Shown in pieces: positions 1-64,000 of a DNA stretch of 64,000 nucleotides (position 1 is the first letter of the stretch; each line of letters starts with the position of its first letter). Origin of the DNA: Erwinia billingiae Eb661 (GTDB lineage: Bacteria > Pseudomonadota > Gammaproteobacteria > Enterobacterales > Enterobacteriaceae); NCBI RefSeq assembly GCF_000196615.1, contig NC_014306.1, positions 1,302,001 to 1,366,000 of the forward strand. Reading direction: 5' to 3'. The notes beneath the pieces were generated by a model. The model worked only from the letters and a program-made list of their open reading frames with translations. It was not told the DNA's origin and did not search any database. The position numbers and the translations under genes are program-made.

Positions 1-1
1 G

Positions 2-577
2 CAGTGCTGGGATAACTCCGCCTATTGGGTGAATGTACCCACCTTTGATGGGCAGGCAGTGGAAGGTGGAACCAATCCGGTGATTACGGGATTATCACTT
101 ACAGGAAGATTACAAAATATATCTCAAAAAGATACGTCGATAAATATTAAAATAGTCGCTTCGGATGAGAATAATTGGGGGAATTCGCAGTTGGGATTTA
201 GCAGTATTGGCGGCGCGACCTTACCCGCTGCTTCAGTTTGTGCCCTGGATGTAAATACGACGGCCGATCTCGGCAATCTTACAACGGGCCAAGCGAAAAA
301 ACACATACTGGTCAGCTCAAATGCATCTGGAAATGGCAAGGTGACATTTAGGCCAGGCGAACATGATAGCAACAGTGGCTTGATTAAAAACACTGGCGGG
401 GGAACGCTAAAGTATTCCGTTATGGATACCTCCTCATCTAATCTGTGGAATGCGGCTGATGGGCAGTGGCAAGGTGAACTCATTAACGATTATTATCTGC
501 AGTTGGAGAGTGTCCCTGATACCACATACCCTGGCCTTTATGAAGGCATCATGACCACAACGCTTTCATGTGAGTAA
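2..577 (+). CDS. Pilin/fimbrial-adhesin-like protein, C-terminal part (5' end outside window)
   Basis: The frame is open from base 2 to the TAA at 575-577, so the gene begins upstream of the window; the internal GTG at 29 is not a convincing start. The 191 visible residues are rich in Ser, Thr, Asn and Gly with alternating hydrophobic positions, as in immunoglobulin-like beta proteins. The chain ends YPGLYEGIMTTTLSCE, where a Tyr-Pro-Gly-x-Tyr turn leads into a last beta strand, a pattern of chaperone-usher pilins and adhesins. An early Cys (QCW) and the terminal Cys could form a disulfide. The next gene is an IprA-like regulator of a type often found near fimbrial operons. Exact family not identified. 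Confidence 0.45.
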   Translation, partial: QCWDNSAYWVNVPTFDGQAVEGGTNPVITGLSLTGRLQNISQKDTSINIKIVASDENNWGNSQLGFSSIGGATLPAASVCALDVNTTADLGNLTTGQAKKHILVSSNASGNGKVTFRPGEHDSNSGLIKNTGGGTLKYSVMDTSSSNLWNAADGQWQGELINDYYLQLESVPDTTYPGLYEGIMTTTLSCE

Positions 578-818
578 AGACTCAAGTGGAGCGGCAGGTT
601 TTTGATTTCATACTAAGCCACAGCAGCCCGCCGTATTCGCAGGCGATACTAATTTATAAATTATGCATGATTGGCGATACAAAATCCTGAGTATGTATTT
701 ATTTCTGCATTATATTCTATCTTTGAAGGTTTCGAGATATTTTGGTTAGCGAAATAACTTCTGGTTAGCCGCAGGGGTATTTCGATTTTCATTTATCCGA
801 AATTAATGAAGGTGAAGT

Positions 819-1424
819 ATGTCTCAGTGCTTGCTCAGGAACCACAACCGGATCATTACTGCTTTATCATGCTACAGCACCGTTGCAGCGCCTGATGAAG
901 TGGTCAGAGGAAAACGGCACTATTTTTTGAATAAAGAGAATTGCCAGAGAGTATTTTTTATCACTGAAGGCGATTTCCTTTTACGTACGATTAATGAGAA
1001 TAAAATTCTCAGCATTGTGTCTGCTCCCTATGTCATTGGCGCAACGCCGGCCTTGGAACCCACACCACTTTTTCTTGAGCGTATTGATTACGGCATAATA
1101 AAAACAATTGATTACGATCAGTTCTGGCGGGTGATCAATTATAATAATTCGCATGCGGATGTGATGAATATCATCGCAGGACATTATACCGATCTAATGA
1201 ACTATCTTATGGTGAGCAGAGCTGACGCCCGTGAACAGGTCATCGCGCTTTTGAATATGTGGAAAAACCTCCCAATGCGTTTGAAGAATAGATACTCCGT
1301 CTTATATCTGCTATCAAACAGCTCACATTTATCAAAAAGCACGATATGCCGTATATTGAAGGATCTGAAAGAAGAAGGGGAGATAGAGCTTGAAAATGGG
1401 CGATTTGTCGCAGAGATGGTGTAA
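819..1424 (+). CDS. IprA-like winged-helix transcriptional regulator
   Basis: A 201-residue protein shaped like a shortened CRP/FNR regulator. Residues about 1-110 form an effector-like beta region (NCQRVFFITEGDFLLRT is typical) and residues about 150-200 a winged helix (SKSTICRILKDLKEEGEIELENGRF). This fits the IprA/YaiV group of enterobacterial regulators; IprA is linked to hydrogen peroxide resistance, and related proteins often flank fimbrial clusters. No Cys cluster of FNR type is visible. The start ATG at 819 follows GAAGGTGAAG. The gene follows the pilin-like gene on the same strand after a 240-bp AT-rich gap that probably holds its promoter. Control of the upstream fimbrial genes is inferred from position only. 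Confidence 0.65.
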   Translation: MSQCLLRNHNRIITALSCYSTVAAPDEVVRGKRHYFLNKENCQRVFFITEGDFLLRTINENKILSIVSAPYVIGATPALEPTPLFLERIDYGIIKTIDYDQFWRVINYNNSHADVMNIIAGHYTDLMNYLMVSRADAREQVIALLNMWKNLPMRLKNRYSVLYLLSNSSHLSKSTICRILKDLKEEGEIELENGRFVAEMV

Positions 1425-1727
1425 CGATTAGTGTTGAGTTGATTTTTTTCAGTTTAATCTGTTTATTTATAAATAGCCTTCTTCAGTGTTATAACACGGC
1501 AGGGATCCGAGAGAATCACAAATTTTCCGATGTTAATTATTTTGATGTGATTGGGCGTCGCTATGGGAAGTTGTTTAATTTAGGGTAATGCCAGATTGAA
1601 ATCGCATCATACACTCTTCCCCTTTAACAATAGCAATGAACTCACCGAAATGGTGACGGATTATATTGTGCTCTATATGCACCATGACGATAAAGTCAGC
1701 GTGTTGGTTATCTGTGACGAATAAACC

Positions 1728-1756
1728 TAGCCCCGCAACACAACACTGCGGGGCTA
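1728..1756. terminator. Hairpin terminator, and note on the 1425-1760 gap
   Basis: TAGCCCCGCA at 1728-1737 pairs perfectly with TGCGGGGCTA at 1747-1756 around a 9-base loop. It lies 5 bases beyond the stop of the minus-strand EIIA gene, so it most likely ends that transcript; there is no strong U tract. The rest of the 1425-1760 gap is AT-rich and contains no gene I can support. Confidence 0.6.
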
Positions 1757-1760
1757 CGCG

Positions 1761-2192
1761 CTATTTGCGATTAAGAATGCGCAGGAAGTCGTTTTTGTTG
1801 GAAATCAGCGACAGCGCATTGGAAATGATTTCATCACTGAAAATCGATGCGACGTCTTTCAACACATCAATGTGTTCTTTCTCTTTAGCAATCACGCCGA
1901 TGGCGATAAACATCACGTTGCTTCTGTCCCAGATCACCCCGTCGGGGAACTGAAAGATTTCCACGCCGGTTTTCAGGATGATACCCGTTTGCGATTTCGG
2001 TAAGTGGGGCAGGGTAATTCCGTTGCCAAGAAAGGTAGAGACCTGATGCTCCCTTTCATTCAGGAAAGCGATGCAGTCCTGGCTGACATAACCCTTGGCC
2101 TTAAACTCTTTCCCCACCATCGCTAAAACATCGGCCTTATTTTTTGCCTGACATCCCAGATGAAGATTCTCTACGGTAATCGTATCTATCAT
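1761..2192 (-). CDS. Solitary PTS EIIA component, mannitol/fructose type
   Basis: A 143-residue single-domain EIIA of the mannitol/fructose superfamily. The expected phospho-acceptor is His63 in GNGITLPHLPKS, preceded by the usual NEREHQVSTFLGNG segment. Such domains take phosphate from HPr and pass it to an EIIB or act as regulators. Upstream in-frame codons exist to 2216, but ATG 2192 is chosen because AAAGGAG lies just before it. No EIIB or EIIC gene is adjacent. The upstream gene on the same strand, 36 bases away, is an MFS sugar porter instead, so the pair probably forms one operon. A regulatory role such as inducer exclusion of the porter is an inference. Transcription probably ends at the hairpin at 1728-1756. 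Confidence 0.8.
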   Translation of the reverse strand: MIDTITVENLHLGCQAKNKADVLAMVGKEFKAKGYVSQDCIAFLNEREHQVSTFLGNGITLPHLPKSQTGIILKTGVEIFQFPDGVIWDRSNVMFIAIGVIAKEKEHIDVLKDVASIFSDEIISNALSLISNKNDFLRILNRK

Positions 2193-2228
2193 TGCCCGTC
2201 TCCTTTCATTTTCCAAAGCGTGAAGGTA

Positions 2229-3626
2229 TCAATTACCCGCAGACAGCTCTTCTTCAAGTTGTTCCAACGATTTATTGGATGTTTCTGGCAAAGCGATTAT
2301 CACAAAGGCGATGGCCAGATAGTTGATGACGGCAAAAATCAGGAACACCGGTCCAAGGCCAAGTTTAGCCTCCAGCACCGGGAACAGGTAGCTGACGATG
2401 GCATTCATCACCCACATAAAGAACACCGAAATACCCATCGACAGGCCGCGGATTTTCAGCGGGAAGAGTTCAGCCAGCACCACCCAGGTCAGGAAGCCCA
2501 TCGTACCTTGCATCACGCCCACAAAGAGTGCGCCCAGCAGCCAGATAGTGGTGGCCTTCATATCGCCCGTCAGATAATAGTCCGCCGCAGCGATTAACAG
2601 GTGCAGCGTTGCCATCAGGGCGAAACCCGACACGATCAGCGTTTTGCGTTTAAAGCGATCTACCAGATACAGTACGCCAAACAGCATACCGCCAACAGAG
2701 AATACCCCGTTCAGCACGTTACAGATTAACGATGTTCTTTCCGAGAAGCCGGCCGTTTTAAGAATTTCCGTGCCGTAATACATTATGACGTTAACGCCGG
2801 TGGTTTGCTGAATCGCAGCCCAGGCAATGCCCACCAGCAGCAGTTTCAGGATCCATGGCGTCTTAAAGATAATCTCCATGGCACCACGGGTATGCAGCTT
2901 CTTTTCTTTTTCAATCTCCATCAGCGTGATGATGTCTTCGTACTCTTTTACCGCACGCGCTTCGGGACGGATCTGTTTCAGGATCACCAGCGCTTCTTCG
3001 CGACGACCTTTACTGATCAGCCAACGCGGGCTTTCAGGTGAACGCCACATCCCCACCAGCAGTAATACTGACGGTATCGCCTGCACCATTAGCATATAGC
3101 GCCAGACTTCCGGCAGGTGTCCCCACATGAAACCAATGGCCGCATTGATGGCAAAGGCGGCCAGCTGTCCAATCACGATCGCCACCTCATTCAGCCCGGT
3201 CAGCTTGCCGCGCATTTCCGTCGGGGCCACTTCGGAAATAAAGGTGGGGGCAGTGACCGAGGCGCCGCCTACCGCATAACCGAGGATGAATCTTGCCAGC
3301 AGAAGGGTGGTGACGTTAGGAGCCATGGCGGAGCAGATCGCCCCGATAAAGAAGATAAAGGAGAGCCAGAGTAAATATTTTCGGCGACCAAAGAAGTCAG
3401 CGAGCTTTCCCCCACAGACGCTGCCGATGGCGGCACCGATCAGCAGCACGCTCATTACCAGGCCTTCGGTGGTCGGCGTCAGGGCCATATTCTCTTTCAG
3501 TGAAGAGAACGCCCCGTTAATGACGCCGGTGTCATAACCAAACAGCAAACCGCCAAACGTAGCAACCAGCGCAATCTGATGTAATCGTTTTCTCTGATGT
3601 TGATTAAGGTGCATCGCCAAAGACAT
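2229..3626 (-). CDS. Sugar-porter family MFS transporter (IolT/GalP-like)
   Basis: A 465-residue inner-membrane protein of the sugar-porter branch of the major facilitator superfamily, close to the usual length with about 12 hydrophobic segments. Diagnostic motifs are FGYDTGVINGA near residue 30, GGKLADFFGRRK between helices 2 and 3, PESPRWL before the central loop, QQTTGVNVIMYYG in helix 7 and a C-terminal PETSNKSLEQLEEEL. Substrates of the family are hexoses, pentoses or myo-inositol taken up with protons; the overall look is closest to IolT-type inositol/hexose porters, but substrate cannot be fixed by eye. The start ATG follows AAGGTAG. The EIIA gene lies immediately downstream. Confidence 0.85.
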   Translation of the reverse strand: MSLAMHLNQHQRKRLHQIALVATFGGLLFGYDTGVINGAFSSLKENMALTPTTEGLVMSVLLIGAAIGSVCGGKLADFFGRRKYLLWLSFIFFIGAICSAMAPNVTTLLLARFILGYAVGGASVTAPTFISEVAPTEMRGKLTGLNEVAIVIGQLAAFAINAAIGFMWGHLPEVWRYMLMVQAIPSVLLLVGMWRSPESPRWLISKGRREEALVILKQIRPEARAVKEYEDIITLMEIEKEKKLHTRGAMEIIFKTPWILKLLLVGIAWAAIQQTTGVNVIMYYGTEILKTAGFSERTSLICNVLNGVFSVGGMLFGVLYLVDRFKRKTLIVSGFALMATLHLLIAAADYYLTGDMKATTIWLLGALFVGVMQGTMGFLTWVVLAELFPLKIRGLSMGISVFFMWVMNAIVSYLFPVLEAKLGLGPVFLIFAVINYLAIAFVIIALPETSNKSLEQLEEELSAGN

Positions 3627-3759
3627 ATTTCTACCTTTTATTTGATTATCCGTTTAAAGCCGGAACGGTTAAAAACCCATGATGGCTTCATCCCTGTTCT
3701 CATCTGATGACAACAAAGGGTGCCAATGGCTGACTGGGGACCCGTTTCTGGCTATCCAA

Positions 3760-3776
3760 CGGTGAGGTACTCACCG
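3760..3776. promoter_or_regulatory. 17-bp palindrome in the 3627-4158 intergenic gap
   Basis: CGGTGAG-GTA-CTCACCG has perfect 7-base arms and lies about 135 bp upstream of the sugar-porter start. It is a candidate operator for the porter/EIIA operon, although no regulator gene is adjacent. The remainder of the 532-bp gap is AT-rich and contains no coding region I can support. Confidence 0.4.
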
Positions 3777-4158
3777 AGCGATATCGTCAAAGAAGATAGC
3801 ATTATGTTTGAAATAAAAATTCTACTTACGTCACACTGCGATTGATTGATTTCGTTACTGGCGGTTTTTGGTATTTCTGTTCGATTTGTCTATTTCAGAT
3901 CAAATACGCAACTTTATGATTTTTATTGAATTTATGTTTGATGATAATGACGTCTGCAAATTTCCCTCAAACCCGCTCAACTCTGGAACGCATGATTAGT
4001 ACATTTCTTAAGCAATTTATGTTCATTTTGTGATTGCTTTGGAAGAAAAATTCCATTGAAAAAGTAGGTGTTTTCTTAACGGGTTAATGAAGCGGAGACC
4101 TGAAATTTTGGCGAAAAAAAACCACCCGCTGGATGGCTTATCGTTGCTGGTACCGGGA

Positions 4159-4386
4159 TTAAACCGGTCTTGGTGAGAACTGACCAATCACCTCTTCGGC
4201 AACGTCATGCTCAATAGGCTGATTATGCGCGATCAGGTAGCGCTTTTCCCCCTGGCTGAACAACGTTAAGTCATAAGGCTCATCGTCGAAGGTCAGGGTT
4301 GCCGGGAAGCCTGGGCCGCCCTCATATTGCTGGAAGCTGACTAAGTCACCCCCGGTACCGGTCAAAATTAAGATGTCATACGTCAT
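4159..4386 (-). CDS. Small protein of unknown function (75 aa)
   Basis: I do not recognise this protein. It begins MTYDILILTGTGGDLVSF and contains a Gly-rich turn (YEGGPGFPATLTF) and an acidic C-terminal half ending in PRPV; no membrane segment or metal-binding cluster is visible. ATG 4386 is preferred over an in-frame ATG at 4464 because CAGGGA lies about 9 bases upstream and the extra N-terminal residues look non-protein-like. It sits between the sugar-porter gap and fhuE, on the same strand as both, about 100 bp beyond the fhuE stop. Codon use looks like that of the neighbours. Confidence 0.5.
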   Translation of the reverse strand: MTYDILILTGTGGDLVSFQQYEGGPGFPATLTFDDEPYDLTLFSQGEKRYLIAHNQPIEHDVAEEVIGQFSPRPV

Positions 4387-4487
4387 GGCTTGGATCCCTG
4401 CAATGCGGTGTAAAGTCGGCATCAGTATACCGCGGCAGGCATAAAAGGGGAGAGCCTGCCCCATTGCTGAGGCAGGCAGAAAGCAGA

Positions 4488-6689
4488 TTAGAAGCTGTAG
4501 TTGGCGGTAACCGAGACGTTACGTGGCTCGCCGTAAACGGTGTTTCTGCCGACGTCGATGTTATAGCTCTTGTCGAACAGGTTGTTGAGGTTCGCCTGCA
4601 CCGACAGTTGCCTGGTCACGCGGTAGCGGCTGAACAGATCCACCAGCGCATAGCTGCCTTGCTCGGCGTAAATCGTGCTGGCACCGTCTGGACCGTCAAC
4701 ATGATCCCAGGTGTGAGTCTGCCAGTTGATGCCGCCACCTACCGTCAGATCCTGCAGCATCGGCAGGCGATAGCTGGTAAACAGTTTCAGCGAGGTGCGC
4801 GGTTGGGTCGGATTCAATGCCTGATCCTCGCCATCTTTCGCCACATAACGGGTAGCACCGAAGGTCATTTGCAGATTGTCGGTCACCGCACCGTTGATTT
4901 CGAACTCGACGCCTTTACTGACCGTGCCATCCTGCTCGTAGTAAGCGTAATCGCTGGTGCCCGGAATAATCGCGTAATCCGTTGTGCCAAGGTGATCCTG
5001 CTCGATACGGAAGACCGCCAGCGACGCCGTTACGCGGCTGTTCATCCAGTCGCCTTTAATCCCGGTCTCGTAGCTTTTCCCGGTCACCGGCGCAAGGTAA
5101 GCGCCACTGGCGTTGCGGTAGGTCTGCGGCTTAAAGATCGAGGTATAGCTGGCGTAAGCAGACCAGGTATCGTTGATGTCATACACCAGGCCGGCATACG
5201 GCGTGATGTTGTTCTTCTCGGTATTCTCGGTCAGCGTGTCTGCGCTGTATTTGGTGTAGCGCGCGCCGAGGATCAGGTGCAGCGGATCGGCCAGCGAAAT
5301 GCGTGTTGCCATATAGGCTGACTTCTGATGAATGGTGTTGTCTTCCGACAGGGCCTGATCGTCCCAGTCCGGTTCCGGATAATTGCCCCAGTTATTGAAG
5401 TCGCCGACATCGGCTGACGTCAGGTTGGTGAAGGCGCTGAAATAACGATCGTTCTGGCGGATATAACTCACGCCGGCCATCAGCTCATGTTGACGACCCA
5501 GCAGCTCGTAAGGTCCGCTGACATAGGCATCAAGCGCATTTTCTTTCCGTTTGGCGCTGTTATAACCGGTGCCGCCTAACAGGTCGTAACCCGCATAAGG
5601 ACCAACGCCGATACCGGTATTTTTATCAAAGTAGCCGTCGATATACAGCGCTTTACTGTCCATCGTCGCTTCGGTGTGGCTGCCGCTCAGGTTAAATTCC
5701 CAACCGTTATTGAAGCTCTGCTTCAGGCTGGCGAAGACCTTTTTCGAGTCGCTGTCGTTATACGCCCAGTCTGGCGCGGTATTGGTGCTGCGATCGTAAT
5801 GGGTTCTGCTGCCATCCAGATAGTAAGTTGGCAAACCGCCCCAGGTGTTGCCCGAGATATGGTTTTCCTGGTAGTCATACCCGACGGAAAGGGTGGTGGA
5901 GTCGGTCAGATCCGCATCCACTATGCCGTAGAGGAATTTCTTCTGGCTGTGATAGCGATCCAGCCAGCTGTCACCGTCCTGGTAGCCGGCCACAATGCGG
6001 CCGCGGACGTTACCTGACTCGGTCAGCGGCGCAGATAAATCGGCGACATAGCGTTGATTGTCCCAGGTGCCGTAGCTGGCCGAGACGTTGCCGACAAATT
6101 CTTTGCTGTCCGCATGCTTGTGCACCATGTTGACCGAGGCCGCCGGGCTGCCGGCACCGGTCATCAGACCGGTTGCGCCGCGAACCACTTCGACCCGATC
6201 ATAAATCGCGGTATCAGAGAGGGTATCACCGATATTCCAGCGCGGATCGACCAGCACCGGAACGCCATCAACCTGATAGTTATCGATCATAAATCCGCGC
6301 GAATAGAAATTGCTGCGGTTCGCGCCGGAGTTAAATTCAGAGATGCCGGTGGTGTTTTTCAGCACATCGTTCAGCGTTTCCAGCTTTTGATCTTCCATAC
6401 GCTGTTTGGTGATCACGCTTATCGACTGCGGCGTATCACGGGCGGTCAGGGCCAGTTTCGTGGCCGCGCGGGTGACGGGGACGTTGTAGTCGGTGTCTGC
6501 GGTGTTGCTGCTGTCATCCGTGGCGGCATTGACCACCAGGTTTTGTTCTTTCTGCGCCGTTTCTGCGGCGGAAACCGGCAACGCAGAGGCAATCAGCACG
6601 GCAAGCAGTGATAAAGACGGCGTGGAAACGGGGGTGAATCTGGATCCGCTGGCGCGAGTTCCCTGGGAAGAGCAAGGAGCAAAGGACAT
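4488..6689 (-). CDS. fhuE: TonB-dependent ferric coprogen/rhodotorulate receptor FhuE
   Basis: A 733-residue outer-membrane siderophore receptor. An N-terminal signal peptide (hydrophobic run ending PVSAAET) is followed by a plug domain (TPQSISVITKQRMEDQ, then FYSRGFMIDNYQVDG and RVEVVRGATGLMTGAGSP) and a 22-strand barrel ending in aromatic NVSVTANYSF. Long stretches such as LADPLHLILGARYTKY and SLKLFTSYRLP match E. coli FhuE from memory, so the orthologue call is firm. FhuE takes up hydroxamate siderophores of fungal origin using TonB energy. The ATG at 6689 follows GAGGGT. A Fur-like site lies about 83 bp upstream, indicating iron repression. The gene appears monocistronic and follows the unrelated sigma/anti-sigma operon. 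Confidence 0.92.
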   Translation of the reverse strand: MSFAPCSSQGTRASGSRFTPVSTPSLSLLAVLIASALPVSAAETAQKEQNLVVNAATDDSSNTADTDYNVPVTRAATKLALTARDTPQSISVITKQRMEDQKLETLNDVLKNTTGISEFNSGANRSNFYSRGFMIDNYQVDGVPVLVDPRWNIGDTLSDTAIYDRVEVVRGATGLMTGAGSPAASVNMVHKHADSKEFVGNVSASYGTWDNQRYVADLSAPLTESGNVRGRIVAGYQDGDSWLDRYHSQKKFLYGIVDADLTDSTTLSVGYDYQENHISGNTWGGLPTYYLDGSRTHYDRSTNTAPDWAYNDSDSKKVFASLKQSFNNGWEFNLSGSHTEATMDSKALYIDGYFDKNTGIGVGPYAGYDLLGGTGYNSAKRKENALDAYVSGPYELLGRQHELMAGVSYIRQNDRYFSAFTNLTSADVGDFNNWGNYPEPDWDDQALSEDNTIHQKSAYMATRISLADPLHLILGARYTKYSADTLTENTEKNNITPYAGLVYDINDTWSAYASYTSIFKPQTYRNASGAYLAPVTGKSYETGIKGDWMNSRVTASLAVFRIEQDHLGTTDYAIIPGTSDYAYYEQDGTVSKGVEFEINGAVTDNLQMTFGATRYVAKDGEDQALNPTQPRTSLKLFTSYRLPMLQDLTVGGGINWQTHTWDHVDGPDGASTIYAEQGSYALVDLFSRYRVTRQLSVQANLNNLFDKSYNIDVGRNTVYGEPRNVSVTANYSF

Positions 6690-6771
6690 TATTTACCCTC
6701 AAAATGATTTTATTATTTTTACTTCGCACAATGCAGAGCAAGAAAATTCCTGAACGCACCAAAAAACGAAT

Positions 6772-6790
6772 GAGAAGTATAATCATTTTG
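6772..6790. promoter_or_regulatory. Fur box upstream of fhuE
   Basis: The 19-mer beginning GAGAAGTATAATCATTTTG agrees with the Fur consensus GATAATGATAATCATTATC at 14 of 19 positions. It lies about 83 bp upstream of the fhuE start codon, in the gap between nrsF and fhuE. A weaker Fur-like stretch lies at about 6700-6718. Iron-dependent repression of fhuE by Fur is the expected role. Confidence 0.7.
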
Positions 6791-6848
6791 ATTGGCAATG
6801 CAAAAGAATGTGTTGAACCATTTCGAAGTGTTGCGGTCGCGGATTTTC

Positions 6849-7475
6849 TTACAGAACGACCAGCCTGCGACCGACAACAATCGTGGTCAGTACAATGGTC
6901 GCGAAGGCCAGCAGATGCAGGATCAAATCCGGCATAACCAGATGAACTGGATGGCACAGTGTCAGCATCACTAACGCCATGCACGCCGTACCGGCGCCGG
7001 CCGCAGCCAGACTTTTTACCGGATAAATTGCCCGCGTCTGACGCAGATAGCCAATCATAATTGCCGCCATCGGCACGCTGACTACCAGCATAAACAGGTA
7101 GCAATTGGTGCCTTCACCCTGACCATGAATCGGGGAAACGCTGCGCATATTGAACAGAATACTGCCGAGCCACAACACCGCCAGCGGCACAAACCATTTC
7201 CAGCTCAACGGTCGGCGACCGGCAATGCTGGTCAGAAAGGCATTACGGATCGCCAGGGTTCCGGCGATAAACGCCAGCACCAGCTGAAAAATCGCCCAGC
7301 CCATCCCAGGCTGAGACCAGTCGGTCAGGCTGCGGTGCACCAGCAAACTGGCCGCTGCGCCGCAGGGCAGGGCCATCACTATCGCGGCGACCACGCGCCA
7401 CCCGGTGGGTGCCGTCCTTTTTACCGGCGCCGCGCTGCGGCTGAGTTTTTCAATTAAGGCATTATGATCGGTCAT
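6849..7475 (-). CDS. NrsF-type membrane anti-sigma factor (DUF1109)
   Basis: A 208-residue inner-membrane protein with six predicted hydrophobic segments and a short cytoplasmic N-terminus, the layout of NrsF/DUF1109 anti-sigma factors. In Caulobacter, NrsF holds an ECF sigma factor of the SigF type at the membrane and releases it on oxidative or metal stress through conserved periplasmic cysteines; cysteines are visible here in TNCYLF and in ACMALVMLTLCHP. ATG 7475 is chosen because GGAG lies 6 bases before it; a TTG at 7487 is possible. The gene overlaps the end of the ECF sigma gene by 14 bp, so the two are translationally coupled as a sigma/anti-sigma pair. Confidence 0.8.
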   Translation of the reverse strand: MTDHNALIEKLSRSAAPVKRTAPTGWRVVAAIVMALPCGAAASLLVHRSLTDWSQPGMGWAIFQLVLAFIAGTLAIRNAFLTSIAGRRPLSWKWFVPLAVLWLGSILFNMRSVSPIHGQGEGTNCYLFMLVVSVPMAAIMIGYLRQTRAIYPVKSLAAAGAGTACMALVMLTLCHPVHLVMPDLILHLLAFATIVLTTIVVGRRLVVL

Positions 7476-8028
7476 GCTTTGCTCCAAAACGGCGAAGATT
7501 GGTCAATGCGCGATGCAAAAGTGACTTTACGGCCGGAACCGTCAAATTATTCTGCGTGGCGGCTTCCGCCAGGGTCATCTCCCGCAGATGTACATGCTCA
7601 ACGATTTGCCGCTGTCGGGATGAGAGTTGATTCAGATACAGGCTCAGCTCTTCCCGCGCTTCCGGCCGCTCAGGCTCGACAAAAGATGTCGACGGGTAGG
7701 TGGCGGCGGTGTCTTCTTCCTCCACTTCCCAGTGACGCTGGCGGCCGCGTCGGCGAAGCGCATCCACCGATCGCGCCTGGGTAATGGCCATCAGCCACGG
7801 CAAAAACGGGCAGGCGGGATCGTAGGTATGGCGGACGCGGTGAATGGCCAGCAGAACATCCTGAATAACGTCTTCAACCAGCACCGCATCGTCAATGTGC
7901 TTATGCACCAGGGTGCGGATCACCGGCACCAGCTCGGTCAGCAGGCGAGTGTAGGCCTGCTGTTTTCCAGCCTGAGCTTCCGCCATCAAATCTGGCCATT
8001 CATCACGTTGCGTACCGGATTTAGCCAT
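7462..8028 (-). CDS. ECF sigma factor, SigF-like, paired with NrsF
   Basis: A 188-residue ECF sigma-70 factor. Region 2 is visible as DDAVLVEDVIQDVLLAIHRVRHTYDP with the following PFLPWLMAITQARSVDALRR, and region 4 as LSSRQRQIVEHVHLREMTLAEAA with a helix-turn-helix LTVPAVKSLLHRALTNLRR. There is no extra C-terminal domain. ATG 8028 is preferred over a GTG at 8046 because AAAGG sits at normal spacing before it. The overlapping downstream gene is the NrsF anti-sigma, and upstream in the same operon lie a DsbD-type carrier (12-30 bp away) and a secreted peroxiredoxin. A role in envelope oxidative stress and autoregulation of this operon are inferred from that arrangement. Confidence 0.85.
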   Translation of the reverse strand: MAKSGTQRDEWPDLMAEAQAGKQQAYTRLLTELVPVIRTLVHKHIDDAVLVEDVIQDVLLAIHRVRHTYDPACPFLPWLMAITQARSVDALRRRGRQRHWEVEEEDTAATYPSTSFVEPERPEAREELSLYLNQLSSRQRQIVEHVHLREMTLAEAATQNNLTVPAVKSLLHRALTNLRRFGAKHDRS

Positions 8029-8058
8029 CCACCGCCTTTCTTTCACGTCCTGCTTTGA

Positions 8059-9291
8059 TCACGCTTTTTTGCCGCTCGCCTGATTAAGGGCATTCACCAC
8101 GATCGACGGGGTCAATACCTGCGGCAACACCTTCGGTGCACTGCCATCAGCCGGATACACCACGTACAGCGGCAGACCGCCCTGGCCGAATTCGTTCATC
8201 GCATCATCAATGTCGGGGTTAAATTTCGTCGAGTCGGCAACCATATATACCGTGCCGGTGCGCAGCAACGCCTCTTTCACCGCCGTGGTGGAGAGCGTGG
8301 TGCGCTGGTTTACCTGACAAGTAATACACCAGGATGCGGTGAAGTCCACCATGATCGCTTTACCGTGCCCGCGCGTCTCGGCAACGGTTTGTGGCGACCA
8401 TTTCACCTGGGTAACGGCTGCGGCGGTTTGTCCGTCAGGCAGCGGGGCGCCAGGCTGGATAATGCCGGTCACCGGCGCTATCACAGCCACCAGCAATGCG
8501 GCGGTAACGGCATACAGCAGCTTGTGCGATTTTTCACGAAAACGTCGTTTCTGCGCGATGCCGTAAAGCCAGCCGGCAAAACCGAGCAGCACCGAGCAGG
8601 CGAGGATCGTCGCCAGTGCGCCGGTACCGGCCTGTTGCGCCAGCACCCACACCAGCCAGGCGTAAGCACCGAACATCGGGAAGGCGAGGCCGTGTTTAAG
8701 CACATCCATCCACGCGCCAGGGCGAGGCAGGCGTTTTGCCAGCTGCGGGAACAGTGACACCAGCGTAAAGGGTGCGGCGAACCCCAACGCCAGCGAGAAA
8801 AATATCGCCAACGAGACGGCCGGCGGCTGCACCAGCGCATAGCCAATCGCACTGGCCATAAACGGCGCGGAGCATGGCGTGGCGACCACGATCGACAGCG
8901 CACCGGTCAGCGCCGAACGCACTAACGCACTGCGACCGACTTCGATTTCGCCCGCGCGCTGCAACGAAAGCCCGACTTCAAAGACGCCAAGAAGATTCAG
9001 CGCCGCACCCAAAATAATTAGCGCCAGGATGGCAATGACCAGCGGCGACTGGAGTTGAAAACCCCAGCCCACCGCATCACCGGTGGCCCGCGCCGCCAGC
9101 AGGATGCCCGCCAGCGCCATCATGGTGACGACCACGCCCGCCAGGAAGGCCAGTCCCTCGGCGCGTGCCGCCGACGAACTGCCCTGATGACGCAGCAAAC
9201 CCAGCGCTTTCAGGGAGATCACCGGAAACACGCACGGCATAAAGTTGAGGATAATGCCGCCTAAAAAGGCGGACAAAATAGCAGTTAACAT
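8059..9291 (-). CDS. Short DsbD/ScsB-type transmembrane thiol reductase
   Basis: A 410-residue protein with an eight-helix DsbD beta-type membrane domain (about residues 1-280) and a C-terminal thioredoxin domain (about 290-405). The membrane redox cysteines are C20 in FMPCVFPV and C140 in ATPCSAPF; the thioredoxin pair is C322-C325 in WCITC. Proteins of this kind move electrons from cytoplasmic thioredoxin across the inner membrane. The N-terminal periplasmic alpha domain of classical DsbD is missing, so the partner must accept electrons directly from the C-terminal domain. The upstream co-oriented gene encodes a secreted peroxiredoxin, the likely client by analogy with ScsB/peroxiredoxin systems. 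The protein is not the housekeeping DsbD. Confidence 0.85.
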   Translation of the reverse strand: MLTAILSAFLGGIILNFMPCVFPVISLKALGLLRHQGSSSAARAEGLAFLAGVVVTMMALAGILLAARATGDAVGWGFQLQSPLVIAILALIILGAALNLLGVFEVGLSLQRAGEIEVGRSALVRSALTGALSIVVATPCSAPFMASAIGYALVQPPAVSLAIFFSLALGFAAPFTLVSLFPQLAKRLPRPGAWMDVLKHGLAFPMFGAYAWLVWVLAQQAGTGALATILACSVLLGFAGWLYGIAQKRRFREKSHKLLYAVTAALLVAVIAPVTGIIQPGAPLPDGQTAAAVTQVKWSPQTVAETRGHGKAIMVDFTASWCITCQVNQRTTLSTTAVKEALLRTGTVYMVADSTKFNPDIDDAMNEFGQGGLPLYVVYPADGSAPKVLPQVLTPSIVVNALNQASGKKA

Positions 9292-9333
9292 AACGGGCCT
9301 CAGCAGGCTAAAGGGTGACCGGCAAACTCAGGA

Positions 9334-9897
9334 TCAGGAATGCGAAGCAGAGTATTGTTTCACCGCGTCCATGGCTTTCTGAATATGGGTATCCGGGTTG
9401 CGGTCGGTGAAGCTCAGCAGGATCTTGCCGTCTGGCGCGATGACATATGAGGTACGGTCAGAGACGGTTTTGCCTTTGATCTGCATGGTGGTCTGGTATT
9501 CGCTGGCCACTTTCGCGCCAGGGTCGGCAGCTACGGTGAATTTATCGCGGCATTCCAGTTTAGAGAATTCGCCAATCTGCTCGGTATTGCCGGCGGTCAC
9601 GCCAACCACGCTGGCACCGAGCTTTTTAAAGCCATCGGTCGCTTCGGCAAAGTCATGAGCTTCAATGGTACAGCCTTTGCTGAAGGCCACCGGGAAGAAG
9701 TAAAGCACGACCGGGCCTTTTGCCAGCGCCTGCTGCAGCGAGAAGGTCAGCGGCTTGCCCGCCAGTGCGCCCTGAAGCTTAAAGTCCGGGGCCTGCGCGC
9801 CGACCGGCAGTGCGGCGTAAGCGTTGAGGGTAGGCATCGCGAGGCTCATAACAGCAGCGGCGGTCACAGAACAGAGAAGTTTTTTTGTACGGTTCAT
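9334..9897 (-). CDS. Secreted peroxiredoxin (AhpC/TSA family)
   Basis: A 187-residue peroxiredoxin with a signal peptide (MNRTKKLLCSVTAAAVMSLAM..., cleavage probably after AYA near residue 28). The peroxidatic cysteine is C76 in PVAFSKGCTIEAHDF; the usual Pro-x-x-x-Thr motif is altered to PVAFSKGCT, as in the PRX-like secreted subgroup. A second cysteine, C116 in KLECRDKF, may resolve the disulfide. It would reduce hydrogen peroxide or organic peroxides in the periplasm. ATG 9897 follows GGAG; the in-frame TTG at 9909 has no ribosome site. It is the first gene of the minus-strand operon with the DsbD-type carrier, ECF sigma and anti-sigma, suggesting a self-contained envelope peroxide-reduction module. 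Confidence 0.82.
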   Translation of the reverse strand: MNRTKKLLCSVTAAAVMSLAMPTLNAYAALPVGAQAPDFKLQGALAGKPLTFSLQQALAKGPVVLYFFPVAFSKGCTIEAHDFAEATDGFKKLGASVVGVTAGNTEQIGEFSKLECRDKFTVAADPGAKVASEYQTTMQIKGKTVSDRTSYVIAPDGKILLSFTDRNPDTHIQKAMDAVKQYSASHS

Positions 9898-10072
9898 GTC
9901 GGGCTCCAACAGGTTTACAGGAAGTGCGTTAATAAACAGTTCGCTGTCACGCTGCGGAAAGTTTCGCGGAGGGAAAAATAAATCGCGGTTTTATGTATAA
10001 AAACAGGCGGAGGGGAACCTGCGCCGACGCAAGCCTGGCGCAAGTTCCGTTTTCAAGGGGCAGAACGCGGGG

Positions 10073-11392
10073 TTACAGCGGTTTTTTGGCCGTCTCTTTC
10101 GCCGCCAACACCGCCAGTAAGGTGACAATCAGCGCCACCGAGACATAACAGGATACCGCTAACGTGGTGCTGAACTCGGTAAACAGCGTGGTAATGATCA
10201 GCGGCGCGAAGCCGCCGCCAACAATTCCCGACAGCGTATAGGCTAACGAAGAGCCTGCGTAGCGCACGCGGGTCGGGAATTGCTCGGTAACAAACGCCGC
10301 CTGCGGGCCATACATGATGGCGTGAACCTGCAGGCCACCGATCACCGCCAGGCAGATCAATACCGGATGGGCGCTGTCGAGCAGCATAAAGAACACGAAG
10401 GACCAGACGATCGCCAGCACCGCGCCCATGATGTACACCGGGCGACGTCCCCACCGATCGGACAGCGCGCCAAACATCGGTACGGTGATGGCGTTGCCCA
10501 GCGCCCCAAGCATGGTCGCCATCAGCGCCACCGGACGCGGCAGGTGCAGCACGGTCGTGACGTAGGTCAGCGTAAACACCACCACCAGCGCATACAGCAC
10601 ATCTGAGCCGATGCGGGCGCCGCCCGCCACCAGCAGCGGACGCAGATGGTGAGTAAACACCTCTTTGACCGGCGTGTGGGTGGTATTTTTCGCTTTTTCT
10701 AACGCCAGGAAAGCGGGCGTTTCACCAACGCCACGGCGCAGCCATAAACCAAAAATCACCAGCAGCAGGCTGAGTACGAACGGAATACGCCAACCCCATT
10801 GCTGGAAGTCTTCTGGCGACAGGAACACCGTCACCAGCGTGATCAATCCGGTGCCAATCAGCGTGCCACAGGACGGTCCAACCTGAGCGAATGACGCGTT
10901 GCGGCCACGCTGTTCCGGTTTGCCATGCTCCATCGACAGCAACACCGCACCCGCCCATTCGCCGCCCAGTGCGATGCCCTGAATAAAGCGCAGGCTGACC
11001 AGCAGCAGCGGACTCCAGATCCCCCAACTAGCGTAGCCCGGCAGCAGGCCCATCAGCGCGGTGGTGACGCCCATGATCACCAGCGTGGTCACCAGCACGA
11101 ACTTACGCCCCAGCACATCGCCCAAATGACCGAAGATCATGCCGCCAACCGGGCGCGAGACATAGCCGACCGCATAGGTTGAGAAGGCCAGAATGGTGCC
11201 CACCAGCGGGTCAAACGACGGGAAAAAGACGTGGTTGAAAATCAGCGCGGCCATGATGTTGTAGACGGTAAAGTCATACCATTCCAGCGCGGTGCCGATT
11301 GAACTGGCCGCCGCCAGACGACCGGTTTTGGGCGGCGTCTGTTCAGCGCTGGCAGTTTTTGGCCGCAGGGTATCAGTAGATGACACACTCAT
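10073..11392 (-). CDS. MHS-family MFS metabolite:H+ symporter
   Basis: A 439-residue inner-membrane transporter of the metabolite:H+ symporter branch (ShiA, ProP, KgtP group). Typical features are SSIGTALEWYDFTVYN at the first helix, YVSRPVGGMIFGHLGDVLGRK, RFIQGIALGGEWAGAV and the C-terminal half motif ALSDRWGRRPVYI. Known substrates of the group are organic acids, betaines and shikimate-like compounds; the substrate here is unknown. The ATG at 11392 overlaps the stop of the upstream gene by four bases, and the gene is the last of the DUF2848/amidase/DUF4286-like operon, so it probably imports that pathway's substrate. The C-terminus ends just after KETAKKPL without a long coiled tail, unlike ProP. 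Confidence 0.85.
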   Translation of the reverse strand: MSVSSTDTLRPKTASAEQTPPKTGRLAAASSIGTALEWYDFTVYNIMAALIFNHVFFPSFDPLVGTILAFSTYAVGYVSRPVGGMIFGHLGDVLGRKFVLVTTLVIMGVTTALMGLLPGYASWGIWSPLLLVSLRFIQGIALGGEWAGAVLLSMEHGKPEQRGRNASFAQVGPSCGTLIGTGLITLVTVFLSPEDFQQWGWRIPFVLSLLLVIFGLWLRRGVGETPAFLALEKAKNTTHTPVKEVFTHHLRPLLVAGGARIGSDVLYALVVVFTLTYVTTVLHLPRPVALMATMLGALGNAITVPMFGALSDRWGRRPVYIMGAVLAIVWSFVFFMLLDSAHPVLICLAVIGGLQVHAIMYGPQAAFVTEQFPTRVRYAGSSLAYTLSGIVGGGFAPLIITTLFTEFSTTLAVSCYVSVALIVTLLAVLAAKETAKKPL

Positions 11393-12036
11393 GATTTCAC
11401 CTCCTGCGCGGTCAACTGCCAGCCGAGCGCGTAATGCATGACGTCATTGTGGCGAAGTGCCAGCGCATCACAGGCCTGGGACGCCAGCCTTTGCGAGGCT
11501 TCAGCGCTGCTGGATTCAATCAGCATCATCGGCAGAAGCTGCCGGTTGTCAGGGGATTCTTTCGGCAGCGGTGTGCTGAGCGTCGCGTCCGGCGTTAACA
11601 GGCTGGAATGAATGAAGCCAGGCTGCGCGAACAGCGTTTCACCCAGTTGGGCAATGTTGCTTTCCGCGATGCCCGCGGCCAGGGTCAAAATGGCGAGATG
11701 GCTGCCAGAGCCCAGGCCAACCTGGGCGCTGATGGTGCACACCCGGCGCATCGGCGACTGCATTTTTTGCAGACAGGCCTGCGACCAGGCCGTTTGTTGC
11801 GTGAAGGCCGCGTGATACGCCGGGGAGGTGAAGCTTTCCAGCGAGTCGGTTTTATACAGGCCAAGATATTTGCGTCCGCCTTGCAGCGACTGATAGCGCG
11901 TACCAGAGCGAAAACCTTCAATTCTTACGCGTTCTTCAACGTGTTCGCGATCGTACCAGTGGTTAAAATCCGCTTCATCCTGTGCGGCGACGTCGGTGGC
12001 GACAAAAAGCATGCCCTGATTTTTTGGAGAAGTCAT
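11389..12036 (-). CDS. DUF4286-like protein of catabolic operon
   Basis: A protein of about 215 residues that I place tentatively with DUF4286 (ferredoxin-like alpha/beta-barrel fold). It has a typical FNHWYDREHVEERVRIEGFRSGTRY opening, seen in dimeric alpha/beta-barrel enzymes and muconolactone-isomerase-like proteins, then a second half (residues about 115-215) that looks like a degenerate repeat of the same fold. No known catalytic residues can be named. The ATG pair at 12036/12039 follows AGGA, while a further upstream ATG at 12063 has no ribosome site. It lies between the amidase and the MHS transporter and is translationally coupled to the latter. Confidence 0.6.
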   Translation of the reverse strand: MTSPKNQGMLFVATDVAAQDEADFNHWYDREHVEERVRIEGFRSGTRYQSLQGGRKYLGLYKTDSLESFTSPAYHAAFTQQTAWSQACLQKMQSPMRRVCTISAQVGLGSGSHLAILTLAAGIAESNIAQLGETLFAQPGFIHSSLLTPDATLSTPLPKESPDNRQLLPMMLIESSSAEASQRLASQACDALALRHNDVMHYALGWQLTAQEVKS

Positions 12037-12095
12037 CATTAGTCCTGCCGTTTTCAGTGTCATGGTGAGAAGAGGTGTTTGCGGTTATCTGTCTG

Positions 12096-13457
12096 TTATT
12101 GGTGTGCTTTAAGCACGGTCTCAATCGCCAGCGCCCAGCTCATCAGCGCGTCGTCCTGCATGGGTAACGCCGCGACCATTAAGCCGACCGGTGCCTGACC
12201 CTTTGCCGAACAAGGCAAAGAGACGGCGCAGCCATCAAGGAAGTTGATCACCGACGGATTGCGCAGTGCCGCGCCGTTGATGCGGAAATAGGCGTCCTCA
12301 TCGGCTTCCAGATCGGCAATGCGCGGGGCAATAAACGGCACGGTGGGCATTAACAGCGCGTCGTACTGCTGAACGATGTGGCTGACGCGCGTTTGCCAGT
12401 CGGCGCGTTGTTCCACCAACCGCTGGCGATCGGCTTCCCCCAGGGCTTCACCGCGACGAATGCGCGAGACCACGCGCGGGTCATAACCTTCAGCGCGTTG
12501 CGCTATCAGCGGCTGGTGCCATTGCCAGGACTCCAGCGCGGTAAATCCCCCGCTGGCATTAATGGCGGAAAGCTCGGCGATTTCCGTCAGCGGAATGGCA
12601 GATACCTGTGCGCCCGCCTGCTTAATCGTCAGCACCGCCCGCTCAAACGCTGCGGCAACCTGGGTATCCAGGCCCTCCAGCACCCCCGTCTGAGGCACTG
12701 CAAAATGGGCGTCGGCAAGGTTTTTTACCGTCAGCGATAACGGCCGGTCAGCTATCACCGCATCGAGTGCGACGCAGCTTAAGACGTCGTGAGCCAGGGT
12801 GCCGACAGAGTCGAGTGACGCCGAAAGCGGCAGTACGCCGGCCATTGAAATTCGGCGTGCGGTGGGTTTGTAGCCGGTCAGACCGCAGAACGCTGCCGGA
12901 ATACGCACCGATCCGCCGGTATCGCTGCCGATTGCCCCGAGAGACATGCCATCGCTGATCGACACGGCGGCACCGGAAGACGAGCCGCCAGGAATACGGC
13001 GTGCAGCGCGATCCCAGGGATTTGCCGGCGTACCGTAGTGCGGATTAATCCCGAGACCGGAATAGGCAAATTCGGTCATATTGGTTTTACCGACGATCAC
13101 CGCACCGGCTTGCAGCAGCTTGTCGACAATCGTCGCATGGGATTCGGCGACGGGCGCATCCGCCAGCACGGTCGAGCCGCCGGTGGTGGCTTCACCCTGC
13201 AGGTCAAACAGGTCCTTGATCGACACCGGCACGCCATCCAGCGGCGAAAGCGCGTTGCCGGCGGCCCGGCGCAGAGCCGAGGCTTCAGCCTGCTCGCGTG
13301 CCCACTGCGCATATACCTGGATAAAGGCCCGCGAACCTTCACCTTCGCGAGCAGTCATCGCCGCCAGTGCCTGTTCAGTCAGCTGGACGCAGGTCACCGT
13401 ACCAAGCTCCAGTTGTTCGATGGCCTGTTGCAGGCTTAAAGAGGGGTAAGAATTCAT
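12096..13457 (-). CDS. Amidase-signature family amidase
   Basis: A 453-residue amidase-signature enzyme of normal length. The Ser-cisSer-Lys triad can be read as Lys81 in PVSIKDLF, the serine cluster GGSSSG at 157-162, and nucleophile Ser183 in GSDTGGSVRIPAA. These enzymes hydrolyse amides to acid and ammonia; relatives include AtzE biuret/carboxybiuret hydrolases, allophanate hydrolases and GatA. No GatB/GatC genes are near, so a catabolic role is more likely than tRNA amidation. It is cytoplasmic (no signal peptide). It lies 42 bp downstream of the DUF2848 gene and upstream of the DUF4286-like and MHS-transporter genes in one operon, probably controlled by the divergent GntR regulator. Confidence 0.88.
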   Translation of the reverse strand: MNSYPSLSLQQAIEQLELGTVTCVQLTEQALAAMTAREGEGSRAFIQVYAQWAREQAEASALRRAAGNALSPLDGVPVSIKDLFDLQGEATTGGSTVLADAPVAESHATIVDKLLQAGAVIVGKTNMTEFAYSGLGINPHYGTPANPWDRAARRIPGGSSSGAAVSISDGMSLGAIGSDTGGSVRIPAAFCGLTGYKPTARRISMAGVLPLSASLDSVGTLAHDVLSCVALDAVIADRPLSLTVKNLADAHFAVPQTGVLEGLDTQVAAAFERAVLTIKQAGAQVSAIPLTEIAELSAINASGGFTALESWQWHQPLIAQRAEGYDPRVVSRIRRGEALGEADRQRLVEQRADWQTRVSHIVQQYDALLMPTVPFIAPRIADLEADEDAYFRINGAALRNPSVINFLDGCAVSLPCSAKGQAPVGLMVAALPMQDDALMSWALAIETVLKAHQ

Positions 13458-13499
13458 GGCGATACTCCCAGTTTTAAAGGGTGACGATCGGGGTCAGGC

Positions 13500-14210
13500 T
13501 CAGGCGATAACCGGTAATTCAAGGCTGTGATAGTCGTGGCAAATGCGGCGGCCCAACTGCTCATCAACCAGCTCCATACGGAATTCCGTTGCAGGACGAA
13601 TGCCACCTATTGCCGCGACGGTGCCGCAGGTCATCCCCAGTCCTTCAGCCGGCACCTCACCATCAGGCAGATAGCGGCTTAGCAGGTCATCAGGTTTGCG
13701 CAGGCTGGCAAGCGTGCCTTCCTGATACAGGCGGAATTCGCCGTCTTCTTTTATCCAGGCGCGCAGGATCAGCTGGTCCCAGTGCCCGGCGACTTCAGTC
13801 ATTCTCCAGGCCTGCGTCGCCACGGGCTTCACACACAGTTGTTTGGAGAGCGCCACGCTGTGCGATTCCAGCTCACGATCGGTATGATCGGAGGCCAGTG
13901 AGACAAACACCTCGCCGTGATGGGTGAAGATAAACACTTCCGCTTCGCCAGAGCTGGCGGCGCCAATCACTTCTACCGAATGACTTTGTGTCAGCTGGTT
14001 AGCGGCAACCCGATAGAAGAGGGGAACTGCACTCGGACGGGGCACGCCCAGCGCTTCCAGTTCACTAATATGGTGCGCGATAGCGTCAGGATCGCGTCCT
14101 GCCCATCCGGCGATCACCAACTTGTTGATGTCGACCGTCAGGCTTTCGGTGCGGTTTTTTGTATGATTATCAACACCATGAGCTGATGGCAGTGTGAAGG
14201 TAAGTTGCAT
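13500..14210 (-). CDS. DUF2848 family protein
   Basis: A 236-residue protein recognised as DUF2848, a family of unknown biochemical function that sits in amide/N-heterocycle catabolic operons and has a fumarylacetoacetase-like look. Visible landmarks are LVIAGWAGRDPDAIAHHISELEALGVPRPSAVPLFYR near the N-terminus, SLASDHTDRELE in the centre and GMTCGTVAAIGGIRPATEFRMEL near the C-terminus; the charged SDHTDRELE segment could be a metal or substrate site. ATG 14210 follows AGAGGCG. It is the first gene of the amidase operon, immediately downstream of the operator-like palindrome shared with the divergent GntR gene. Confidence 0.75.
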   Translation of the reverse strand: MQLTFTLPSAHGVDNHTKNRTESLTVDINKLVIAGWAGRDPDAIAHHISELEALGVPRPSAVPLFYRVAANQLTQSHSVEVIGAASSGEAEVFIFTHHGEVFVSLASDHTDRELESHSVALSKQLCVKPVATQAWRMTEVAGHWDQLILRAWIKEDGEFRLYQEGTLASLRKPDDLLSRYLPDGEVPAEGLGMTCGTVAAIGGIRPATEFRMELVDEQLGRRICHDYHSLELPVIA

Positions 14211-14247
14211 CGGGAAACGCCTCTTTTGCTGATTGAATAGAAAACAC

Positions 14248-14261
14248 AGTGAAATTTCACT
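14248..14261. promoter_or_regulatory. Candidate GntR operator palindrome
   Basis: AGTGAAATTTCACT is a perfect 14-bp palindrome in the 132-bp divergent gap between the DUF2848 operon and the GntR-family gene. It lies 38 bp from the DUF2848 start and 82 bp from the GntR start, the right place for a shared repressor site. Binding by the adjacent GntR protein is inferred. Confidence 0.6.
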
Positions 14262-14342
14262 ATAACTTCATTTATCAAATAAGCGATTTCCGTGCCATGT
14301 TTTGTGTAGAATGTCTAAAAATCTTCTCAGCAGGCGCTGGAT

Positions 14343-15020
14343 ATGAAGACTGATGTCACAGAAACGGAGGAACGACCGGTGAGCGAACAGTCAGGGCTAT
14401 CGTTAAACGAACAGGCGTATAGCCGTTTCAGGCAGGCGTTGGTCACCCTGGGTTACAAGCCAGGGGAATATCTGAATACCGCGCAGGTGATGAGCGACCT
14501 GGCGATGGGCAGGACGCCGGTGAATCAGGCCATCCACCGTTTGGCCAACGAAGGGCTGTTGCAGATTATTCCGCGCAAAGGGGTGATGGTTTCACCGCTG
14601 TCCGTGGATGACGCGTTAGAACTGATTGACGTCCGGCTGGCGAATGAAATGCTGTGTATGCGGCTGGCCAGTTCGCGTATTTCGGCTCAGGAACTGTCAG
14701 AACTCGACGCCATTAATCAGCAGATTGAAGCGGCCAGCGAGTGCCGCGATCGTGACGAGATGATGCTGCTGGATAACCAGTTTCACCAGCTGTTGGCCAG
14801 AATTTCCGGCAATAAGATGTTGATGGATATTCTTAGCGTGCTGCATGCGCAATCGCAGCGCTTCTGGGCCAGCTCGTTGTCGAAAGAAGGGCATATGCAG
14901 GAAGTGATTGAGGAACATCGGGCGATTATCAGCGCGCTGGCCGCACGGGACGGGCAGGCCGCCGCCGACGCGGCGGAAGTGCATATTTTGTCATTCCGCC
15001 ATGCGCTGTTGCGCCGCTAA
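14343..15020 (+). CDS. GntR-family (FCD subfamily) transcriptional regulator
   Basis: A 225-residue regulator with an N-terminal winged helix (residues about 22-85; MGRTPVNQAIHRLANEGLLQIIPRKGVMVS is the recognition part) and a C-terminal helical FCD domain (about 95-220) with DNQFHQLLARISGN and the EEHRAIISALAARD helix. FCD domains bind small organic acids, often through a metal held by Asp and His residues, which are visible here. The gene is divergent from the DUF2848/amidase/MHS operon and shares a perfect palindrome with it, so it is the likely repressor of that operon. Start ATG 14343 lacks a strong ribosome site; a GTG at 14381 is not in frame. Confidence 0.85.
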   Translation: MKTDVTETEERPVSEQSGLSLNEQAYSRFRQALVTLGYKPGEYLNTAQVMSDLAMGRTPVNQAIHRLANEGLLQIIPRKGVMVSPLSVDDALELIDVRLANEMLCMRLASSRISAQELSELDAINQQIEAASECRDRDEMMLLDNQFHQLLARISGNKMLMDILSVLHAQSQRFWASSLSKEGHMQEVIEEHRAIISALAARDGQAAADAAEVHILSFRHALLRR

Positions 15021-15164
15021 CCGACTCACAATACCGCACCTGTTATCGATTGAAGCGGGCGCTCACCCGCTGCTTGCTTTATTCGCGGTATTAAATCTTC
15101 TCGCCCATCTTGAGTAAAGTTTCTACAGCGGTAAGATATCCTTCGTTTCCAGGGGGAACCTTCA

Positions 15165-15515
15165 ATGAAAAACGTTATCTTTAGCATGCTCGCTAAAATT
15201 TCAAAAATGGATGCGGAATCCAAGCAGTTAACCGCACAGGTGGAAGCGCAGTCCTTACTGATCGGTGCATTGACGCTGACGGTGGGTAAAAACGGCGGTA
15301 TGACCCGAATGGTGGAGAGCGTTAACAAAGCCATCAATTCGGTACTTGATTCGCAAGATGATGTGCTGAGATCCGATGCGGATATTTTGCTGAACGAATT
15401 CCGTAACCTGCTGGAAGTGACGCGTCTTATCGAACAGGCTGATGCCGAACTCGATCAGGAGGCGCTGGCCGCAGCGGGTGGTGATTCACTGGAGATCTTG
15501 CCCCAGCCGAAGTAG
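15165..15515 (+). CDS. iraP: IraP-like anti-adaptor protein
   Basis: A 116-residue helical protein opening MKNVIFSMLAKISKMDAESK, resembling the enterobacterial IraP anti-adaptor that stabilises sigma S by binding RssB. The first 85 residues follow IraP from memory (K-x-x-E-S-K-x-L-x-A-Q-V-E-A and the RLIEQ-like segment); the C-terminal 30 residues are an extension beyond the 86-residue E. coli protein. The ATG at 15165 follows AGGGGG. In E. coli iraP is induced by phosphate starvation; no Pho box was sought successfully here. It is followed by a small acidic-protein gene on the same strand and a strong terminator. The assignment is by eye and moderate. Confidence 0.62.
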   Translation: MKNVIFSMLAKISKMDAESKQLTAQVEAQSLLIGALTLTVGKNGGMTRMVESVNKAINSVLDSQDDVLRSDADILLNEFRNLLEVTRLIEQADAELDQEALAAAGGDSLEILPQPK

Positions 15516-15669
15516 GGCCGCCTGAAGCGGCTTCAACCCGGGCCGTGATATGCCAACATCACCGGCCTGAGCTTATTTTTTCTTTCGCCCTGATGTGTGA
15601 TGTCCGGCATCAATTGCGGGAATTCACCTCCTATAGTTAACACACCCATATGGGGTAACGGAGGTGAGT

Positions 15670-15834
15670 ATGTCTGAACGTCCCGATGACCTTGAACCAC
15701 TCCCAGATGATGCAGAGTTCCCTGTGGAGGAAGATGAAGATGAGGATGAAGCCGGATTACCATTAGGCACGGACGATGTAGAAAATCCCGTTGAAGATGA
15801 TGATGAGCCTGTAGATCCACGAGAAGATATCTGA
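15670..15834 (+). CDS. Small acidic protein, 54 aa
   Basis: A 54-residue protein that is almost wholly acidic and proline-containing: it starts MSERPDDLEPLPDDAEF, contains EEDEDEDEAG and ends PVDPREDI. It has no membrane segment, Cys or aromatic residues except Phe, so it is probably disordered. The ATG follows an excellent GGAGGTGA site at normal spacing and the gene is followed by a long-stemmed terminator, which together argue that it is translated. I do not know its function; acidic tails of this kind can act as chaperone, DNA-mimic or metal-binding peptides, but nothing in the sequence decides this. Confidence 0.7.
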   Translation: MSERPDDLEPLPDDAEFPVEEDEDEDEAGLPLGTDDVENPVEDDDEPVDPREDI

Positions 15835-15844
15835 TTTCTCTGAC

Positions 15845-15910
15845 AAACCGCCAGAATGGCGTGCGCCATACCCGATACCGGGAGCCACGCCATCAGCGCG
15901 GTTTTTTTTC
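15845..15910 (+). terminator. Long-stem Rho-independent terminator
   Basis: AAACCGC (15845-15851) pairs with GCGGTTT (15898-15904), and inside it ATGGCGTG (15856-15863) pairs with CACGCCAT (15886-15893). The right arm runs into eight T residues. It ends the small acidic-protein transcript just ahead of zinT. Confidence 0.75.
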
Positions 15911-15983
15911 GTCCTGAATTCGCGCTGAATTGGCCTTGCTTTACGATCGCCAGAGGCGTTTTCAACACATCTTGTTGAGCTTT

Positions 15984-16006
15984 GATATGTTATATCATAA
16001 CATTTA
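15984..16006 (+). promoter_or_regulatory. Zur box upstream of zinT
   Basis: The core TGTTATATCATAACA (15988-16002) with flanking GATA and TTTA reproduces the Zur operator of enteric bacteria (GAAATGTTATANTATAACATTTC) almost exactly. It ends 30 bp upstream of the zinT start, where a bound Zn-Zur dimer would block the promoter. Confidence 0.85.
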
Positions 16007-16035
16007 ATCCTCTGTTACTTTTCGAGGATTCAATT

Positions 16036-16686
16036 TTGGCTGGTCACTTTGGAAAATTTGCTTTAGCTCTGGGTAGTCTTCTGGTCAGCGGACAGGCGCT
16101 GTCACATGGTCATCATTCGCACGGTACGCCGTTGACGGAGGTCGAGCAGAAGGCGGCTGACGGGGTGTTTGACGACAAAAACGTGAAGGATCGCAAGCTC
16201 GAAGATTGGGATGGCGTGTGGCAATCCGTTTATCCCCTGTTACTGAAAGGCGAACTGGATCCGGTTTTCAGGAAGAAAGCGGAAAAGGATAAGAGTAAAA
16301 CCTTCGAGGATGTTAAAGCCTATTACCGCAAAGGCTATGCCACCAACATAGAGAGCATCGGCATCGAGAATGGCACCATGGAGTTCCACGTGGGCGAGCA
16401 GGTCAGCAGCTGTAAGTATGACTATGCCGGCTACAAAATCCTGAACTATGTCTCTGGTAAGAAGGGCGTCCGCTATCTGTTTGAATGTCATGATGCCAGC
16501 AGCAAAGCGCCGAAATTCGTGCAGTTCAGCGACCATATTATCGGTCCGCGTAAATCGTCCCATTTCCATATTTTTACCGGCAATACCTCCCAACAGGCGC
16601 TGTTGGCCGAAATGGACAGCTGGCCGACCTACTATCCGTTCCAGATGACGGACGAGCAGGTGGTTGACGAAATGCTGCATCACTAA
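16036..16686 (+). CDS. zinT: Periplasmic zinc/cadmium-binding protein ZinT
   Basis: A 216-residue secreted protein matching E. coli ZinT (YodA), also 216 residues. A signal peptide ends before HGHHSHG (about residue 24), the His-rich metal-capture segment; the lipocalin-like domain follows with [38 protein letters not shown] and the C-terminal [13 protein letters not shown] holding further His ligands. ZinT scavenges periplasmic zinc and works with ZnuABC. No ATG fits; the start is TTG 16036, which follows GAGG at normal spacing and gives exactly the E. coli length. Frames open further upstream run into the Zur box, so they cannot be coding. Zinc repression by Zur is expected. Confidence 0.92.
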
Positions 16687-16744
16687 GGCGATGACTGCCC
16701 CGGGCGGGGGGGTATTATCTGCGCCGTTTTACCCTCTATCAGGA

Positions 16745-16776
16745 CGAAAAAAAGCCCACTCGAAGGTGGGCTTCTT
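16745..16776. terminator. Terminator after zinT
   Basis: AAGCCCAC (16752-16759) pairs perfectly with GTGGGCTT (16766-16773) around a 6-base loop. It is preceded by a run of A and followed by a T-rich stretch, so it could work in both directions. Confidence 0.75.
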
Positions 16777-16924
16777 CTCACTTGCCGGATAGTAGGAGTA
16801 CCCAGCATGTTCGGGAATAGGGCGATAAGGCGACTACCATACAGTGATCTCATCAGATAGACAGCCTTGATCAAAGTTTAGTCAGCTTTAGGCCGGGCAG
16901 GGCAATAATTAATTAGTAAGCAGG

Positions 16925-17078
16925 CTAATAATAACGATAGCAAGAAGTGCTAAGAATCATCTTAAGGATTGCGGGATAATCTCTCTCGCCCCCTTCAAGA
17001 GCTAAGCCAATGCGAGTGCCGGAGATAAGCGCCGGATGGGGAGCAGTATTTAAAGAGGTCGCCTTTCGGCGGCCTTTT
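16925..17078 (+). ncRNA. Possible small RNA in the 16687-17249 gap
   Basis: The 563-bp gap between zinT and the Rid-family gene is long for this window and has no convincing coding region. At 17056-17078 AGGTCGCC pairs with GGCGGCCT (one G-U pair) around TTTC and is followed by TTTTCT, a good Rho-independent terminator with no gene ending at it. An AT-rich TAATAAT stretch near 16927 could be a -10 element, which would give a transcript of roughly 140 bases. The sequence does not match any enteric small RNA I can recall. Low confidence: the terminator is visible, the RNA is inferred. Confidence 0.3.
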
Positions 17079-17249
17079 CTCGTTATAAAGCTCCGCTTTT
17101 CACCGACAAGGTCTGGGCAAGGTCAGATTAGCAATCATCTTCCTTTACAGCGCGTTGCCTTATCAGCAACGCCGCGTGGACGAAATGCGTCTACGGTAAC
17201 CGGTTTCAATCTGCTAATGTTGATGTTCTTTTGTGCATTGGGGATCGTT

Positions 17250-17636
17250 ATGACTGTCATAAATCCTGACGGGTTGAAGGCCAGAAGTTACTACAACCAC
17301 ATCAAAATCCGGCCCGGCACACCGGTGTTTCCTACCGGACAGGTCGCCTGGGATCAGGACGGCAGAATCGTTGGGGTGGGCGATATGCGGCAACAGGTTG
17401 AGCAGGTGTACGCCAATATCGACAGGTTACTGGCAGGATTAGGCGTCAGTCGCGATACCATTGTCCGAACCACTACCTATGTGACCAATCTGGCGCTGGT
17501 GGCCGAAATTCATCCGGTGCGTGAGCGCTTCTTCGCCGGGCTGGAATTGCCCGCCAGCACGCTGTTCAAGGTATCGGCACTCGCTGAGCCGGAACTGATG
17601 CTGGAAATCGATCTGGTTATTATGTTGCCGCTCTGA
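17250..17636 (+). CDS. Rid-family (YjgF/YER057c/UK114) protein without the catalytic Arg
   Basis: A 128-residue Rid-family protein (MTVINPDGLKARSYYNH..., GVGDMRQQVEQVYANIDRLLAGLGVSRDTIVRTTTYVTNL). In RidA proper the segment near residue 105 reads PARxxV with an Arg that binds the imine substrate; here it reads PASTLFKV, so the Arg is replaced by Ser and 2-aminoacrylate deaminase activity is unlikely. The start is ATG 17250, preceded by GGGGATC; the frame stays open upstream to 17010 but without protein-like sequence. It converges on the Rut-like operon that ends at 17719 and might belong functionally to it, but it is separately transcribed. Confidence 0.8.
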   Translation: MTVINPDGLKARSYYNHIKIRPGTPVFPTGQVAWDQDGRIVGVGDMRQQVEQVYANIDRLLAGLGVSRDTIVRTTTYVTNLALVAEIHPVRERFFAGLELPASTLFKVSALAEPELMLEIDLVIMLPL

Positions 17637-17718
17637 ACAACGTCTTCTGCAACATCCTCCGCTCTGGCAACATGTTTCTGAACCGGTGACCGTGTGTCAG
17701 GGCGGTCACCAGCCGAGA

Positions 17719-18276
17719 TCAGACTTCCGTCACCACCAGCTCGTTAAGATGATGGAAACGGCGATCCATATACAGCAGCGGCGCGGCATCGGCACGAGGA
17801 TGGGTAACACCGGTCACTTCGCCAAGAAAAATACCATGGCTGTGCCAGTCAACAATCTTTGCCAGACGGCATTCAAACGACACCAGCGCTTCGGCACAGA
17901 TCGGCGCGCCCTGCGCTGAAAAGCTCCAGTCACCGGTCTGAAAGCGCTCCGCCCGACGGCTGGAGTTGCTGAAAATATCCACCAGTGAAACGGCCTCTTT
18001 CGACAACACATTTACGCAGAAACGGCCTCCCTCCTGAATCATTGCAAACATCGACGCATTGCGGTTAACGCACACCAGCAAGGTTGGCGGCTCGGCACTG
18101 ACCGAGGTTACGGCGGTGGCAATCATGCCGCTGTGCACACCGTCGTGATGAGTGGTGATCAGGCATACACCGGCTGGCAGCAGGCGCATCCCGCCGCGAT
18201 ACGCATCGGCAACATTGCCTGCCGCTTCGGTTACTGGCGGGATTATGCTGCCAGGGGCACTTCTGGACTCTGTCAT
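17719..18276 (-). CDS. Flavin reductase (RutF/DIM6-NTAB family)
   Basis: A 185-residue flavin reductase domain protein: GMRLLPAGVCLITTHHDGVHSGMIATAVTSVSAEPPTLLVCVNRNASM is the classic FMN-binding opening, and FECRLAKIVDWHSHGIFLGEV the C-terminal part. These enzymes use NAD(P)H to reduce FMN for a partner monooxygenase; in the Rut pathway RutF serves RutA. It is the last gene of the nine-gene operon whose second gene encodes a RutA-like monooxygenase, so it most likely supplies that enzyme with reduced FMN. Start ATG 18276 follows AAAGG. It lies 45 bp downstream of the aldo/keto reductase gene. Confidence 0.87.
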   Translation of the reverse strand: MTESRSAPGSIIPPVTEAAGNVADAYRGGMRLLPAGVCLITTHHDGVHSGMIATAVTSVSAEPPTLLVCVNRNASMFAMIQEGGRFCVNVLSKEAVSLVDIFSNSSRRAERFQTGDWSFSAQGAPICAEALVSFECRLAKIVDWHSHGIFLGEVTGVTHPRADAAPLLYMDRRFHHLNELVVTEV

Positions 18277-18321
18277 GAACGAACCTTTAACAATCGGTAA
18301 TGGGTTAAAATGTTATGCCTG

Positions 18322-19329
18322 TCACCTGCGAGTGACGCGACCTTCAATCGGGTGATGGCTGTCCACCGGACCGAGGCTGGAGCTTTTACCCGGCGAAACC
18401 AGCCGGTCGCAAAAGGCTTCATCTTCAGCCGTCCAGTCGCACGCCATCGCGGCGATACCGTCCTGCCACTGCTCAAACGTTCTCGGACCCAGTAGCGTGC
18501 TGGTCACGAGGCTGTTACGCATCACCCATGTCTGGGCAAGATGCGCGGGTTTACGTCCGGTCTGTTCGGCGTACGCCGCCAGCTCGCTCGCAGCCTGCAG
18601 CGACTCGGGCCGCCATTCCGCTTGCAACATGCGCGGGTCGCCTCGTCCGGCGCGGCTGCCCGCATCGGGTGCCTGATCCGGGCGATACTTGCCGGTCAGA
18701 ATGCCGCGCGCCAGCGGACTGTAGCAAACTGTGCCGGTGCCAAAATACGCAGCAGAAGGCAGAATTTCTACTTCTGCTTCACGATTGACCAGGTTGTAAA
18801 GCGGTTGCGTAGCGACCGGCCCAGCGATGCCGGCCTGATGGGCCAGACGTACCGTTTCTGCCAGCCGCCAGGCTTTGAAATTGGATACGGCGAAATAACC
18901 GATTTTGCCCTCTCGGATCAAATCGGCGAAGGCCTGCACCATCTCTTCCAGCGGGGCACTGAAATCCGCTTTGTGCATATAGAGGATATCGATGTAATCG
19001 GTGCCCAGGCGGGTCAGTGACGCATGGGCCGCTTCGCGGATCCACTTACGTGACATGCCGCCCTGATTCGGGCCTTCGCCCATCGGATTACCGGCTTTAG
19101 TTGCCAGCACCCAGCGATCGCGTTCGGCGGCAATCGCCCGCCCCACCACGCGCTCTGACTCGCCTTTGTTATAGACGTCGGCAGTATCGATAAAATTGAC
19201 TCCGCTGTCGCGTGCGGCGGCGATAATCTGCCGCGAGGTGGCCTCGTCGGTCACTCCGCCGAACATCATGGTGCCCAGGCAAATCTCTGAGACTTTTAGC
19301 CCACTGCGGCCCATATAACGGTATTGCAT
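18322..19329 (-). CDS. Aldo/keto reductase
   Basis: A 335-residue NADPH-dependent aldo/keto reductase of the YajO/Tas type. The catalytic tetrad is Asp48 (FIDTADVY), Tyr53, Lys78 (VLATKAG) and His119 (ILYMHKAD). The cofactor site lies near VSNFKAW and the C-terminal ARGILTGKY / LLGPRTFEQ segments. It would reduce an aldehyde or ketone intermediate. In the classical Rut pathway malonic semialdehyde is reduced by RutE, a nitroreductase-type protein missing here, so this enzyme could fill that step; this is inference from operon position. ATG 19329 follows AGAGGA. Confidence 0.85.
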   Translation of the reverse strand: MQYRYMGRSGLKVSEICLGTMMFGGVTDEATSRQIIAAARDSGVNFIDTADVYNKGESERVVGRAIAAERDRWVLATKAGNPMGEGPNQGGMSRKWIREAAHASLTRLGTDYIDILYMHKADFSAPLEEMVQAFADLIREGKIGYFAVSNFKAWRLAETVRLAHQAGIAGPVATQPLYNLVNREAEVEILPSAAYFGTGTVCYSPLARGILTGKYRPDQAPDAGSRAGRGDPRMLQAEWRPESLQAASELAAYAEQTGRKPAHLAQTWVMRNSLVTSTLLGPRTFEQWQDGIAAMACDWTAEDEAFCDRLVSPGKSSSLGPVDSHHPIEGRVTRR

Positions 19330-19396
19330 CTGGCAAATCCTCTTGGTTGCACTTGCGGAGCAGTAAGCTTAGCCGCTCCGCGAACGGCCCATGTCG

Positions 19397-19798
19397 TCAG
19401 GCTGGAATGATGGCGGTGGTAGCAATCTCAACCAGAAACTCAGGCCTGACCATTTCCAGCTTGACGCAAAAACGTGCCGGCAAAATAGCCGGGAAGTAGG
19501 TGACGTACAGTTCGTTGAATTTATGGTAGTCGTCCAGATTACGCAGGAAGATCTGATTCATCACCACGTGATCCATGCTGCTGCCGGCCGACTCTAACAC
19601 CACTTTGATGCTGTCCAGTACCCGGCGCGTCTGTACTTCAATATCGCCTTCACCAACGATGCTGCCATCAATCGGATCGGTCGAGAGCATGCCCGCGACG
19701 GAAATATGGTTGCCCGACTTCACGCCCCAGTTAAGGTGATTGAGGCCGGTCGCAGTTTTGCCAATGATCCAACCTTCCGGATTTATTGCCTGATTCAT
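19397..19798 (-). CDS. Rid-family deaminase, RutC-like
   Basis: A 133-residue Rid-family protein with the catalytic Arg kept in LPARFCVKLEMV and the YLE-type core GDIEVQTRRVLDSIKVVLESAGSSMDHVVMNQIFLRNLDDY. In the Rut pathway RutC hydrolyses 3-aminoacrylate, the unstable product formed after ring opening, to malonic semialdehyde and ammonia. That role fits here because the operon also carries RutA-, RutD- and RutF-like genes. ATG 19798 follows AGGAG. It stands between the permease genes and the aldo/keto reductase gene. Confidence 0.8.
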   Translation of the reverse strand: MNQAINPEGWIIGKTATGLNHLNWGVKSGNHISVAGMLSTDPIDGSIVGEGDIEVQTRRVLDSIKVVLESAGSSMDHVVMNQIFLRNLDDYHKFNELYVTYFPAILPARFCVKLEMVRPEFLVEIATTAIIPA

Positions 19799-19839
19799 CT
19801 CTGACTCCTGTTGGGGCTTCCGCCCACGGTGTTAAGTGA

Positions 19840-20781
19840 TTAACGCCCCGATCCGCGGAGGAAAGGGCGACCTAAATCTGCCGGTGCCGCGCCCGCCCGA
19901 CCCATCATGATCCAGGCAAACAGCGCGACCACAAACGGCATTGCCATTAACAGCGACGGCGCGATATCAATGCCCAGATATTGCCCCTGGAACTGCAGGG
20001 CCTCGAGCAGGCCGAGCACCACAGCGACGATCAGCACCCGCAGCGGCTTCCAGCGGGCAAAGATGGTGATGGCAATCGCCAGATAGCCGCGACCGGCGGT
20101 CATATCGTCGACGAAGATCCCGCCCGAGGCGACGATGCACAAATAGGCGCCACCCAGTCCCGCCATCAGGCCGGTGAACAACGCGGCAAAAAAGCGCAGG
20201 CGTAATACCGGGTGGCCGGCGGCATCGGTGGATAATGCATTTTCGCCCACCGCCCGCAGCAACAGTCCTGCGCGAGTAAAGCGGAACAATACCCACAGCG
20301 CGATGCCCACCAGCACCGCCAGATAGAACACCGGGCTTTGCGAGAACAGGGCGCGTCCCACCACCGGAATATCCGACAGCCAGGGCAGTTTTAACATCGA
20401 GACGGACCGCATTGAGCCGCTTGCCGGCGCACCGCTTAGCCATAGTTGCCGAATCAGTGATGTCGCGCCGATGGCCAACAAATTGAAGCCAATGCCCATC
20501 ACAATCTGGTTGGCACGGGCAAAAACGGTGGCGAATGCCAGCACCGCTGCCGCCAGCAGTCCGCCCGCCATGCCAGCCAGCAGAGCGAGCATCGGCGAGC
20601 CGGTTACTGCCAGTCCCAGCGCCGAGGCAGACGCGCCAAACAGCATCAGACCTTCCAGCCCGATGGTGAACACGCCCGCCCGTTCAGAAACGGTTTCGCC
20701 CAGTGCGGCGAGCATCACCGGCACGCAGAGCCTCAGCCCACCGGCAAAAAACAGGGCCAGAGTTACAGCGTCGAATTCCAT
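19840..20781 (-). CDS. ABC importer permease (BMP/nucleoside type), second subunit
   Basis: A 313-residue membrane protein with about eight to ten hydrophobic segments of the branched-chain-amino-acid/ribose permease fold (YufQ/NupQ group). ETVSERAGVFTIGLEGLMLFGA near residue 30 and AVGENALSTDAAGHPVLRLRFFAAL near residue 190 are characteristic; the latter is the loop that contacts the ATPase. Its start overlaps the end of the first permease gene by 19 bp. Together with the ATPase and the BMP binding protein it forms a complete importer of the type that takes up nucleosides or nucleobases. Confidence 0.88.
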   Translation of the reverse strand: MEFDAVTLALFFAGGLRLCVPVMLAALGETVSERAGVFTIGLEGLMLFGASASALGLAVTGSPMLALLAGMAGGLLAAAVLAFATVFARANQIVMGIGFNLLAIGATSLIRQLWLSGAPASGSMRSVSMLKLPWLSDIPVVGRALFSQSPVFYLAVLVGIALWVLFRFTRAGLLLRAVGENALSTDAAGHPVLRLRFFAALFTGLMAGLGGAYLCIVASGGIFVDDMTAGRGYLAIAITIFARWKPLRVLIVAVVLGLLEALQFQGQYLGIDIAPSLLMAMPFVVALFAWIMMGRAGAAPADLGRPFLRGSGR

Positions 20782-21860
20782 ACCGGCCTCCCTTTCACCA
20801 ACATCACGCCACTGATGGTCGCGAGGAAAATAATCGGCATGCCACCAAGCACATCCGCTAACGCCGCCGGGATCGAAAAGGTACTTTGCAGGGCCAGCGC
20901 GGCACTGTTGATCGCGCCAAAATAGAGCGAAACGATGATGGCGCCGAAGGGTTCAAGACCGGCGAGGAAAGAGACCGCCAGCCCTTCAAACCCCAAGCCG
21001 GAAGAGAAGCCGTCAATCAGACGGTACTGCACGCCCAGTACTTCAAATGCCCCGGCCAGTCCACTAATTGCACCTGAAATCGCCATACTGGAAATCACAT
21101 TTTTTGCCGCAGACTGACCCTGAAACTGCACAAAGCGCGGGCTCTGGCCGCTGGCCCGCAGTTTTAAACCAAATGCGGTATGTTCCAGCATTACCCAGAC
21201 GGCGAGGGCAATCATCAGGGCCAAGAACACGCCAGAGTGCAGACGTGTGCCGGCAATCACCTGTTCAAAAACGCCATCAGCCGGTAACTGCGCGGACATA
21301 TTGAAGTTGGAATTCGCCGGACGCATCGGCCCTTGCACCAGATACTTGAGGGTATAAATAGCGATAAAATTCATCATCAGCGTCACGATGATTTCATCGA
21401 TGCCACGCCAGACTTTCAGCACGGCGGGGATCAATCCCCACAACGCACCGCAAAGCGCACCACTGAGGATCGCCAGCGGCAGCAGGGCAGCGCCAATATC
21501 GCCGAAGGCGAGAAACGGCAACATCGCGCCGATGGCGCCCATTTGCAGCTGTCCTTCGCCACCCAGATTAAACATGCCGCCGCGAATGGCCACCAGCGCA
21601 CCCAGCGCCACCAGCAGCCGCGGCGTCATAAACACCAGCGTATCGGACAGCGCGCGCACCGAGCCAAACGCGCCATCCCACACCACGCTGATGGCGGAAT
21701 GTAGCGGCACGCCCATTGCGGCGATTAACCCCAGCCCGAGGATCGCCGATCCGATAAAGGCGCTGAGGGTGACCCATAAGGAACTGGCCGCGCTAAGCCT
21801 GGCGATAACGCGACGCAAAGATGCGCTGGATTCGGTCAGTGGATTGATTGATTCAGACAT
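20763..21860 (-). CDS. ABC importer permease (BMP/nucleoside type), first subunit
   Basis: A protein of about 365 residues with roughly ten hydrophobic segments, the YufP/NupP partner of the permease pair. IRGGMFNLGGEGQLQMGAIGAM is the family hallmark, with ASGQSPRFVQFQGQSAAKNVISSMAISGAISGLAGAFEVLG as the ATPase-contact loop. ATG 21860 follows AAGGGGTG; a GTG two codons earlier is less well placed. The gene overlaps the ATPase stop by about 8 bp and the second permease start by 19 bp, so all are translationally coupled. Confidence 0.88.
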   Translation of the reverse strand: MSESINPLTESSASLRRVIARLSAASSLWVTLSAFIGSAILGLGLIAAMGVPLHSAISVVWDGAFGSVRALSDTLVFMTPRLLVALGALVAIRGGMFNLGGEGQLQMGAIGAMLPFLAFGDIGAALLPLAILSGALCGALWGLIPAVLKVWRGIDEIIVTLMMNFIAIYTLKYLVQGPMRPANSNFNMSAQLPADGVFEQVIAGTRLHSGVFLALMIALAVWVMLEHTAFGLKLRASGQSPRFVQFQGQSAAKNVISSMAISGAISGLAGAFEVLGVQYRLIDGFSSGLGFEGLAVSFLAGLEPFGAIIVSLYFGAINSAALALQSTFSIPAALADVLGGMPIIFLATISGVMLVKGRPVWNSTL

Positions 21861-23361
21861 GTTCACCCCTTGCTGCTTGCGACGGCACGCCCTGACCCTG
21901 AGTCATCAGCGTGCCGATTCGCTCAATAGTCATCTCATCTCCCGCGACTTCGCCGGTAAAACGGCCGCCGTTCATCACCACGATGCGATCGGAAATGCGC
22001 AGTAATTCTTCAATATTGGAGGAGATAATCACCACGGTAGTGCTGGCATCTGCCGCTTCGGTGAGGCGGATTAACACCGCTTCTGCGGCGGCCATATCCA
22101 GCCCGCGCGTGGGCTGATAAACCACGATGATGGCCGCCGATTCCGCCATCGCCCGCGCTACCACGATCTTCTGCTGATTCCCCCCGGAAAGGGCGCGGGC
22201 AGGGCTAGTCGGCGAGTGGGTTCGAATATCGGATTGGGCGATCATTTCGCCGGCGCGCTGAGCAATGGCCGCATGGTTAAGCAGCCCCAGACGGCGGTAC
22301 TGGCCCTGCATAATTTTCGGATAGAGCAAATTATGGCTAACCGGCAAATCCAGCGATAACCCTTCGTGATGGCGATCCTGTGGCACCAGCGCCACCGTCA
22401 CCTCCTCGCCGCAGCGGGTGATCTCGCCACTCTCTGGCACTCGTTGGCCCGCCAGCAGTTCAAACAGTTCGGTTTGCCCGTTGCCTTCCACCCCGGCGAT
22501 GCCAATCACTTCCTGCTGGCGTAGCGTCAGGTTGATATTGCTCAGTCCGGGCGAGCCACTGGCAGGACGTAAATTGACCCCGCTGACGTGCATCCGCTCA
22601 ATGCCGGGCTGGCGTTGGCTGCCCAGCCGCGTGCCGCTGGCGACCGCACGGCCAACTATCTTTTCGACCAGCTCATCAGCACGACAGTCTTTAGTCATGC
22701 CCGTGCCGTTGGTTTTGCCGCGCCGGAGAATGGTGTAACGGTCGGCGTTAGCCAGCACTTCGTCGACATTGTGGGTCACCACCGCCACCGCCGTGCCTTT
22801 TTTACAGATACGCCGCACCGTGTCGTACAGCGCCACAATTTCAGCCGGGGTAAGGATAGTGGAGGGCTCATCCAGCAACAGCACGCGGGTGTCATTCACC
22901 AGCGCTTTCAGGATCTCGACGCGCTGCTGCAATGCCAGCGGTAGCTGCCCGACGATGGCGTGCGGATCGAGATCGACGCCATAGCCCTGCATAAAGGCGC
23001 GAATGTCCCCGTCCCGCCGCAGCGCTTTACGGCGTTCGCCCCTGGCAACCAGTGCCAGATTCTCGGCAACGGTAAACGGGCTGACCAGCTTGAAGTGCTG
23101 ATGAACCATGCCGATGCCATTGGCTATCGCATCGGCAGGCTGGCGGTGGATCACCTGGCGTCCAGCCATAAGCACGCCACCTTCACTCGGTTCGTGCACG
23201 CCGTACAGAATATTCATCAAGGTCGACTTGCCGGCCCCGTTCTCGCCCAGGAGCGCGTGGATCTCGCCTGGATAAAAAGACATGCAGACCTTATTCAGCG
23301 CGACGAAACCGTTTGGGTAGCGCTTCGAGACGTGATCAAGTTCGATGACGGGGCTGGACAT
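21853..23361 (-). CDS. ABC importer ATPase with two nucleotide-binding domains
   Basis: A 502-residue tandem ATPase of the nucleoside/monosaccharide importer group (YufO/NupO, RbsA-like). The first domain has an intact Walker A (GENGAGKST, 39-47) and Walker B (VLLLDEPST) but a degenerate signature (LPLALQQR). The second has an altered Walker A (GVEGNGQTEL) and the canonical signature LSGGNQQK, with VVYQPTRGLD as Walker B. This division of labour is normal in the family. ATG 23361 follows GAGGA and the ORF start overlaps the stop of the BMP-protein gene; in-frame TTG 23376 is not preferred. It energises uptake through the two permeases downstream. Confidence 0.9.
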   Translation of the reverse strand: MSSPVIELDHVSKRYPNGFVALNKVCMSFYPGEIHALLGENGAGKSTLMNILYGVHEPSEGGVLMAGRQVIHRQPADAIANGIGMVHQHFKLVSPFTVAENLALVARGERRKALRRDGDIRAFMQGYGVDLDPHAIVGQLPLALQQRVEILKALVNDTRVLLLDEPSTILTPAEIVALYDTVRRICKKGTAVAVVTHNVDEVLANADRYTILRRGKTNGTGMTKDCRADELVEKIVGRAVASGTRLGSQRQPGIERMHVSGVNLRPASGSPGLSNINLTLRQQEVIGIAGVEGNGQTELFELLAGQRVPESGEITRCGEEVTVALVPQDRHHEGLSLDLPVSHNLLYPKIMQGQYRRLGLLNHAAIAQRAGEMIAQSDIRTHSPTSPARALSGGNQQKIVVARAMAESAAIIVVYQPTRGLDMAAAEAVLIRLTEAADASTTVVIISSNIEELLRISDRIVVMNGGRFTGEVAGDEMTIERIGTLMTQGQGVPSQAARGEHV

Positions 23362-23365
23362 GCGG

Positions 23366-24331
23366 CTATTCCTCAATCTTAATCTTGCCAGCCTTCAGAT
23401 CGTCAATCACCTTAAACACTTTCGTTTCAACGTCTTTGCCGACATGGGCAAACGGCGTTTTCAGCGACCACCCATTGGTGGCTAAATTCTCGGTGATAAT
23501 GCGGTTGCCCAGCTGGTGGTCAGCAAAGTGCTTACCGATATCGGCATACGACTTGTCAAAGTTCATCACCGTGGAGGTCATGATCGCGTTCGGGAAGGAT
23601 TTTGATTGATCGGTATAGGAGCCGATAGTCAGTACGCCTTCATCATCGGCCGCTTGCTGAATACCGGCATCGGCGGTATCTGCCGCTGGGATGATAAAGT
23701 CGGCGCCACGGGCGATGGTGCCGGTAGCAATTTCTTTTGCGCGGGCCACGTCAGTGAAGGAGCCGACATAGGCCGAGTCGACCTGGATTTTAGGGTTGAC
23801 GTAAGCCGCCCCTTTTTTGATGAACTGCACGGTGCGTTCAGCCGACGGGATCGGTTCACCGCTAATCACCGCGATATGTCCGCTCTTACTGGCAGACGCG
23901 GCCAGCACACCGAGCACAAAGCCATATTCATCCCAGTCGACCGACCAGGCGGAGTAGTTCGGCAGGTTCGCCGTAGTGCTCTCGTAGGAATAGAGTACAA
24001 ACTGGGTGCCGGGGAAGGCGGGGGCCACTTCCTTGATCGCCGCGGAATAGCCGGATGAGTGGGCTATAACCAGCTTCACGCCATCCGACGCTAGCTGACG
24101 CAGCACCGCAGGCGCGGATTCATAGGTGGTGTTTTCAAGATAGCTGGGGGCGAAACCGTCTTTGGTCGCCATGGATTTGAATGCGGAATAGCCGGCCATA
24201 TCCCAAGAGCCCTGGCTGACGGTTTGGGTAAACAACGCGGCAACGCGCGGTTTGCTGTCATCTGCGTGCGCAACCGGGCCGTAACTTATTGCTGAGGAGA
24301 CCGCAAAAGCCAACATCATTTTCATTTTCAT
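23366..24331 (-). CDS. BMP-family periplasmic substrate-binding protein
   Basis: A 321-residue periplasmic binding protein with a signal peptide (hydrophobic run ending GPVAHA, about residue 23; no lipobox, so soluble rather than lipid-anchored). The BMP/PnrA family fold shows in VAALFTQTVSQGSWDMAGYSAF, LASDGVKLVIAHSSGYSAAI and GKIKIEE. BMP proteins mostly bind nucleosides or purine/pyrimidine derivatives. It is encoded directly upstream of its ATPase and permeases and directly downstream of the RutA-like monooxygenase, so it probably delivers the compound that the monooxygenase attacks. ATG 24331 follows CAGGAG. Confidence 0.88.
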   Translation of the reverse strand: MKMKMMLAFAVSSAISYGPVAHADDSKPRVAALFTQTVSQGSWDMAGYSAFKSMATKDGFAPSYLENTTYESAPAVLRQLASDGVKLVIAHSSGYSAAIKEVAPAFPGTQFVLYSYESTTANLPNYSAWSVDWDEYGFVLGVLAASASKSGHIAVISGEPIPSAERTVQFIKKGAAYVNPKIQVDSAYVGSFTDVARAKEIATGTIARGADFIIPAADTADAGIQQAADDEGVLTIGSYTDQSKSFPNAIMTSTVMNFDKSYADIGKHFADHQLGNRIITENLATNGWSLKTPFAHVGKDVETKVFKVIDDLKAGKIKIEE

Positions 24332-24413
24332 AGCTCAACTCCTGGCGAGCCGCGAAGCGGCAAAGGTGATTCATAAGAGGCTGAGACAGGCCCAGCCTGA
24401 AGGTGACTACCGA

Positions 24414-25535
24414 TCAACGCTTTACAGATTTTTGCCAGGCACGGGCGTTGGTATCGACGCCATGCAGCTCCAATACCTCCAGCACCTCGGTGCCGACCGT
24501 GCGCAGGTCATCGATGAAGTCCGGCACAATCACAGTGACGCCATCCAGCTGTGCCCCTTTAACAATCGCCGCCAGCTTGTTGCCGATCGTCTCCGGAGAG
24601 CCAACCAGTGCGGCGCGCGTCATCGAATTACGCTGCTCACCCTGCGAAACGAAACGCTGAGCCATGGTGTTTTGCTTGAAGCTTTTATCGCCGGAATATT
24701 CACGCGTCTGGTTATCCAGCGCGATGGTATCGACGCCGGCGTCATAGAAGGCCACCCGCTCCTGCGCTTCAGCATCGGTTGCGCCCGGAACGATGGTAAA
24801 CAGCCCGTACGTTTTGAAGTCGGGTTTACCTTGCTGCGCCGCGAGCTCTTTGGCCCGCAGGCCGGTTTTAATAAAATCGTCGTGGTCTGAGCCGAGCATA
24901 AAACTGCCGGTGCAATGTTCGATGGTGAACAGGAAGCCCCGGTCGGAGGCGCCGGCGCAGATGATCGGTGGCGGGGAAACCGGTTTAGGGTTCGACATAC
25001 AGTCGGTCAGTTGGTAGTGCTTACCCTGATGATCGACCCGATCTTCGGTCCACAGGCGTTTAAGCACCTCCAGCCATTCCGCCGCCAGCTCATAGCGTTC
25101 GCCATGATCCAGATCCATCCACAGCCCCATCTGCCCCTGATCGGTGGGATTGGATCCCGAAACGATATTCAGCGCAAAGCGCCCTTTAGAGATTTGATCG
25201 AGCACAGCGGTCATTTTGGCCACTACCGCCGGATGGAAAACCATGGTATGCACCGTTCCCCACACGCCAATTCGGCTGGTGGCCTGCGCCAGTCCCGCCA
25301 TGGTGGTCAGGCTTTCCAGCGTGACGTCCCAGTGTTTAGACGGACCGCCGTAGCCGCGCCATTTCGCCATCGACAAGGCAAAATCAAATCCTAATTGCTC
25401 CGCCAGCACGGTGACGTCGCGGTTGTAATCATAGGTCGCCGGCAGTTGAGGGCTGTTGGTAGAGGTGATCCAGCCGCCGTTACCGACCGGGAGAAAGACG
25501 CCAAACTCAACGTTACGCGATTCGTGGTTGCTCAT
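24414..25535 (-). CDS. LLM-class flavin monooxygenase, RutA-like
   Basis: A 373-residue FMN-dependent bacterial-luciferase-like monooxygenase. It shares with E. coli RutA the opening VEFGVFLPVGNGGWITSTNSPQ, FDFALSMAKWRGYGG, LESLTTMAGLA, and QISKGRFALNIVSGS...QMGLW. The Asn of the LNIVSG motif and the Thr in the preceding GTVHTM segment, used by RutA-group enzymes to make flavin-N5-peroxide, appear conserved by eye. RutA opens the uracil ring between N3 and C4. Differences from RutA outside these blocks are large, so the substrate may be another N-heterocycle. ATG 25535 follows GGAGGTG; it overlaps the end of the RutD-like gene by 23 bp. Confidence 0.85.
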   Translation of the reverse strand: MSNHESRNVEFGVFLPVGNGGWITSTNSPQLPATYDYNRDVTVLAEQLGFDFALSMAKWRGYGGPSKHWDVTLESLTTMAGLAQATSRIGVWGTVHTMVFHPAVVAKMTAVLDQISKGRFALNIVSGSNPTDQGQMGLWMDLDHGERYELAAEWLEVLKRLWTEDRVDHQGKHYQLTDCMSNPKPVSPPPIICAGASDRGFLFTIEHCTGSFMLGSDHDDFIKTGLRAKELAAQQGKPDFKTYGLFTIVPGATDAEAQERVAFYDAGVDTIALDNQTREYSGDKSFKQNTMAQRFVSQGEQRNSMTRAALVGSPETIGNKLAAIVKGAQLDGVTVIVPDFIDDLRTVGTEVLEVLELHGVDTNARAWQKSVKR

Positions 25536-26349
25536 AAGCACCTCCGTTTGCCGGGCTGTGGATGGCTGCCACAAACCCAAACGTAATCTGGTTAAACAAT
25601 GCGGGTTCCGTTTCAGACAGACTGTGTCCGCCCTGCGGGACGATTTTTAGTTCCGATCCGGCGATGCCCTCAGCCAGCAGGCGCGACTGGTAAGGTGGGG
25701 TCAGCACGTCATCCTGTGCGCAGAGCACCAGCGTCGGGATGGCGATCAGCGGCAAACAGGCGATAGCATCGTGCGCCATAATGGCGTCAATGCGGCTGAG
25801 CACCACCTCGCGCTGCGGAAATTTGGCGGCCGAGGCCAACAACGCTGGGGACAACACCTCGGCATTGGCTCTTACATGATCCGGTGGGTAAAGGAACAAT
25901 GCGCTGCCATGTACATATTCTTCCACCGTGCTGCCCACAAGCAGCGCGCGGCGCATACGGAAACACCAGTTGAAATGCCGGTCCGACTTCGCCCAGCTGG
26001 CGTACATCACCATGCCGGCCAGCAGGTCAGGATGACGCGCGGCGAGGATCTGGCCGATGGCGCCACCCGTGGAATGGCCAATCAGGATCGGCCGTTCCAG
26101 CTTCAGTTCGCTAAGCAGACAAAACAGATCGTCGACCAGCGTTTCAATGCTGTATGGTCCGGCGGGATGTTCAGTCGTGCCAGACCCGCGCTGATCGTAG
26201 GTCAGAACGGTGAAGTCTTTGGCAAAAGCCGCAATCTGCGGCTGCCAGTAGGCCGCCGTTCCGCCCAATCCGGAGACAAAGACAATGGCCGGACCCGTGC
26301 CCTGAATTTCATAGTGGGTCAGTATCCCGTTAGTCATGATGCTCGGCAT
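25513..26349 (-). CDS. Alpha/beta hydrolase, RutD-like
   Basis: A 278-residue alpha/beta hydrolase. The oxyanion region is FVSGLGGTAAYW and YDQRGSGTTEH, the nucleophile Ser lies in IGHSTGGAIG (about residue 93), the acid in LCAQDDVLTP and the His in PQGGHSLSETEP. Order and wording resemble E. coli RutD (LISGLGGSGSYW, YDQRGTG, GGHACNVTDPETFN), though RutD has GHALGA where this has GHSTGG, so this protein keeps a classical Ser nucleophile. RutD speeds breakdown of the aminoacrylate carbamate. It is the first gene of the operon; ATG 26349 follows GAGGG, and a 15-bp palindrome lies 25 bp upstream. Confidence 0.83.
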   Translation of the reverse strand: MPSIMTNGILTHYEIQGTGPAIVFVSGLGGTAAYWQPQIAAFAKDFTVLTYDQRGSGTTEHPAGPYSIETLVDDLFCLLSELKLERPILIGHSTGGAIGQILAARHPDLLAGMVMYASWAKSDRHFNWCFRMRRALLVGSTVEEYVHGSALFLYPPDHVRANAEVLSPALLASAAKFPQREVVLSRIDAIMAHDAIACLPLIAIPTLVLCAQDDVLTPPYQSRLLAEGIAGSELKIVPQGGHSLSETEPALFNQITFGFVAAIHSPANGGAYEQPRIA

Positions 26350-26373
26350 GGTTCTACCCTCGTTAGCGTCTTG

Positions 26374-26388
26374 CCTGACCAGGTCAGG
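26374..26388. promoter_or_regulatory. 15-bp palindrome upstream of the Rut-like operon
   Basis: CCTGACCAGGTCAGG has perfect 7-base arms around a single base and lies 25 bp before the RutD-like start codon. It recalls the half-site TGACCA of the E. coli RutR operator but lacks the two-base spacer. A GC-rich hairpin (about 26422-26433) also lies in this 150-bp gap between the LysR gene and the operon. Confidence 0.5.
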
Positions 26389-26499
26389 TGCGTGAAGTCT
26401 TCGATGGCTAAATAAATATCACGCCCGCCGGGCGGTGATGTAATACCTAATGCAGCACGCCGCGTTGACTGTTTTAGAACGCCCGCCGGTTTGGCAGAA

Positions 26500-27387
26500 T
26501 TAACCAATCTCTTTGCAGATATGCTTCAGAAACTGATGGGCAGCGAAGGAGAGAGAGCGATCGCGATGCACGCAGATTTCGATGGTGGCGGATTGCATCG
26601 CCTCGTTTTCAATGGGAATGGCGCGCAGCAGATTTTGCTGGATCTCTTTGGTGGCGATCTGTTCTGGGCCGATGGTTAAGGTTCTGCCCGCCATCGCCAT
26701 TGCTTTGGTCAGCTCAAGATTATTGGTGTTCACAATCGATTGCGGATTCAGATGCAGGTTGCGAATATTTTTATCGAAGGTCTGACGCAGACCGAAGCTG
26801 GAGACGGGCAGGGCGATTGGCCAGGCGCAAATATCTTCCAGCGTCAGAGAATCATGGTCGGCTAGCGGGTGTTTCGGTGACACCAGGCACTGAATTGGTG
26901 CAGCGCAGCGTTTAATCACCTCGATGCCGGGTCGTTCACCCATGTTAAAAACGATGCCAATATCAATCTCATCGCGCATGATCGCTTCAATTGTCCGGTC
27001 GGAGGATTCGCTATATATGGAGAACTGAATGGCTGGGTAATTTTCATTAAATTCAGTCACTATGCGCGGTAATATCGCCTGAACCACCGCTTCAATCACC
27101 CATATTTTGACTTCCCCTTCGCGCAGGCCTTTTAAATTTTTAATCGACTCATGGATACGATCTAAATCCCGTACCATTTTTCGGGTAAAGCGTTCCAGCA
27201 TCATGCCTGCGGGCGTCAGCCGGATACCGGTGTTGGTGCGCTCCAGCAGCATAACGCCGAGGCTGTGTTCGAGTAATGCGATCTGGCGACTGATGGCCGA
27301 CGGGGCGACGTGCAAGCGATCGGCGGCGCGACGAATCGATCCGCTGGCCACTACCTCATTGAAATATTTATAAGTATTTAAATTCAT
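26500..27387 (-). CDS. LysR-family transcriptional regulator
   Basis: A 295-residue LysR regulator with an N-terminal winged helix-turn-helix (MNLNTYKYFNEVVASGSIRRAADRLHVAPSAISRQIALLEHSLG) and a co-inducer domain from about residue 90. ATG 27387 is preferred over the upstream in-frame codons because AGGGGTTGG precedes it. The gene is upstream of and in the same direction as the Rut-like operon, with a 150-bp gap holding a GC-rich hairpin and a palindrome, so it is probably the operon's activator, replacing the TetR-type RutR of E. coli. LysR genes are usually divergent from their targets, so the tandem layout is slightly unusual. Confidence 0.85.
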   Translation of the reverse strand: MNLNTYKYFNEVVASGSIRRAADRLHVAPSAISRQIALLEHSLGVMLLERTNTGIRLTPAGMMLERFTRKMVRDLDRIHESIKNLKGLREGEVKIWVIEAVVQAILPRIVTEFNENYPAIQFSIYSESSDRTIEAIMRDEIDIGIVFNMGERPGIEVIKRCAAPIQCLVSPKHPLADHDSLTLEDICAWPIALPVSSFGLRQTFDKNIRNLHLNPQSIVNTNNLELTKAMAMAGRTLTIGPEQIATKEIQQNLLRAIPIENEAMQSATIEICVHRDRSLSFAAHQFLKHICKEIG

Positions 27388-27574
27388 ACCAACCCCTGAA
27401 AGCAAAATGTTGCCGTAATGACGTTCAGGGCTGATGCAACATTGATACCAACGGGCGTTGCCAAACTGGCAGCACTAGCAAAGCAGGGCTTTCATGCAGA
27501 ATGCGAGAACGAACAGAATAAAAAATAATCAGCGGTGGTATGATTAGGCCCATTCACCAAAAAGGTCGACGATA

Positions 27575-27736
27575 ATGTCCTTCTTAAATCAGCTCATGGG
27601 CAGAATGACCAAAGGGACCTCTCAAACAAAATGCCCGGTTTGCGGTAAATCATCACAACAGTCATTCGCCAAAGTGAACCGTGAACAAACGCTACTTTGC
27701 CCGCACTGTAAATCCCTGTTCGTCGTCCATCCTTAA
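27575..27736 (+). CDS. Small zinc-ribbon protein (YnfU-like), 53 aa
   Basis: A 53-residue protein with two Cys-x-x-Cys pairs, CPVC at 20-23 and CPHC at 42-45, spaced as in a zinc ribbon; between them lies SSQQSFAKVNREQTLL. It opens MSFLNQLMGRMTKGT and ends in hydrophobic LFVVHP. YnfU-type enterobacterial small zinc-binding proteins look like this. The ATG follows AAGGTCGACGATA, a modest ribosome site. The gene is divergent from the LysR gene and precedes another small gene 51 bp downstream on the same strand. Function unknown; zinc binding is inferred from the cysteines. Confidence 0.75.
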   Translation: MSFLNQLMGRMTKGTSQTKCPVCGKSSQQSFAKVNREQTLLCPHCKSLFVVHP

Positions 27737-27787
27737 GGCCCAGCTGAGCTATACTTTAGCTACCCAATAATGGGTGAAGGAGGTCTT

Positions 27788-28033
27788 ATGCTCACAGACC
27801 CGGAAGTCAAAAGGTGGGCCTCGTTGATGCTCACATCCGCCTTGCGCGGAGGCACGTGTAAAGAAACCATATGTCAGCAAATTGTTCTGTTGCGAACGCG
27901 TCATGGTACAGATGCACTGGAAGAGGTGTTAGAAGCAATGCTGTTGGAGGCGGGCCGTATCGGCACCTTGCACAGCGATGGCACCTTGTATGTCCAGGAG
28001 AGTGTTAACAAACCCGACCGACGCCCGCACTGA
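27788..28033 (+). CDS. Small protein of unknown function, 81 aa
   Basis: An 81-residue, mostly helical, slightly acidic protein that I do not recognise. It opens MLTDPEVKRWASLMLTSALRGG and contains TRHGTDALEEVLEAMLLEAGRIGTLHSDGTLYVQES, the last part resembling a short winged or beta-hairpin end. Two cysteines lie at CKETIC. ATG 27788 is chosen because AAGGAGGT sits at ideal spacing before it; an in-frame ATG six codons earlier overlaps that ribosome site. It is followed by a long-loop terminator and probably forms a short operon with the zinc-ribbon gene upstream. Confidence 0.65.
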   Translation: MLTDPEVKRWASLMLTSALRGGTCKETICQQIVLLRTRHGTDALEEVLEAMLLEAGRIGTLHSDGTLYVQESVNKPDRRPH

Positions 28034-28056
28034 TCTTTGCTATTTCAGTTAAATCT

Positions 28057-28119
28057 GCCGCCTTCCTGACGTGGATCTCACTATTTAACGGGGTCCAGTT
28101 CACGAAGGCGGCTTTTTTT
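28057..28119 (+). terminator. Terminator after the 81-aa gene
   Basis: GCCGCCTTC at 28057-28065 pairs perfectly with GAAGGCGGC at 28104-28112, followed by seven T. The loop of about 38 bases is long but the arms and T tract are clear. It ends the small plus-strand genes against the convergent cyclase gene. Confidence 0.65.
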
Positions 28120-29365
28120 ATTCTGCGGGTGGCTCAAAAAACTGATAAGACCCGTCACCCCGGGCCTTCGCCTGGTACATGGCTTTATCGGCATTATCAA
28201 ATAACACTTTGGCCGATGCGGTGCCAAACTGTGCGAGGCTGATGCCTATTGCCGCCCCGACCTGTACCTTGATGCCATTGATAGAAAAGGGCTCTATCAA
28301 ACTGTCGATCAGGCGTTGGGCAATTGTCGACGCCACCTCGCGATTGCTGCACTTGGCTGCCACCACAAATTCGTCTCCGCCCATACGTGCTACCGAGTCG
28401 CCCGGTCGCATGCAGTGTTGTAGCCGCTCGCTGACCCGCTGCAGCAGGACATCTCCCGTCGCGTGCCCCATCGAGTCATTGACCGCCTTGAACCCATTCA
28501 AATCGATAAACAGCACCGTTGTCCAGGCCCGATCTTCGCCCTGCGAGAGCATGCAGCTAACCTGTTCGTTGATCCAGGCCCGATTGGGCAATCCGGTCAA
28601 CGTATCGTGAGTCGCCAGCTTTTCGAGTTTCCGCATCCTTTCCTTATCACGCGTAATGTCGCGCGAAATCAGCACGGCGCCGATGTTTTTGCCTGAGGAA
28701 GGATCGCTGACGCTGCAGGCCTTGGTGCCCAGCGTCATGTAATGGCCATCGCGATGTAACTTGCGCACCTCAACCACGTCCGGCAATTCGCCGCCGTTGA
28801 AGAGGTGTTCCAATACTTCTGTGGCGGATGCGCGGTCGTCGGGATGCAGGAAGTCCACCACCCGCTGGCCGGTCATCTCATCGGCTGACCAGCCGATCAT
28901 TTTGCTGTAAGAGGGCGAAATCGAAACGTACCTGCCGTCCGCGTCACAGTGGGCGATTAAATCCGTACTGTTTTCAATCAACAGACGATATTCCGCCGCG
29001 GTGCGCAGCGCGTCTTCCAGCGCTTTGCGCTGTGCGGTGATATCCAGAATAAAGCCGCTGTAACGCAGGCGAGGCACACCGGGTTGGCGATCCGGCAGGC
29101 CGGAGACAATCACCCGCCGCGTCGTTCCGTCCAGGCATTGGATAGGCACTTCGAGACTAAAAGGCTTCACACATTCCAACGCCGCAGCCAGTTGCAACGC
29201 GATCTTCGCATCATCATCTGCCTGTGCCAGCCTTAGCCAGGCACAAAGCGTGACGCCTTTCAGCGCAGGCATCAGGCCTGCGGGGCTTTCCTGACTGGCG
29301 ATGCATAAGCCTTGGGCGTCCATGGACCAAACGGCGGAGAGGGTAGGTTTGATCACAGTGTTCAT
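28118..29365 (-). CDS. PAS-GGDEF diguanylate cyclase
   Basis: A 415-residue signalling enzyme. Two PAS-like segments precede the catalytic domain: a degenerate one at about residues 15-110 and a clear PAS/PAC at about 120-235 (YRLLIENSTDLIAHCDADGRYVSISPSYSKMIGWSADEM). The GGDEF domain starts near 245 (DTLTGLPNRAW) with the active GGDEF at about 328-332. The inhibitory I-site RPGD lies exactly five residues before it, so product feedback is expected. It makes cyclic di-GMP from GTP. No EAL domain and no membrane segment are seen, so it is a cytoplasmic sensor-cyclase. It stands alone between convergent small genes and an SDR gene. Confidence 0.92.
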   Translation of the reverse strand: MNTVIKPTLSAVWSMDAQGLCIASQESPAGLMPALKGVTLCAWLRLAQADDDAKIALQLAAALECVKPFSLEVPIQCLDGTTRRVIVSGLPDRQPGVPRLRYSGFILDITAQRKALEDALRTAAEYRLLIENSTDLIAHCDADGRYVSISPSYSKMIGWSADEMTGQRVVDFLHPDDRASATEVLEHLFNGGELPDVVEVRKLHRDGHYMTLGTKACSVSDPSSGKNIGAVLISRDITRDKERMRKLEKLATHDTLTGLPNRAWINEQVSCMLSQGEDRAWTTVLFIDLNGFKAVNDSMGHATGDVLLQRVSERLQHCMRPGDSVARMGGDEFVVAAKCSNREVASTIAQRLIDSLIEPFSINGIKVQVGAAIGISLAQFGTASAKVLFDNADKAMYQAKARGDGSYQFFEPPAE

Positions 29366-29475
29366 GATGGTTGGATCCGGTGTTTGCTGACGCGGGCCTG
29401 TCTGACAGCGGTTTCTACGATGCCATTTTGCCTGCAGAATTGAGCGGGAATTATCGATGACGCGTTCAGGTAAAG

Positions 29476-29517
29476 AAGGTTGTGACTGCGTATATCGGCC
29501 AATCGGCCCACAACCTT
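29476..29517. terminator. Hairpin between cyclase and SDR genes
   Basis: AAGGTTGTG at 29476-29484 pairs perfectly with CACAACCTT at 29509-29517 around a 24-base loop. It lies 37 bp past the SDR stop (29554) on the minus strand. The T tract is short, so this is only a probable terminator. Confidence 0.45.
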
Positions 29518-29553
29518 TAATGAAACCTTTATCAGGCTACGGGCGTGATCCGG

Positions 29554-30306
29554 TTAGCGGAAAAGCTCCGGCCCGGGATAAAACTCACGGAAGGCATCAT
29601 CGACCGGCTGGTAACCCAGCACCTTGCGGGTCTCGGACAGATCGAATCGCTTAAAGCGGTTATCTGAAATGCCGTAGCCGATAAAGAAGGTTATATCCCT
29701 CGCTTCAATCGCGCAGGTGATGAGCTTCACGGCATCTTCCGGGCTGAGCCAGGCGCTGTAGTCGCGGGCATTGTTGAGTGCATCCGCATGTCGGGTTTCA
29801 AAGGCGCCGATCCTGAGCGCGACAGATGACAGGCCATGTTGAGTGGCATAAAAAGAACAGAGTGCCTCGCCGTAGCATTTGGTGACGCCATACAGATTGG
29901 CCGGCGCGACGGCCATACCCGGAGAGATTTGCACGTCAACCGGATATCCTTCAATGGTCTGGGCACTGCTGGCAAAAACAAAGCGACGACATGTGGTGGC
30001 AGCCGCCGCTTCCAGCAGCCAGGTGATGGAGAGGATGTTGGCCGGCAAGAGCTGTTCGAATTCCGCATCGGCTTCTGGAATCCCGGCCAGGTGCACGATC
30101 GCATCAGGTGGCTCAGCGGACAGCAATTTTGCAGCCGCACCCGGCGTCGACAGATCCGCGGCAATAAACCGGTGAGGTGATTCGATCTCATAGTCCGGTA
30201 CGTTCCGGTCAGTAAGAATAAAGTTATAGGTCTCGCGCATCTTATTAAAATAGGTGCGCCCAATACGGCCGCTGGCACCTGTAAGCAGAATTGTTTTTAC
30301 CGTCAT
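29554..30306 (-). CDS. NAD-dependent epimerase/dehydratase (uronate-dehydrogenase-like SDR)
   Basis: A 250-residue extended short-chain dehydrogenase. The NAD site is TGASGRIGR (9-17), the catalytic Ser lies in FVFASSAQTIEGYP and the Tyr-Lys pair in LYGVTKCYGEAL. Wording around RFIAADLSTPGAAAKLL and FVFASS...IGYP, the short length and RIGAFE/ARDYSAWLSPEDAV resemble uronate dehydrogenases, which oxidise galacturonate or glucuronate to the aldarolactone. That activity is plausible, not proven; it would fit the sugar-acid genes at 43-48 kb. No operon partner is adjacent; the gene stands between the cyclase and a LysR gene on the same strand. Confidence 0.72.
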   Translation of the reverse strand: MTVKTILLTGASGRIGRTYFNKMRETYNFILTDRNVPDYEIESPHRFIAADLSTPGAAAKLLSAEPPDAIVHLAGIPEADAEFEQLLPANILSITWLLEAAAATTCRRFVFASSAQTIEGYPVDVQISPGMAVAPANLYGVTKCYGEALCSFYATQHGLSSVALRIGAFETRHADALNNARDYSAWLSPEDAVKLITCAIEARDITFFIGYGISDNRFKRFDLSETRKVLGYQPVDDAFREFYPGPELFR

Positions 30307-30449
30307 CGTGCCGGATCCCTTGTTTCGTTAATTCATCATCGGGCTGATACCAAACGAGTTTAGCTCGGTCATGGCGGTCTGTAAGTCTGAGCCGCATGGA
30401 ATTATGGCAAACAATCCGCCGTGATGAAGGTCAGGGATAAAAGTAATCT

Positions 30450-31334
30450 TTACTTCACGCTGAGCAGAGCCTGCTCCATCAGGTGTCCCAGTACCGTCCG
30501 CGCGTCAGCATTCGCTTCATTCCGTTGTCCCTGTTGTAGCGTAATCCCCAGATTCCCCGGCGAAGGCAAAATGCTGCCCGTCACGCGCAGATTACCCGGC
30601 ATCCCCACGCGCGTTCGCACGGTAATCCCCAGTCCTGCCTGAACCGCCGCCCAGATACCGCTCAGGCTGTGGCTGACAAATACCACCCGCCAGGGAATGC
30701 CAGCCCGGTCCAGGCAGGCGAGGGCAGGTGTGCGCATTAGGCACGGGCTATCAAACATCACCAGCGGCAAGGGTTCGCCATGCTCCAGCAGCGTGCTGAC
30801 GTCAAATTCTGCATGCTGTATCCACTCAAGCGGGAAGTGGCTAATCAGTTTTCCCTCACGCTGTGCGTTCGCCGGCTGCCATAACAGCGCCATATCCAGA
30901 ACGTTGTTATCAAGCGCATTAAGCAGCGCCTGGTTGCGGTCCACGCGGGCAATAATCCGCATTCCCGGATGGTGGCGTGTAAACTCGCCGAGGATGCCGG
31001 GCATCAGCGACTCGCCAAAGTCTTCCTGCAACCCAATGCGGATTTCCCCCTGTAACAGCTCGCCTTTCACTGCACGCTGCGCCTCATCATTCAACGCCAG
31101 CAGCCGACGGGCATAACCGATTAAGATTTCTCCGTTAGGGGTTAGCATCAGATGGCGTCCGTTCTTAACCACCAGTTCGGCGCCGCATTGATGTTCCAGT
31201 TTCTTCAGCTGCGCGCTGACTGCGGAGGTGGAACGACAAAGCCGGGTTGCCGCCAGCGCAAAACTGCCGCACTCGATGCCGGTCACAAAGCTGCGCAGGG
31301 CATCGAGATCCAGGGTCAGACTTAACTTTTCCAT
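30450..31334 (-). CDS. LysR-family transcriptional regulator
   Basis: A protein of about 295 residues with an N-terminal winged helix-turn-helix (LTLDLDALRSFVTGIECGSFALAATRLCRSTSAVSAQLKKLEHQCGAELV) and a LysR co-inducer domain with a typical QEDFGESLMPGILGEFTRHHPGM opening. The style, including the Ser-rich recognition helix, resembles LrhA/HexA-type regulators. ATG 31334 follows AGGATGA; a second ATG six bases earlier is less well placed. It is divergent, with about 100 bp between, from a decarboxylase/tautomerase gene pair, and is therefore their likely regulator. Confidence 0.87.
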   Translation of the reverse strand: MEKLSLTLDLDALRSFVTGIECGSFALAATRLCRSTSAVSAQLKKLEHQCGAELVVKNGRHLMLTPNGEILIGYARRLLALNDEAQRAVKGELLQGEIRIGLQEDFGESLMPGILGEFTRHHPGMRIIARVDRNQALLNALDNNVLDMALLWQPANAQREGKLISHFPLEWIQHAEFDVSTLLEHGEPLPLVMFDSPCLMRTPALACLDRAGIPWRVVFVSHSLSGIWAAVQAGLGITVRTRVGMPGNLRVTGSILPSPGNLGITLQQGQRNEANADARTVLGHLMEQALLSVK

Positions 31335-31433
31335 AATCATCCTGATAAACGGGACTTATGATCGCGTTTAATTTGATTTTCAGGATGAAAGTATTTCGTC
31401 AGACTCGCTTCACTGTCAATAAGGAGAAAGATG

Positions 31434-31736
31434 ATGGCGAAATCCCTCAATCGGGAAACCCTGGCAAAGCTGGCGCCGAAGCTGGCCGAACTGAGTCAGG
31501 AGATCCTTTTCAATGATATCTGGAAACGTGAAGCGCTGACGCCGCGCGAACGCAGCCTGCTTACGCTGGGTGCGCTGACAGCGCTGGGCCGCGTGCAACA
31601 GTTACCCTGGCATATCGATTTCGCGCAACAAAATGGCCTGACGCGTGAACAGATCGTCGAAGCCTTCACGCACCTGGCATTTTACGCTGGCTGGCCAGCC
31701 GCAGTTTCTGCCCTGACCTGTCTGGAAGAGGAATAA
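31434..31736 (+). CDS. Carboxymuconolactone-decarboxylase family protein
   Basis: A 100-residue all-helical protein of the CMD/AhpD-like fold. WKREALTPRERSLLTLGALTALGRVQQLPWHIDFAQQNGLTREQIVEAFTHLAFYAGWPAAVSAL is the full domain. The redox Cys-x-x-Cys of AhpD is absent, so it is a decarboxylase- or YurZ-type member rather than a peroxidase; the His in LPWHIDFA is the likely active-site residue. ATG 31434 or 31431 both follow AAGGAG. The next gene, a tautomerase, begins 6 bp downstream, so the two are co-translated, and the divergent LysR gene probably controls them. Confidence 0.82.
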   Translation: MAKSLNRETLAKLAPKLAELSQEILFNDIWKREALTPRERSLLTLGALTALGRVQQLPWHIDFAQQNGLTREQIVEAFTHLAFYAGWPAAVSALTCLEEE

Positions 31737-31741
31737 CAGAG

Positions 31742-32128
31742 ATGCCTTTTACGCGAATCATATTGCGCCAGGGATACAGCCACGTGCAGATAATGCAGAT
31801 CTCCGACATCCTGCAACAGAGTCTTGAGCAGGAGTTTGCCGTGCCGCCCCGCGATCGCTTTCAGGTTTTCGAAGAATTGCCTGCCAGACTCCGCGTGTTT
31901 GACCGCCATTATAAAAGTGGCGGACGTAGCGATAATTTTATTCAGTTTCATATCCTTGCGGGCAGGCCGCGTTCATTTGCACAAAAGCAAAACCTGAGCC
32001 GCGTATTGTGCGACAGGCTGCACGGTGGCCTGAATATTGATCCGGATGATGTGATGATAATGATTCAGTTTAACAGCGCCGAGGAGTGGAGTTTCAGTCA
32101 GGGGCGGATGCTGTCTGAAGAGCAATGA
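31742..32128 (+). CDS. Tautomerase-family protein (4-OT/MIF fold)
   Basis: A 128-residue tautomerase-superfamily protein. The catalytic Pro directly follows the initiator Met (MPFTRIILRQGYS), as required because the free N-terminal proline is the base. Conserved later parts are DIVLQQSLEQEFAVP-type helix, VFDRHYKSGGRSDNFIQFHILAGRPRSFAQKQNL and MIMIQFNSAEEWSFSQGR. Length suggests a tandem-domain member. It follows the carboxymuconolactone-decarboxylase-like gene by 6 bp; such pairs handle aromatic or unsaturated acid intermediates. Ribosome site GAGGAA lies at the end of the preceding gene. Confidence 0.8.
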   Translation: MPFTRIILRQGYSHVQIMQISDILQQSLEQEFAVPPRDRFQVFEELPARLRVFDRHYKSGGRSDNFIQFHILAGRPRSFAQKQNLSRVLCDRLHGGLNIDPDDVMIMIQFNSAEEWSFSQGRMLSEEQ

Positions 32129-32243
32129 CGATCGCCATACAACCAGGCTGGTGGGGAATGATGGCGTTAGTTAGCGCGAATTGTTCTGCGCTAAAACTAA
32201 TCCAGGCCGTTAATAGCCTGAACACCCTGCAGAGTCGTTGCAA

Positions 32244-32999
32244 TTACGCTTTCATCACCGTGACGCCTTTTTCTTCAATGCTGCGAACCCAATTCTCATC
32301 GGCTCCGCTATCCACCACGATCGTGTCGATCAACCCGAGGTCACCAATAACAAAGGGTGACGCGGCGTTGATCTTTTCAGGAGAGACCAGCACGACCGTT
32401 TCTGCCGCTCTGCCGGAAAATGCACGTTTGATGCACGCTTCTTCGTAATCACCGGTGGTTAATCCCGCCTCGGCATGGACGCCGGTGACACCCATAAAGA
32501 AAATATCGGCCTGAATTTTGCCAATGCCTTCAATTGTTGCTGCACCCACGGTCACAACTGAGTGTTTGAATAGCCGTCCGCCAATCAAAATCACCTCAAT
32601 TGAAGGGTGCTCAATGAGCCCAAGGGCAATGCTCGGGCTGTGCGTGACCACGGTGATGCGCAGGTCATCAGGGAGACAGGCAATGAGTTCTGAGGTGGTG
32701 GTGCCGCCATCAATAATCACCACCTGGCCTGAAGAGATCAGTTCTGCCCCTTTTTGCGCAACCTTCCTTTTAGCATCAGTTTTTAATGACTTACGCTCGG
32801 AAAATGTGGCGGTGGCTGAAGATGAAGGCAGCGCACCTCCGTGCACACGCTGCAAACGGCCTTCCGCGGCAAGCTCGCGTAAATCACGCCGAACGGTGTC
32901 TTCTGAGACCTCAAAGCGAACACTCAGATCCTTCGAGAGCACCTGTCCTTCCTTCAGAAGCTGTTCAAGGATGCGTTGTTTCCGTTGGCTGGTGAGCAT
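32244..32999 (-). CDS. DeoR-family transcriptional repressor
   Basis: A 251-residue DeoR regulator: helix-turn-helix at residues about 1-58 (MLTSQRKQRILEQLLKEGQVLSKDLSVRFEVSEDTVRRDLRELAAEGRLQRVHGGAL) and a DeoR effector domain with DGGTTTSELIACLPDD, LIGGRLFKHSVVTVG and SPEKINAASPFVIGDL motifs that bind phosphorylated sugars. ATG 32999 is preferred (AGGAATAATGAC before it); an in-frame codon seven residues earlier is open. It is divergent from the NudK gene, with two direct operator-like repeats between, and thus probably controls the NudK/DUF4406 pair and itself. Confidence 0.87.
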   Translation of the reverse strand: MLTSQRKQRILEQLLKEGQVLSKDLSVRFEVSEDTVRRDLRELAAEGRLQRVHGGALPSSSATATFSERKSLKTDAKRKVAQKGAELISSGQVVIIDGGTTTSELIACLPDDLRITVVTHSPSIALGLIEHPSIEVILIGGRLFKHSVVTVGAATIEGIGKIQADIFFMGVTGVHAEAGLTTGDYEEACIKRAFSGRAAETVVLVSPEKINAASPFVIGDLGLIDTIVVDSGADENWVRSIEEKGVTVMKA

Positions 33000-33013
33000 G
33001 TCATTATTCCTGG

Positions 33014-33042
33014 TTTGCACGATATTGCTTGAATTTGCACGA
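33014..33042. repeat. Direct repeats, probable DeoR operator
   Basis: TTTGCACGA occurs at 33014-33022 and again at 33034-33042, 20 bp apart, so both copies face the same side of the helix. They lie in the short divergent gap between the DeoR and NudK genes. Repeated motifs at this spacing are typical for DeoR proteins. Confidence 0.6.
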
Positions 33043-33085
33043 GTGTGCTGCTTATGATGATAATCCTACGTATGGAGGAGGTAGT

Positions 33086-33685
33086 ATGCAACCAAAACGT
33101 GCAGAAGTACGGATCGTCGACGAAAAAATTCTTTCCGATGATTGGTATTCTTTAAAGAAATACACCTTTGATATTCAACGGCGAAACGGTGACTGGCAGC
33201 AACAAACGCGTGAGGTCTACGATCGGGGCAATGGCGCCACCGTACTGCTCTATAACCGTGAGCGGGAAACGGTAATCCTGACTCGTCAGTTTCGTTTTCC
33301 GGTATTTATGAATGGTCACGAGGGTTATCTGATTGAAGCAGCGGCCGGTCTGCTGGATAACATGGACCCTGAAAGACGCATAAAAGCGGAAGCCGAAGAA
33401 GAAACGGGTTTCAAAATTTCTACGGTACAGAAAGTGTTCGAAGCCTATATGAGTCCGGGGTCGGTTACCGAAAAACTCTACTTCTACATTGCTGAATATG
33501 ATGCAGGTGACAAGACCAGCGCGGGCGGTGGAATAGAGGCTGAAGGGGAAGACATTGAAGTGCTGGAAATGCCCCTGAAAGACGCGCTTGCCGCAGTCGA
33601 AAATGGCCTTATCGTTGATGGTAAAACCATCATGTTACTTTATCACGTGGCATTAAAAGTCATTTTACGAGGTTACGATGAATAA
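33086..33685 (+). CDS. nudK: GDP-mannose pyrophosphatase NudK-like Nudix hydrolase
   Basis: A 199-residue Nudix hydrolase matching E. coli NudK in wording: KKYTFDIQRRNGDWQQQTREVYDRGNGATVLLYN, TRQFRFPVFMNGHEG, IEAAAGLLDN and LYFYIAEY. The Nudix box GLLDN...KAEAEEETGF lies around residues 85-107 with the metal-binding Glu cluster intact. NudK hydrolyses GDP-mannose to mannose-1-phosphate and GMP. The start is ATG 33086, preceded by GGAGGAGG; the frame is open to 33029 but the extra residues are unrelated. It overlaps the DUF4406 gene by 8 bp and is divergent from a DeoR repressor. Confidence 0.85.
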   Translation: MQPKRAEVRIVDEKILSDDWYSLKKYTFDIQRRNGDWQQQTREVYDRGNGATVLLYNRERETVILTRQFRFPVFMNGHEGYLIEAAAGLLDNMDPERRIKAEAEEETGFKISTVQKVFEAYMSPGSVTEKLYFYIAEYDAGDKTSAGGGIEAEGEDIEVLEMPLKDALAAVENGLIVDGKTIMLLYHVALKVILRGYDE

Positions 33686-34040
33686 GCAGCTGATTATTAT
33701 CGCAGGTCCCTACCGTAGCGGAACCGAAGGAAAACAAGCGCTGATTGACGCTAATCTTGCCCGTCTGGAAAAGGCCGCGCTGGAGGTTTATCAGCGAGGA
33801 CACATTCCGGTCATCGGCGAATGGCTGGCGTTACCGCTGGCGAAAGCCGCAGGTTCAGAATCTATCGACGATGAAATAGGTGAGGCGATGATCTATCCGG
33901 TCGCGCACCGGCTTATCACCAAGTGTGATGCCCTGTACCGTATTGCAGGCGTTTCAAAAGGTGCCGATATGGATATCGAAATAGCACGGAAACACGGGCT
34001 GGCAATTTATACCCGAATTGAAGATATCCCCTTAGCCTGA
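33678..34040 (+). CDS. DUF4406 / nucleoside 2-deoxyribosyltransferase-like protein
   Basis: A 120-residue Rossmann-like protein of the DUF4406 group. MNKQLIIIAGPYRSGT is the nucleotide-sugar binding start and GHIPVIGEWLALPL and GADMDIEIARKHGL the later family blocks. The fold is shared with nucleoside 2-deoxyribosyltransferases, but activity is unknown. Its start overlaps the NudK stop by 8 bp, so the two are translationally coupled and probably act on the same nucleotide-sugar pool under the divergent DeoR repressor. Confidence 0.75.
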   Translation: MNKQLIIIAGPYRSGTEGKQALIDANLARLEKAALEVYQRGHIPVIGEWLALPLAKAAGSESIDDEIGEAMIYPVAHRLITKCDALYRIAGVSKGADMDIEIARKHGLAIYTRIEDIPLA

Positions 34041-34147
34041 TTGAGTCGTTCAACAACGCCTGTAGCTAAAGCGGGCAGGGCTAAGTTCATGCCTGGTTTA
34101 ATAAGGGGAAAGCGCAGGTGGCGATCCCCACATTTACTCACTACGAA

Positions 34148-34696
34148 TTAGCTTTGACAGAAGCGCAGCCGGTTGCCAAACGGATCATAGACTTCCATCA
34201 CATCGCCCCAATCTTGCTGCACTATTTCCGGGCGGCCGTAACCATATTGTTTACCGTGTAGTTCATCTCTGAACGACGCAATATTCTGCATCGGGATAAA
34301 TATCGTTGCGCCGGGGCTGGCGTCACCATGATGTTCAGAGAGGTGTAGCTGCAAACCCTCGCGGACAATGCCCATATACAGGGGTAAGTTCGGCTCGAAC
34401 CGGTGTTCAAATTCGACGCTGAACGACAGGAATTCAAGATAGAACTCACGGGCTTTTCGCTCATCAAAGCTGCGCAGAATAGGGATGGGTTTACTGAATT
34501 GAATCTCTGAGGGAGTGATATGCAGGGGTTCTGCCGTCTGAGAGGGCAGCGTTGCAACAGCGGTGTTCCAGTCGCGATAGCCCAACTGGTGTGAAACTGT
34601 TTCGAGTGCGGTGGCATAAGAAATCTTTTGATCGCGCAGCTCAAGTGAAGCTTTTAGCTTTGCGGCCATGTTTTTGGCCTGCTCGATAGATAGCAT
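34148..34696 (-). CDS. Glyoxalase/bleomycin-resistance superfamily protein
   Basis: A 182-residue protein with two parts: residues about 1-55 form a glyoxalase-related N-terminal helical domain (QAKNMAAKLKASLELRDQKISYATALETVSHQLGYRDWNTA), and residues about 70-180 a glyoxalase/bleomycin-resistance fold (FDERKAREFYLEFLSFSVEFEHRF, LQLHLSEHHGDASPGATIFIPM, VMEVYDPFGNRLRF). The His-Glu metal pattern of this fold is partly visible in LHLSEHHGD. Related proteins protect against antibiotics or aldehydes, but the substrate is unknown. ATG 34696 follows CAGGAG. Isolated gene between the NudK and ASCH regions. Confidence 0.8.
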   Translation of the reverse strand: MLSIEQAKNMAAKLKASLELRDQKISYATALETVSHQLGYRDWNTAVATLPSQTAEPLHITPSEIQFSKPIPILRSFDERKAREFYLEFLSFSVEFEHRFEPNLPLYMGIVREGLQLHLSEHHGDASPGATIFIPMQNIASFRDELHGKQYGYGRPEIVQQDWGDVMEVYDPFGNRLRFCQS

Positions 34697-34878
34697 CTTG
34701 TCTCCTGTCGTCAGGTATTGAGGGGCTCGCATTACCATATCCCAACCATCAAGAGTGATTTAATCAATGAGGTTGAGGACTAACATGCTTTCACCATTTC
34801 CTTCAAGGAAGCGAGCGGCAGGCAGCGTGTGGTTGTTGGATGTTGTGGTAAAGATGCGTGACGGCAAGGTTTTCGTGA

Positions 34879-35289
34879 TTACAGAATTTCACTCACCACA
34901 AACTCTTCTGCCACAAGCTCCATATCGTCAGAGAAAAAGCCAGCCCTTGTGAAAAAAGCCTTATGCTCTCTTCTCCAGTATTCGAGGCTTAAATCTCCTT
35001 CCCCCTCTTTCCTGGCAAACTCTTCAGTCACTTCAGAGAAACGTACCAGCCGAAGCGAAACTACTCGGATAACACATACCGGCGTGCCTTGTCCGTCCAG
35101 GACAATATTATAACTGCCTATTTTTGGTGAAGGTTCGTCTGCCTGGAATGAGGCAAGCGAGCCGCATGATGCGGTTTTAACCCCTTTAACAACTAAGCTT
35201 GCAAGCTCGTTTGCCATCTCAGGATTGTCCCCGAACGACCATGCTTGAGCATCCGGATATTTCGCGTTTAGCTCATCAATTAAACTCAT
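34879..35289 (-). CDS. ASCH-domain protein
   Basis: A 136-residue ASCH-domain protein. WSFGDNPEMANELASLVVKGVKTASCGSLASF is the N-terminal half with the GxKxxT-type motif (GVKTAS), and VIRVVSLRLVRFSEVTEEFARKEGEGDLSLEYWRREHKAFF the second. ASCH domains resemble PUA folds and some act as amidohydrolases or ribonucleases on modified nucleosides (E. coli YqfB is a cytidine amidohydrolase); substrate unknown here. Cys in TASCGSL may be significant. The gene lies immediately downstream of the small membrane-protein gene region and is not obviously in an operon. Confidence 0.82.
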   Translation of the reverse strand: MSLIDELNAKYPDAQAWSFGDNPEMANELASLVVKGVKTASCGSLASFQADEPSPKIGSYNIVLDGQGTPVCVIRVVSLRLVRFSEVTEEFARKEGEGDLSLEYWRREHKAFFTRAGFFSDDMELVAEEFVVSEIL

Positions 35290-35403
35290 TTTAAAATCCT
35301 TTTATCACCGTGAGTTGAGGGCTGAATTTAGCACGGTTTAACGGGTGGTGAACTTTGGGTAGACGCGAGATGCATAGATAAATGGAATTGGCTTTTCTGT
35401 TAC

Positions 35404-35562
35404 TCACAAAGCACGGTGTACCCACACCCCAATCGGATACAGCAAATACAGAAAGATGGCGATTTGCATCCCTCTTATAAGCCAGCGGGCGTGCCGCCAC
35501 TGGTGACGTTCTTTCTGATTGGCTTGTTGAATACTTTTTTGTATCTGATCCTGAGCTGTCAT
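35404..35562 (-). CDS. Small single-pass membrane protein, 52 aa
   Basis: A 52-residue protein with a Gln/Arg-rich N-terminal half (MTAQDQIQKSIQQANQKERH and WRHARWLIRG) and one membrane helix at about 32-48 (MQIAIFLYLLYPIGVWV) ending HRAL. The positive charges before the helix predict a cytoplasmic N-terminus. ATG 35562 follows CAGGA at 7-9 bases. A longer frame overlapping it on the same strand shows no protein-like sequence. Function unknown; this short gene would be missed by length cut-offs. Confidence 0.6.
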   Translation of the reverse strand: MTAQDQIQKSIQQANQKERHQWRHARWLIRGMQIAIFLYLLYPIGVWVHRAL

Positions 35563-35661
35563 AACGTCGTCCTGAACGGGTGAGTCGGGTCATTACCTGA
35601 ATTTTTAGCATAGCGATATAGATGCATACAGCAAGTTGTCTTGAGGGTATTAAACTGATTT

Positions 35662-35853
35662 TTATACGCCAACCAGTAATCCGTCTGCATAAAAGCCTGA
35701 TAGTTTTTCACCGGGTTTATCGAAGCGGTTTTGCCCGTTAAGCCAGTTATCTTCCAGCCTGCGCAGCATGTTAAATCCAGCGGCGATACTTTCCGCTTTC
35801 AACTCCAGGAAACCGCTATAGTCCGGGGTAACATCCTCGATGGTGACATTCAT
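35662..35853 (-). pseudogene. Truncated GNAT-family acetyltransferase
   Basis: Sixty-three residues remain of what looks like the N-terminus of a GNAT acetyltransferase: MNVTIEDVTPDYSGFLELKAESIAAGFNMLRRLEDNWLNGQNRF, then GEKLSGFYADGLLVGV and a stop. In intact proteins this point, the first central beta strand, is followed by GxxxL and the acetyl-CoA site, which are missing. Nothing downstream continues the domain in any forward frame of this strand. It is probably a decayed gene, although a short stand-alone product cannot be excluded. Confidence 0.55.
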
Positions 35854-35914
35854 CAGTAATGCCCTTCTGTTTTAAGTTTACGGACGATGATCTGAATGTT
35901 GAATCAGGCGTACT

Positions 35915-36703
35915 TTAGATCAGCATCGCCAGCAGGACCACGCACAGTAGCAGCACATAAACGCGCGCATGCCAGATATCCGGTACCGCGGGGATGTTGC
36001 TGCGGCTAAATACACTACCCGCCCAACCGGTTAAAACCAAAACAGCTAATATTTTCAGGTTGATGAAGCCAAGATATCCGCTTGCCGGCATGTGATGCCA
36101 GCCGCTTATCGCGTAGGTCGTTGCACCGCAAAGGGCCACCGGCAGTGAAAGCGGGTTGGCGGCACTAATGCAATCGCGCATTGTGTGGCCGTGACGGCGC
36201 AACAACGGCACCGTCATCACGCTGCCGCCCAAGCCCAATAATGCGGCAATCATCCCAATCAGTACACCGCCGCCCGTTACGGTTACAGGCGCTAAACGTC
36301 GGGGGGCGCTGCCGCCAATGAATCCTTTGCGCAGCAGGCAATCAGCAATCGCCACCACCATATAGACAATAAACAAGCCGCGAATCAGCGCCTCGCCGAT
36401 CGTTCCTGCCAGCCATGAACCGGCTACCGCCCCAATGGCGATAAACCCTAACAGCGGAAAAAGAATTTGTGATGAAAGCTTACCCGCGCGCCAGTTGCGA
36501 TAGCTGACCCAGCCCGCGTTAAAAATCATCACCGCCGTCGAGGTGGCCACGGCGATATGCAACGCATTACCCGCAACATCAGGCTGGCGCAGCAACAACT
36601 GGTAGACAAACGGCACCACCACAAAGCCACCGCCAAAGCCAAACAGCACGGTAGTGATGCCGGTGGTAAAACCGGCCAGTGCGATAATAACAATATCGTT
36701 CAA
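35915..36703 (-). CDS. TauE/SafE (TSUP) family membrane exporter
   Basis: A 262-residue inner-membrane protein with about eight hydrophobic segments in two repeats, the TauE/SafE architecture. GFTTGITTVLFGFGGGFVVVPFV at residues 11-33 and GMIAALLGLGGSVMTVPLL near 150-168 are the duplicated signature. Family members move sulfite, sulfoacetate or other organic sulfonates and anions. Substrate unknown. The gene is divergent from the AraC-type regulator at 36811, which may control it; the 107-bp gap between them holds the likely promoters. Confidence 0.85.
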   Translation of the reverse strand: MNDIVIIALAGFTTGITTVLFGFGGGFVVVPFVYQLLLRQPDVAGNALHIAVATSTAVMIFNAGWVSYRNWRAGKLSSQILFPLLGFIAIGAVAGSWLAGTIGEALIRGLFIVYMVVAIADCLLRKGFIGGSAPRRLAPVTVTGGGVLIGMIAALLGLGGSVMTVPLLRRHGHTMRDCISAANPLSLPVALCGATTYAISGWHHMPASGYLGFINLKILAVLVLTGWAGSVFSRSNIPAVPDIWHARVYVLLLCVVLLAMLI

Positions 36704-36810
36704 GGGAATTTCCTGATGGGAAATAATGCAGCAGCTTATCGCGCTGGCGACTCACTTCCCATTTGCGCAGCGCTCGATTACCCTTGCAAATCGGTCAGAA
36801 GGGGGCAGAT

Positions 36811-37578
36811 GTGCGCAACGGAAAAATTGACGATTACGATCATCTGGATCGTGACGTGGTGTCGCTCGGCAATGACTATGCGCAGGGATTTATCCTGCAG
36901 CACCATCAACATCGCCGCGCGCAGCTGTTGTATGGCGCAACCGGGTTGATGCACGTATCCACCCTCGACGGGGAATGGGTGGTGCCGCCGCAGCATGCGG
37001 TGTGGATCCCGCCTGAAACGCTACATGCCGTCAAGTTTGTCGGCGTCAGCACGCGCAGTATCTATATCGAACCTGCCTGCGCGGCCGCGTTAAATAAAAA
37101 CAGCCGCTGCGAAGCGATCGGCGTATCGCCACTGTTGCGGCAGTTATTGCTGGAAGCGGTGGATTTGCCGCCGCTGTATGACAGCGAACGCGACAGGGCG
37201 GTGATTAGGTTGATGTTGCTGGAACTGGCGGCAATGCCGGTACGCGAGTTTGATATTCCCCTGCCGCAGCAGCCTGCACTATTGGCGCTTTGTCAGGCTT
37301 TTTTACTCGCGCCAGCCATCCACGATCCGGCCGAGCGCTGGGCCAGCGCGCTGTTTATGAGCGCCAGCACCTTTCGCCGCCATTTTCTGCAGCAGCTCGG
37401 CATGTCATTTTCTGCATGGCGTCAGCGAGCCTGTGTGGTCAGCGCGTTGGCACTATTGATAACCGGAAAGTCGGTCAAGGAAGTGGCATTGTTACTGGGT
37501 TATGACAATGGCTCATCCTTCGCAACGATGTTCCGCCGCGTTACCGGGCAGCCTCCTTCACATTATCATCCGAACTAA
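36811..37578 (+). CDS. AraC-family transcriptional regulator
   Basis: A regulator of about 255 residues with an N-terminal cupin-type domain (VVSLGNDYAQGFILQHHQHRRAQLLYGATGLMHV, VPPQHAVWIPPETLHAV) and a C-terminal double helix-turn-helix from about residue 155 (MSASTFRRHFLQQLGMSFSAWRQR and SVKEVALLLGYDNGSSFATMFRRVTGQPPSHY). The His-rich cupin may bind a metal or small ligand. GTG 36811 is chosen because AAGGGGG precedes it at normal spacing; the frame is open further upstream. It is divergent from the TauE/SafE exporter gene and is probably its regulator. Confidence 0.82.
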   Translation: MRNGKIDDYDHLDRDVVSLGNDYAQGFILQHHQHRRAQLLYGATGLMHVSTLDGEWVVPPQHAVWIPPETLHAVKFVGVSTRSIYIEPACAAALNKNSRCEAIGVSPLLRQLLLEAVDLPPLYDSERDRAVIRLMLLELAAMPVREFDIPLPQQPALLALCQAFLLAPAIHDPAERWASALFMSASTFRRHFLQQLGMSFSAWRQRACVVSALALLITGKSVKEVALLLGYDNGSSFATMFRRVTGQPPSHYHPN

Positions 37579-37600
37579 GTGCTGGCGCATCGCAGCGGCT

Positions 37601-38071
37601 TTATGACTGCTGTTTTTTTCCATCAAGGTAAATATCAGGACGGGTGATGGTCCACGCATAATTTTCTTTATTGACGGGTGCATAGCCTAACTTCTCATAA
37701 AGCCATGGCGCCGTGGTTGTGAATAACACAATCCTGCGAAGCTGCTCAAAAACGGGATGGTTATGAATGCATTCCATCAGCCATCTTCCCAGCCCATCCC
37801 CTTGATATTCGTCCAGTACGTAGACATCGCACAGATAAGCGAAGGTGGCGTAGTCCGTAATCAGACGCGCAAAACCAATCTGCGATTGATGGTGATACAT
37901 GCCAAAGTTGAGGCTGTTATCAATTGAAGCAGAGACGATGTCGGGAGCAATGCCTTTAGCCCACGTTGACCGGGTCAAATACTGATGCACGGCCGATACA
38001 TCCAGCTTTTCTTTGTCCGTGCTAACAAGATAGTCATTTTCACGCCATTCATGTATTGCTGAAATGCTCAC
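37601..38071 (-). CDS. GNAT-family N-acetyltransferase
   Basis: A 156-residue GNAT acetyltransferase of full length. The acetyl-CoA motif is DEYQGDGLGRWLMECI (about 87-102), with FARLITDYATFAYLCDVYV as the preceding strand pair and LFTTTAPWLYEKLGY as the C-terminal block with the catalytic-type Tyr. Substrate unknown. The start is a GTG (38071) followed by AGCATTTCAGC; ribosome site weak. It converges on the AraC gene and precedes the GntR gene on the same strand by about 120 bp. Confidence 0.82.
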   Translation of the reverse strand: MSISAIHEWRENDYLVSTDKEKLDVSAVHQYLTRSTWAKGIAPDIVSASIDNSLNFGMYHHQSQIGFARLITDYATFAYLCDVYVLDEYQGDGLGRWLMECIHNHPVFEQLRRIVLFTTTAPWLYEKLGYAPVNKENYAWTITRPDIYLDGKKQQS

Positions 38072-38192
38072 GCTGATGTCTGCCAGGAAGATGTCGGGGA
38101 AATTAAACCTATCATAAAATAAGCAAACCAGACGTTAAAAATCGCGTAGGCTCTGTTGCGATAATTTTTTAACTGACAGAAGCCTCTTTCGA

Positions 38193-38834
38193 TTACCGAT
38201 TGGCAATATAGCTTTTCAGAACCTGCCCGGCTGAAAGTATATGTTCAACGGTACGGTCGCGCGCAGCAGCGGGATCGTCTTCCAGGCAGGCCTTTAAAAT
38301 AAGCGCATGTTCATCCTGAAACTTAGCCGTTTCCGACAGCAATCGATGCTGTAGGTGTTCATATCTCTCTACCTGCTCGCGTAGTTCAGTAATCATCTTC
38401 AACAGGCGTTGATTTTTACAGCGTCGATAAAGCAGTTCATGAAATTCCCGATTGTACTGTCCCTGCAACGTTGATTCTGTCGCGCTACCCAGAAGCTTGT
38501 GCACAAGCTCTGCGCGCGTAAGGGTTTCGGCATCCATGTTTTGCACGCTGTGGAAGATCGCATCGCCTTCCAGTAATGCCCGAAGTGGGTAAATTTCGTC
38601 AACGTCGCTGGCCGTAAGGGTTCTGACAACGGCTCCCCGGTTTCGGTAAACGTCTACCAAACCTTCCCGCTCAAGTTTCTGGATCGCTTCTCTCAGCGGG
38701 ATGCGGCTGACAGAAAACTGGCTGGCGAGGTCTCTTTCAACAAGGCGATCGCCATCCCGCAACGCGCCGGTGTTAATTAAAATTTTAAGCTCACGGGCAA
38801 GCATGTCCGCAGTTGAAAGGATAACCGTACTCAT
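38193..38834 (-). CDS. GntR-family (FCD) transcriptional regulator
   Basis: A 213-residue GntR regulator: winged helix at about 10-70 (DGDRLVERDLASQFSVSRIPLREAIQKLEREGLVDVYRNRGAVV) and an FCD helical domain after about 80 (DEIYPLRALLEGDAI, NREFHELLYRRCKNQRLL, EHALILKACLEDDPAAARDRTVEHI). ATG 38834 follows AGAAGG. It is divergent from the OsmC-like gene, with a perfect TGGTATACCA palindrome between the two start codons, so it is probably the repressor of that gene and of itself. Confidence 0.87.
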   Translation of the reverse strand: MSTVILSTADMLARELKILINTGALRDGDRLVERDLASQFSVSRIPLREAIQKLEREGLVDVYRNRGAVVRTLTASDVDEIYPLRALLEGDAIFHSVQNMDAETLTRAELVHKLLGSATESTLQGQYNREFHELLYRRCKNQRLLKMITELREQVERYEHLQHRLLSETAKFQDEHALILKACLEDDPAAARDRTVEHILSAGQVLKSYIANR

Positions 38835-38858
38835 AAAACCTTCTTTACCTGGTCGCTA

Positions 38859-38872
38859 AATGGTATACCATT
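38859..38872. promoter_or_regulatory. GntR-type operator palindrome
   Basis: AATGGTATACCATT is a perfect 14-bp palindrome 24 bp from the GntR start and 31 bp from the OsmC start. The GGTATACC core is typical of FCD-type GntR operators. A related GGTATACC occurs at 43009-43016. Confidence 0.7.
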
Positions 38873-38903
38873 ATGCCACATTCAACGCCGGAGCGTGAAA
38901 TTT

Positions 38904-39389
38904 ATGCAACACACCTATTCGTCACACCTGTCCTGGACGGGAAATCTGGGGACCGGGACATCGGGTTACCGTTCTTATGCCCGCACATGGGACATTTCAG
39001 CCGCTGGGAAGGAAATCATTCATTGCTCTAACGATCCGCTACTGGGTGGCGACCCCGGTAAAATGAATCCGGAAGATCTGCTGATATCGTCTCTTTCTGC
39101 CTGCCATATGCTGTGGTATTTGCATCTGGCGTCGGATGCTGGCATCACCGTGCTGGAATACGAGGACTCACCGCAAGCAACGGGTGAGGTTTTAAAGAGT
39201 GGTGCAGGCCGCTTCATATCAGCAATCCTCAGACCCAAAATTACTGTGGTAGCCGGTACAAATATTGATGCTGCAACGGCTATTCACCATGAAATCCATA
39301 AAGTGTGCTTTATTGCCAGGTCCGTAAATTTCCCGGTGACCTGTGAGCCTGAATTTATCCTCTCTGAGGACGTGCATTCTTCGGAGTAG
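38904..39389 (+). CDS. OsmC-family peroxide-reducing protein
   Basis: A 161-residue OsmC/Ohr-type protein. SWTGNLGTGTSGYRSYARTWDI is the N-terminal beta part, and the two redox cysteines lie in SSLSACHMLWYLHLAS (helix) and HKVCFIARSVNFP. OsmC proteins reduce organic hydroperoxides with lipoyl or thiol donors; the SLSACHMLWYLHL wording is of the YhfA/OsmC relatives. ATG 38904 is preferred to GTG 38895, which sits only one base from the ribosome site. The gene is divergent from a GntR regulator and shares its palindrome. Confidence 0.82.
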   Translation: MQHTYSSHLSWTGNLGTGTSGYRSYARTWDISAAGKEIIHCSNDPLLGGDPGKMNPEDLLISSLSACHMLWYLHLASDAGITVLEYEDSPQATGEVLKSGAGRFISAILRPKITVVAGTNIDAATAIHHEIHKVCFIARSVNFPVTCEPEFILSEDVHSSE

Positions 39390-39481
39390 GGCCCGGTATA
39401 AACAACGCCGCTTTCGAAAGGGTTTTGATTTTCCTGAAAACGGCGATATGGCTTTTAACGGATGCTTGCTCTTTGCCAGAG

Positions 39482-39526
39482 GCTCTTGCAGCACCTTCCA
39501 AAGAGCTCCTGCAGCCCCTTCCAAAA
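39482..39526. repeat. Tandem 23-bp imperfect repeat (in 39390-39690 gap)
   Basis: GCTCTTGCAGCACCTTCCAAA (39482 onward) is repeated 23 bp later as GCTCCTGCAGCCCCTTCCAAA, with two differences. The rest of the 301-bp gap holds the two TetR-type operators described separately; no gene is visible. Confidence 0.6.
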
Positions 39527-39568
39527 AGCGCCAGTCACAGCCCATCTAAACCTTTTTGGAAAAACCTC

Positions 39569-39583
39569 TAGACGACTGGTCTA
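39569..39583. promoter_or_regulatory. TetR/NemR-type operator, copy 1
   Basis: TAGACGACTGGTCTA, with arms TAGAC/GTCTA, lies 108 bp upstream of the DJ-1-like gene. It is identical to the copy at 41308-41322 and resembles the NemR-type operator. Confidence 0.75.
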
Positions 39584-39639
39584 ATTGTTGTTAGTTTAAC
39601 GCCATCGCACCGACATGCGGTCGACATTTACCCCATTAC

Positions 39640-39654
39640 AAGACGACTGGTCTA
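39640..39654. promoter_or_regulatory. TetR/NemR-type operator, copy 2
   Basis: AAGACGACTGGTCTA differs from copy 1 only in its first base. It lies 37-51 bp upstream of the DJ-1-like start codon, over the expected promoter region. The site is 71 bp from copy 1. Confidence 0.75.
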
Positions 39655-39690
39655 ATTCAGTCAGCTAACCTAACTTGCAGGAGAGTAACG

Positions 39691-40371
39691 ATGAAAATTC
39701 TTATGGTCTTAACCTCACACGACAAACTGGGTGATACCGGACGTAAAACCGGCTTCTGGCTGGAAGAGCTGGCCGCGCCTTACTATGCGTTTAAGGATGC
39801 CGGCGCCGAAGTCACGCTGGCTTCACCGAAAGGCGGCAACCCACCGTTAGACCCGAAAAGTAATGAACCGGATTTCCAGACTGACCAGACCCACCGCTTT
39901 GAAGCTGACGCCGCGGCTGTGGCCCAACTGGCTGCAACGGTCCGTCTCGACAGCGTGTCATCCGCAGATTACGACGCCGTTTTCTATCCAGGTGGACACG
40001 GTCCGCTGTGGGACCTGGCTGAAGATAAACACTCCATCAGCCTTATCGAATCTTTCCTCGCGGCGAACAAGCATGTTGCACTGGTATGTCATGCGCCAGG
40101 CGTGCTGCGTCACGTCAAAACGCCAGCGGGAAAACCACTGGTCGAGGGCCGCAAGGTCACCGGATTTACCAACAGCGAAGAAGAAGGGGTAGGGCTGACC
40201 CAGATTGTGCCTTTCCTGGTTGAAGACGAGCTGATCGCCAAAGGCGGGATCTATTCCAAAGGGGAAGACTGGGGTTCATATGTGGTGAGCGATGGCCTGC
40301 TGATCACCGGTCAAAACCCAGGATCTTCGGCCGCAACTGCAGCCCAGCTGATTAAGCAATTAGGTGCATAA
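39691..40371 (+). CDS. DJ-1/PfpI (HchA-like) protein
   Basis: A 226-residue class I glutamine-amidotransferase-like protein of the DJ-1/PfpI/Hsp31 group. The nucleophile elbow is Cys133-His134 in HVALVCHAPGVL; the supporting Glu lies in GFWLEELAAPYYAF (about residue 25) and the FYPGGHGPLWDL loop forms the active-site rim. Relatives detoxify methylglyoxal and glyoxal (glyoxalase III) or act as deglycases/chaperones. ATG 39691 follows GCAGGAGAG. Two TetR-type operators precede it, the third copy lies in front of the regulator downstream, so electrophile-induced expression is likely. Confidence 0.87.
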   Translation: MKILMVLTSHDKLGDTGRKTGFWLEELAAPYYAFKDAGAEVTLASPKGGNPPLDPKSNEPDFQTDQTHRFEADAAAVAQLAATVRLDSVSSADYDAVFYPGGHGPLWDLAEDKHSISLIESFLAANKHVALVCHAPGVLRHVKTPAGKPLVEGRKVTGFTNSEEEGVGLTQIVPFLVEDELIAKGGIYSKGEDWGSYVVSDGLLITGQNPGSSAATAAQLIKQLGA

Positions 40372-40507
40372 AGGGTAATCACGCCGGAGGGGCGCAGGCT
40401 AAGCGCCCCAAGGCAAAGGATTATCCATAACGGTCCATCAACTTATCGGGCTGTCAGACGTTCTCTCAGAGCGTCTGGCTCAACGTCACCATTGAAGGAA
40501 AATCATC

Positions 40508-41263
40508 ATGTTTAAAAAATCTTTGACCACGCTGGCATTAAGTCTGGCTTTGTCTGTCTATGCGCAGTCGTCTGTGGCTGAGCCGGTAAAAAACATTGTT
40601 TTGGTTCACGGGGCTTTTGTTGATGGATCGGGCTGGAACCCGGTGGCGCGCATTCTGGATAAAGCGGGCTATAAGGTGTCGATAGTTCAGGAGCCGCAAA
40701 CCTCACTGGCGGATGATGTTGCGGCCACCCGGCGCGTTCTGGCACTACAACAGGGAAAATCGTTGCTGGTGGGCCATAGCTACGGCGGGATGATCATCAG
40801 TGACGCGGGAAATGAGGCTTCTGTCGCGGGGCTGGTCTATATCGCTGCGTTTCAGCCTGAGCAAGGCGATTCCTTGCTGAGTCTGGCAAAACAAATGCCG
40901 GCAGCCGCCCAGTCAATTACCGAAACAGCGGATCACTTCCTCTATATCAAACCGGAAAACTTCCACGCTGACTTTGCAGCAGATTTACCCGTTAAAGAGA
41001 CGGATTTATTGGCGCGTTCCCAGGTGATGCCTGCCGTCGCCGCATTTACGGCTGCCGCTGGCGTTCCTGCCTGGAAAACCAAGCCAAGCTGGGCGGTTGT
41101 TGCCACGCAGGACAGGGCGATTAATCCCGAATTAGAGCGCTTCATGGCGAAACGTGCTCACAGCACCGTGACGGAACTGAAGGGCAACCACGCCATTTAT
41201 GCCTCACAGCCGGAAAAAATTGCGGCAGTGATTGAAAAAGCGGCGAAGAGTTTATCTCAGTAA
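40508..41263 (+). CDS. Secreted alpha/beta hydrolase (EstC-like esterase)
   Basis: A 251-residue hydrolase with a signal peptide (hydrophobic run ending SVAEP, about residue 24) and a catalytic triad read as Ser91 (LLVGHSYGGMI), an Asp in ATQDRAINPE and His in LKGNHAIYAS. The oxyanion loop is VLVHGAFVDGSGW. This is the group of small secreted or cytoplasmic esterases including EstC and salicylate-ester hydrolases. Substrate unknown. It follows the DJ-1-like gene by 136 bp, across a GGGGCGC/GCGCCCC hairpin (40389-40409), and precedes the TetR gene, sharing the electrophile-type regulatory module. Confidence 0.82.
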   Translation: MFKKSLTTLALSLALSVYAQSSVAEPVKNIVLVHGAFVDGSGWNPVARILDKAGYKVSIVQEPQTSLADDVAATRRVLALQQGKSLLVGHSYGGMIISDAGNEASVAGLVYIAAFQPEQGDSLLSLAKQMPAAAQSITETADHFLYIKPENFHADFAADLPVKETDLLARSQVMPAVAAFTAAAGVPAWKTKPSWAVVATQDRAINPELERFMAKRAHSTVTELKGNHAIYASQPEKIAAVIEKAAKSLSQ

Positions 41264-41307
41264 ACAAAGAGTAAGCCTGCGAGGCGGTAACAGCGCTAAC
41301 CTGTCTA

Positions 41308-41322
41308 TAGACGACTGGTCTA
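41308..41322. promoter_or_regulatory. TetR/NemR-type operator, copy 3
   Basis: TAGACGACTGGTCTA, identical to copy 1, lies 15-29 bp upstream of the TetR-family gene and just past the esterase gene. It is expected to mediate autorepression. Confidence 0.78.
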
Positions 41323-41336
41323 GCCCCTGATAAATT

Positions 41337-41948
41337 ATGCCGATGAATACGACAACTTCACTCCATAATCATGAAATCCGCGATCACATCCTTGCTACCG
41401 GCCAGCGCATTATGGCCGGTAAAGGATTCTCTGCCGTCGGATTGAATGAAATACTCAAAGATGCCGGTGTGCCAAAAGGCTCTTTCTACCATTACTTTGG
41501 TTCGAAGGAAGCGTTTGGCGTGGATATGTTGAGCCACTATTTTGATGACTATCTGGCGGATATCGACAGAACGCTGGGCCAGCCGGGTCTGACGATGGCG
41601 CAGCGACTGATGAACTACTTCCAGCAGTGGCAGGCGTCGCAGTCATTTTCTGATTGTCAGGGTAAATGCCTGGCGGTGAAGCTGGGTGCTGAAGTTGCCG
41701 ACCTGTCGGACAGCATGCGCTTAGCGTTGGATGCGGGCACGTCTGGCATCATCTCACGCCTGTCGGAAGCGTTAGAAACGGGTGTCGCCGAGGGATCGCT
41801 TGCCATCGACGAGCCGCCTCGCACCGTGGCAGAAAGCCTCTATCAGCTTTGGCTGGGCGCAAGCGTCATGGTCAAGATTGTTCGACATACCGGCCCGTTC
41901 GACTCAGCCATGATCACCACCCGAAAAATTATTCATATCACCCCTTAA
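41337..41948 (+). CDS. TetR/AcrR-family regulator (NemR-like)
   Basis: A 203-residue TetR-family repressor: helix-turn-helix at about 12-60 (IRDHILATGQRIMAGKGFSAVGLNEILKDAGVPKGSFYHYFGSKEAFG) and a helical ligand domain with Cys in SFSDCQGKCLAVKLG near residue 105-110. NemR uses cysteines to sense electrophiles, so this Cys pair is suggestive. Its own gene and the DJ-1-like and esterase genes are preceded by copies of the same operator. ATG 41337 is used; ATG 41343 is also possible. The likely role is derepression by reactive carbonyls or quinones. Confidence 0.85.
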   Translation: MPMNTTTSLHNHEIRDHILATGQRIMAGKGFSAVGLNEILKDAGVPKGSFYHYFGSKEAFGVDMLSHYFDDYLADIDRTLGQPGLTMAQRLMNYFQQWQASQSFSDCQGKCLAVKLGAEVADLSDSMRLALDAGTSGIISRLSEALETGVAEGSLAIDEPPRTVAESLYQLWLGASVMVKIVRHTGPFDSAMITTRKIIHITP

Positions 41949-42011
41949 CCGGGGGATATGCCTTCGTAAAGGCTCTTACCCCTTCCCAACGCCGCTCACA
42001 ACCGACCGTGT

Positions 42012-42641
42012 CTATTTTATTCTCTGCAACATATCGAGTTTGAATAGTTTGTTGTGCAGTTCAACAACGTTGCGGCAGCCCAGCTTCTTCATGATGTTTT
42101 GTTTGTGGCTGCTGATGGTTTTATTGCTGCGCGAAACAATCGGCGCTATTAGCTTGTTGGTTTTTCCGCGGGCCATCAGTTCAAGCAGCCTGAACTCTAA
42201 TGGCGTCAGCGTTTTGTGCTCGTCCTGATTATATTTCCATACCATCGCTTGTGAAGAGCTGTTAAAAGGATGCCCGCTGGCACCGGCAAATATGCATGCA
42301 GCCAACTGCTGGACGCTGTCATTTTTCATCACCATATTGCAGTGCGGAACATGTTGCAGAACGTACTTTATCAGCACCGGGTCAGCGATTTGGGTGAATA
42401 TAATCAGCCGGATATGTGGCCAGCGCAGGTTAAGCTGCGTCAGGAATTTTACGCAGCGGAAGAAGGTATCCTTGCTGGTGGCCAGTTCGGCGATCACCAC
42501 CTGAACTGAGTGAATTTCGAGGGTAAATTCAAGCTCAGTCATGTCCGGGCAGCAGAATGTGCGGATATCCCTGGCCTCAAAATAATCAGCGATGCCTTTG
42601 CAGCAAAAGGCATCACTGTCGAGCACGGCAAGTGTAAACAT
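42012..42641 (-). CDS. LuxR-family regulator with degenerate receiver domain
   Basis: A 209-residue protein with a receiver-like domain (1-125) and a LuxR-type DNA-binding domain (about 142-205; LTPLEFRLLELMARGKTNKLIAPIVSRSNKTISSHKQNIMKKLGCRNVVELHNKL). The phospho-acceptor Asp of the receiver is replaced: the strand-3 motif reads VVIAELATSK, with Glu where Asp is expected. This is the situation in BglJ-type partners of RcsB, which act without phosphorylation, so a heteromeric role with RcsB is possible but unproven. ATG 42641 follows CGGAG. Isolated gene. Confidence 0.82.
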   Translation of the reverse strand: MFTLAVLDSDAFCCKGIADYFEARDIRTFCCPDMTELEFTLEIHSVQVVIAELATSKDTFFRCVKFLTQLNLRWPHIRLIIFTQIADPVLIKYVLQHVPHCNMVMKNDSVQQLAACIFAGASGHPFNSSSQAMVWKYNQDEHKTLTPLEFRLLELMARGKTNKLIAPIVSRSNKTISSHKQNIMKKLGCRNVVELHNKLFKLDMLQRIK

Positions 42642-43048
42642 GGCGAGGACTCCGTGACAGTAGGTCCCGTCATTACACCCCTAAGATTAAGGGCCAGGAA
42701 TCAACCATTACTGAAGATGTTGTAAGGCCTTTCCGAGTTTGGTTTAAGCACGTTTTTTTTGTTAGATACTCCGTAATGAACTCTGATGACAAGCCAGACA
42801 CAGGTTCAAGGTATTCGATCTCTTATCGCTCACGATTGTTTAGCCGTTTTAGCCTGGACGTTGCCGGTATTCCCCCAGTGAGCCAGCGCACAAACCGGGA
42901 CTAAAGTCTCCGACAATAATTAACATAACAGCATGATTTGTAACAAGTGCAGGGCATTTGCCTAACTGTTATCGGGCAATGTCACATAGGCGCGGGTCAA
43001 CTCTGCTGGGTATACCTATAGCGGTGCTCTTAACCCTACAGGTGACGC
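42642..43048 (+). promoter_or_regulatory. 407-bp regulatory gap upstream of the ACS-transporter operon
   Basis: No gene can be supported in this gap. Near its right end, at 43009-43016, GGTATACC occurs within GGGTATACCTATAG, about 33 bp before the transporter start, and is the same core as the GntR operator at 38859-38872. Upstream, a run of eight T near 42751 follows weak secondary structure. The GntR link is only a shared-core observation. Confidence 0.3.
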
Positions 43049-44401
43049 ATGACCCAACAACACGCTGAATTATCAGCCGATCACGATGCGCATATCGCGT
43101 CCGCCATCGGCAAGTTCTTCCGCCGCATCATCCCGATGCTGGCCGTGATGCTTATCGTTAACCAGATTGACCGCGCCAACATTGGCTTTGTTAAGGCCGA
43201 ATTGCAAACCGATGCCGGCATCAGCGCCGCCGCCTTTGGCCTGGGCGCTGGGCTGTTCTTTATCGGCTATGCGCTGTTTGAAGTGCCAAGCAATATGATG
43301 CTGAAAAAAGTCGGCGCACGGGTATGGCTGACGCGCATCATGATCACCTGGGGTCTGGTGGTGGTGCTGACCGGCTTCGTCAGCACGCCGCTGCATTTCT
43401 ATCTGCTGCGCTTCCTGCTCGGCGTCGCCGAGGCGGGCTTCTTCCCGGGCGTGCTGTTCTATTTTCGTCAATGGGTGCCGAATGCCTGGCGAGGACGCGC
43501 GACGGCGATGGTGCTCAGCGCGACCGCCAGCGCCTTTCTGTTTTCCGGTCCGCTGACCGGTGCCATCCTGATGATGCACGATTTTGGCGGCATCGCAGGC
43601 TGGAAATGGGTGATGTTTCTGGAAGGCGGCGCGTCGATAGTCATCGGTTTGCTGGCGGCCATGGTGCTGGTGTCGAAACCGGACGGGGCGAAATGGCTGA
43701 GCAGCGCGGAGAAACAGGCGCTGGCACAGCAGCTGGCGCTGGAAGATGCCGCTCGTGAAGAGCATGCGGTAACCCAGGGCCGCTGGGGATTAATTACCGA
43801 CCGCAGCCTGTTAACGTACTGCCTGATCTTCTTCACCATGACCATGACCGGCTACACGCTGGTGTTCTGGCTACCGCAAATTATTCAACGCATTCAGGGC
43901 TTCAACAGTTTTGAAACCGGACTGCTGACCGCCGTTCCGTGGCTGTTCGCCATTGTGGCGCTGTTTCTGCTGGGCAAAGCCACCGACCGCTATCGCCATA
44001 TGCTCGATAAAGGGCTGGGTATCGCCATGCTGATCGCCGCCTGCGGCACCTTTATGGCCACGCTGGGCACGCCATGGTTTGGTTTTGTGGCGATGATTGT
44101 TGCCTGTATTGGCTCCAAGGTCAGCGCCGCCTTCTTCTGGCCGATGCCGCAAAGCGAATTGCCGTCATCGATAGCTGCCCCCGGCATTGCGCTGATCAAC
44201 TCCATTGGCAACCTTGGCGGATTCTTTGCGCCAACGGTGTTCGGCTACCTCGAAATGCATACCGGCAGCACCACCGGCGGGCTCTACGCGCTGACCAGCG
44301 TCTCCGTCGTGACCGGCCTGTGGCTGCTGCTGCGTCGCAAACCTGTTCCCCCGGCATTTGGTCATACGGAGACAAACCATGTCAGACAGTCCAGTCATTA
44401 A
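43049..44401 (+). CDS. ACS-family MFS transporter (sugar acid type)
   Basis: A 450-residue inner-membrane transporter of the anion:cation symporter branch (GudP, GarP, ExuT, RhmT group). Landmarks are RRIIPMLAVMLIVNQIDRANIGFVKAEL near residue 25, GAGLFFIGYALFEVPSNMMLKKVGARVWLTRIMITWG and RFLLGVAEAGFFPGVLFYFRQWVP. The group imports glucarate, galactarate, hexuronates and tartrate. ATG 43049 follows CAGGTGA. It overlaps the glucarate-dehydratase-like gene by 23 bp, so it probably imports that enzyme's substrate. The C-terminus ends ETNHVRQSSH inside the overlap. Confidence 0.87.
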   Translation: MTQQHAELSADHDAHIASAIGKFFRRIIPMLAVMLIVNQIDRANIGFVKAELQTDAGISAAAFGLGAGLFFIGYALFEVPSNMMLKKVGARVWLTRIMITWGLVVVLTGFVSTPLHFYLLRFLLGVAEAGFFPGVLFYFRQWVPNAWRGRATAMVLSATASAFLFSGPLTGAILMMHDFGGIAGWKWVMFLEGGASIVIGLLAAMVLVSKPDGAKWLSSAEKQALAQQLALEDAAREEHAVTQGRWGLITDRSLLTYCLIFFTMTMTGYTLVFWLPQIIQRIQGFNSFETGLLTAVPWLFAIVALFLLGKATDRYRHMLDKGLGIAMLIAACGTFMATLGTPWFGFVAMIVACIGSKVSAAFFWPMPQSELPSSIAAPGIALINSIGNLGGFFAPTVFGYLEMHTGSTTGGLYALTSVSVVTGLWLLLRRKPVPPAFGHTETNHVRQSSH

Positions 44402-45722
44402 ATCGATGCGCATTGTGCCGGTTGCCGGTTACGACAGCATGTTGCTGAATATTGGCGGTGCCCATAACTGCGTTTTTACCCGCATTATCGTGATCCTCAC
44501 CGATTCTGCCGGACACACCGGCGTTGGCGAAACGCCCTGTCATGCCTCAACCCTGCAGTTGCTGGCGCAGTTTCGCCCGCTGATTGAAGGCAGTTCGCTG
44601 CTGCGGCTGAACGCGACGCTAAGCCAGCTGTTCAGCAGCGACGCGCGTCAGCAGCAAACCTCGCATACCAACGACATTCATATTCCGCAGATGAATCCGG
44701 AGAAGTTTTATAACGCCGCCGCCGCTATCGAAGCGGCGTTGTTGGATCTGCAAGGCAAGCTGTTTAACCTGCCGGTGGCGGATCTGCTGGCCAGTGGCAA
44801 ACAGCGCGATCGTATTCCGGTGCTGGGCTATCTGTTCTATATCGCCGACCGCAAGCTGACCAATATGCACTATCGCTCGGGCGATAATGAGCAGGATGGC
44901 TGGTTCCGCCTGCGGCATGAAGCGGCGATGGACAGCACCGCCGTGGTGCGGCTGGCCGAAGCGGCGGTTGAGCAGTACGGCTTTCGCGACTTCAAGCTGA
45001 AAGGCGGCGTGCAGGCGGGCGAAGTGGAAGTCGAAACGGTTGAAGCGCTGCTGTCGCGTTTCCCCGAGGCGCGGGTGACCGTCGATCCCAACGCCAGCTG
45101 GTCGCTGGAGGAAGCGATTCGCTTTGGTAAACAGCTGGCCGGTAAGGTGCCCTATCTGGAAGATCCGTGCGGCGCGGAGCAGGGCTATTCCGGTCGGGAA
45201 ACGCTGGCCGAATTCCGTCGCGCCACCGGCGTGCCGGTGGCCACCAATATGATCGCCAACGACTGGCGACAGCTGCATCATGCGCTGCAACTGAATGCCA
45301 TCGACATTCCGCTCGCCGATCCGCACTTCTGGACGATGCGCAATGCCAACGTGGTGGCGCAGCTGTGCAACGAATGGGGACTGACCACCGGCTGTCACTC
45401 CAATAATCACTTTGATATCTCGCTGGCGATGGTGGCACACCTTGGCGCAGCGGCACCGGGCGATCGCCAGACCGCCTTTGATACCCACTGGATTTGGCAG
45501 GATGGCCAGCAGCTGACGCGTCAGCCGCCGCAGATCCGCGATGGCTACCTGGAATTACCGCCGGGCCCCGGACTGGGCATCGAGTTGGATATGGAACGCG
45601 TTGAGCAGGCGCATGCGTTGTATAACGCGCTGCCGGATAAGAATCGCAACGATGCGTTGGGAATGCAGTTTTTGATCGACAACTGGCGCTATGACGCCAA
45701 ACGACCGTCACTGGTACGCTAA
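44379..45722 (+). CDS. Glucarate-dehydratase-family enolase-superfamily enzyme (GudD/GudX-like)
   Basis: A 447-residue enolase-superfamily enzyme of glucarate dehydratase length. The Lys-x-Lys motif is K206-L-K208 in FRDFKLKGG, the metal ligands lie in VTVDPNASW, PYLEDPCG and ATNMIANDW, and the catalytic His is H340 in TTGCHSNNHFDISLA; each is one residue off E. coli GudD numbering. It should dehydrate glucarate, galactarate or a related aldarate to a keto-deoxy acid; GudX has lower glucarate activity and cannot be excluded. ATG 44379 follows GGAGACAAACC. It is co-transcribed with an ACS transporter and a lactonase-GH28 fusion. Confidence 0.87.
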   Translation: MSDSPVIKSMRIVPVAGYDSMLLNIGGAHNCVFTRIIVILTDSAGHTGVGETPCHASTLQLLAQFRPLIEGSSLLRLNATLSQLFSSDARQQQTSHTNDIHIPQMNPEKFYNAAAAIEAALLDLQGKLFNLPVADLLASGKQRDRIPVLGYLFYIADRKLTNMHYRSGDNEQDGWFRLRHEAAMDSTAVVRLAEAAVEQYGFRDFKLKGGVQAGEVEVETVEALLSRFPEARVTVDPNASWSLEEAIRFGKQLAGKVPYLEDPCGAEQGYSGRETLAEFRRATGVPVATNMIANDWRQLHHALQLNAIDIPLADPHFWTMRNANVVAQLCNEWGLTTGCHSNNHFDISLAMVAHLGAAAPGDRQTAFDTHWIWQDGQQLTRQPPQIRDGYLELPPGPGLGIELDMERVEQAHALYNALPDKNRNDALGMQFLIDNWRYDAKRPSLVR

Positions 45723-45731
45723 GGAATAAGC

Positions 45732-48107
45732 ATGCAGAAAATAATACGTGCAGCGGCGCTGTTAGCGTCGATCGCCGCCAGCGCGCCAGTGATGGCGCAA
45801 ACCTTTGTCTACGTTTCGGAAGCCGATGATGGCACCATCGCGCGCTACGCGCTGAATGAGCAAACCGGTGCGCTTAACCTGCTGGGACGCACCAAAACCG
45901 CCGGCAAAGTGATGCCGATGGCACTGAGTGCCGATCGTACCCAGCTCTATGCGGCCATCCGCAGTAAACCGCTGCAGCTGGAAAGCTGGCATATCGACAG
46001 CAAAACCGGCGATCTCAGCCCGTCCAGTTCTGTTAGCGCCGCCGCCAGCTATCCCTATATCAGCACCGATCCGCAGGGGCGTTTTCTGCTGGGCGCGTCC
46101 TATGATGGCGACGTGGTGCACGTCTACCGGCTCGCCAGTGACGGCAAGGTGATTGCGCCGCCGGTTGGCAGCTTCAAGACCGGTCACGCGGCCCACTCGG
46201 TGATTGTCGATGCCCGTGGGGAAAATGCCTACGTTGGCAATCTCGGCACCGATCGGGTGCTGCAGCTGAAGTTAAGCGCTACCGGCGAGCTGACGGCCCT
46301 TGGCAACGGCTATGTCAAAACGGCCGCTGAAAATGGCCCGCGCCATTCGGTGCTGTCGCCGGATAATCGCTTCCTCTACAACATCGGCGAGATGGGCGGC
46401 ATCATCACCCAGTTCCGCCGTGAAGCCAGTGGCGAGCTGGTAAAAGTGGCGGAGACGCCGAATGCGGTGGCAGAAAAACACCATCTGGAACATGGCAAAG
46501 AGCGCCCGGCTAACTACAGCGACCCCACGCCGCGCATCTGGGCCGCCGATATCCGCCTGACGCCGGATGGCCGTTTTCTGTATGTTAGCGAGCGGACCAG
46601 CAGCACCATCAGCGGTTATCGGGTGAATAAGGCCGACGGCACGTTGACGCTGATTGATAGCTGGCAGGTTGAGAAACAGCCGCGCGGTATGGCGATTACT
46701 TCCGACGGTCGCTGGCTGATTGCCAGCGGGGAGAAGAGTACGGTTACCGGCAGTTATGCCATCGATCCGCAAAGCGGGGCACTTAAGCGCGTTGGTGAAG
46801 CACCGGCCGGCCGTGATGCGAACTGGGTGACGACGGTGACCTATGCGGAACACTGTACGCCGGAAGATTTTGGCGGCAAGGCGGATGGAAAAACGCTCAA
46901 TACCACTGCCATCCAACAGGCGATTGACCAGTGCAGTCAGCGCGGCGGCGGAACGGTTCAGCTGTCGCCAGGACGCTGGTTAAGCGGCCCGCTGCAATTG
47001 CAGAGCAATATCACGCTTCAGATTGATCAAGGCGCCACGCTGCAAGCCAGTAATCAGGAAGGAAAATTTGTTAACGCCTTTATTGGCCATCCCGCCAGAG
47101 TGAATGAAGCCTTTATTTACGCCAGCAACGTCAACAACGTGGCGATAACCGGCGGCGGCACGCTGGATGGCGACGGTGAAAAAAGCTGGTGGCCGCAAGC
47201 ATTGAAAATCCGCGCAGAGGTGAGAGGGGGCAATCCTAAAGCCTTTACCGATCGCTTCCCTGGCATTCCGTTAGCCAACGGCGCACCGCGTCCGTGGTTT
47301 ATCGAATTCAACAACGTCAGCCACAGTAAGATCGAACAACTGCACCTGACCAACTCGCCGATGTGGAATATTGTTATCCGCAACAGCGCCGATATTACTG
47401 TGCAGAACGTCAGGATAACCAATCCCGTCAGCTCGCCAAATACCGACGGCATGGACATCGTTTCCTCGCGCAATATCACCGTGTCAAATATGGATATTCA
47501 TACCGGTGACGACAATATTGCCATCAAGTCCGGGCTGGTTAACGGCACGGCTGCCGCCTCGAAGGACATTACTATCGAGGATTCGGTGATGCGGGATGGC
47601 CACGGTATTTCTGTCGGCAGTGAAACCGCCAACGGCATCGGCAAGGTTACGATTAATCACGTCACTTTCCTGAATACCGAAAATGGCGTGCGCATTAAAT
47701 CAGCCAGAGATCGGGGCGAGAATATCGGTCCGCTGATCGCCAGTCATCTCACCATGACCAATGTGGTGACGCCGGTGCTGGTGACCAACAGCTACAGCGG
47801 CCAGGCAGGCGCACAGGGCCACACGCTGACCCAGCCGATTGAAACGGCTGCGGTCACCGCCTCCACACCAAAAATGAAAGGGATACATATTTCCGACCTG
47901 ATGGCGACGAAAGCCAGCTATGCGATGATTTTCAGTGGCCTGCCGGAATCACCTGTTGAAGACGTCACGCTGAATAACATCCGCATTGATGCGCAGTATG
48001 GCGTGCAGGCAAGGTATGTCAGCGGGGAAGGGAAGAACATCACTCTCACCGTGAAGGAAGGCGAGACGCTGGCAAAAGGCCCGGATACCTCGCTCACACT
48101 AAACTGA
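45732..48107 (+). CDS. Secreted lactonase-GH28 polygalacturonase fusion
   Basis: A 791-residue protein with a signal peptide (MQKIIRAAALLASIAASAPVMAQ, about 22 residues). Residues about 23-370 form a seven-bladed beta-propeller of the 6-phosphogluconolactonase/lactonase (YbhE-like) type with repeated SxDGR(F/W)L(Y/L) blades. Residues about 377-791 form a GH28 right-handed beta-helix with all catalytic motifs: N570-T-D572, D593-D594, G623-H-G625 and R654-I-K656. GH28 enzymes cleave pectic alpha-1,4-galacturonosyl bonds or rhamnogalacturonan. The junction HCTPEDFGGKADGKT is the normal GH28 N-terminus. The gene starts 10 bp after the GudD-like gene, so the fusion acts in the periplasm or outside in the same pathway. 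Confidence 0.82.
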   Translation: MQKIIRAAALLASIAASAPVMAQTFVYVSEADDGTIARYALNEQTGALNLLGRTKTAGKVMPMALSADRTQLYAAIRSKPLQLESWHIDSKTGDLSPSSSVSAAASYPYISTDPQGRFLLGASYDGDVVHVYRLASDGKVIAPPVGSFKTGHAAHSVIVDARGENAYVGNLGTDRVLQLKLSATGELTALGNGYVKTAAENGPRHSVLSPDNRFLYNIGEMGGIITQFRREASGELVKVAETPNAVAEKHHLEHGKERPANYSDPTPRIWAADIRLTPDGRFLYVSERTSSTISGYRVNKADGTLTLIDSWQVEKQPRGMAITSDGRWLIASGEKSTVTGSYAIDPQSGALKRVGEAPAGRDANWVTTVTYAEHCTPEDFGGKADGKTLNTTAIQQAIDQCSQRGGGTVQLSPGRWLSGPLQLQSNITLQIDQGATLQASNQEGKFVNAFIGHPARVNEAFIYASNVNNVAITGGGTLDGDGEKSWWPQALKIRAEVRGGNPKAFTDRFPGIPLANGAPRPWFIEFNNVSHSKIEQLHLTNSPMWNIVIRNSADITVQNVRITNPVSSPNTDGMDIVSSRNITVSNMDIHTGDDNIAIKSGLVNGTAAASKDITIEDSVMRDGHGISVGSETANGIGKVTINHVTFLNTENGVRIKSARDRGENIGPLIASHLTMTNVVTPVLVTNSYSGQAGAQGHTLTQPIETAAVTASTPKMKGIHISDLMATKASYAMIFSGLPESPVEDVTLNNIRIDAQYGVQARYVSGEGKNITLTVKEGETLAKGPDTSLTLN

Positions 48108-48158
48108 CCCGGCTTGCTCCTTCTGGACCCAATTCGTCCTAAAAGGAGCCGGTTTTTT
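48107..48158 (+). terminator. Terminator after the fusion gene
   Basis: A left arm CCGGCTTGCTCCTT (from 48109) pairs with AAGGAGCCGG (48143-48152) with a small bulge; the right arm is followed by TTTTTT. It ends the sugar-acid operon. Confidence 0.5.
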
Positions 48159-48271
48159 CGCCAGAAAACAGCGTTGCACAAACTTTGAAACCATCCAGCT
48201 GACGCAGAGCATAGGGATATGCTGGATCTGGGGTTATCTTATGTGCAGGCATGTTGCCTGGAGGGGAGTTT

Positions 48272-48400
48272 ATGAAGACAGTGATCGTGATATTAGCCTG
48301 CCTGGTGCTGTCCGGGTGTGGTGCAGGGATGGCTTCGCTGATTCCTTCCTCAGATGTGTGCCCGAACGGCATCGACAGCGTAACCGGGCAGTGCCGTTAA
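48272..48400 (+). CDS. Small lipoprotein, 42 aa
   Basis: A 42-residue protein with a lipoprotein signal peptide: MKTVIVILACLVL then the lipobox LSGC (Cys16). The mature part, CGAGMASLIPSSDVCPNGIDSVTGQCR, is short with two further Cys. Tiny lipoproteins with such Cys-rich tails exist in enterics as entericidin-like or unclassified peptides. ATG 48272 follows a strong GGAGGGGAG site. Function not identified. Confidence 0.72.
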   Translation: MKTVIVILACLVLSGCGAGMASLIPSSDVCPNGIDSVTGQCR

Positions 48401-48420
48401 GAAAAACCGCCGTATCGGGA

Positions 48421-48732
48421 TTAGCTGTGTTGGATCCTGATATCGGCGTCGGTCATTTTCCCCAGCAGTTGCTGTTCCGACACCAGCGGACGCCTGAAAT
48501 CAACCGACTCGCCGGACAAACACACCGTGCGTAAATGGCGGTTACAGATAAACCAGATTTCATCCCGGTCATTCGAGAGAATGTAATACGCGTCGGAGGT
48601 TTCGGACGGATTGTAGCAACCCAACGCCCGGTAAGCCGTTTCGCTGTTGAATCCACTTTGCAGCGGAAGAGGGCGAGGACCGTTTTCCATTTCCTTCACC
48701 TTCAAATACAAGCCTTGTTCCAGCCAGAGCAT
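48421..48732 (-). CDS. Conserved-looking protein of unknown function, 103 aa
   Basis: A 103-residue protein I cannot assign. It opens MLWLEQGLYLKVKEMENGPRPLPLQSGF, contains AYRALGCYNPSETSDAYYILSNDRDEIWFICNRHLRTVCLSGESVDFRRP and ends MTDADIRIQHS. The mix of aromatic strand-like segments with three Cys and a Tyr-rich centre suggests a small cytoplasmic beta protein; no signal peptide is present. ATG 48732 has GGTGA before it. It is convergent with the small lipoprotein gene, whose stop lies 21 bp away. Confidence 0.6.
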   Translation of the reverse strand: MLWLEQGLYLKVKEMENGPRPLPLQSGFNSETAYRALGCYNPSETSDAYYILSNDRDEIWFICNRHLRTVCLSGESVDFRRPLVSEQQLLGKMTDADIRIQHS

Positions 48733-48791
48733 AAGTCACCAATGGGTTTGCAGAAGTCCTGTAATTATAACCAGCCTCTCTCTGTTCACCC

Positions 48792-48827
48792 CGTCTGTGA
48801 CGTTAATTGCCAACTCTGTCACAGACG
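48792..48827. repeat. Inverted repeat between minus-strand genes
   Basis: CGTCTGTGAC (48792-48801) and GTCACAGACG (48818-48827) are perfect 10-bp arms around 16 bases. The hairpin lies 31 bp past the stop of the 50-aa gene on the minus strand. No U tract follows, so it could be a terminator stem or a protein site. Confidence 0.5.
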
Positions 48828-48857
48828 AGACAAATTTATTGCCTTTAAAGCCGTTAT

Positions 48858-49010
48858 TTACCGATCCTGGTAGGGATCTTTCTTGTGATCTTCACTGTCA
48901 TCACGGGTTCGTGGGATCTCGCCATGTTCATTGGGATTATCTTTGGCAGGATGCTGGCCTTTCTCGTTGTCTTTTGGCTTTTTTTCATGCTCATGCGTTT
49001 TATCAGACAT
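48858..49010 (-). CDS. Small charged, disordered protein, 50 aa
   Basis: A 50-residue, highly charged protein made almost only of Lys, Glu, Asp, His, Gln and Pro: MSDKTHEHEKKPKDNEKGQHP, then NEHGEIPRTRDDSEDHKKDPYQDR. It is predicted disordered with no membrane or catalytic feature. ATG 49010 follows AAGGAG at ideal spacing, a strong reason to call it real. Such peptides are often stress-induced in enterics. It is oriented toward the 103-aa gene with the inverted repeat between. Confidence 0.7.
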   Translation of the reverse strand: MSDKTHEHEKKPKDNEKGQHPAKDNPNEHGEIPRTRDDSEDHKKDPYQDR

Positions 49011-49326
49011 GCTTAACTCCTTCTTTTCCAGAAGTATTAAGAATAGACGATAAATGCCACAAATCTGGCTAAAACCCTACGCTATTCACGGATATTGAGA
49101 GGGCGATCGATGAATAATTCACTCAGGCGAATTAAGGATAATTACCGCATTAACGCAAATTAATCTTGTAAACTTACGTAATAAGTTCAATGCATTGATA
49201 TTTAACAAATTTTAATTAAAGTAAGTAAAGAAAGCTTATTTGTAGTTAAAGGTATCTGTGATTTGTTAACAAAATTATTAAAATATTCCCCTAATTTTTT
49301 AATAATTGTTGAACTAAGTTACTCAT
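49011..49326 (+). promoter_or_regulatory. AT-rich regulatory region upstream of mqo
   Basis: The 316-bp gap is strongly AT-rich with no coding region. At 49262-49273 TTTGTTAACAAA is a perfect 12-bp palindrome, and related GTTAA-type motifs recur nearby, as expected for ArcA sites that repress mqo when oxygen is low. The ArcA link is from knowledge of mqo control, not proven here. Confidence 0.4.
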
Positions 49327-50979
49327 ATGTCGCAAACAAAAAAAGTTATTCCTGCTGTCTCGCTTCTGGCCCTGCTTGTCTGCTCCAGCGTTCACGCTGA
49401 AGAAACGGAAAAGACCGATGTCCTGCTGATTGGCGGCGGCATTATGAGTGCTTCTTTAGGCACCTTGCTGCACGACCTCCAGCCTGACTGGAAGCAGCTG
49501 ATGGTTGAAAAACTGGATGGTGTTGCGCTCGAGTCCTCTAACGGCTGGAACAACGCCGGTACCGGTCACTCCGCCAACATGGAGCTGAACTACACGCCAG
49601 AGCGCCCGGACGGTTCCATTGATTACAGCAAAGCGCTTGAAATCAACGAAGCCTTTATGATCTCCCGCCAGTTCTGGACCACTCAGGTGCAGCGCGGCGT
49701 GCTGAACAATCCGCACTCCTTTATCAACTCCACGCCGCATATGAGCTTTGTCTGGGGTGACAAAAATGTCGACTTCCTGACCAAACGCTACAAGGCGCTG
49801 CAGGAAACCACGCTGTTCCAGGGAATGCAATTCTCTACCGATCAGAACCAGATTAAGAAGTGGGCACCGCTGATCATCGAAGGCCGCGATCCACAGCAGA
49901 AAGTGGCCGCGACCTGGACGCCAGTCGGCACCGACGTCAACTACGGTGAAATTACCCGTCAGCTGGTCGGCAGCCTGAAGAAGAACGACAACTTCAAGCT
50001 GGAAACCTCGACCGAAGCGACTGACTTCAAACGCAATGCCGATAACTCCTGGCACGTGACCGTGACCGATGTGAAAACCGGCAACACCCACGCCGTTGAT
50101 GCGAAATACGTCTTTATCGGTGCCGGTGGCGGCGCGCTGAAGCTGCTGCAGAAAACCGGTATTCCGGAAGCAGACAACTATGCTGGCTTCCCGGTGGGCG
50201 GTTCATTCCTGGTGACTGAAAACCCGGACATCACCCGTCTGCACGGTGAGAAGGTTTACGGTCAGGCGTCCGTTGGCGCGCCGCCAATGTCCGTTCCGCA
50301 CCTGGATGCGCGTTTCCTTGACGGTAAGCGTGTGGTGTTGTTTGGGCCGTTCGCCACCTTCTCCACCAAGTTCCTCAAGCAGGGTTCATTCCTCGATCTG
50401 CTGAGCACCACCACCACCAAAAACGTGATTCCAATGACCGACGTCGGTCTGGATAACTTCGACCTGGTGAAATACCTGATTGGTCAGGTGATGTTGAGCG
50501 ATGACGACCGTTTTGCGGCGCTGAAAGAGTACTATCCTTCTGCCCGTAAAGAAGACTGGAAACTGATCCAGGCCGGTCAGCGCGTGCAGATCATCAAGAA
50601 AGATGCAGACAAGGGCGGCGTACTGAAGCTGGGCACCGAAATTGTCACCGACCAGCAGAAAACGCTGGCTGCGCTGCTGGGTGCTTCACCAGGCGCATCG
50701 ACCGCTGCACCGATCTCGATCAACGTGATGAAAAAGCTGTTCCCTGAGCAGTTCAACTCGCCAGAATGGCAGAGCAAAATCCGCACCATCGTACCGAGCT
50801 ACGGCCAGGAGCTGAATGGCAACGTGGCACTGACGCAGAAAGTGTGGAATGACACGGCTGCGGCACTGCAGCTGACCACGCCGCCGGTGATCAACATGAA
50901 CAACGTTGATAAAGATGCGGTAACCAAACCTGCCGACCATAAATCTGTGGTCACTGGCCAGCACGATATGGCGCTGTAA
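49327..50979 (+). CDS. mqo: Malate:quinone oxidoreductase
   Basis: A 550-residue FAD enzyme that oxidises malate to oxaloacetate and feeds electrons to quinone, a membrane-linked TCA step. The FAD site is [18 protein letters not shown] after a short hydrophobic N-terminus (residues 1-24, ending VHAEETEK), like the leader of E. coli Mqo. Conserved family blocks are [76 protein letters not shown] and [15 protein letters not shown]. The C-terminal [14 protein letters not shown] is short. The ATG 49327 has a weak ribosome site. A perfect terminator lies at 50995-51026. Confidence 0.93.
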
Positions 50980-50994
50980 GCCTGAGTGTCCTGA

Positions 50995-51026
50995 AGCCCC
51001 CAACGTCCGCGTTGGGGGCTTTTTCG
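50995..51026 (+). terminator. Terminator after mqo
   Basis: AGCCCCCAACG (50995-51005) pairs perfectly with CGTTGGGGGCT (51010-51020) around a 4-base loop, followed by TTTTT. A textbook Rho-independent terminator. Confidence 0.9.
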
Positions 51027-51148
51027 TTTCTGGCATCTGGCGAAGGGAAGGCGGCGAAGTTTGCACCAGCCGTGGCCGGAGCCTGTGCTATCATCGCCGC
51101 GCGTGTTTCTGCTGCCCGTCGCGGGCGTTAATGATGAATGAGGAAATC

Positions 51149-51247
51149 ATGAAAATTGGTTATTTATTCCCGGCTGCGGTGGGTATCGCAGGCGTCACTC
51201 TGCTGATCTGGTTTATCGCCAGCGGCGCGTGGATGCCGGGCGCGTAG
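51149..51247 (+). CDS. Tiny YoaK-like membrane peptide, 32 aa
   Basis: A 32-residue membrane peptide: MKIGYLFPAAVGIAG then VTLLIWFIASGAWMPGA. One transmembrane helix (about 6-25) fills most of it. It matches from memory the E. coli small membrane protein YoaK, also 32 residues and also starting M(R/K)IG and ending GA..PGA. ATG 51149 follows GAGGAAATC. Function is not known. It lies between mqo and a secreted-protein gene. Confidence 0.68.
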   Translation: MKIGYLFPAAVGIAGVTLLIWFIASGAWMPGA

Positions 51248-51319
51248 CTCTCGGAATTATCCAGCGCCAAACCGGGGCTGACCTCTGCTACCCTATGGGA
51301 AGACATATAAGGGAGGCCT

Positions 51320-51682
51320 ATGCGCACAAGAAATGCACTTTTGATTATCGCTTTGTCGGCAGTTTCACTGTCGGCTTCCGCTGCCGAATCGTTAACCTGC
51401 AGCCTGACGCACAGCGTGGAGTCTCCGGGACAGCAGCCTAAAGTCTCGGTGGTCAGCAAAAATTCTGCGGTGACCGATGAAGGCACCAGCTTCACCTTCT
51501 CCACCGATGGACAGAAGCGCATCACCAGCCCGGAGCTGCAGCCGCTAAAGACCGATGACGGTGAAACGGCGCTGGCTGCCAGGGTGAAAGATGTCACCTT
51601 CGTTAAGCTGAAAGACAGCTATGTGCTGCGCAACAAAAGCGAAAGCTACGTCTATTCGGACTGTAAGCCCGCCGCGAAGTAA
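51320..51682 (+). CDS. Secreted protein of unknown function, 120 aa
   Basis: A 120-residue exported protein: signal peptide MRTRNALLIIALSAVSLSASA (cleavage near residue 21) and a mature beta-type domain with two Cys (LTCSLTH and VYSDCKP) that could form a disulfide. Motifs such as FTFSTDGQKRITSPELQPL give no family. It probably sits in the periplasm. ATG 51320 follows GGGAGGCCT. It precedes a strong terminator at 51704-51730 and is unrelated to its neighbours as far as can be seen. Confidence 0.65.
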   Translation: MRTRNALLIIALSAVSLSASAAESLTCSLTHSVESPGQQPKVSVVSKNSAVTDEGTSFTFSTDGQKRITSPELQPLKTDDGETALAARVKDVTFVKLKDSYVLRNKSESYVYSDCKPAAK

Positions 51683-51703
51683 CCTCGTTGCTGAAGCTCA
51701 AAC

Positions 51704-51730
51704 AACCCAGCCACCGCGCTGGGTTTTTTA
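51704..51730 (+). terminator. Terminator after the 120-aa gene
   Basis: AACCCAGC (51704-51711) pairs with GCTGGGTT (51718-51725) around 6 bases and runs into TTTTA. Confidence 0.85.
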
Positions 51731-51891
51731 TTGCCGCAGCCGCCTCAACGGGGCGGCTTAGTGCTATTTTTCCGTCACTTGCATATAACATTTTTGAAAT
51801 GTTTTCGAATCAGGCTTTCCCATTGCCGCAGTGAGGCTTAAACTATCTGACTTTAGGGTGGTCATCGTCGCCCATTTGACAGGAGTAATGT

Positions 51892-52326
51892 ATGGTTTCC
51901 CCGCTGAAGGTTGCATTTATTAAAGCCAACTGGCACGCCGACATCGTTAACCAGACGCTGGTTGGATTCAAGAAAGAGATGGCCGCGCGTGACGTTGACT
52001 GCCAGATCACCGTGCTGGACGTACCCGGTGCCTTTGAGATGCCGTTGCTGGCACAGCGCCTGGCAAAACGGGGTGACGTTGATGCGATTGTCTGCGCCGC
52101 GCTGGTGGTTGATGGCGGCATTTACCGTCATGACTTTGTTGCTCAGGCGGTGGTGACTGGCCTGATGGATGTGCAGCTGGCCACCGACGTGCCGGTGTTC
52201 TCCGTCTCCCTGACGCCGCACAACTTCCAGCCCGCTGAAGAGTTCACCGGTTTCTACAGTGAGCACTTTATCAAGAAGGGCGCTGAAGCCGCCCGTGCCG
52301 TGTGCATGGTTGCCGAACTGAAATAA
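51892..52326 (+). CDS. 6,7-dimethyl-8-ribityllumazine synthase, type II-like (RibH2)
   Basis: A 144-residue lumazine synthase. It makes the riboflavin precursor from 5-amino-6-ribitylamino-uracil and a four-carbon phosphate. The substrate loop is DVPGAFEMP (43-51) and the catalytic His80 lies in GGIYRHDFVAQ; the start KVAFIKANWHADIVNQTLVGFKKEMAARDV is of the shorter type II (RibH2) form seen in Brucella-like and some enteric genomes, not of the 156-residue RibE of the nus operon. ATG 51892 follows AGGAG. It stands alone, away from nusB/ribD, so it is a second copy; no FMN riboswitch was recognised upstream. Confidence 0.85.
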   Translation: MVSPLKVAFIKANWHADIVNQTLVGFKKEMAARDVDCQITVLDVPGAFEMPLLAQRLAKRGDVDAIVCAALVVDGGIYRHDFVAQAVVTGLMDVQLATDVPVFSVSLTPHNFQPAEEFTGFYSEHFIKKGAEAARAVCMVAELK

Positions 52327-52385
52327 GCATTCCCGCCACACCGCAATGACGCCGGACGGAGAAATCCCCCGGCGTTTTTCATTTT

Positions 52386-52398
52386 TTGGTCCTACCAA
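52386..52398. promoter_or_regulatory. LldR operator O1
   Basis: TTGGTCCTACCAA, arms TTGGT/ACCAA, lies upstream of lldR. It is the exact reverse complement of the site at 52503-52515. LldR of E. coli uses two such sites around its promoter and may loop the DNA. Confidence 0.8.
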
Positions 52399-52502
52399 TT
52401 CATCCATTCTGTGATCCCGCTTAGGCCCTGAACGCATCAGGTTACGCAATCGTTGCATTCAGGTTAGCGAAAGAGGAACAATCGCCCGGTCAAACGCCTT
52501 TT

Positions 52503-52515
52503 TTGGTAGGACCAA
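52503..52515. promoter_or_regulatory. LldR operator O2
   Basis: TTGGTAGGACCAA ends 6 bp before the lldR start codon and 117 bp from the first site. The spacing of about eleven helical turns and the identical arms support loop-type repression. Confidence 0.8.
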
Positions 52516-52521
52516 TCAGCG

Positions 52522-53277
52522 ATGAGCAACGAACTGCTGGTGGATCGTCTGCGGGACTTTATCCACCAAAATCACCTTCAACCGGGCGCACGTCTGCCTG
52601 CCGAACGTCAGCTGGCGCAGCAGTTTGGCGTCTCGCGATCCTCACTGCGGGAAGCGATTCAAACGCTCACCAGCCAGGGGGTCTTATTCAGCCGTCGCGG
52701 CGGCGGCACCTTCCTGCAACCCGAGACGGTGGACTGGAGCGAAGAGCGTCTGGTGATGCCGCTCAGCTCACTGCTGGCCGAGGACCCGGGCTATCGCTAT
52801 GACGTGCTGGAAGCACGCATGGCGATTGAAGCCAGCACCGCCTGGCACGCCGCCAGCCGCGCCACCGAAGAGGATAGGGCGCGGCTGAAAATGTGCTTCG
52901 AGGCGATGCAAACCATCTCCGATCGTGACGATCCCGATCTTGCCGCACACGCTGACGTGCGCTTTCACCTGGCGATTGCCGAAGCCTCGCACAATCTGGT
53001 GCTGCTGCAGGCGATGCGCGGCCTGTTCGATCTGCTGCAATCCTCGGTGATGCAAAGCCGCCAGAAGATGTTTACCCAGCCCGCGATCCTCGACCAGCTT
53101 TCCGCCCAGCATCAGGTCATCTACCGGGCGATTGTTGCCGGAGAGGCGGATGCTGCCCGCGACGCCACCCTTCACCATCTGGAGTTTGTTGCCGAGACTC
53201 TGCATGGCCTGACCGAGCAGGCGGCGCGACACGCCCGCAGCCTGCGTATTCCCGACATTAAACCGCAGCTTAAGTGA
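52522..53277 (+). CDS. lldR: L-lactate-responsive GntR regulator LldR
   Basis: A 251-residue FadR-type regulator. The winged helix is at about 5-72 (ARLPAERQLAQQFGVSRSSLREAIQTLTSQGVLFSRRGGGTFLQP) and an FCD domain follows (DVLEARMAIEASTAWHAASRATEED, ADVRFHLAIAEASHNLVLLQAMRGLFDLLQSSV, with metal/lactate-binding Asp and His). Wording is like E. coli LldR. It represses lldD and itself until L-lactate binds. Two operator copies flank its promoter. lldD follows 9 bp downstream; the lactate permease gene lldP of E. coli is not here. Confidence 0.9.
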   Translation: MSNELLVDRLRDFIHQNHLQPGARLPAERQLAQQFGVSRSSLREAIQTLTSQGVLFSRRGGGTFLQPETVDWSEERLVMPLSSLLAEDPGYRYDVLEARMAIEASTAWHAASRATEEDRARLKMCFEAMQTISDRDDPDLAAHADVRFHLAIAEASHNLVLLQAMRGLFDLLQSSVMQSRQKMFTQPAILDQLSAQHQVIYRAIVAGEADAARDATLHHLEFVAETLHGLTEQAARHARSLRIPDIKPQLK

Positions 53278-53286
53278 GGCACACCT

Positions 53287-54432
53287 GTGATTATCTCCTC
53301 CTCGAAAGACTACCGCGCCGCGGCAAAGGCCAAGATCCCGCCGTTTCTGTTTCACTATGCGGATGGTGGGGCCTACGACGAACACACGCTGCAACGCAAC
53401 TGTGAAGACCTGGCCGATATCGCGCTGCGTCAGCGCATTCTGCGCAACATGTCCTCGCTGGACCTGACAACAACACTGTTTAACGAAACGCTGTCGATGC
53501 CGGTGGCGTTAGCGCCTGTCGGCCTGTGTGGCATGTACGCCCGGCGCGGGGAAGTGCAGGCCGCGCGCGCGGCGGATAAAAAGGGCATCCCGTTTACCCT
53601 GTCGACGGTCTCCGTGTGTCCGATAGAAGAAGTCGCGCCGGTGATGAACCGGCCGATGTGGTTCCAGCTGTACGTGCTGCGCGACCGGGGATTTATGCGC
53701 AATGCGCTGGAGCGTGCTCAGGCCGCGGGCTGTACCACGCTGGTGTTTACCGTGGATATGCCGGTGCCGGGCGCGCGTTACCGTGATGCGCACTCCGGGA
53801 TGAGCGGTCCCAATGCCGCGATGCGCCGCTATCTGCAGTCGGTGACCCATCCGCAGTGGGCCTGGGATGTGGGTTTGCATGGACGCCCGCACGATCTGGG
53901 CAATATCTCGGCCTATCGCGGCGAGCCGACCAATCTGCAGGATTACATCGGCTGGCTGGCGAATAACTTCGATCCGTCGATCTCGTGGAGCGATCTGGAG
54001 TGGATACGTGACTTCTGGAAGGGGCCGATGATCATCAAAGGCATTCTGGATCCTGACGATGCGCGCGATGCGGTGCGCTTTGGTGCCGATGGCATTGTCG
54101 TTTCCAATCACGGCGGTCGCCAGCTGGATGGCGTGCTCTCGTCGGCGCGGGCGTTACCGGCGATTGCCGATGCGGTCAAAGGCGATCTGACCATTCTGGC
54201 CGATGGCGGCGTGCGCAGCGGGCTGGACGTGCTGCGCATGCTGGCGTTGGGGGCGGACACCGCATTGATTGGCCGCGCGTTCCTCTATGCGCTGGCCACC
54301 GACGGCGAGGCGGGCGTGACCAACCTGCTCAACCTGTTTGAGAAAGAAATGCGCGTGGCGATGACCCTCACCGGCGCCCGTTGCATCGCTGAGATCACCC
54401 GCGATTCGCTGGTTGCCGCGGCGAAACAATAG
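53287..54432 (+). CDS. lldD: FMN-dependent L-lactate dehydrogenase
   Basis: A 381-residue FMN alpha-hydroxyacid dehydrogenase that oxidises L-lactate to pyruvate at the inner membrane and passes electrons to quinone. Hallmarks are [64 protein letters not shown] and the active-site [10 protein letters not shown] with its base His, then [21 protein letters not shown]. Length equals the E. coli enzyme within a few residues. The start is GTG 53287, 9 bp after lldR. A perfect terminator follows at 54456-54486. Confidence 0.93.
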
Positions 54433-54455
54433 TCAGCCTGCGAATAAAATCAGCA

Positions 54456-54486
54456 ACAGGGGACAGAAGTCCCCTGTATTTTTTTC
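54456..54486 (+). terminator. Terminator after lldD
   Basis: ACAGGGGAC (54456-54464) pairs with GTCCCCTGT (54469-54477) around AGAA and runs into seven T. Confidence 0.9.
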
Positions 54487-54493
54487 TTCTTCT

Positions 54494-54501
54494 GCCGATA
54501 A
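54494..54501 (+). promoter_or_regulatory. Possible sigma-28 -10 element upstream of cheV
   Basis: GCCGATAA matches the flagellar sigma factor -10 consensus exactly, about 95 bp upstream of the cheV start. The -35 (expected TAAAGTTT eleven bases before) is poor, GTATTTTT. Flagellar-class expression would suit cheV. Confidence 0.45.
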
Positions 54502-54596
54502 CCCTCTCAGAGTGATTTCAGCGCGCAATGGCGTGCAGGGGTAACACTTCCCGTATGCGCCTCGTTGAGAGCAGCGACGAAAACTAGAGGATTAAA

Positions 54597-55565
54597 ATGG
54601 ATAACTTTCAGAAAGAGATCGATGAGCGCGCCAACCTCGCCTTATCCAATAAATTTGAACTGCTGGTGTTTCGTTTAGGCTCGGATCTCAACGAAGAAAA
54701 GTCTGAACTGTTCGGCATCAACGTCTTTAAGCTGCGTGAAATCGTCCCGATGACCACCATCACCAAAGCGGCAGGCATGAAGTCACCGCTGCTGGGGATG
54801 GCCAACATTCGCGGTCAGTTTATTCCGGTGATCGACCTGCCGGCGGTCGTCGGCTGCACGCCAACCACCGGCCTTAACCTGATCCTGGTGACGGAATATG
54901 CCCGCAGCACCCAGGCCTTTGCCGTCGAATCGGTTGAGGATATCGTGCGTCTGGACTGGAGCCAGGTCCACGCTGCGGAAGCCGGCGTCAGCAGCCGTAA
55001 TATCACCAGCATCGCCTGTCTGAATACCGACAAAGACAACAACACCACCATGGCGTTAGTGCTGGATGTCGAGCAGATCCTGCATGACGTGATCCCGTCG
55101 GTGCGTGAAGTGAAGGAAGGCGACATCAAGCTGAAAGAGTTTGATATCCGTCCAGGTTCGGTGGCAATCGTGGCAGAAGATTCGAAGGTTGCCCGTCAGA
55201 TGCTGGAACAGGGCCTGAAGGCGATGGGCATTCCGGCAGAGATGCACAACACCGGTCTGGAAGCCTGGAACCGCATCAGAAGTATCCAGCAGCAGGCGAA
55301 GGAAGAAGGGATCCCGATCCGCGATAAGATCTCGATGGTGCTGACCGATCTGGAAATGCCGGAAATGGATGGCTTCACCCTGACGCGCAATATCAAAACC
55401 GACATTAACCTGCGGGATATTCCGGTGGTGATCCACTCGTCGCTGTCCGGCAGCGCCAACGAAGATCATGTGCGTAAGGTCGGTGCGAATGGCTACGTGG
55501 CGAAGTTTGAGATCAACCAGCTGTCGGCGGTGATCCACAAGGTGCTGGAAGAAGCTCCCCGCTAA
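54597..55565 (+). CDS. cheV: Chemotaxis coupling/response-regulator protein CheV
   Basis: A 322-residue fusion of a CheW-like coupling domain (about 15-165; ELLVFRLGSDLNEEKSELFGINVFKLREIV) and a receiver domain (about 190-318). The phospho-acceptor Asp251 lies in SMVLTDLEMPEMDGFTLT, with VAIVAEDSKVARQML as the acidic start and VVIHSSLSGS carrying the switch Ser. CheV couples receptors to CheA with adaptation by phosphorylation. ATG 54597 follows AGAGGA. A sigma-28 type -10 lies upstream. The gene is alone, unlike the main che operon. Confidence 0.92.
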   Translation: MDNFQKEIDERANLALSNKFELLVFRLGSDLNEEKSELFGINVFKLREIVPMTTITKAAGMKSPLLGMANIRGQFIPVIDLPAVVGCTPTTGLNLILVTEYARSTQAFAVESVEDIVRLDWSQVHAAEAGVSSRNITSIACLNTDKDNNTTMALVLDVEQILHDVIPSVREVKEGDIKLKEFDIRPGSVAIVAEDSKVARQMLEQGLKAMGIPAEMHNTGLEAWNRIRSIQQQAKEEGIPIRDKISMVLTDLEMPEMDGFTLTRNIKTDINLRDIPVVIHSSLSGSANEDHVRKVGANGYVAKFEINQLSAVIHKVLEEAPR

Positions 55566-55584
55566 TGCGAGGAGCCATCGCGCA

Positions 55585-56028
55585 TTATCTGCGGTTATTG
55601 CACAGGATTGAGAAGTTGAGGGCGGCGGCGATCGACAGCCACGCCAGATAAGGCAGCAGGATCAGGCCAGTCAGCGCTTCCAGCTGAAGGGCCATCACCA
55701 CCATCGCCGCAACCACCAGCCACAGCAGGGTCAGGATTATCATCCCGGCAAGAATGCGGTGCGAGCCGAAGAACACCGGCGTCCACAGCGTGTTCAGCGC
55801 TATCTGTGCCGCCCACAATGCCAGCAGCGTCTCGCTGCCTGGCAGCATGGTCAGACGGTAGCCTGCCCAGGCAAGCAGCAGATAAATAATCGACCAGGCC
55901 ACCGGAAACGCCCAGTTTGGCGGGGTAAAGCCCGGTTTTTTTAACGACTTATACCACTCGCCAGGTTTAAACAGCATCCCGGTACTGCCTGCTGCACAGC
56001 AGGCAAAAAGAAAGATAAAAAAGGTCAT
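55585..56028 (-). CDS. TspO/MBR-family membrane protein
   Basis: A 147-residue protein with five membrane helices of the TspO family. WYKSLKKPGFTPPNWAFPVAWSIIYLLLAWAGYRL is the signature (Pro-rich loop and conserved Trp), with LWAAQIALNTLWTPVFFGSHRI and YLAWLSIAAALNFSI later. TspO proteins bind porphyrins and cholesterol-like ligands and respond to stress. ATG 56028 follows AAGGACGG. The DsbA-like gene ends 9 bp upstream, so the two form a short minus-strand unit. Confidence 0.9.
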   Translation of the reverse strand: MTFFIFLFACCAAGSTGMLFKPGEWYKSLKKPGFTPPNWAFPVAWSIIYLLLAWAGYRLTMLPGSETLLALWAAQIALNTLWTPVFFGSHRILAGMIILTLLWLVVAAMVVMALQLEALTGLILLPYLAWLSIAAALNFSILCNNRR

Positions 56029-56037
56029 GTTCCGTCC

Positions 56038-56703
56038 TTAGCTTGCCGCTGTTTCCCGCTGTTGCAAAATGTTCTCAATGGCCGATTTAAAGGCTTCCGG
56101 CGGCTGTCCACCGGAGAGCAGATACTGGCGATCGAACACGATGGACGGCACGGACTGAATACCGGCATCCACCCATTCACGCTCCAGCGCGCGAACCTCG
56201 TCAGCATAGCGGTTGGTCGCCAGCACCTCGGCCGCTTCAACCGGATCCAGCCCAACGTCTTCGGCGACGTTAACCAGCACCACGTGACTCGACGGGTTTT
56301 CGCCATCGGTAAAGTAGGCGGTAAACAGCGCGTGCTTCAGCGGCTGCTGCAGGCCAAAGCCTTCCGCCCAGTGCAACAAGCGGTGCGCATCGAAGGTGTT
56401 ATAGATGCGCAGTCCCGGCCCGGCGTTATTCATCTCAAAGCCCACCGCCTCAGCACGTTCGCGGATGCGCTGACGATTCTCAGCAGACTCTTCCGGCGAC
56501 GAACCGTATTTCTCGGCGATGTGCTCAACCAGATCCTGACCTTCAGCCGCCATTGACGGGTTTAACTCAAAGGGCTGGAAGGTGATGTTAGCCTGAACGT
56601 CGGGGCCGAGTTCAGCCAGCGCTTGCTCCAGCCCCTGAAGGCCGATAATGCACCAGGGACAGGAAATATCGGAAACGAAGTCTATCTGCAGTGGCTTGCT
56701 CAT
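56038..56703 (-). CDS. DsbA-family (FrnE-like) oxidoreductase
   Basis: A 221-residue DsbA-like thioredoxin-fold protein without a signal peptide, so cytoplasmic. The redox motif is C15-P-W-C18 in SDISCPWCIIGLQGLEQAL, followed by a helical insertion and the cis-Pro GIQSVPSIVFDRQYLLSGGQPPEAFKSAIENI. FrnE-type proteins act in oxidative stress and metal tolerance. ATG 56703 has a perfect AGAGGAGG ribosome site. It lies 9 bp before the tspO-like gene, suggesting a small operon. Confidence 0.88.
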   Translation of the reverse strand: MSKPLQIDFVSDISCPWCIIGLQGLEQALAELGPDVQANITFQPFELNPSMAAEGQDLVEHIAEKYGSSPEESAENRQRIRERAEAVGFEMNNAGPGLRIYNTFDAHRLLHWAEGFGLQQPLKHALFTAYFTDGENPSSHVVLVNVAEDVGLDPVEAAEVLATNRYADEVRALEREWVDAGIQSVPSIVFDRQYLLSGGQPPEAFKSAIENILQQRETAAS

Positions 56704-56814
56704 GGTGCCTCCTCTGGCGTTATGGGCAGACTGTCGCGACGCATCGCGACAGCGAATGCCTTACAGTCTAGCATTTCACGCCCGGTGCTCAGGAGGCACC
56801 TTGAGCTTTTTCTC

Positions 56815-57726
56815 TCAGGAAGACTTCGGCAGTGGCGTAGTGCGACCAACGCGGAAGAAACCGGGTTTAGCAAACATCACCAGATTCCCCAGCAGGATCA
56901 AGACCAGGCCAATCACCGCGTTCGCATGCCAGACGTAGCCTTCGTACAGCGTGGACAGGGTCAGCGCCACCAGCGGGAACAGCAGGGTGCTGTAGGCGGC
57001 CTGGCTGGCACCAATGCGGCCAACCAGCGTGAAGTAAGCGCCGAAGGCGATCACCGAACCGAAAATCGCCAGATACAGCAGCGATCCCAGATAGCGCACC
57101 GACAGCTCCGGCATAAAGCGATCGCCGTTAAACAGGCTGATGGCGGCCATTACCAGCGCACCGTAAAACATCGCATAGGTGTTGGTCGAGAGGATTTCCA
57201 GCCCGCGACGCTGGTGGCGGGTGCTGATCATATTGCCCAGCGAGAAGCCGAAGGTCCCCAGCGCGCTCAGGCCGATGCCGATCAGCAAAGACGGCGCCAT
57301 CTGCGTGGCCATCAGGTCGTGCCAGAACAGGGCGATAATGCCGATGATGCCCAGCGCGGCGGCCGGTAACAGATTGGGATGCGGACGCTGGCGGAAGAAC
57401 AGCATGCTGTTTACCGCGTTATACAGCACCGCCATTGAGAAAATCACCGACTCCAACCCGCTGCTGATATAAGACGCCGCATGGTAGAAGCAGACAAAGT
57501 TAAAGCCGAATACGCAGCAGCCCTGTAACAGGCAGTAAAGGTGATCCTTCAGGCTGATTTTGCGCAGCCGGCCCGCCAGGCCCAGCACGATGACCATCGC
57601 CAGCGCCGCCACCAGAAAGCGCCAGAAAATGGAGACGGTAACCGACACCACGCCTTGCTGCATCACAATGGCTATCCATGTCGTCCCCCAAATCACCACC
57701 ACCAATGCGTATAAAATTCCGTTCAT
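56815..57726 (-). CDS. EamA/DMT-family transporter
   Basis: A 303-residue inner-membrane transporter of the drug/metabolite transporter superfamily: ten hydrophobic helices in two EamA repeats, starting MNGILYALVVVIWGTTWIAI and with NAVNSMLFFRQRPHPNLLPAAALGIIGIIALF between. It resembles YedA/RhtA-type amino acid or metabolite exporters; the substrate is unknown. ATG 57726 follows GAGGTGTCAGG. It is divergent from the AraC-family gene at 57909, which may regulate it. Confidence 0.87.
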   Translation of the reverse strand: MNGILYALVVVIWGTTWIAIVMQQGVVSVTVSIFWRFLVAALAMVIVLGLAGRLRKISLKDHLYCLLQGCCVFGFNFVCFYHAASYISSGLESVIFSMAVLYNAVNSMLFFRQRPHPNLLPAAALGIIGIIALFWHDLMATQMAPSLLIGIGLSALGTFGFSLGNMISTRHQRRGLEILSTNTYAMFYGALVMAAISLFNGDRFMPELSVRYLGSLLYLAIFGSVIAFGAYFTLVGRIGASQAAYSTLLFPLVALTLSTLYEGYVWHANAVIGLVLILLGNLVMFAKPGFFRVGRTTPLPKSS

Positions 57727-57908
57727 CCTGACACCTCAAAACCGCGTTTAATTGCCGCCAGTGTGTCAGTTGCCATGCCGTGTCGCTTTCAGCAGCCTGC
57801 GCAGACTTGCATATTCTTGCGGTTATTTTCGGCTTGCGGGGATAAGCGCTGGAATCTGCTCCGGCAGCTCCTTAAAATACGGCTTTGCTTCCACCTTCAG
57901 GTATCGTT

Positions 57909-58772
57909 ATGCCCCAGCCCTATCAGGCTTTTGAAAATCTGCGTCAGCATCGCGCGCGCCTGCAGGGCAGCGTGCAGCTTGGCTCGGGTATTCAACTGGC
58001 GGCATGGCGTAATGACTTTGACTGCGTCCGGCAGCGTAGCGATCACCACACGCTGAGCCTGTACGTTGAGGGTGGAGTGAACACCTGGCATAAAACCCGT
58101 TCCGGCTGGCAGAACGGCGGCGGTCCGGACCGTTTTTGCCTGATGCCCGAAAACAGCGAATCGGTCTGGGATATCCGTGCCGAATTCTCCTTCGTGCATC
58201 TCTACTGCACCGATCGTCATCTGCGCCATCTGGCCGAGCAAATCTGGGATAAAAGCCCGGCAAGCATTTCGCTGGATGAAAAGGTGTTCAGTGAAGATGT
58301 GCGCATTACCCAGCTGTATCGCCATTTTTTGCTGAGCAGCGACTGGCAGCAGAATGCCAACCATCTGATGCTCAGCAGCGCCTCAACCCTGTTGATGACC
58401 CATCTGTTGCAGCACTACAGCGAGGTGCTGTGGAAGTTGCCCGCGGTGCGGGGCGGGCTGGCCCCGGCGGTGTTACGCAACATTATGGCGTTTATCGAAG
58501 AGCATCTTGCCAGCCCGTTAACGCTGGCCGAACTGGCGGTGCAGGCGGGACTCAGCGAGTTTCACTTTGCGCGGATGTTTAAGCAGTCCACTCAGCTGGC
58601 CCCGCATCAGTACGTGATGCAGCGGCGGATGGCAAAAGCGGAACAGCTGGTGCGCGGAAGTCCGCTTCCGCTGACGGAGATCGCGCTGGCCTGCGGCTTT
58701 AACTCCTCCAGCCATTTCAGCAACCGCTTTAAAAGCGTGTATGGCTGCACGCCGTCCACGCTGCGGGGCTAG
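57909..58772 (+). CDS. AraC-family transcriptional regulator
   Basis: A 287-residue regulator with an N-terminal sensory domain (about 1-165; HRARLQGSVQLGSGIQLAAWRNDFDCVRQRSDHHTLSLYVEGGVNTW) and a C-terminal AraC DNA-binding domain from about 190 (FIEEHLASPLTLAELAVQAGLSEFHFARMFKQSTQLAPHQYVMQRRMAKAEQLVRGSPLPLTEIALACGFNSSSHFSNRFKSVYG). ATG 57909 is used; the frame stays open to 57885. It is divergent from the EamA-family transporter gene, 180 bp apart, and is its probable regulator. Confidence 0.88.
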   Translation: MPQPYQAFENLRQHRARLQGSVQLGSGIQLAAWRNDFDCVRQRSDHHTLSLYVEGGVNTWHKTRSGWQNGGGPDRFCLMPENSESVWDIRAEFSFVHLYCTDRHLRHLAEQIWDKSPASISLDEKVFSEDVRITQLYRHFLLSSDWQQNANHLMLSSASTLLMTHLLQHYSEVLWKLPAVRGGLAPAVLRNIMAFIEEHLASPLTLAELAVQAGLSEFHFARMFKQSTQLAPHQYVMQRRMAKAEQLVRGSPLPLTEIALACGFNSSSHFSNRFKSVYGCTPSTLRG

Positions 58773-58891
58773 CCTGAGGCTTATCCTGGGGAGCTTTCTG
58801 AATTTGCCGGAAAGGCGAATATAAAGACATTTTTAACAGTCGACCGGGTGTACTGTCTGTTTGTCGGGTAATTTATGACAAAGAGATAACA

Positions 58892-59098
58892 ATGGGCGAT
58901 TACTATTATCTGGAGCAGAAAGCGCGCCAGGATGCTCTCAAAGTTGTCCACCGCTCAGGCTGCCTTAAGCTAAGCATTCTGAAACGACAAAGAGAGTTTT
59001 TGGGCACGTTTTATACCTCAGCAGATGCATTACTTACAGCAAACAAACGTTATGGTAGCAGCCGCTTATGTCCACTGTGCTGCATGAAGAAGCGTTAA
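58892..59098 (+). CDS. Small Cys-containing protein, 68 aa
   Basis: A 68-residue, basic protein: MGDYYYLEQKARQDALKVVHRSGCLKLSILKRQREFLGTFYTSADALLTANKRYGSSRLCPLCCMKKR. It has a Cys-Pro-Leu-Cys-Cys motif near the C-terminus and a Cys near the middle, so it may bind metal, and it has an N-terminal YxxLE-like helix. I do not recognise the family. ATG 58892 follows AAAGAGATAAC. A clear terminator follows at 59104-59128. Confidence 0.6.
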   Translation: MGDYYYLEQKARQDALKVVHRSGCLKLSILKRQREFLGTFYTSADALLTANKRYGSSRLCPLCCMKKR

Positions 59099-59103
59099 TT
59101 CAG

Positions 59104-59128
59104 AGGCTGCCTGCGGGCAGCCTTTTCT
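59104..59128 (+). terminator. Terminator after the 68-aa gene
   Basis: AGGCTGCC (59104-59111) pairs with GGCAGCCT (59116-59123) around 4 bases, then TTTTCT. Confidence 0.85.
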
Positions 59129-59218
59129 CTTTGTTGCAAAGGCTGACAGGCTGCTGTTACTCTGACGCCCCGCAGAATCGCCGTCCTTGAACGGCCCGTG
59201 TCTGGAACAGGATAGTTA

Positions 59219-59716
59219 ATGATTTGGCTGATGCTCGTGACCCTGGTTGTGGTTTTTATAATTGGTTTTCGTGTGCTGAATTCCCAGACCCGGCGGGCCA
59301 GTAAAGCGCTGACTAAGCGGTTGAATCTGGAGCCGGTGTACGTGGAGTCATTGATCAATACGATGGGTCGCGTGGCGGGCGAAGAGTTTGTGCAGTATCT
59401 GGCGCGGGATAATGAAGCCCATATCGCCAACGGGGCCAGCGTGCTGCTGATCTACCAGGTGTTTATCGTCGACGAGTCCGACGAAAGCCTGATGTTCTGG
59501 CGCGGCGTGCTGCGTAAAGCCTATCTTCCGACTGAACTCAGCAATGAACACGTCAGGCTGGCGATGTCATTCCTGCGCGAGCTGGAACCCGACGCGCAGG
59601 AAATGCTGGCATTTCGTCAGCGCTATAACGCCCGCTTTGCGCCGCCAGACGACCATTCGCCTGATGAGCCGCACAATAATGTCTATTCCCTGCATTCACG
59701 TCTCGATCGTCACTGA
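59219..59716 (+). CDS. yicN: DUF1198 family protein YicN
   Basis: A 165-residue inner-membrane-anchored protein: an N-terminal helix (MIWLMLVTLVVVFIIGFRVL) then a helical cytoplasmic domain (ASKALTKRLNLEPVYVESLINTMGRVAGEEFVQYLARDNEAHIANGASVLLIYQVFIVDESDES). Wording and length match E. coli YicN (DUF1198). Function unknown. ATG 59219 follows ACAGGATAG. It is single-gene, upstream of the gluconate dehydrogenase region. Confidence 0.87.
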   Translation: MIWLMLVTLVVVFIIGFRVLNSQTRRASKALTKRLNLEPVYVESLINTMGRVAGEEFVQYLARDNEAHIANGASVLLIYQVFIVDESDESLMFWRGVLRKAYLPTELSNEHVRLAMSFLRELEPDAQEMLAFRQRYNARFAPPDDHSPDEPHNNVYSLHSRLDRH

Positions 59717-60137
59717 TTTCCGCTTATTCCCGTTGCCGCTGAATGTCTGAATAAGCGGGAATTCAGTGCTCAATTGTTTTATATTTGTTAATGTCATGAT
59801 CCCCTCGCGTTAAATAATAAAAAAGGCGTCAGACGAATTTTTTCCATTTATTTAATGGGGGTATAGTCACGCTTTTGAATTATTCCCGGATAATCACAAG
59901 GGATAACTGGCCCTAATCAGCATAAAAACAGGGGTTATGCGGTTTTTTTAACCATAACAGGCCTTTATCATTTTCATGCTTAAATTTAACAACGTGATAA
60001 ACATTTAACTATAAATAAACTGAATTCAAATTTTACATTTTGTAACCCTCCTATCCATAACATTACGTTCAGCACTGTCGATAACCATACTTATTAACTC
60101 AAATTACATTTTATTAGCATGTGAGAGTCGTGATGTT
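59717..60137 (+). promoter_or_regulatory. 421-bp AT-rich gap upstream of gluconate dehydrogenase
   Basis: No coding region can be supported. A terminator-like hairpin lies at 59920-59949: GCATAA pairs with TTATGC and is followed by GGTTTTTTT, perhaps ending yicN. The right half (59990-60130) is very AT-rich and should hold the promoter of the gluconate dehydrogenase operon. Confidence 0.45.
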
Positions 60138-60863
60138 ATGCTCCTTCAAAAAGAAACTACCCGTCGTAAGTTTTTAATAGGATCGCTGTTGGCATTACCG
60201 CTAGGCGATATGGTCCTGAAAGGTATTACTGCCGCCCAGGCTGCGGAAATGGCCGCACCCGAGCTGGTCGATTATAAACCGATCTTTTTTAGCGCCGATG
60301 AATGGCAATTCATCATGGCTGCCTGCGACCGCCTGATCCCGGCTGGCGGCAAAGGCAAAGCACCAGGCGCACTGGAAACCAACGTGCCGATCTTTATCGA
60401 TCAGCAAATGCACGGCGATATGGGATCTGAAATCTATATGCAGGGGCCGTTCAACACCCACGCGCCTGCCACTATGGGGTATCAAATCCCGTTCCGTCCT
60501 CAGCAGATTTACAAAACCGGTATCAAGCTGATTGAGGGCTGGTGCCAGACGACCCATCAAAAATCCTTCCATGAACTGTCTGATGCGGACAAAGACGCCG
60601 TGCTGACCCAGGTTCAGAAGAACACCATCAGCTTCGCCGATCTGGGCGAAGAGGCACTGAAAGGATCGCAGTTCTTTAGCGAGCTGCTGGCCGATACCAA
60701 GCACGGTTACCTGGCCGATCCTATCTATGGCGGAAACAAAGGGATGAAGGCGTGGATCGCCATCGGCTTCCCTGGCGCGCGTGCCAGCTTTACCGAATGG
60801 GTGAAGCAGCACAACGTGCCGTATCCGCTGGGCCCGGTCAGCCTGTTAGGCATGCAGGCCTGA
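60138..60863 (+). CDS. Gluconate 2-dehydrogenase gamma subunit (Tat-exported)
   Basis: A 241-residue protein of the gluconate 2-dehydrogenase subunit 3 family. The N-terminus has a twin-arginine signal (TTRRKFLIGSLLALPL), so it is exported folded, probably together with the flavoprotein that lacks its own leader. Conserved family segments are YKPIFFSADEWQFIMAACDRLIPAG, PFRPQQIYKTGIKLIEGWCQ and DPIYGGNKGMKAWIAIGFPGARASF. ATG 60138 has a weak ribosome site. It is the first of three genes in the operon for the membrane-bound enzyme converting gluconate to 2-ketogluconate in the periplasm. Confidence 0.9.
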   Translation: MLLQKETTRRKFLIGSLLALPLGDMVLKGITAAQAAEMAAPELVDYKPIFFSADEWQFIMAACDRLIPAGGKGKAPGALETNVPIFIDQQMHGDMGSEIYMQGPFNTHAPATMGYQIPFRPQQIYKTGIKLIEGWCQTTHQKSFHELSDADKDAVLTQVQKNTISFADLGEEALKGSQFFSELLADTKHGYLADPIYGGNKGMKAWIAIGFPGARASFTEWVKQHNVPYPLGPVSLLGMQA

Positions 60864-60930
60864 GTGCGCTAATAACGCTGATTGCGCTAATCGCGCTGAC
60901 TCCGTTTTCTGATGAGTGACAGGATTTAAG

Positions 60931-62700
60931 ATGGCAACTGTAAATAAAGAAGAAGTCGACGTCGTAGTCGTCGGCCTGGGTTGGGCTGGCTCACTGATGA
61001 GTATTGAGCTGGCGATGGCCGGGCTGAAAGTTCGTGCGCTGGAACGTGGTGGCGATCGCGGCTACGAAGAGTTCAAATATCCAAAACCGGCGGATGAGTA
61101 CGCTTACGCAGTCCGTAACAAAGTGATGGCCACGCCGGCGGAAGCCGCGGTGACCGTGCGCTACAACATGAGCGAAACTGCGCTGCCAACCCGTAAATGG
61201 GGTGCGTTCGCACCCGGTACCGGCGTCGGCGGATCGGGTCTGCACTGGACGGCGGTATTGATCCGTCCAACGCCAACCGATCTCAAGCTGAAAACCTATG
61301 CAGACGAAGCCTACAAGCCCGGCATTCTGCAGGAAGATATGCGCATCATGGACTTCCCGTTCACCTGGGATGAAATCGAGCCGTATTACACCAAGTTTGA
61401 ACATATCTGCGGCCAGTCCGGTAAAACCGGTAACCTGCGCGGCCAGATTATGGAAGGTGGCGATCCGTTCGAAGGGCCACGTTCAGAGCCGTATCCACTG
61501 CCCGCACTGGAAGATACGCTGAACAGCAGCATGTTTGCTGAAGTGACCAAAAAAATGGGGTATCACCCGTTCCCGAACCCATCTGCTTGCGTCTCGCGTG
61601 CCTGGACTAACCCGTACGGCAACCAGATCGCGCCGTGCAACTACTGCGGTTACTGCAGTAAATATCCGTGCCTCAACTACTCCAAAGCCTCGCCACAGAC
61701 CGCGGTGATGGATGCGTTGAAGCGTATGGATAACTTCTCCTACGAAGTGCATGCCAACGTGATGAAAGTGGTGCTGCATGATGATAAGAAAACCGCCAAG
61801 GGCGTGATCTACATCGATGCACAGGGCAACGAGTGCTTCCAGCCAGCGAAAATCGTGGTGCTGAGCAGCTTCCAGTTCTGCAACGTGCGCCTGATGCTGC
61901 TGTCCGGCATTGGAAAGCCTTACAACCCAATCACCGAAGAAGGGGTGATCGGTCGTAACTATGCCTTCCTGAGCAACGGCGGCTCGACGCTGTTCTTCAA
62001 AGACAAAAACTTCAACCCGTTCGCCACCGCAGGCGCCACCGGCCAGATGTTTAACGATCTGTCGCCGGGCAACTTCGATGGTCCTTCACTGGGCTTTATC
62101 GGCGGCGCGAAAATTCACAGCTCGCAGGCGACCGGTACGCCAATCAGCACCGCCTTGCCGAAAGGCACACCGGCATGGGGAACCGGCTGGAAAGAGGGGA
62201 TGGAAGAGTGGTACGGCCATTCGATGAAGATCAGCATCACCACCACCTGCCAGTCCTACCGCGATATCTATCTCGATCTGGATCCGAACTACAAAGACGA
62301 GTACGGCTATCCGCTGCTGCGTATGACCTTCGACTGGAAACTGAACGAGCTTAAGCTGCAGCAGCACCTGAAGCAGATCGTCGGCAATATCACCAAAGAG
62401 CTTAACCCGGACAGCTACAGCGAAAGCTTCCTGCCGATGGATGCGCACTTTGACCTGACCAAATACGTCTCGACCCACAACGTCGGCGGCGCGGTGATGG
62501 GCGATAATCCGAAGACCTCTGCGCTGAATAAGTACCTGCAGAGCTGGGATGTTCATAACGTCTTTGTGCCAGGCGGTAATGCGTTCCCGCAGAACTTCCA
62601 GGCGAACCCGACCGATACCATTGGCGCAATCACGCTGATGGCGGCTCAGGCGATCAAGGATCACTATCTGAAAAATCCCGGCCCACTGGTACAGGCGTAA
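60931..62700 (+). CDS. Gluconate 2-dehydrogenase flavoprotein (GMC oxidoreductase)
   Basis: A 589-residue FAD subunit of the glucose-methanol-choline oxidoreductase family. The FAD site is VDVVVVGLGWAGSLMSIELAMAGL near the N-terminus, followed by TGVGGSGLHWTAVLIRP, a Cys-rich NYCGYCSKYPCLNYSKASPQT segment that may hold an Fe-S centre, and the C-terminal active-site region STHNVGGAVMGDNPKTSALNKYLQSWDVHNVFVPGGNAFPQNFQANPTDTIGAITLMAAQ. It has no signal of its own and probably travels with the Tat subunit. ATG 60931 follows ACAGGA. It may act on gluconate, 2-ketogluconate or sorbitol; gluconate is the best guess. Confidence 0.9.
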   Translation: MATVNKEEVDVVVVGLGWAGSLMSIELAMAGLKVRALERGGDRGYEEFKYPKPADEYAYAVRNKVMATPAEAAVTVRYNMSETALPTRKWGAFAPGTGVGGSGLHWTAVLIRPTPTDLKLKTYADEAYKPGILQEDMRIMDFPFTWDEIEPYYTKFEHICGQSGKTGNLRGQIMEGGDPFEGPRSEPYPLPALEDTLNSSMFAEVTKKMGYHPFPNPSACVSRAWTNPYGNQIAPCNYCGYCSKYPCLNYSKASPQTAVMDALKRMDNFSYEVHANVMKVVLHDDKKTAKGVIYIDAQGNECFQPAKIVVLSSFQFCNVRLMLLSGIGKPYNPITEEGVIGRNYAFLSNGGSTLFFKDKNFNPFATAGATGQMFNDLSPGNFDGPSLGFIGGAKIHSSQATGTPISTALPKGTPAWGTGWKEGMEEWYGHSMKISITTTCQSYRDIYLDLDPNYKDEYGYPLLRMTFDWKLNELKLQQHLKQIVGNITKELNPDSYSESFLPMDAHFDLTKYVSTHNVGGAVMGDNPKTSALNKYLQSWDVHNVFVPGGNAFPQNFQANPTDTIGAITLMAAQAIKDHYLKNPGPLVQA

Positions 62701-62705
62701 GCGAT

Positions 62706-63965
62706 ATGAAGATGACATTAAAAAGTTTGGTTCTGGCCAACACGCTGCTGCTGGGCGCAGGATTTTGTCAGCTGGCGCAGGCAGACGATGCGGCGCTGGT
62801 AAAGCAGGGGGAATACATCTCCCGTCTGGGCGACTGCAGTGCCTGTCACTCGATTCCGGGCAAACCGGCGTTCTCCGGCGGCCTGGCGATTGAGTCGAAC
62901 CTCGGCACGATTTATTCGACCAATATCACGCCGGATAAAGATCACGGCATTGGCAACTATTCCGAGCAGCAGTTCTCTGATGCGGTGCGTAAGGGTGTGC
63001 TGCCAGACGGCAAGCGCCTGTATCCGGCAATGCCTTATCCGGACTACGCCAAGATCAACGATCGGGATATGCACGCGCTTTACACTTACTTTATGCAGGG
63101 CGTGAAGCCAAGTGCCGACGTGCCGCCGGAAACGGATCTGAGTTTCCCGTTCAGCCAGCGCTGGGGAATGCGCTTCTGGAACTGGGCGTTTGTGTCCGAC
63201 AAGCCATTCCAGCCTATCGGTGGGGCCACGGCGGAAGTAAATCGCGGTGCCTATCTGGTGGAAAGCCTCGGTCACTGTGGCAGCTGCCACACGCCGCGCG
63301 GTCTGGGGATGAACGAGAAAGCGCTGGATAGCGGTGACGACCAGTTCCTCGCCGGTGGCAACCTCAACGGATGGGAAGTGCCTTCCCTGCGTGGTCTGCC
63401 ACACTGGACCGAGCAGGAAACCGTCGACTATCTGGCAACCGGCCGTAACGACAAGGCGGCGGTGGGCGGCGAGATGACCTCGGTGGTTGAGCACAGCACC
63501 TCGTATATGAGCGATGCCGACCTGAAAGCGATTGCCGCTTACCTGAAGTTTATTGGCGGCAACCCGGCGGCACCTGCCGCGCAGGAAACCACCATCAGCC
63601 CAACGGAAGCGAAGCTGACGGCGGCGAAAAACCTCTCTGCGGGCGAGCGTCTGTATCTGGACAACTGTGGCGCCTGTCACTTTGTCACCGGTAAAGGCGC
63701 ACCGGGCGTGTTCCCGCAGCTGGACCAGGCGACCATCGTTAATGCCGGCGATCCGGGTGGGTTGATTCATACCATTCTGGCCGGTGCGCAGCAGCCTTCA
63801 ACGGCGAAAGCGCCATCCACGCTGGCGATGCCAGGCTTTGCCAACCGTCTTAGCGATGATCAAGTGGCGCAGTTAGCGACCTTTATCCGCCAGGGCTGGA
63901 GCAACAAAGCGTCGGCGGTTACCGCTGACCAGGTGGCGAAAGTCAGAGAATCGCTGAAGAAGTAA
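62706..63965 (+). CDS. Gluconate 2-dehydrogenase triheme cytochrome c subunit
   Basis: A 419-residue exported cytochrome c with a signal peptide (MKMTLKSLVLANTLLLGAGF... cleaved near ADD, about residue 27). Three heme motifs are visible: CSACH at 44-48, CGSCH at 191-195 and CGACH at 321-325. It carries electrons from the flavoprotein to quinone or the respiratory chain. The gene starts 5 bp after the flavoprotein stop and closes the operon. The domain layout and length are as in the E. cypripedii/Pantoea gluconate dehydrogenase cytochrome subunit. The 35 bases after it hold nothing recognisable. Confidence 0.92.
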   Translation: MKMTLKSLVLANTLLLGAGFCQLAQADDAALVKQGEYISRLGDCSACHSIPGKPAFSGGLAIESNLGTIYSTNITPDKDHGIGNYSEQQFSDAVRKGVLPDGKRLYPAMPYPDYAKINDRDMHALYTYFMQGVKPSADVPPETDLSFPFSQRWGMRFWNWAFVSDKPFQPIGGATAEVNRGAYLVESLGHCGSCHTPRGLGMNEKALDSGDDQFLAGGNLNGWEVPSLRGLPHWTEQETVDYLATGRNDKAAVGGEMTSVVEHSTSYMSDADLKAIAAYLKFIGGNPAAPAAQETTISPTEAKLTAAKNLSAGERLYLDNCGACHFVTGKGAPGVFPQLDQATIVNAGDPGGLIHTILAGAQQPSTAKAPSTLAMPGFANRLSDDQVAQLATFIRQGWSNKASAVTADQVAKVRESLKK

Positions 63966-64000
63966 GGGATTTTCGGGCACCACATACAGAGAGAGGCTTC

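Follow-up and report, generated by a model that had tools for sequence, protein, structure and literature searches.

A known route related to the cluster considered here is the Rut uracil pathway of E. coli (rutABCDEFG), in which RutA cuts the N3-C4 bond of the ring and a ureido group results. With DszA and HcbA1, RutA is one of the two-component FMN oxygenases that act through a flavin-N5-(per)oxide. Vitamins are also broken down: in vitamin B6 catabolism, a ring-opened acetamido-methylene acid is converted to acetate and ammonia by an alpha/beta hydrolase, and riboflavin is degraded by an LLM-type flavoenzyme, riboflavin lyase. Thiamin catabolism has been studied as well, in older or subscription work. 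The pyrimidine of thiamin (HMP) is made for vitamin synthesis by a salvage route (ThiXYZ, YlmB, TenA), with TPP riboswitches in Paenibacillus, according to excerpts of PMC5627462. A Rut-like cluster in Erwinia billingiae Eb661 would, with a probability of roughly 0.6, serve the catabolism of this pyrimidine, by deamination at C4, ring opening between N3 and C4, and hydrolysis without RutB.

A Rut-like cluster with an importer

The cluster lies in a 64,000-nucleotide stretch of the genome (the window). As the initial annotation had it, there are nine co-oriented genes between positions 17719 and 26349, all on the minus strand (Table 1), in the order D-A-BMP-ATP-P2-P1-C-AKR-F. Profile matches agree with the families it proposed, namely RutD-, RutA-, RutC- and RutF-like proteins, an aldo/keto reductase (AKR) and a four-gene BMP-type ABC importer. 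The genes had been called mostly overlapping; overlaps occur at four of the eight junctions as listed, and at fewer with other start codons, while gaps of 41–82 bases precede BMP, C, AKR and F. RutB, RutE and RutG are indeed missing: a whole-genome search gave no RutB match in the window, and neither RutE nor RutG has a homolog among the ORFs at about 8–36 kb, where the BMP importer is found instead of RutG. A scan for promoters and terminators gave counts not above those in shuffles. (A LysR-type regulator gene and a gene for a second Rid protein, Rid2, neither of them mentioned initially, adjoin the cluster in relatives too.)

Table 1. Genes of the cluster and its two neighbors, in window coordinates
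Feature	Position	Strand	Matches and remarks
D: RutD-like alpha/beta hydrolase	25513..26349	-	TIGR03611 217 bits, cut-off 238.5; Ser nucleophile GHSTGG
A: RutA-like FMN-dependent LLM monooxygenase	24414..25535	-	PF00296; TIGR03612 270.6 bits, cut-off 498.3
BMP-type periplasmic binding protein	23366..24331	-	PF02608; best PDB match AtzT 6pi5
Importer ABC ATPase	21853..23376	-	PF00005; top NCBIfam model NF047930 ("putative B6 ABC transporter"), cut-off not reached
ABC permease 2	20763..21866	-	PF02653
ABC permease 1	19840..20781	-	PF02653
C: RutC-like Rid protein with catalytic Arg	19397..19798	-	TIGR03610 100.5 bits, cut-off 169.1
Aldo/keto reductase (AKR)	18322..19329	-	PF00248; in 16/31 clade loci
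F: RutF-like flavin reductase	17719..18276	-	PF01613; TIGR03615 140.8 bits, cut-off 254.75
Rid2: second Rid protein, Ser for catalytic Arg	17250..17636 (about)	+	58% identical to linked Rid2 of Rhizobium L027
LysR-type regulator gene	26500..27405	-	Kept beside cluster in relatives

The nine-gene arrangement is not due to chance, since its core turns up again in several bacterial families. Only 20 of the 31 loci in the clade of A include BMP.

Comparison with Rut and related proteins

Translation of A probably begins with the ATG at 25535, which is preceded by a ribosome-site-like sequence; the listed TTG at 25580 is less favored. A is identical to the RutA of its own genome at 128 of 359 aligned residues. 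In the PDB, A matches RutA at E = 1.4e-68, and riboflavin lyase (5w48), although among the matches, is distant (E = 2.5e-15). RutA numbering was carried over with an assumed offset of 19, under which the RutA of this genome agreed with expectation at six of seven positions; at the seventh, Glu292, that protein reads Thr and A reads Arg. The apparent flavin-N5-peroxide residues of RutA had been thought to persist in A, and all five positions of the O2 pocket (L65, T105, N134, V136 and F224) are kept, while the substrate-side Trp139 reads Ser in the alignment to the same RutA (positions from excerpts of PMC10005588 and PMC7662398). A is also of the LLM fold family, and an N5-(per)oxide chemistry is predicted for it from its sequence. 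Of 537 relatives of A, the best 80 were retained. In a tree, from which a filter on match length removed L041 and L048, A belongs to a clade separate from canonical RutA, with support of 100/99 and 100/100; L063 and L098 sit on long branches, and their placement is unsure.

The cluster shares with the Rut pathway RutA- and RutF-type proteins, a RutC-type Rid protein with its Arg, a RutD-like hydrolase and the O2-pocket residues, but it lacks RutB and RutG and has a hydrolase with a Ser nucleophile, AKR, a BMP importer, a LysR regulator and a further Rid protein that lacks the Arg. A, C, D and F all score below the NCBIfam Rut cut-offs (Table 1). RutB is near none of the 31 clade loci, compared to 43 of 50 sister-clade and 14 of 18 canonical RutA loci. 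It had been held that a canonical rut operon elsewhere, with the same substrates and no phenotype linked to the cluster, would refute the case for a new pathway; half of this applies, as Eb661 has a complete canonical rut operon elsewhere in its genome. RutA above the curated cut-off is also found in 17 of the 30 genomes that hold a clade member. The cluster is no replacement for Rut. By megablast, E. coli genomes gave no match.

D has Ser in place of the Ala of RutD, as the initial annotation recognized (GHSTGG versus GHALGG in the genome's own RutD), and also keeps the Asp and the His. The motif is present in all 21 D orthologs of at least 40% identity. By analogy, the alpha-(N-acetylaminomethylene)succinic acid hydrolase of B6 catabolism (3kxp) carries out a comparable step, but the best PDB match of D is E. 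coli RutD (3v48), and D was rejected as a hydrolase of the B6 type since its match to 3kxp is weak and covers only part of the protein (E = 1.5e-12, residues 13–115). The catalytic Arg of C is kept in 20 of 20 aligned sequences, and Rid2 has Ser in all 34 aligned Rid2 rows. Rid2 lies between A and BMP in all 12 non-enteric loci with BMP and is convergent to the cluster in the window; the other enteric copies are 57–65% identical to Rid2 of Rhizobium L027. AKR as a substitute for RutE, another early suggestion, is unsupported, because the two occur together in three of the 31 loci (L022, L023 and L032), the only ones in which RutE was detected.

Among solved structures, the BMP protein is closest to AtzT, a guanine and 2-hydroxyatrazine binder of the same family. 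Relative to the binding residues given in excerpts of PMC6834077, it keeps the two aromatic positions that sandwich the ring as well as Ser97, but the purine-contacting Glu165 is replaced by Ser, and Asn218/Asn220 by Asp/Ala (the latter beside a gap and less sure); by these residues, it probably does not bind guanine. The NCBIfam model that fits it best is of the B6 type, below cut-off, and matches to the four B6 ABC transporter models (NF047927–NF047930) reach 116.6/400, 215.3/465, 151.7/400 and 403/670 bits, all below the curated cut-offs. The importer had been taken to indicate a scarce or charged heterocycle or nucleoside rather than uracil. A non-uracil Rut-like ring-opening cluster with its own importer is supported, but a nucleoside is less likely, because the protein is nearest to AtzT and its best model is B6-type.

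Linkage to thiamin pyrimidine genes

What does the cluster act on? The initial annotation named no substrate; the genes linked to it in relatives suggest the thiamin pyrimidine. On a Paracoccaceae plasmid, where A is 86% identical to that of the window, the same order from D to AKR is contiguous with thiamin-pyrimidine salvage genes. The depositors' annotation reads ThiY-X-Z, deaminase, TenA, deformylase, LysR, RutD, RutA, Rid, BMP, ATP, two permeases, RutC and AKR, the deformylase being named N-formyl-4-amino-5-aminomethyl-2-methylpyrimidine deformylase and the deaminase being triazine-type. (F and AKR are not adjacent there or in L037.) Similar linked sets occur in Rhizobium, Acidisoma and Sinirhodobacter and, without BMP, in Paenibacillus and Cohnella. 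ThiY of Paenibacillus matches 3ix1, a solved FAMP-binding protein, at E = 3.6e-107, and for ThiY of Rhizobium this structure is the best match (E = 4.6e-41).

At fixed thresholds, applied to ORFs of at least 80 residues whose BLAST match spans 60% of the reference, the deaminase was found near 10 of the 31 clade loci, TenA near 7, YlmB near 6 and ThiY near 7, counts that include the related pairs L027/L031 and L035/L036, and none of the four was found near the 50 sister-clade or 18 canonical RutA loci. The TenA count takes any match at that coverage, that of L040 being only 27% identical; the canonical controls are one locus per genome and comprise 17 of the 21 matches that exceeded the RutA cut-off, together with the RutA locus of the window genome. 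Below the thresholds, deaminase-like paralogs at 27–31% occur in 8 of the 50 sister-clade and 3 of the 18 canonical controls, and NMT1-type binding proteins at 22–29% in 17 of the 50 sister-clade loci. Loci with a linked deaminase are spread widely through the clade: they range from L046 (the first branch here, with weak support) to L037, the sister of the enteric/Pseudomonas group (support 100/97). Among 72,556 plasmids, only three carry a deaminase of more than 60% identity (next, 36%), and all three carry A. The clade loci differ from thiamin salvage by the added deaminase and ring-opening oxygenase, and no TPP riboswitch was found in the seven loci scanned; such riboswitches exist elsewhere in 10 of 10 genomes, always at a distance of about 90 kb or more from A (in 7 of the 10, among the matches listed).

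No thiamin gene is linked to the cluster in the window or in the 10 other enteric and Pseudomonas loci. The closest deaminase of the window genome (C3:4614752-4616062), considered as a candidate for the missing step, is 35% identical, has a RutB-like gene and another BMP importer as neighbors, and reads Thr and Arg at two of the seven His positions that are invariant in the linked deaminases. A close deaminase was missing from the examined stretch of 21 of the 31 loci, some of these stretches ending at contig ends; when the 20 other genomes among them were searched whole, one was found for L037 only (74%, just past its stretch), the rest reaching 40% at most and the other enteric/Pseudomonas genomes 36%. 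Since no close deaminase was found in the window genome, the compound may enter the cell already in its 4-oxo form, or be a different pyrimidinone. Most likely, the importer brings in either the 4-oxo pyrimidine or HMP, the latter being deaminated by an unlinked enzyme.

The proposed pathway and its alternatives

From the gene content, residues, clade and linkage observed, we infer a substrate, a catabolic direction and the reactions that follow. In the complete versions, ThiXYZ would import formylaminopyrimidine (FAMP), a YlmB-type enzyme would deformylate it, and TenA would turn the aminopyrimidine into HMP. The TRZ/ATZ-type deaminase would swap the 4-amino group for oxygen, giving a uracil-like lactam, and A, with FMNH2 from a flavin reductase such as F, would attack C4 with a flavin-N5-peroxide and cut the N3-C4 bond, as RutA does on uracil. 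Because C2 carries a methyl instead of an oxo group, the ring-opened product would be an acetamidino-acrylate, not ureidoacrylate. With no ureido group formed, RutB would therefore have no substrate, and its absence from the loci fits the predicted chemistry. The Ser hydrolase D, possibly with Rid2, might remove the acetyl/amidine part; C, with its RutC Arg, would hydrolyze the aminoacrylate so formed, releasing ammonia and an aldehyde that AKR (or RutE) might reduce. The BMP importer may bring in the free pyrimidine.

The promiscuity of the TRZ/ATZ family counts against the thiamin-pyrimidine reading, as do the lack of linked thiamin genes in the window and the other enteric and Pseudomonas loci, the many loci with no close deaminase, and the incomplete occurrence of BMP and of the AKR-F pairing. 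In the Enterobacterales/Pseudomonas branch, the module might instead have turned to a different 4-pyrimidinone or an N-heterocyclic lactam, such as a pesticide pyrimidinol or a metabolite of plants or insects, with the thiamin pyrimidine as an ancestral substrate only. Such a shift would agree with the missing upstream genes and deaminase of this branch and with the sporadic occurrence of the cluster (one of 149 sampled genomes of the family, the window's own) and its raised G+C content, 58.5% versus about 54% on either side. However, the window D, A, importer, C and AKR are still 63–86% identical to the thiamin-linked Sinirhodobacter copy, the six inspected RutA positions are identical in A and its counterpart from Paenirhodobacter populi (P0004), and re-targeting is considered unlikely.

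Detoxification of harmful thiamin analogs (4-oxo-HMP and antivitamins of the methoxy-HMP type), rather than nutrient use, appears improbable. Nutrition fits better because dedicated importers, BMP and ThiXYZ, fetch the compound, and an ammonium-transporter-like gene (below its cut-off) lies within the gene run of L039. On the other hand, deamination of HMP would yield an antimetabolite-like pyrimidine needing removal, and in a variant from betaproteobacteria the cluster is joined by a Rieske oxygenase and a formaldehyde dehydrogenase, as if for a methoxy or hydroxymethyl group. A shade less probable still is that the cluster is a version of Rut that serves uracil, thymine or nucleosides and has a high-affinity importer, even though the closest characterized relatives are RutA, RutC, RutD and RutF: the canonical operon in the same genome, the separate clade and the missing RutB, which would be expected where uracil opening gives a ureido group, rule it out as the best reading, and the low score of A and the replaced Trp139 also speak against it.

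No paper on a RutA-like thiamin-pyrimidine pathway was found in listings of open-licence PubMed Central texts, although one may have been printed earlier elsewhere. The odds are slightly better than even that this module would be, as far as these searches go, the first genetic description of bacterial degradation of the vitamin B1 pyrimidine ring, through a duplicated RutA re-purposed for opening 4-oxo-HMP, re-used salvage enzymes and a dedicated deaminase, spread across Pseudomonadota, Actinomycetota and Bacillota and, in a shortened importer-plus-ring-opening form, in gammaproteobacteria. If so, RutA-type oxygenase chemistry would be widened from uracil and thymine to other pyrimidinones, and the names "pyrimidine oxygenase" or "RutA" that databases give to several relatives would state the wrong substrate for the clade of A. 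HMP and its aminopyrimidine relatives feed vitamin auxotrophs, according to excerpts of PMC10470507. The pathway would name a biological sink for these compounds, and its portable gene set would let B1 turnover in soil, sea, plants and guts be tested by genome.

Make-up of the cluster and its relation to canonical Rut

The nine co-oriented genes of the cluster run in the order D-A-BMP-ATP-P2-P1-C-AKR-F. By family scan, D, A, C and F are RutD-, RutA-, RutC- and RutF-like, each scoring under the curated cut-off of its family, and AKR is an aldo/keto reductase. The other four genes form a complete BMP-type ABC importer, for which the best NCBIfam models are "putative B6 ABC transporter", again with scores below cut-off. 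A LysR gene and a second Rid gene (Rid2) are counted with the cluster because both recur beside it in relatives. A ribosome-site-like sequence stands ahead of the ATG of A. Since the first part of the reading frame listed for Rid2 overlaps the small RNA rydB, the gene probably starts later than listed. The G+C content of the cluster (58.5%) equals the highest of the 8.6-kb stretches sampled across the window, and among 149 genomes sampled in the family only the window's own carries the cluster; this sporadic occurrence and high G+C suggest recent transfer.

Locations of the features discussed (window coordinates unless a contig or locus is named; C3 is a contig of the same genome)
Feature	Location	Strand	Remark
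Nine-gene cluster	17719-26349	-	
ATG of A	25535		
LysR gene	26500-27405		
Rid2	about 17250-17636	+	
Listed ORF for Rid2	17010-17636		
rydB	16988-17049	+	Rfam RF00118, 80.3 bits
Canonical rut operon	inside C3:1762000-1776000		RutA 715 bits, RutB 437 bits
L106, another cluster	C3:4606000-4624500		
ribB	L170, 14219-14854		Paracoccaceae plasmid locus
Linked deaminase	L170, 10935-12263		Paracoccaceae plasmid locus
ribA, ribBA	L172, 20425-22197		Cupriavidus necator NH9 pENH92
Split A frame	L041, L048, ~10.0-11.1 kb		Pantoea rodasii, Erwinia sp. S63

The cluster is no replacement for Rut. The canonical rut operon of the same genome is complete, its RutA and RutB both score above cut-off, and A shares with that RutA 128 of the 359 residues aligned. 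The clade of A has support of 100/99 in a maximum-likelihood tree built from 97 sequences, and canonical RutA forms a separate one at 100/100; A also stands apart from a further RutA-like clade, whose genes are mostly adjoined by RutB homologues. A RutA above cut-off is likewise present in 17 of the 30 genomes holding a member of A's clade.

Thiamin-linked genes beside relatives of A

An alignment of A was run against genome contigs to find relatives, and the best 80 of 537 were used. A's clade (group 1) comprises 31 loci: the window, L020-L048 and L097. The sister clade (group 2) comprises 50 loci (L049-L096, L098, L099), whose RutA-like proteins share 38-48% identity with A. For canonical controls, 14- to 20-kb regions around 18 RutA genes were taken, the window genome's own and one each from 17 other genomes. 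Some group-1 loci are adjoined by a TRZ/ATZ-type deaminase, TenA, a YlmB-type M20 hydrolase and an NMT1/THI5-type ABC importer. At fixed thresholds, the deaminase was found at 10/31, TenA at 7/31, YlmB at 6/31 and the binding protein ThiY at 7/31, and each of the four at 0/50 group-2 and 0/18 canonical loci. For the deaminase (10/31 versus 0/68), Fisher's test gives 2.8e-6, uncorrected for relatedness. Sub-threshold deaminase-like paralogues (27-31% identity) occur at eight of the 50 group-2 and three of the 18 control loci, and sub-threshold NMT1-type binding proteins (22-29%) beside 17 of the 50. RutB adjoins none of the 31 group-1 loci, versus 43 of 50 in group 2, as a RutB-like hydrolase, and 14 of 18 canonical loci. 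The downstream half varies within group 1: BMP is present at 20, AKR at 16, C at 20 and D at 21 of the 31 loci.

Compared with solved structures, the Paenibacillus ThiY aligns with the formylaminopyrimidine (FAMP)-binding protein 3ix1 (E=3.6e-107), and the Paenibacillus TenA with thiaminase II proteins. An HxH motif is kept in the linked deaminases, along with other invariant His and Asp residues, consistent with the metal ligands of the family.

Sinirhodobacter populi (L037), with an A sister to that of the enteric and Pseudomonas group, joins the window's arrangement to these genes. Its D, A, BMP, ATP, P2, P1, C and AKR share 63-86% identity with their counterparts in the window, its LysR 50%, and ThiY, ThiX, deaminase, TenA, YlmB and LysR follow AKR within about 10 kb. 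On the Paracoccaceae plasmid pLA6_003, the whole set is contiguous save for one ribB gene, and one product was named N-formyl-4-amino-5-aminomethyl-2-methylpyrimidine deformylase by the depositors; F is not adjacent to AKR, a RutF-named gene lying about 8 kb further. The same genes, ordered differently, are found in Rhizobium sp. ACO-34A. Among 72,556 plasmids, the deaminase was found at >60% identity in three, all among the five records holding A. Riboflavin-biosynthesis genes also lie in or beside A clusters (ribB, ribA, ribBA), perhaps for FMN supply.

Proposed catabolism of the thiamin pyrimidine

We propose that the cluster serves the catabolism of the pyrimidine of thiamin (HMP), and we infer each reaction as follows. 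YlmB and TenA would turn FAMP and the aminopyrimidine into HMP, as in known salvage (PMC5627462, PMC10470507). Deamination of HMP at C4 would yield a lactam whose N3-C4 bond is the one cleaved by RutA in uracil. Ring opening would then leave an acetamidine group in the product of the 2-methyl pyrimidine, where the product of uracil has a urea group; loss of RutB is therefore predicted, and it is absent from all 31 group-1 loci. The remaining steps would fall to a Ser hydrolase, an Arg-bearing Rid protein and an aldehyde reductase. No TPP riboswitch was found in seven scanned loci, and in ten genomes none lies within about 90 kb of A, for seven of them among the matches listed, each of these genomes having TPP riboswitches elsewhere; their absence near A would fit breakdown better than vitamin synthesis.

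RutA's oxygen pocket, given in PMC7662398 and PMC10005588 as L65, T105, N134, V136 and F224, is fully kept in A. W139, which borders the substrate side, is replaced by Ser; Glu292, named together with it, is absent at the aligned place from the genome's own RutA, which makes this position uninformative for A. GHSTGG, as in classical Ser hydrolases, is present in all 21 D orthologues at >=40% identity, the own-genome RutD having Ala, and the remoter hydrolases of L043 and L044 have GLSMGG instead. The Arg needed for 3-aminoacrylate deaminase activity of RutC (PMC8113886) is present in 20/20 C sequences; Rid2 has Ser there in 34/34 rows.

The upstream, thiamin-gene half is absent beside the window cluster and the ten other enteric and Pseudomonas copies. 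In the window genome the nearest match to the linked deaminase is 35% identical and lies in another cluster; among the 20 other genomes without a deaminase at the locus, only Sinirhodobacter has a close one (74%). The window's importer may carry a pyrimidine that has lost its amino group beforehand, or else another pyrimidinone. The solved structure nearest to its BMP protein is AtzT, whose ligand contacts (PMC6834077) were transferred by hand onto the alignment. Both ring-sandwiching aromatics (Trp and Phe in the window) and Ser97 are kept, Glu165 is Ser, and Asn218/Asn220 are Asp/Ala, so that the ligand is probably a flat heterocycle, with guanine unlikely.

Related clusters and significance

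Several related clusters were also seen. In the same genome, L106 holds a second BMP importer, a LysR gene, a TRZ/ATZ-type deaminase, a RutB-like isochorismatase-family hydrolase and a cupin recognised by eye, and is likely another N-heterocycle pathway; similar deaminase/RutB-like pairs occur in L108 and L109. A betaproteobacterial variant of the A cluster (L043, L044, L172) contains a flavin reductase, Rid, alpha/beta hydrolase and ABC importer, and the annotated L172 further holds a ring-hydroxylating (Rieske) oxygenase with its reductase and a formaldehyde dehydrogenase; its substrate is perhaps a methoxy- or hydroxymethyl-pyrimidine. In L041 and L048 the A frame appears split into two overlapping pieces, which may reflect a genuine disruption or an error in sequencing. 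In the actinobacterial L040, L045 and L097, a second, diverged A copy adjoins the first (46-50% identical to the window's).

No paper on a RutA-like thiamin-pyrimidine pathway was found in the open-licence papers searched, and a November 2025 paper names only the catabolism of B6, NAD+ and riboflavin as well characterised (PMC12746152). If confirmed, the substrate proposed here would be a new chapter of vitamin catabolism.
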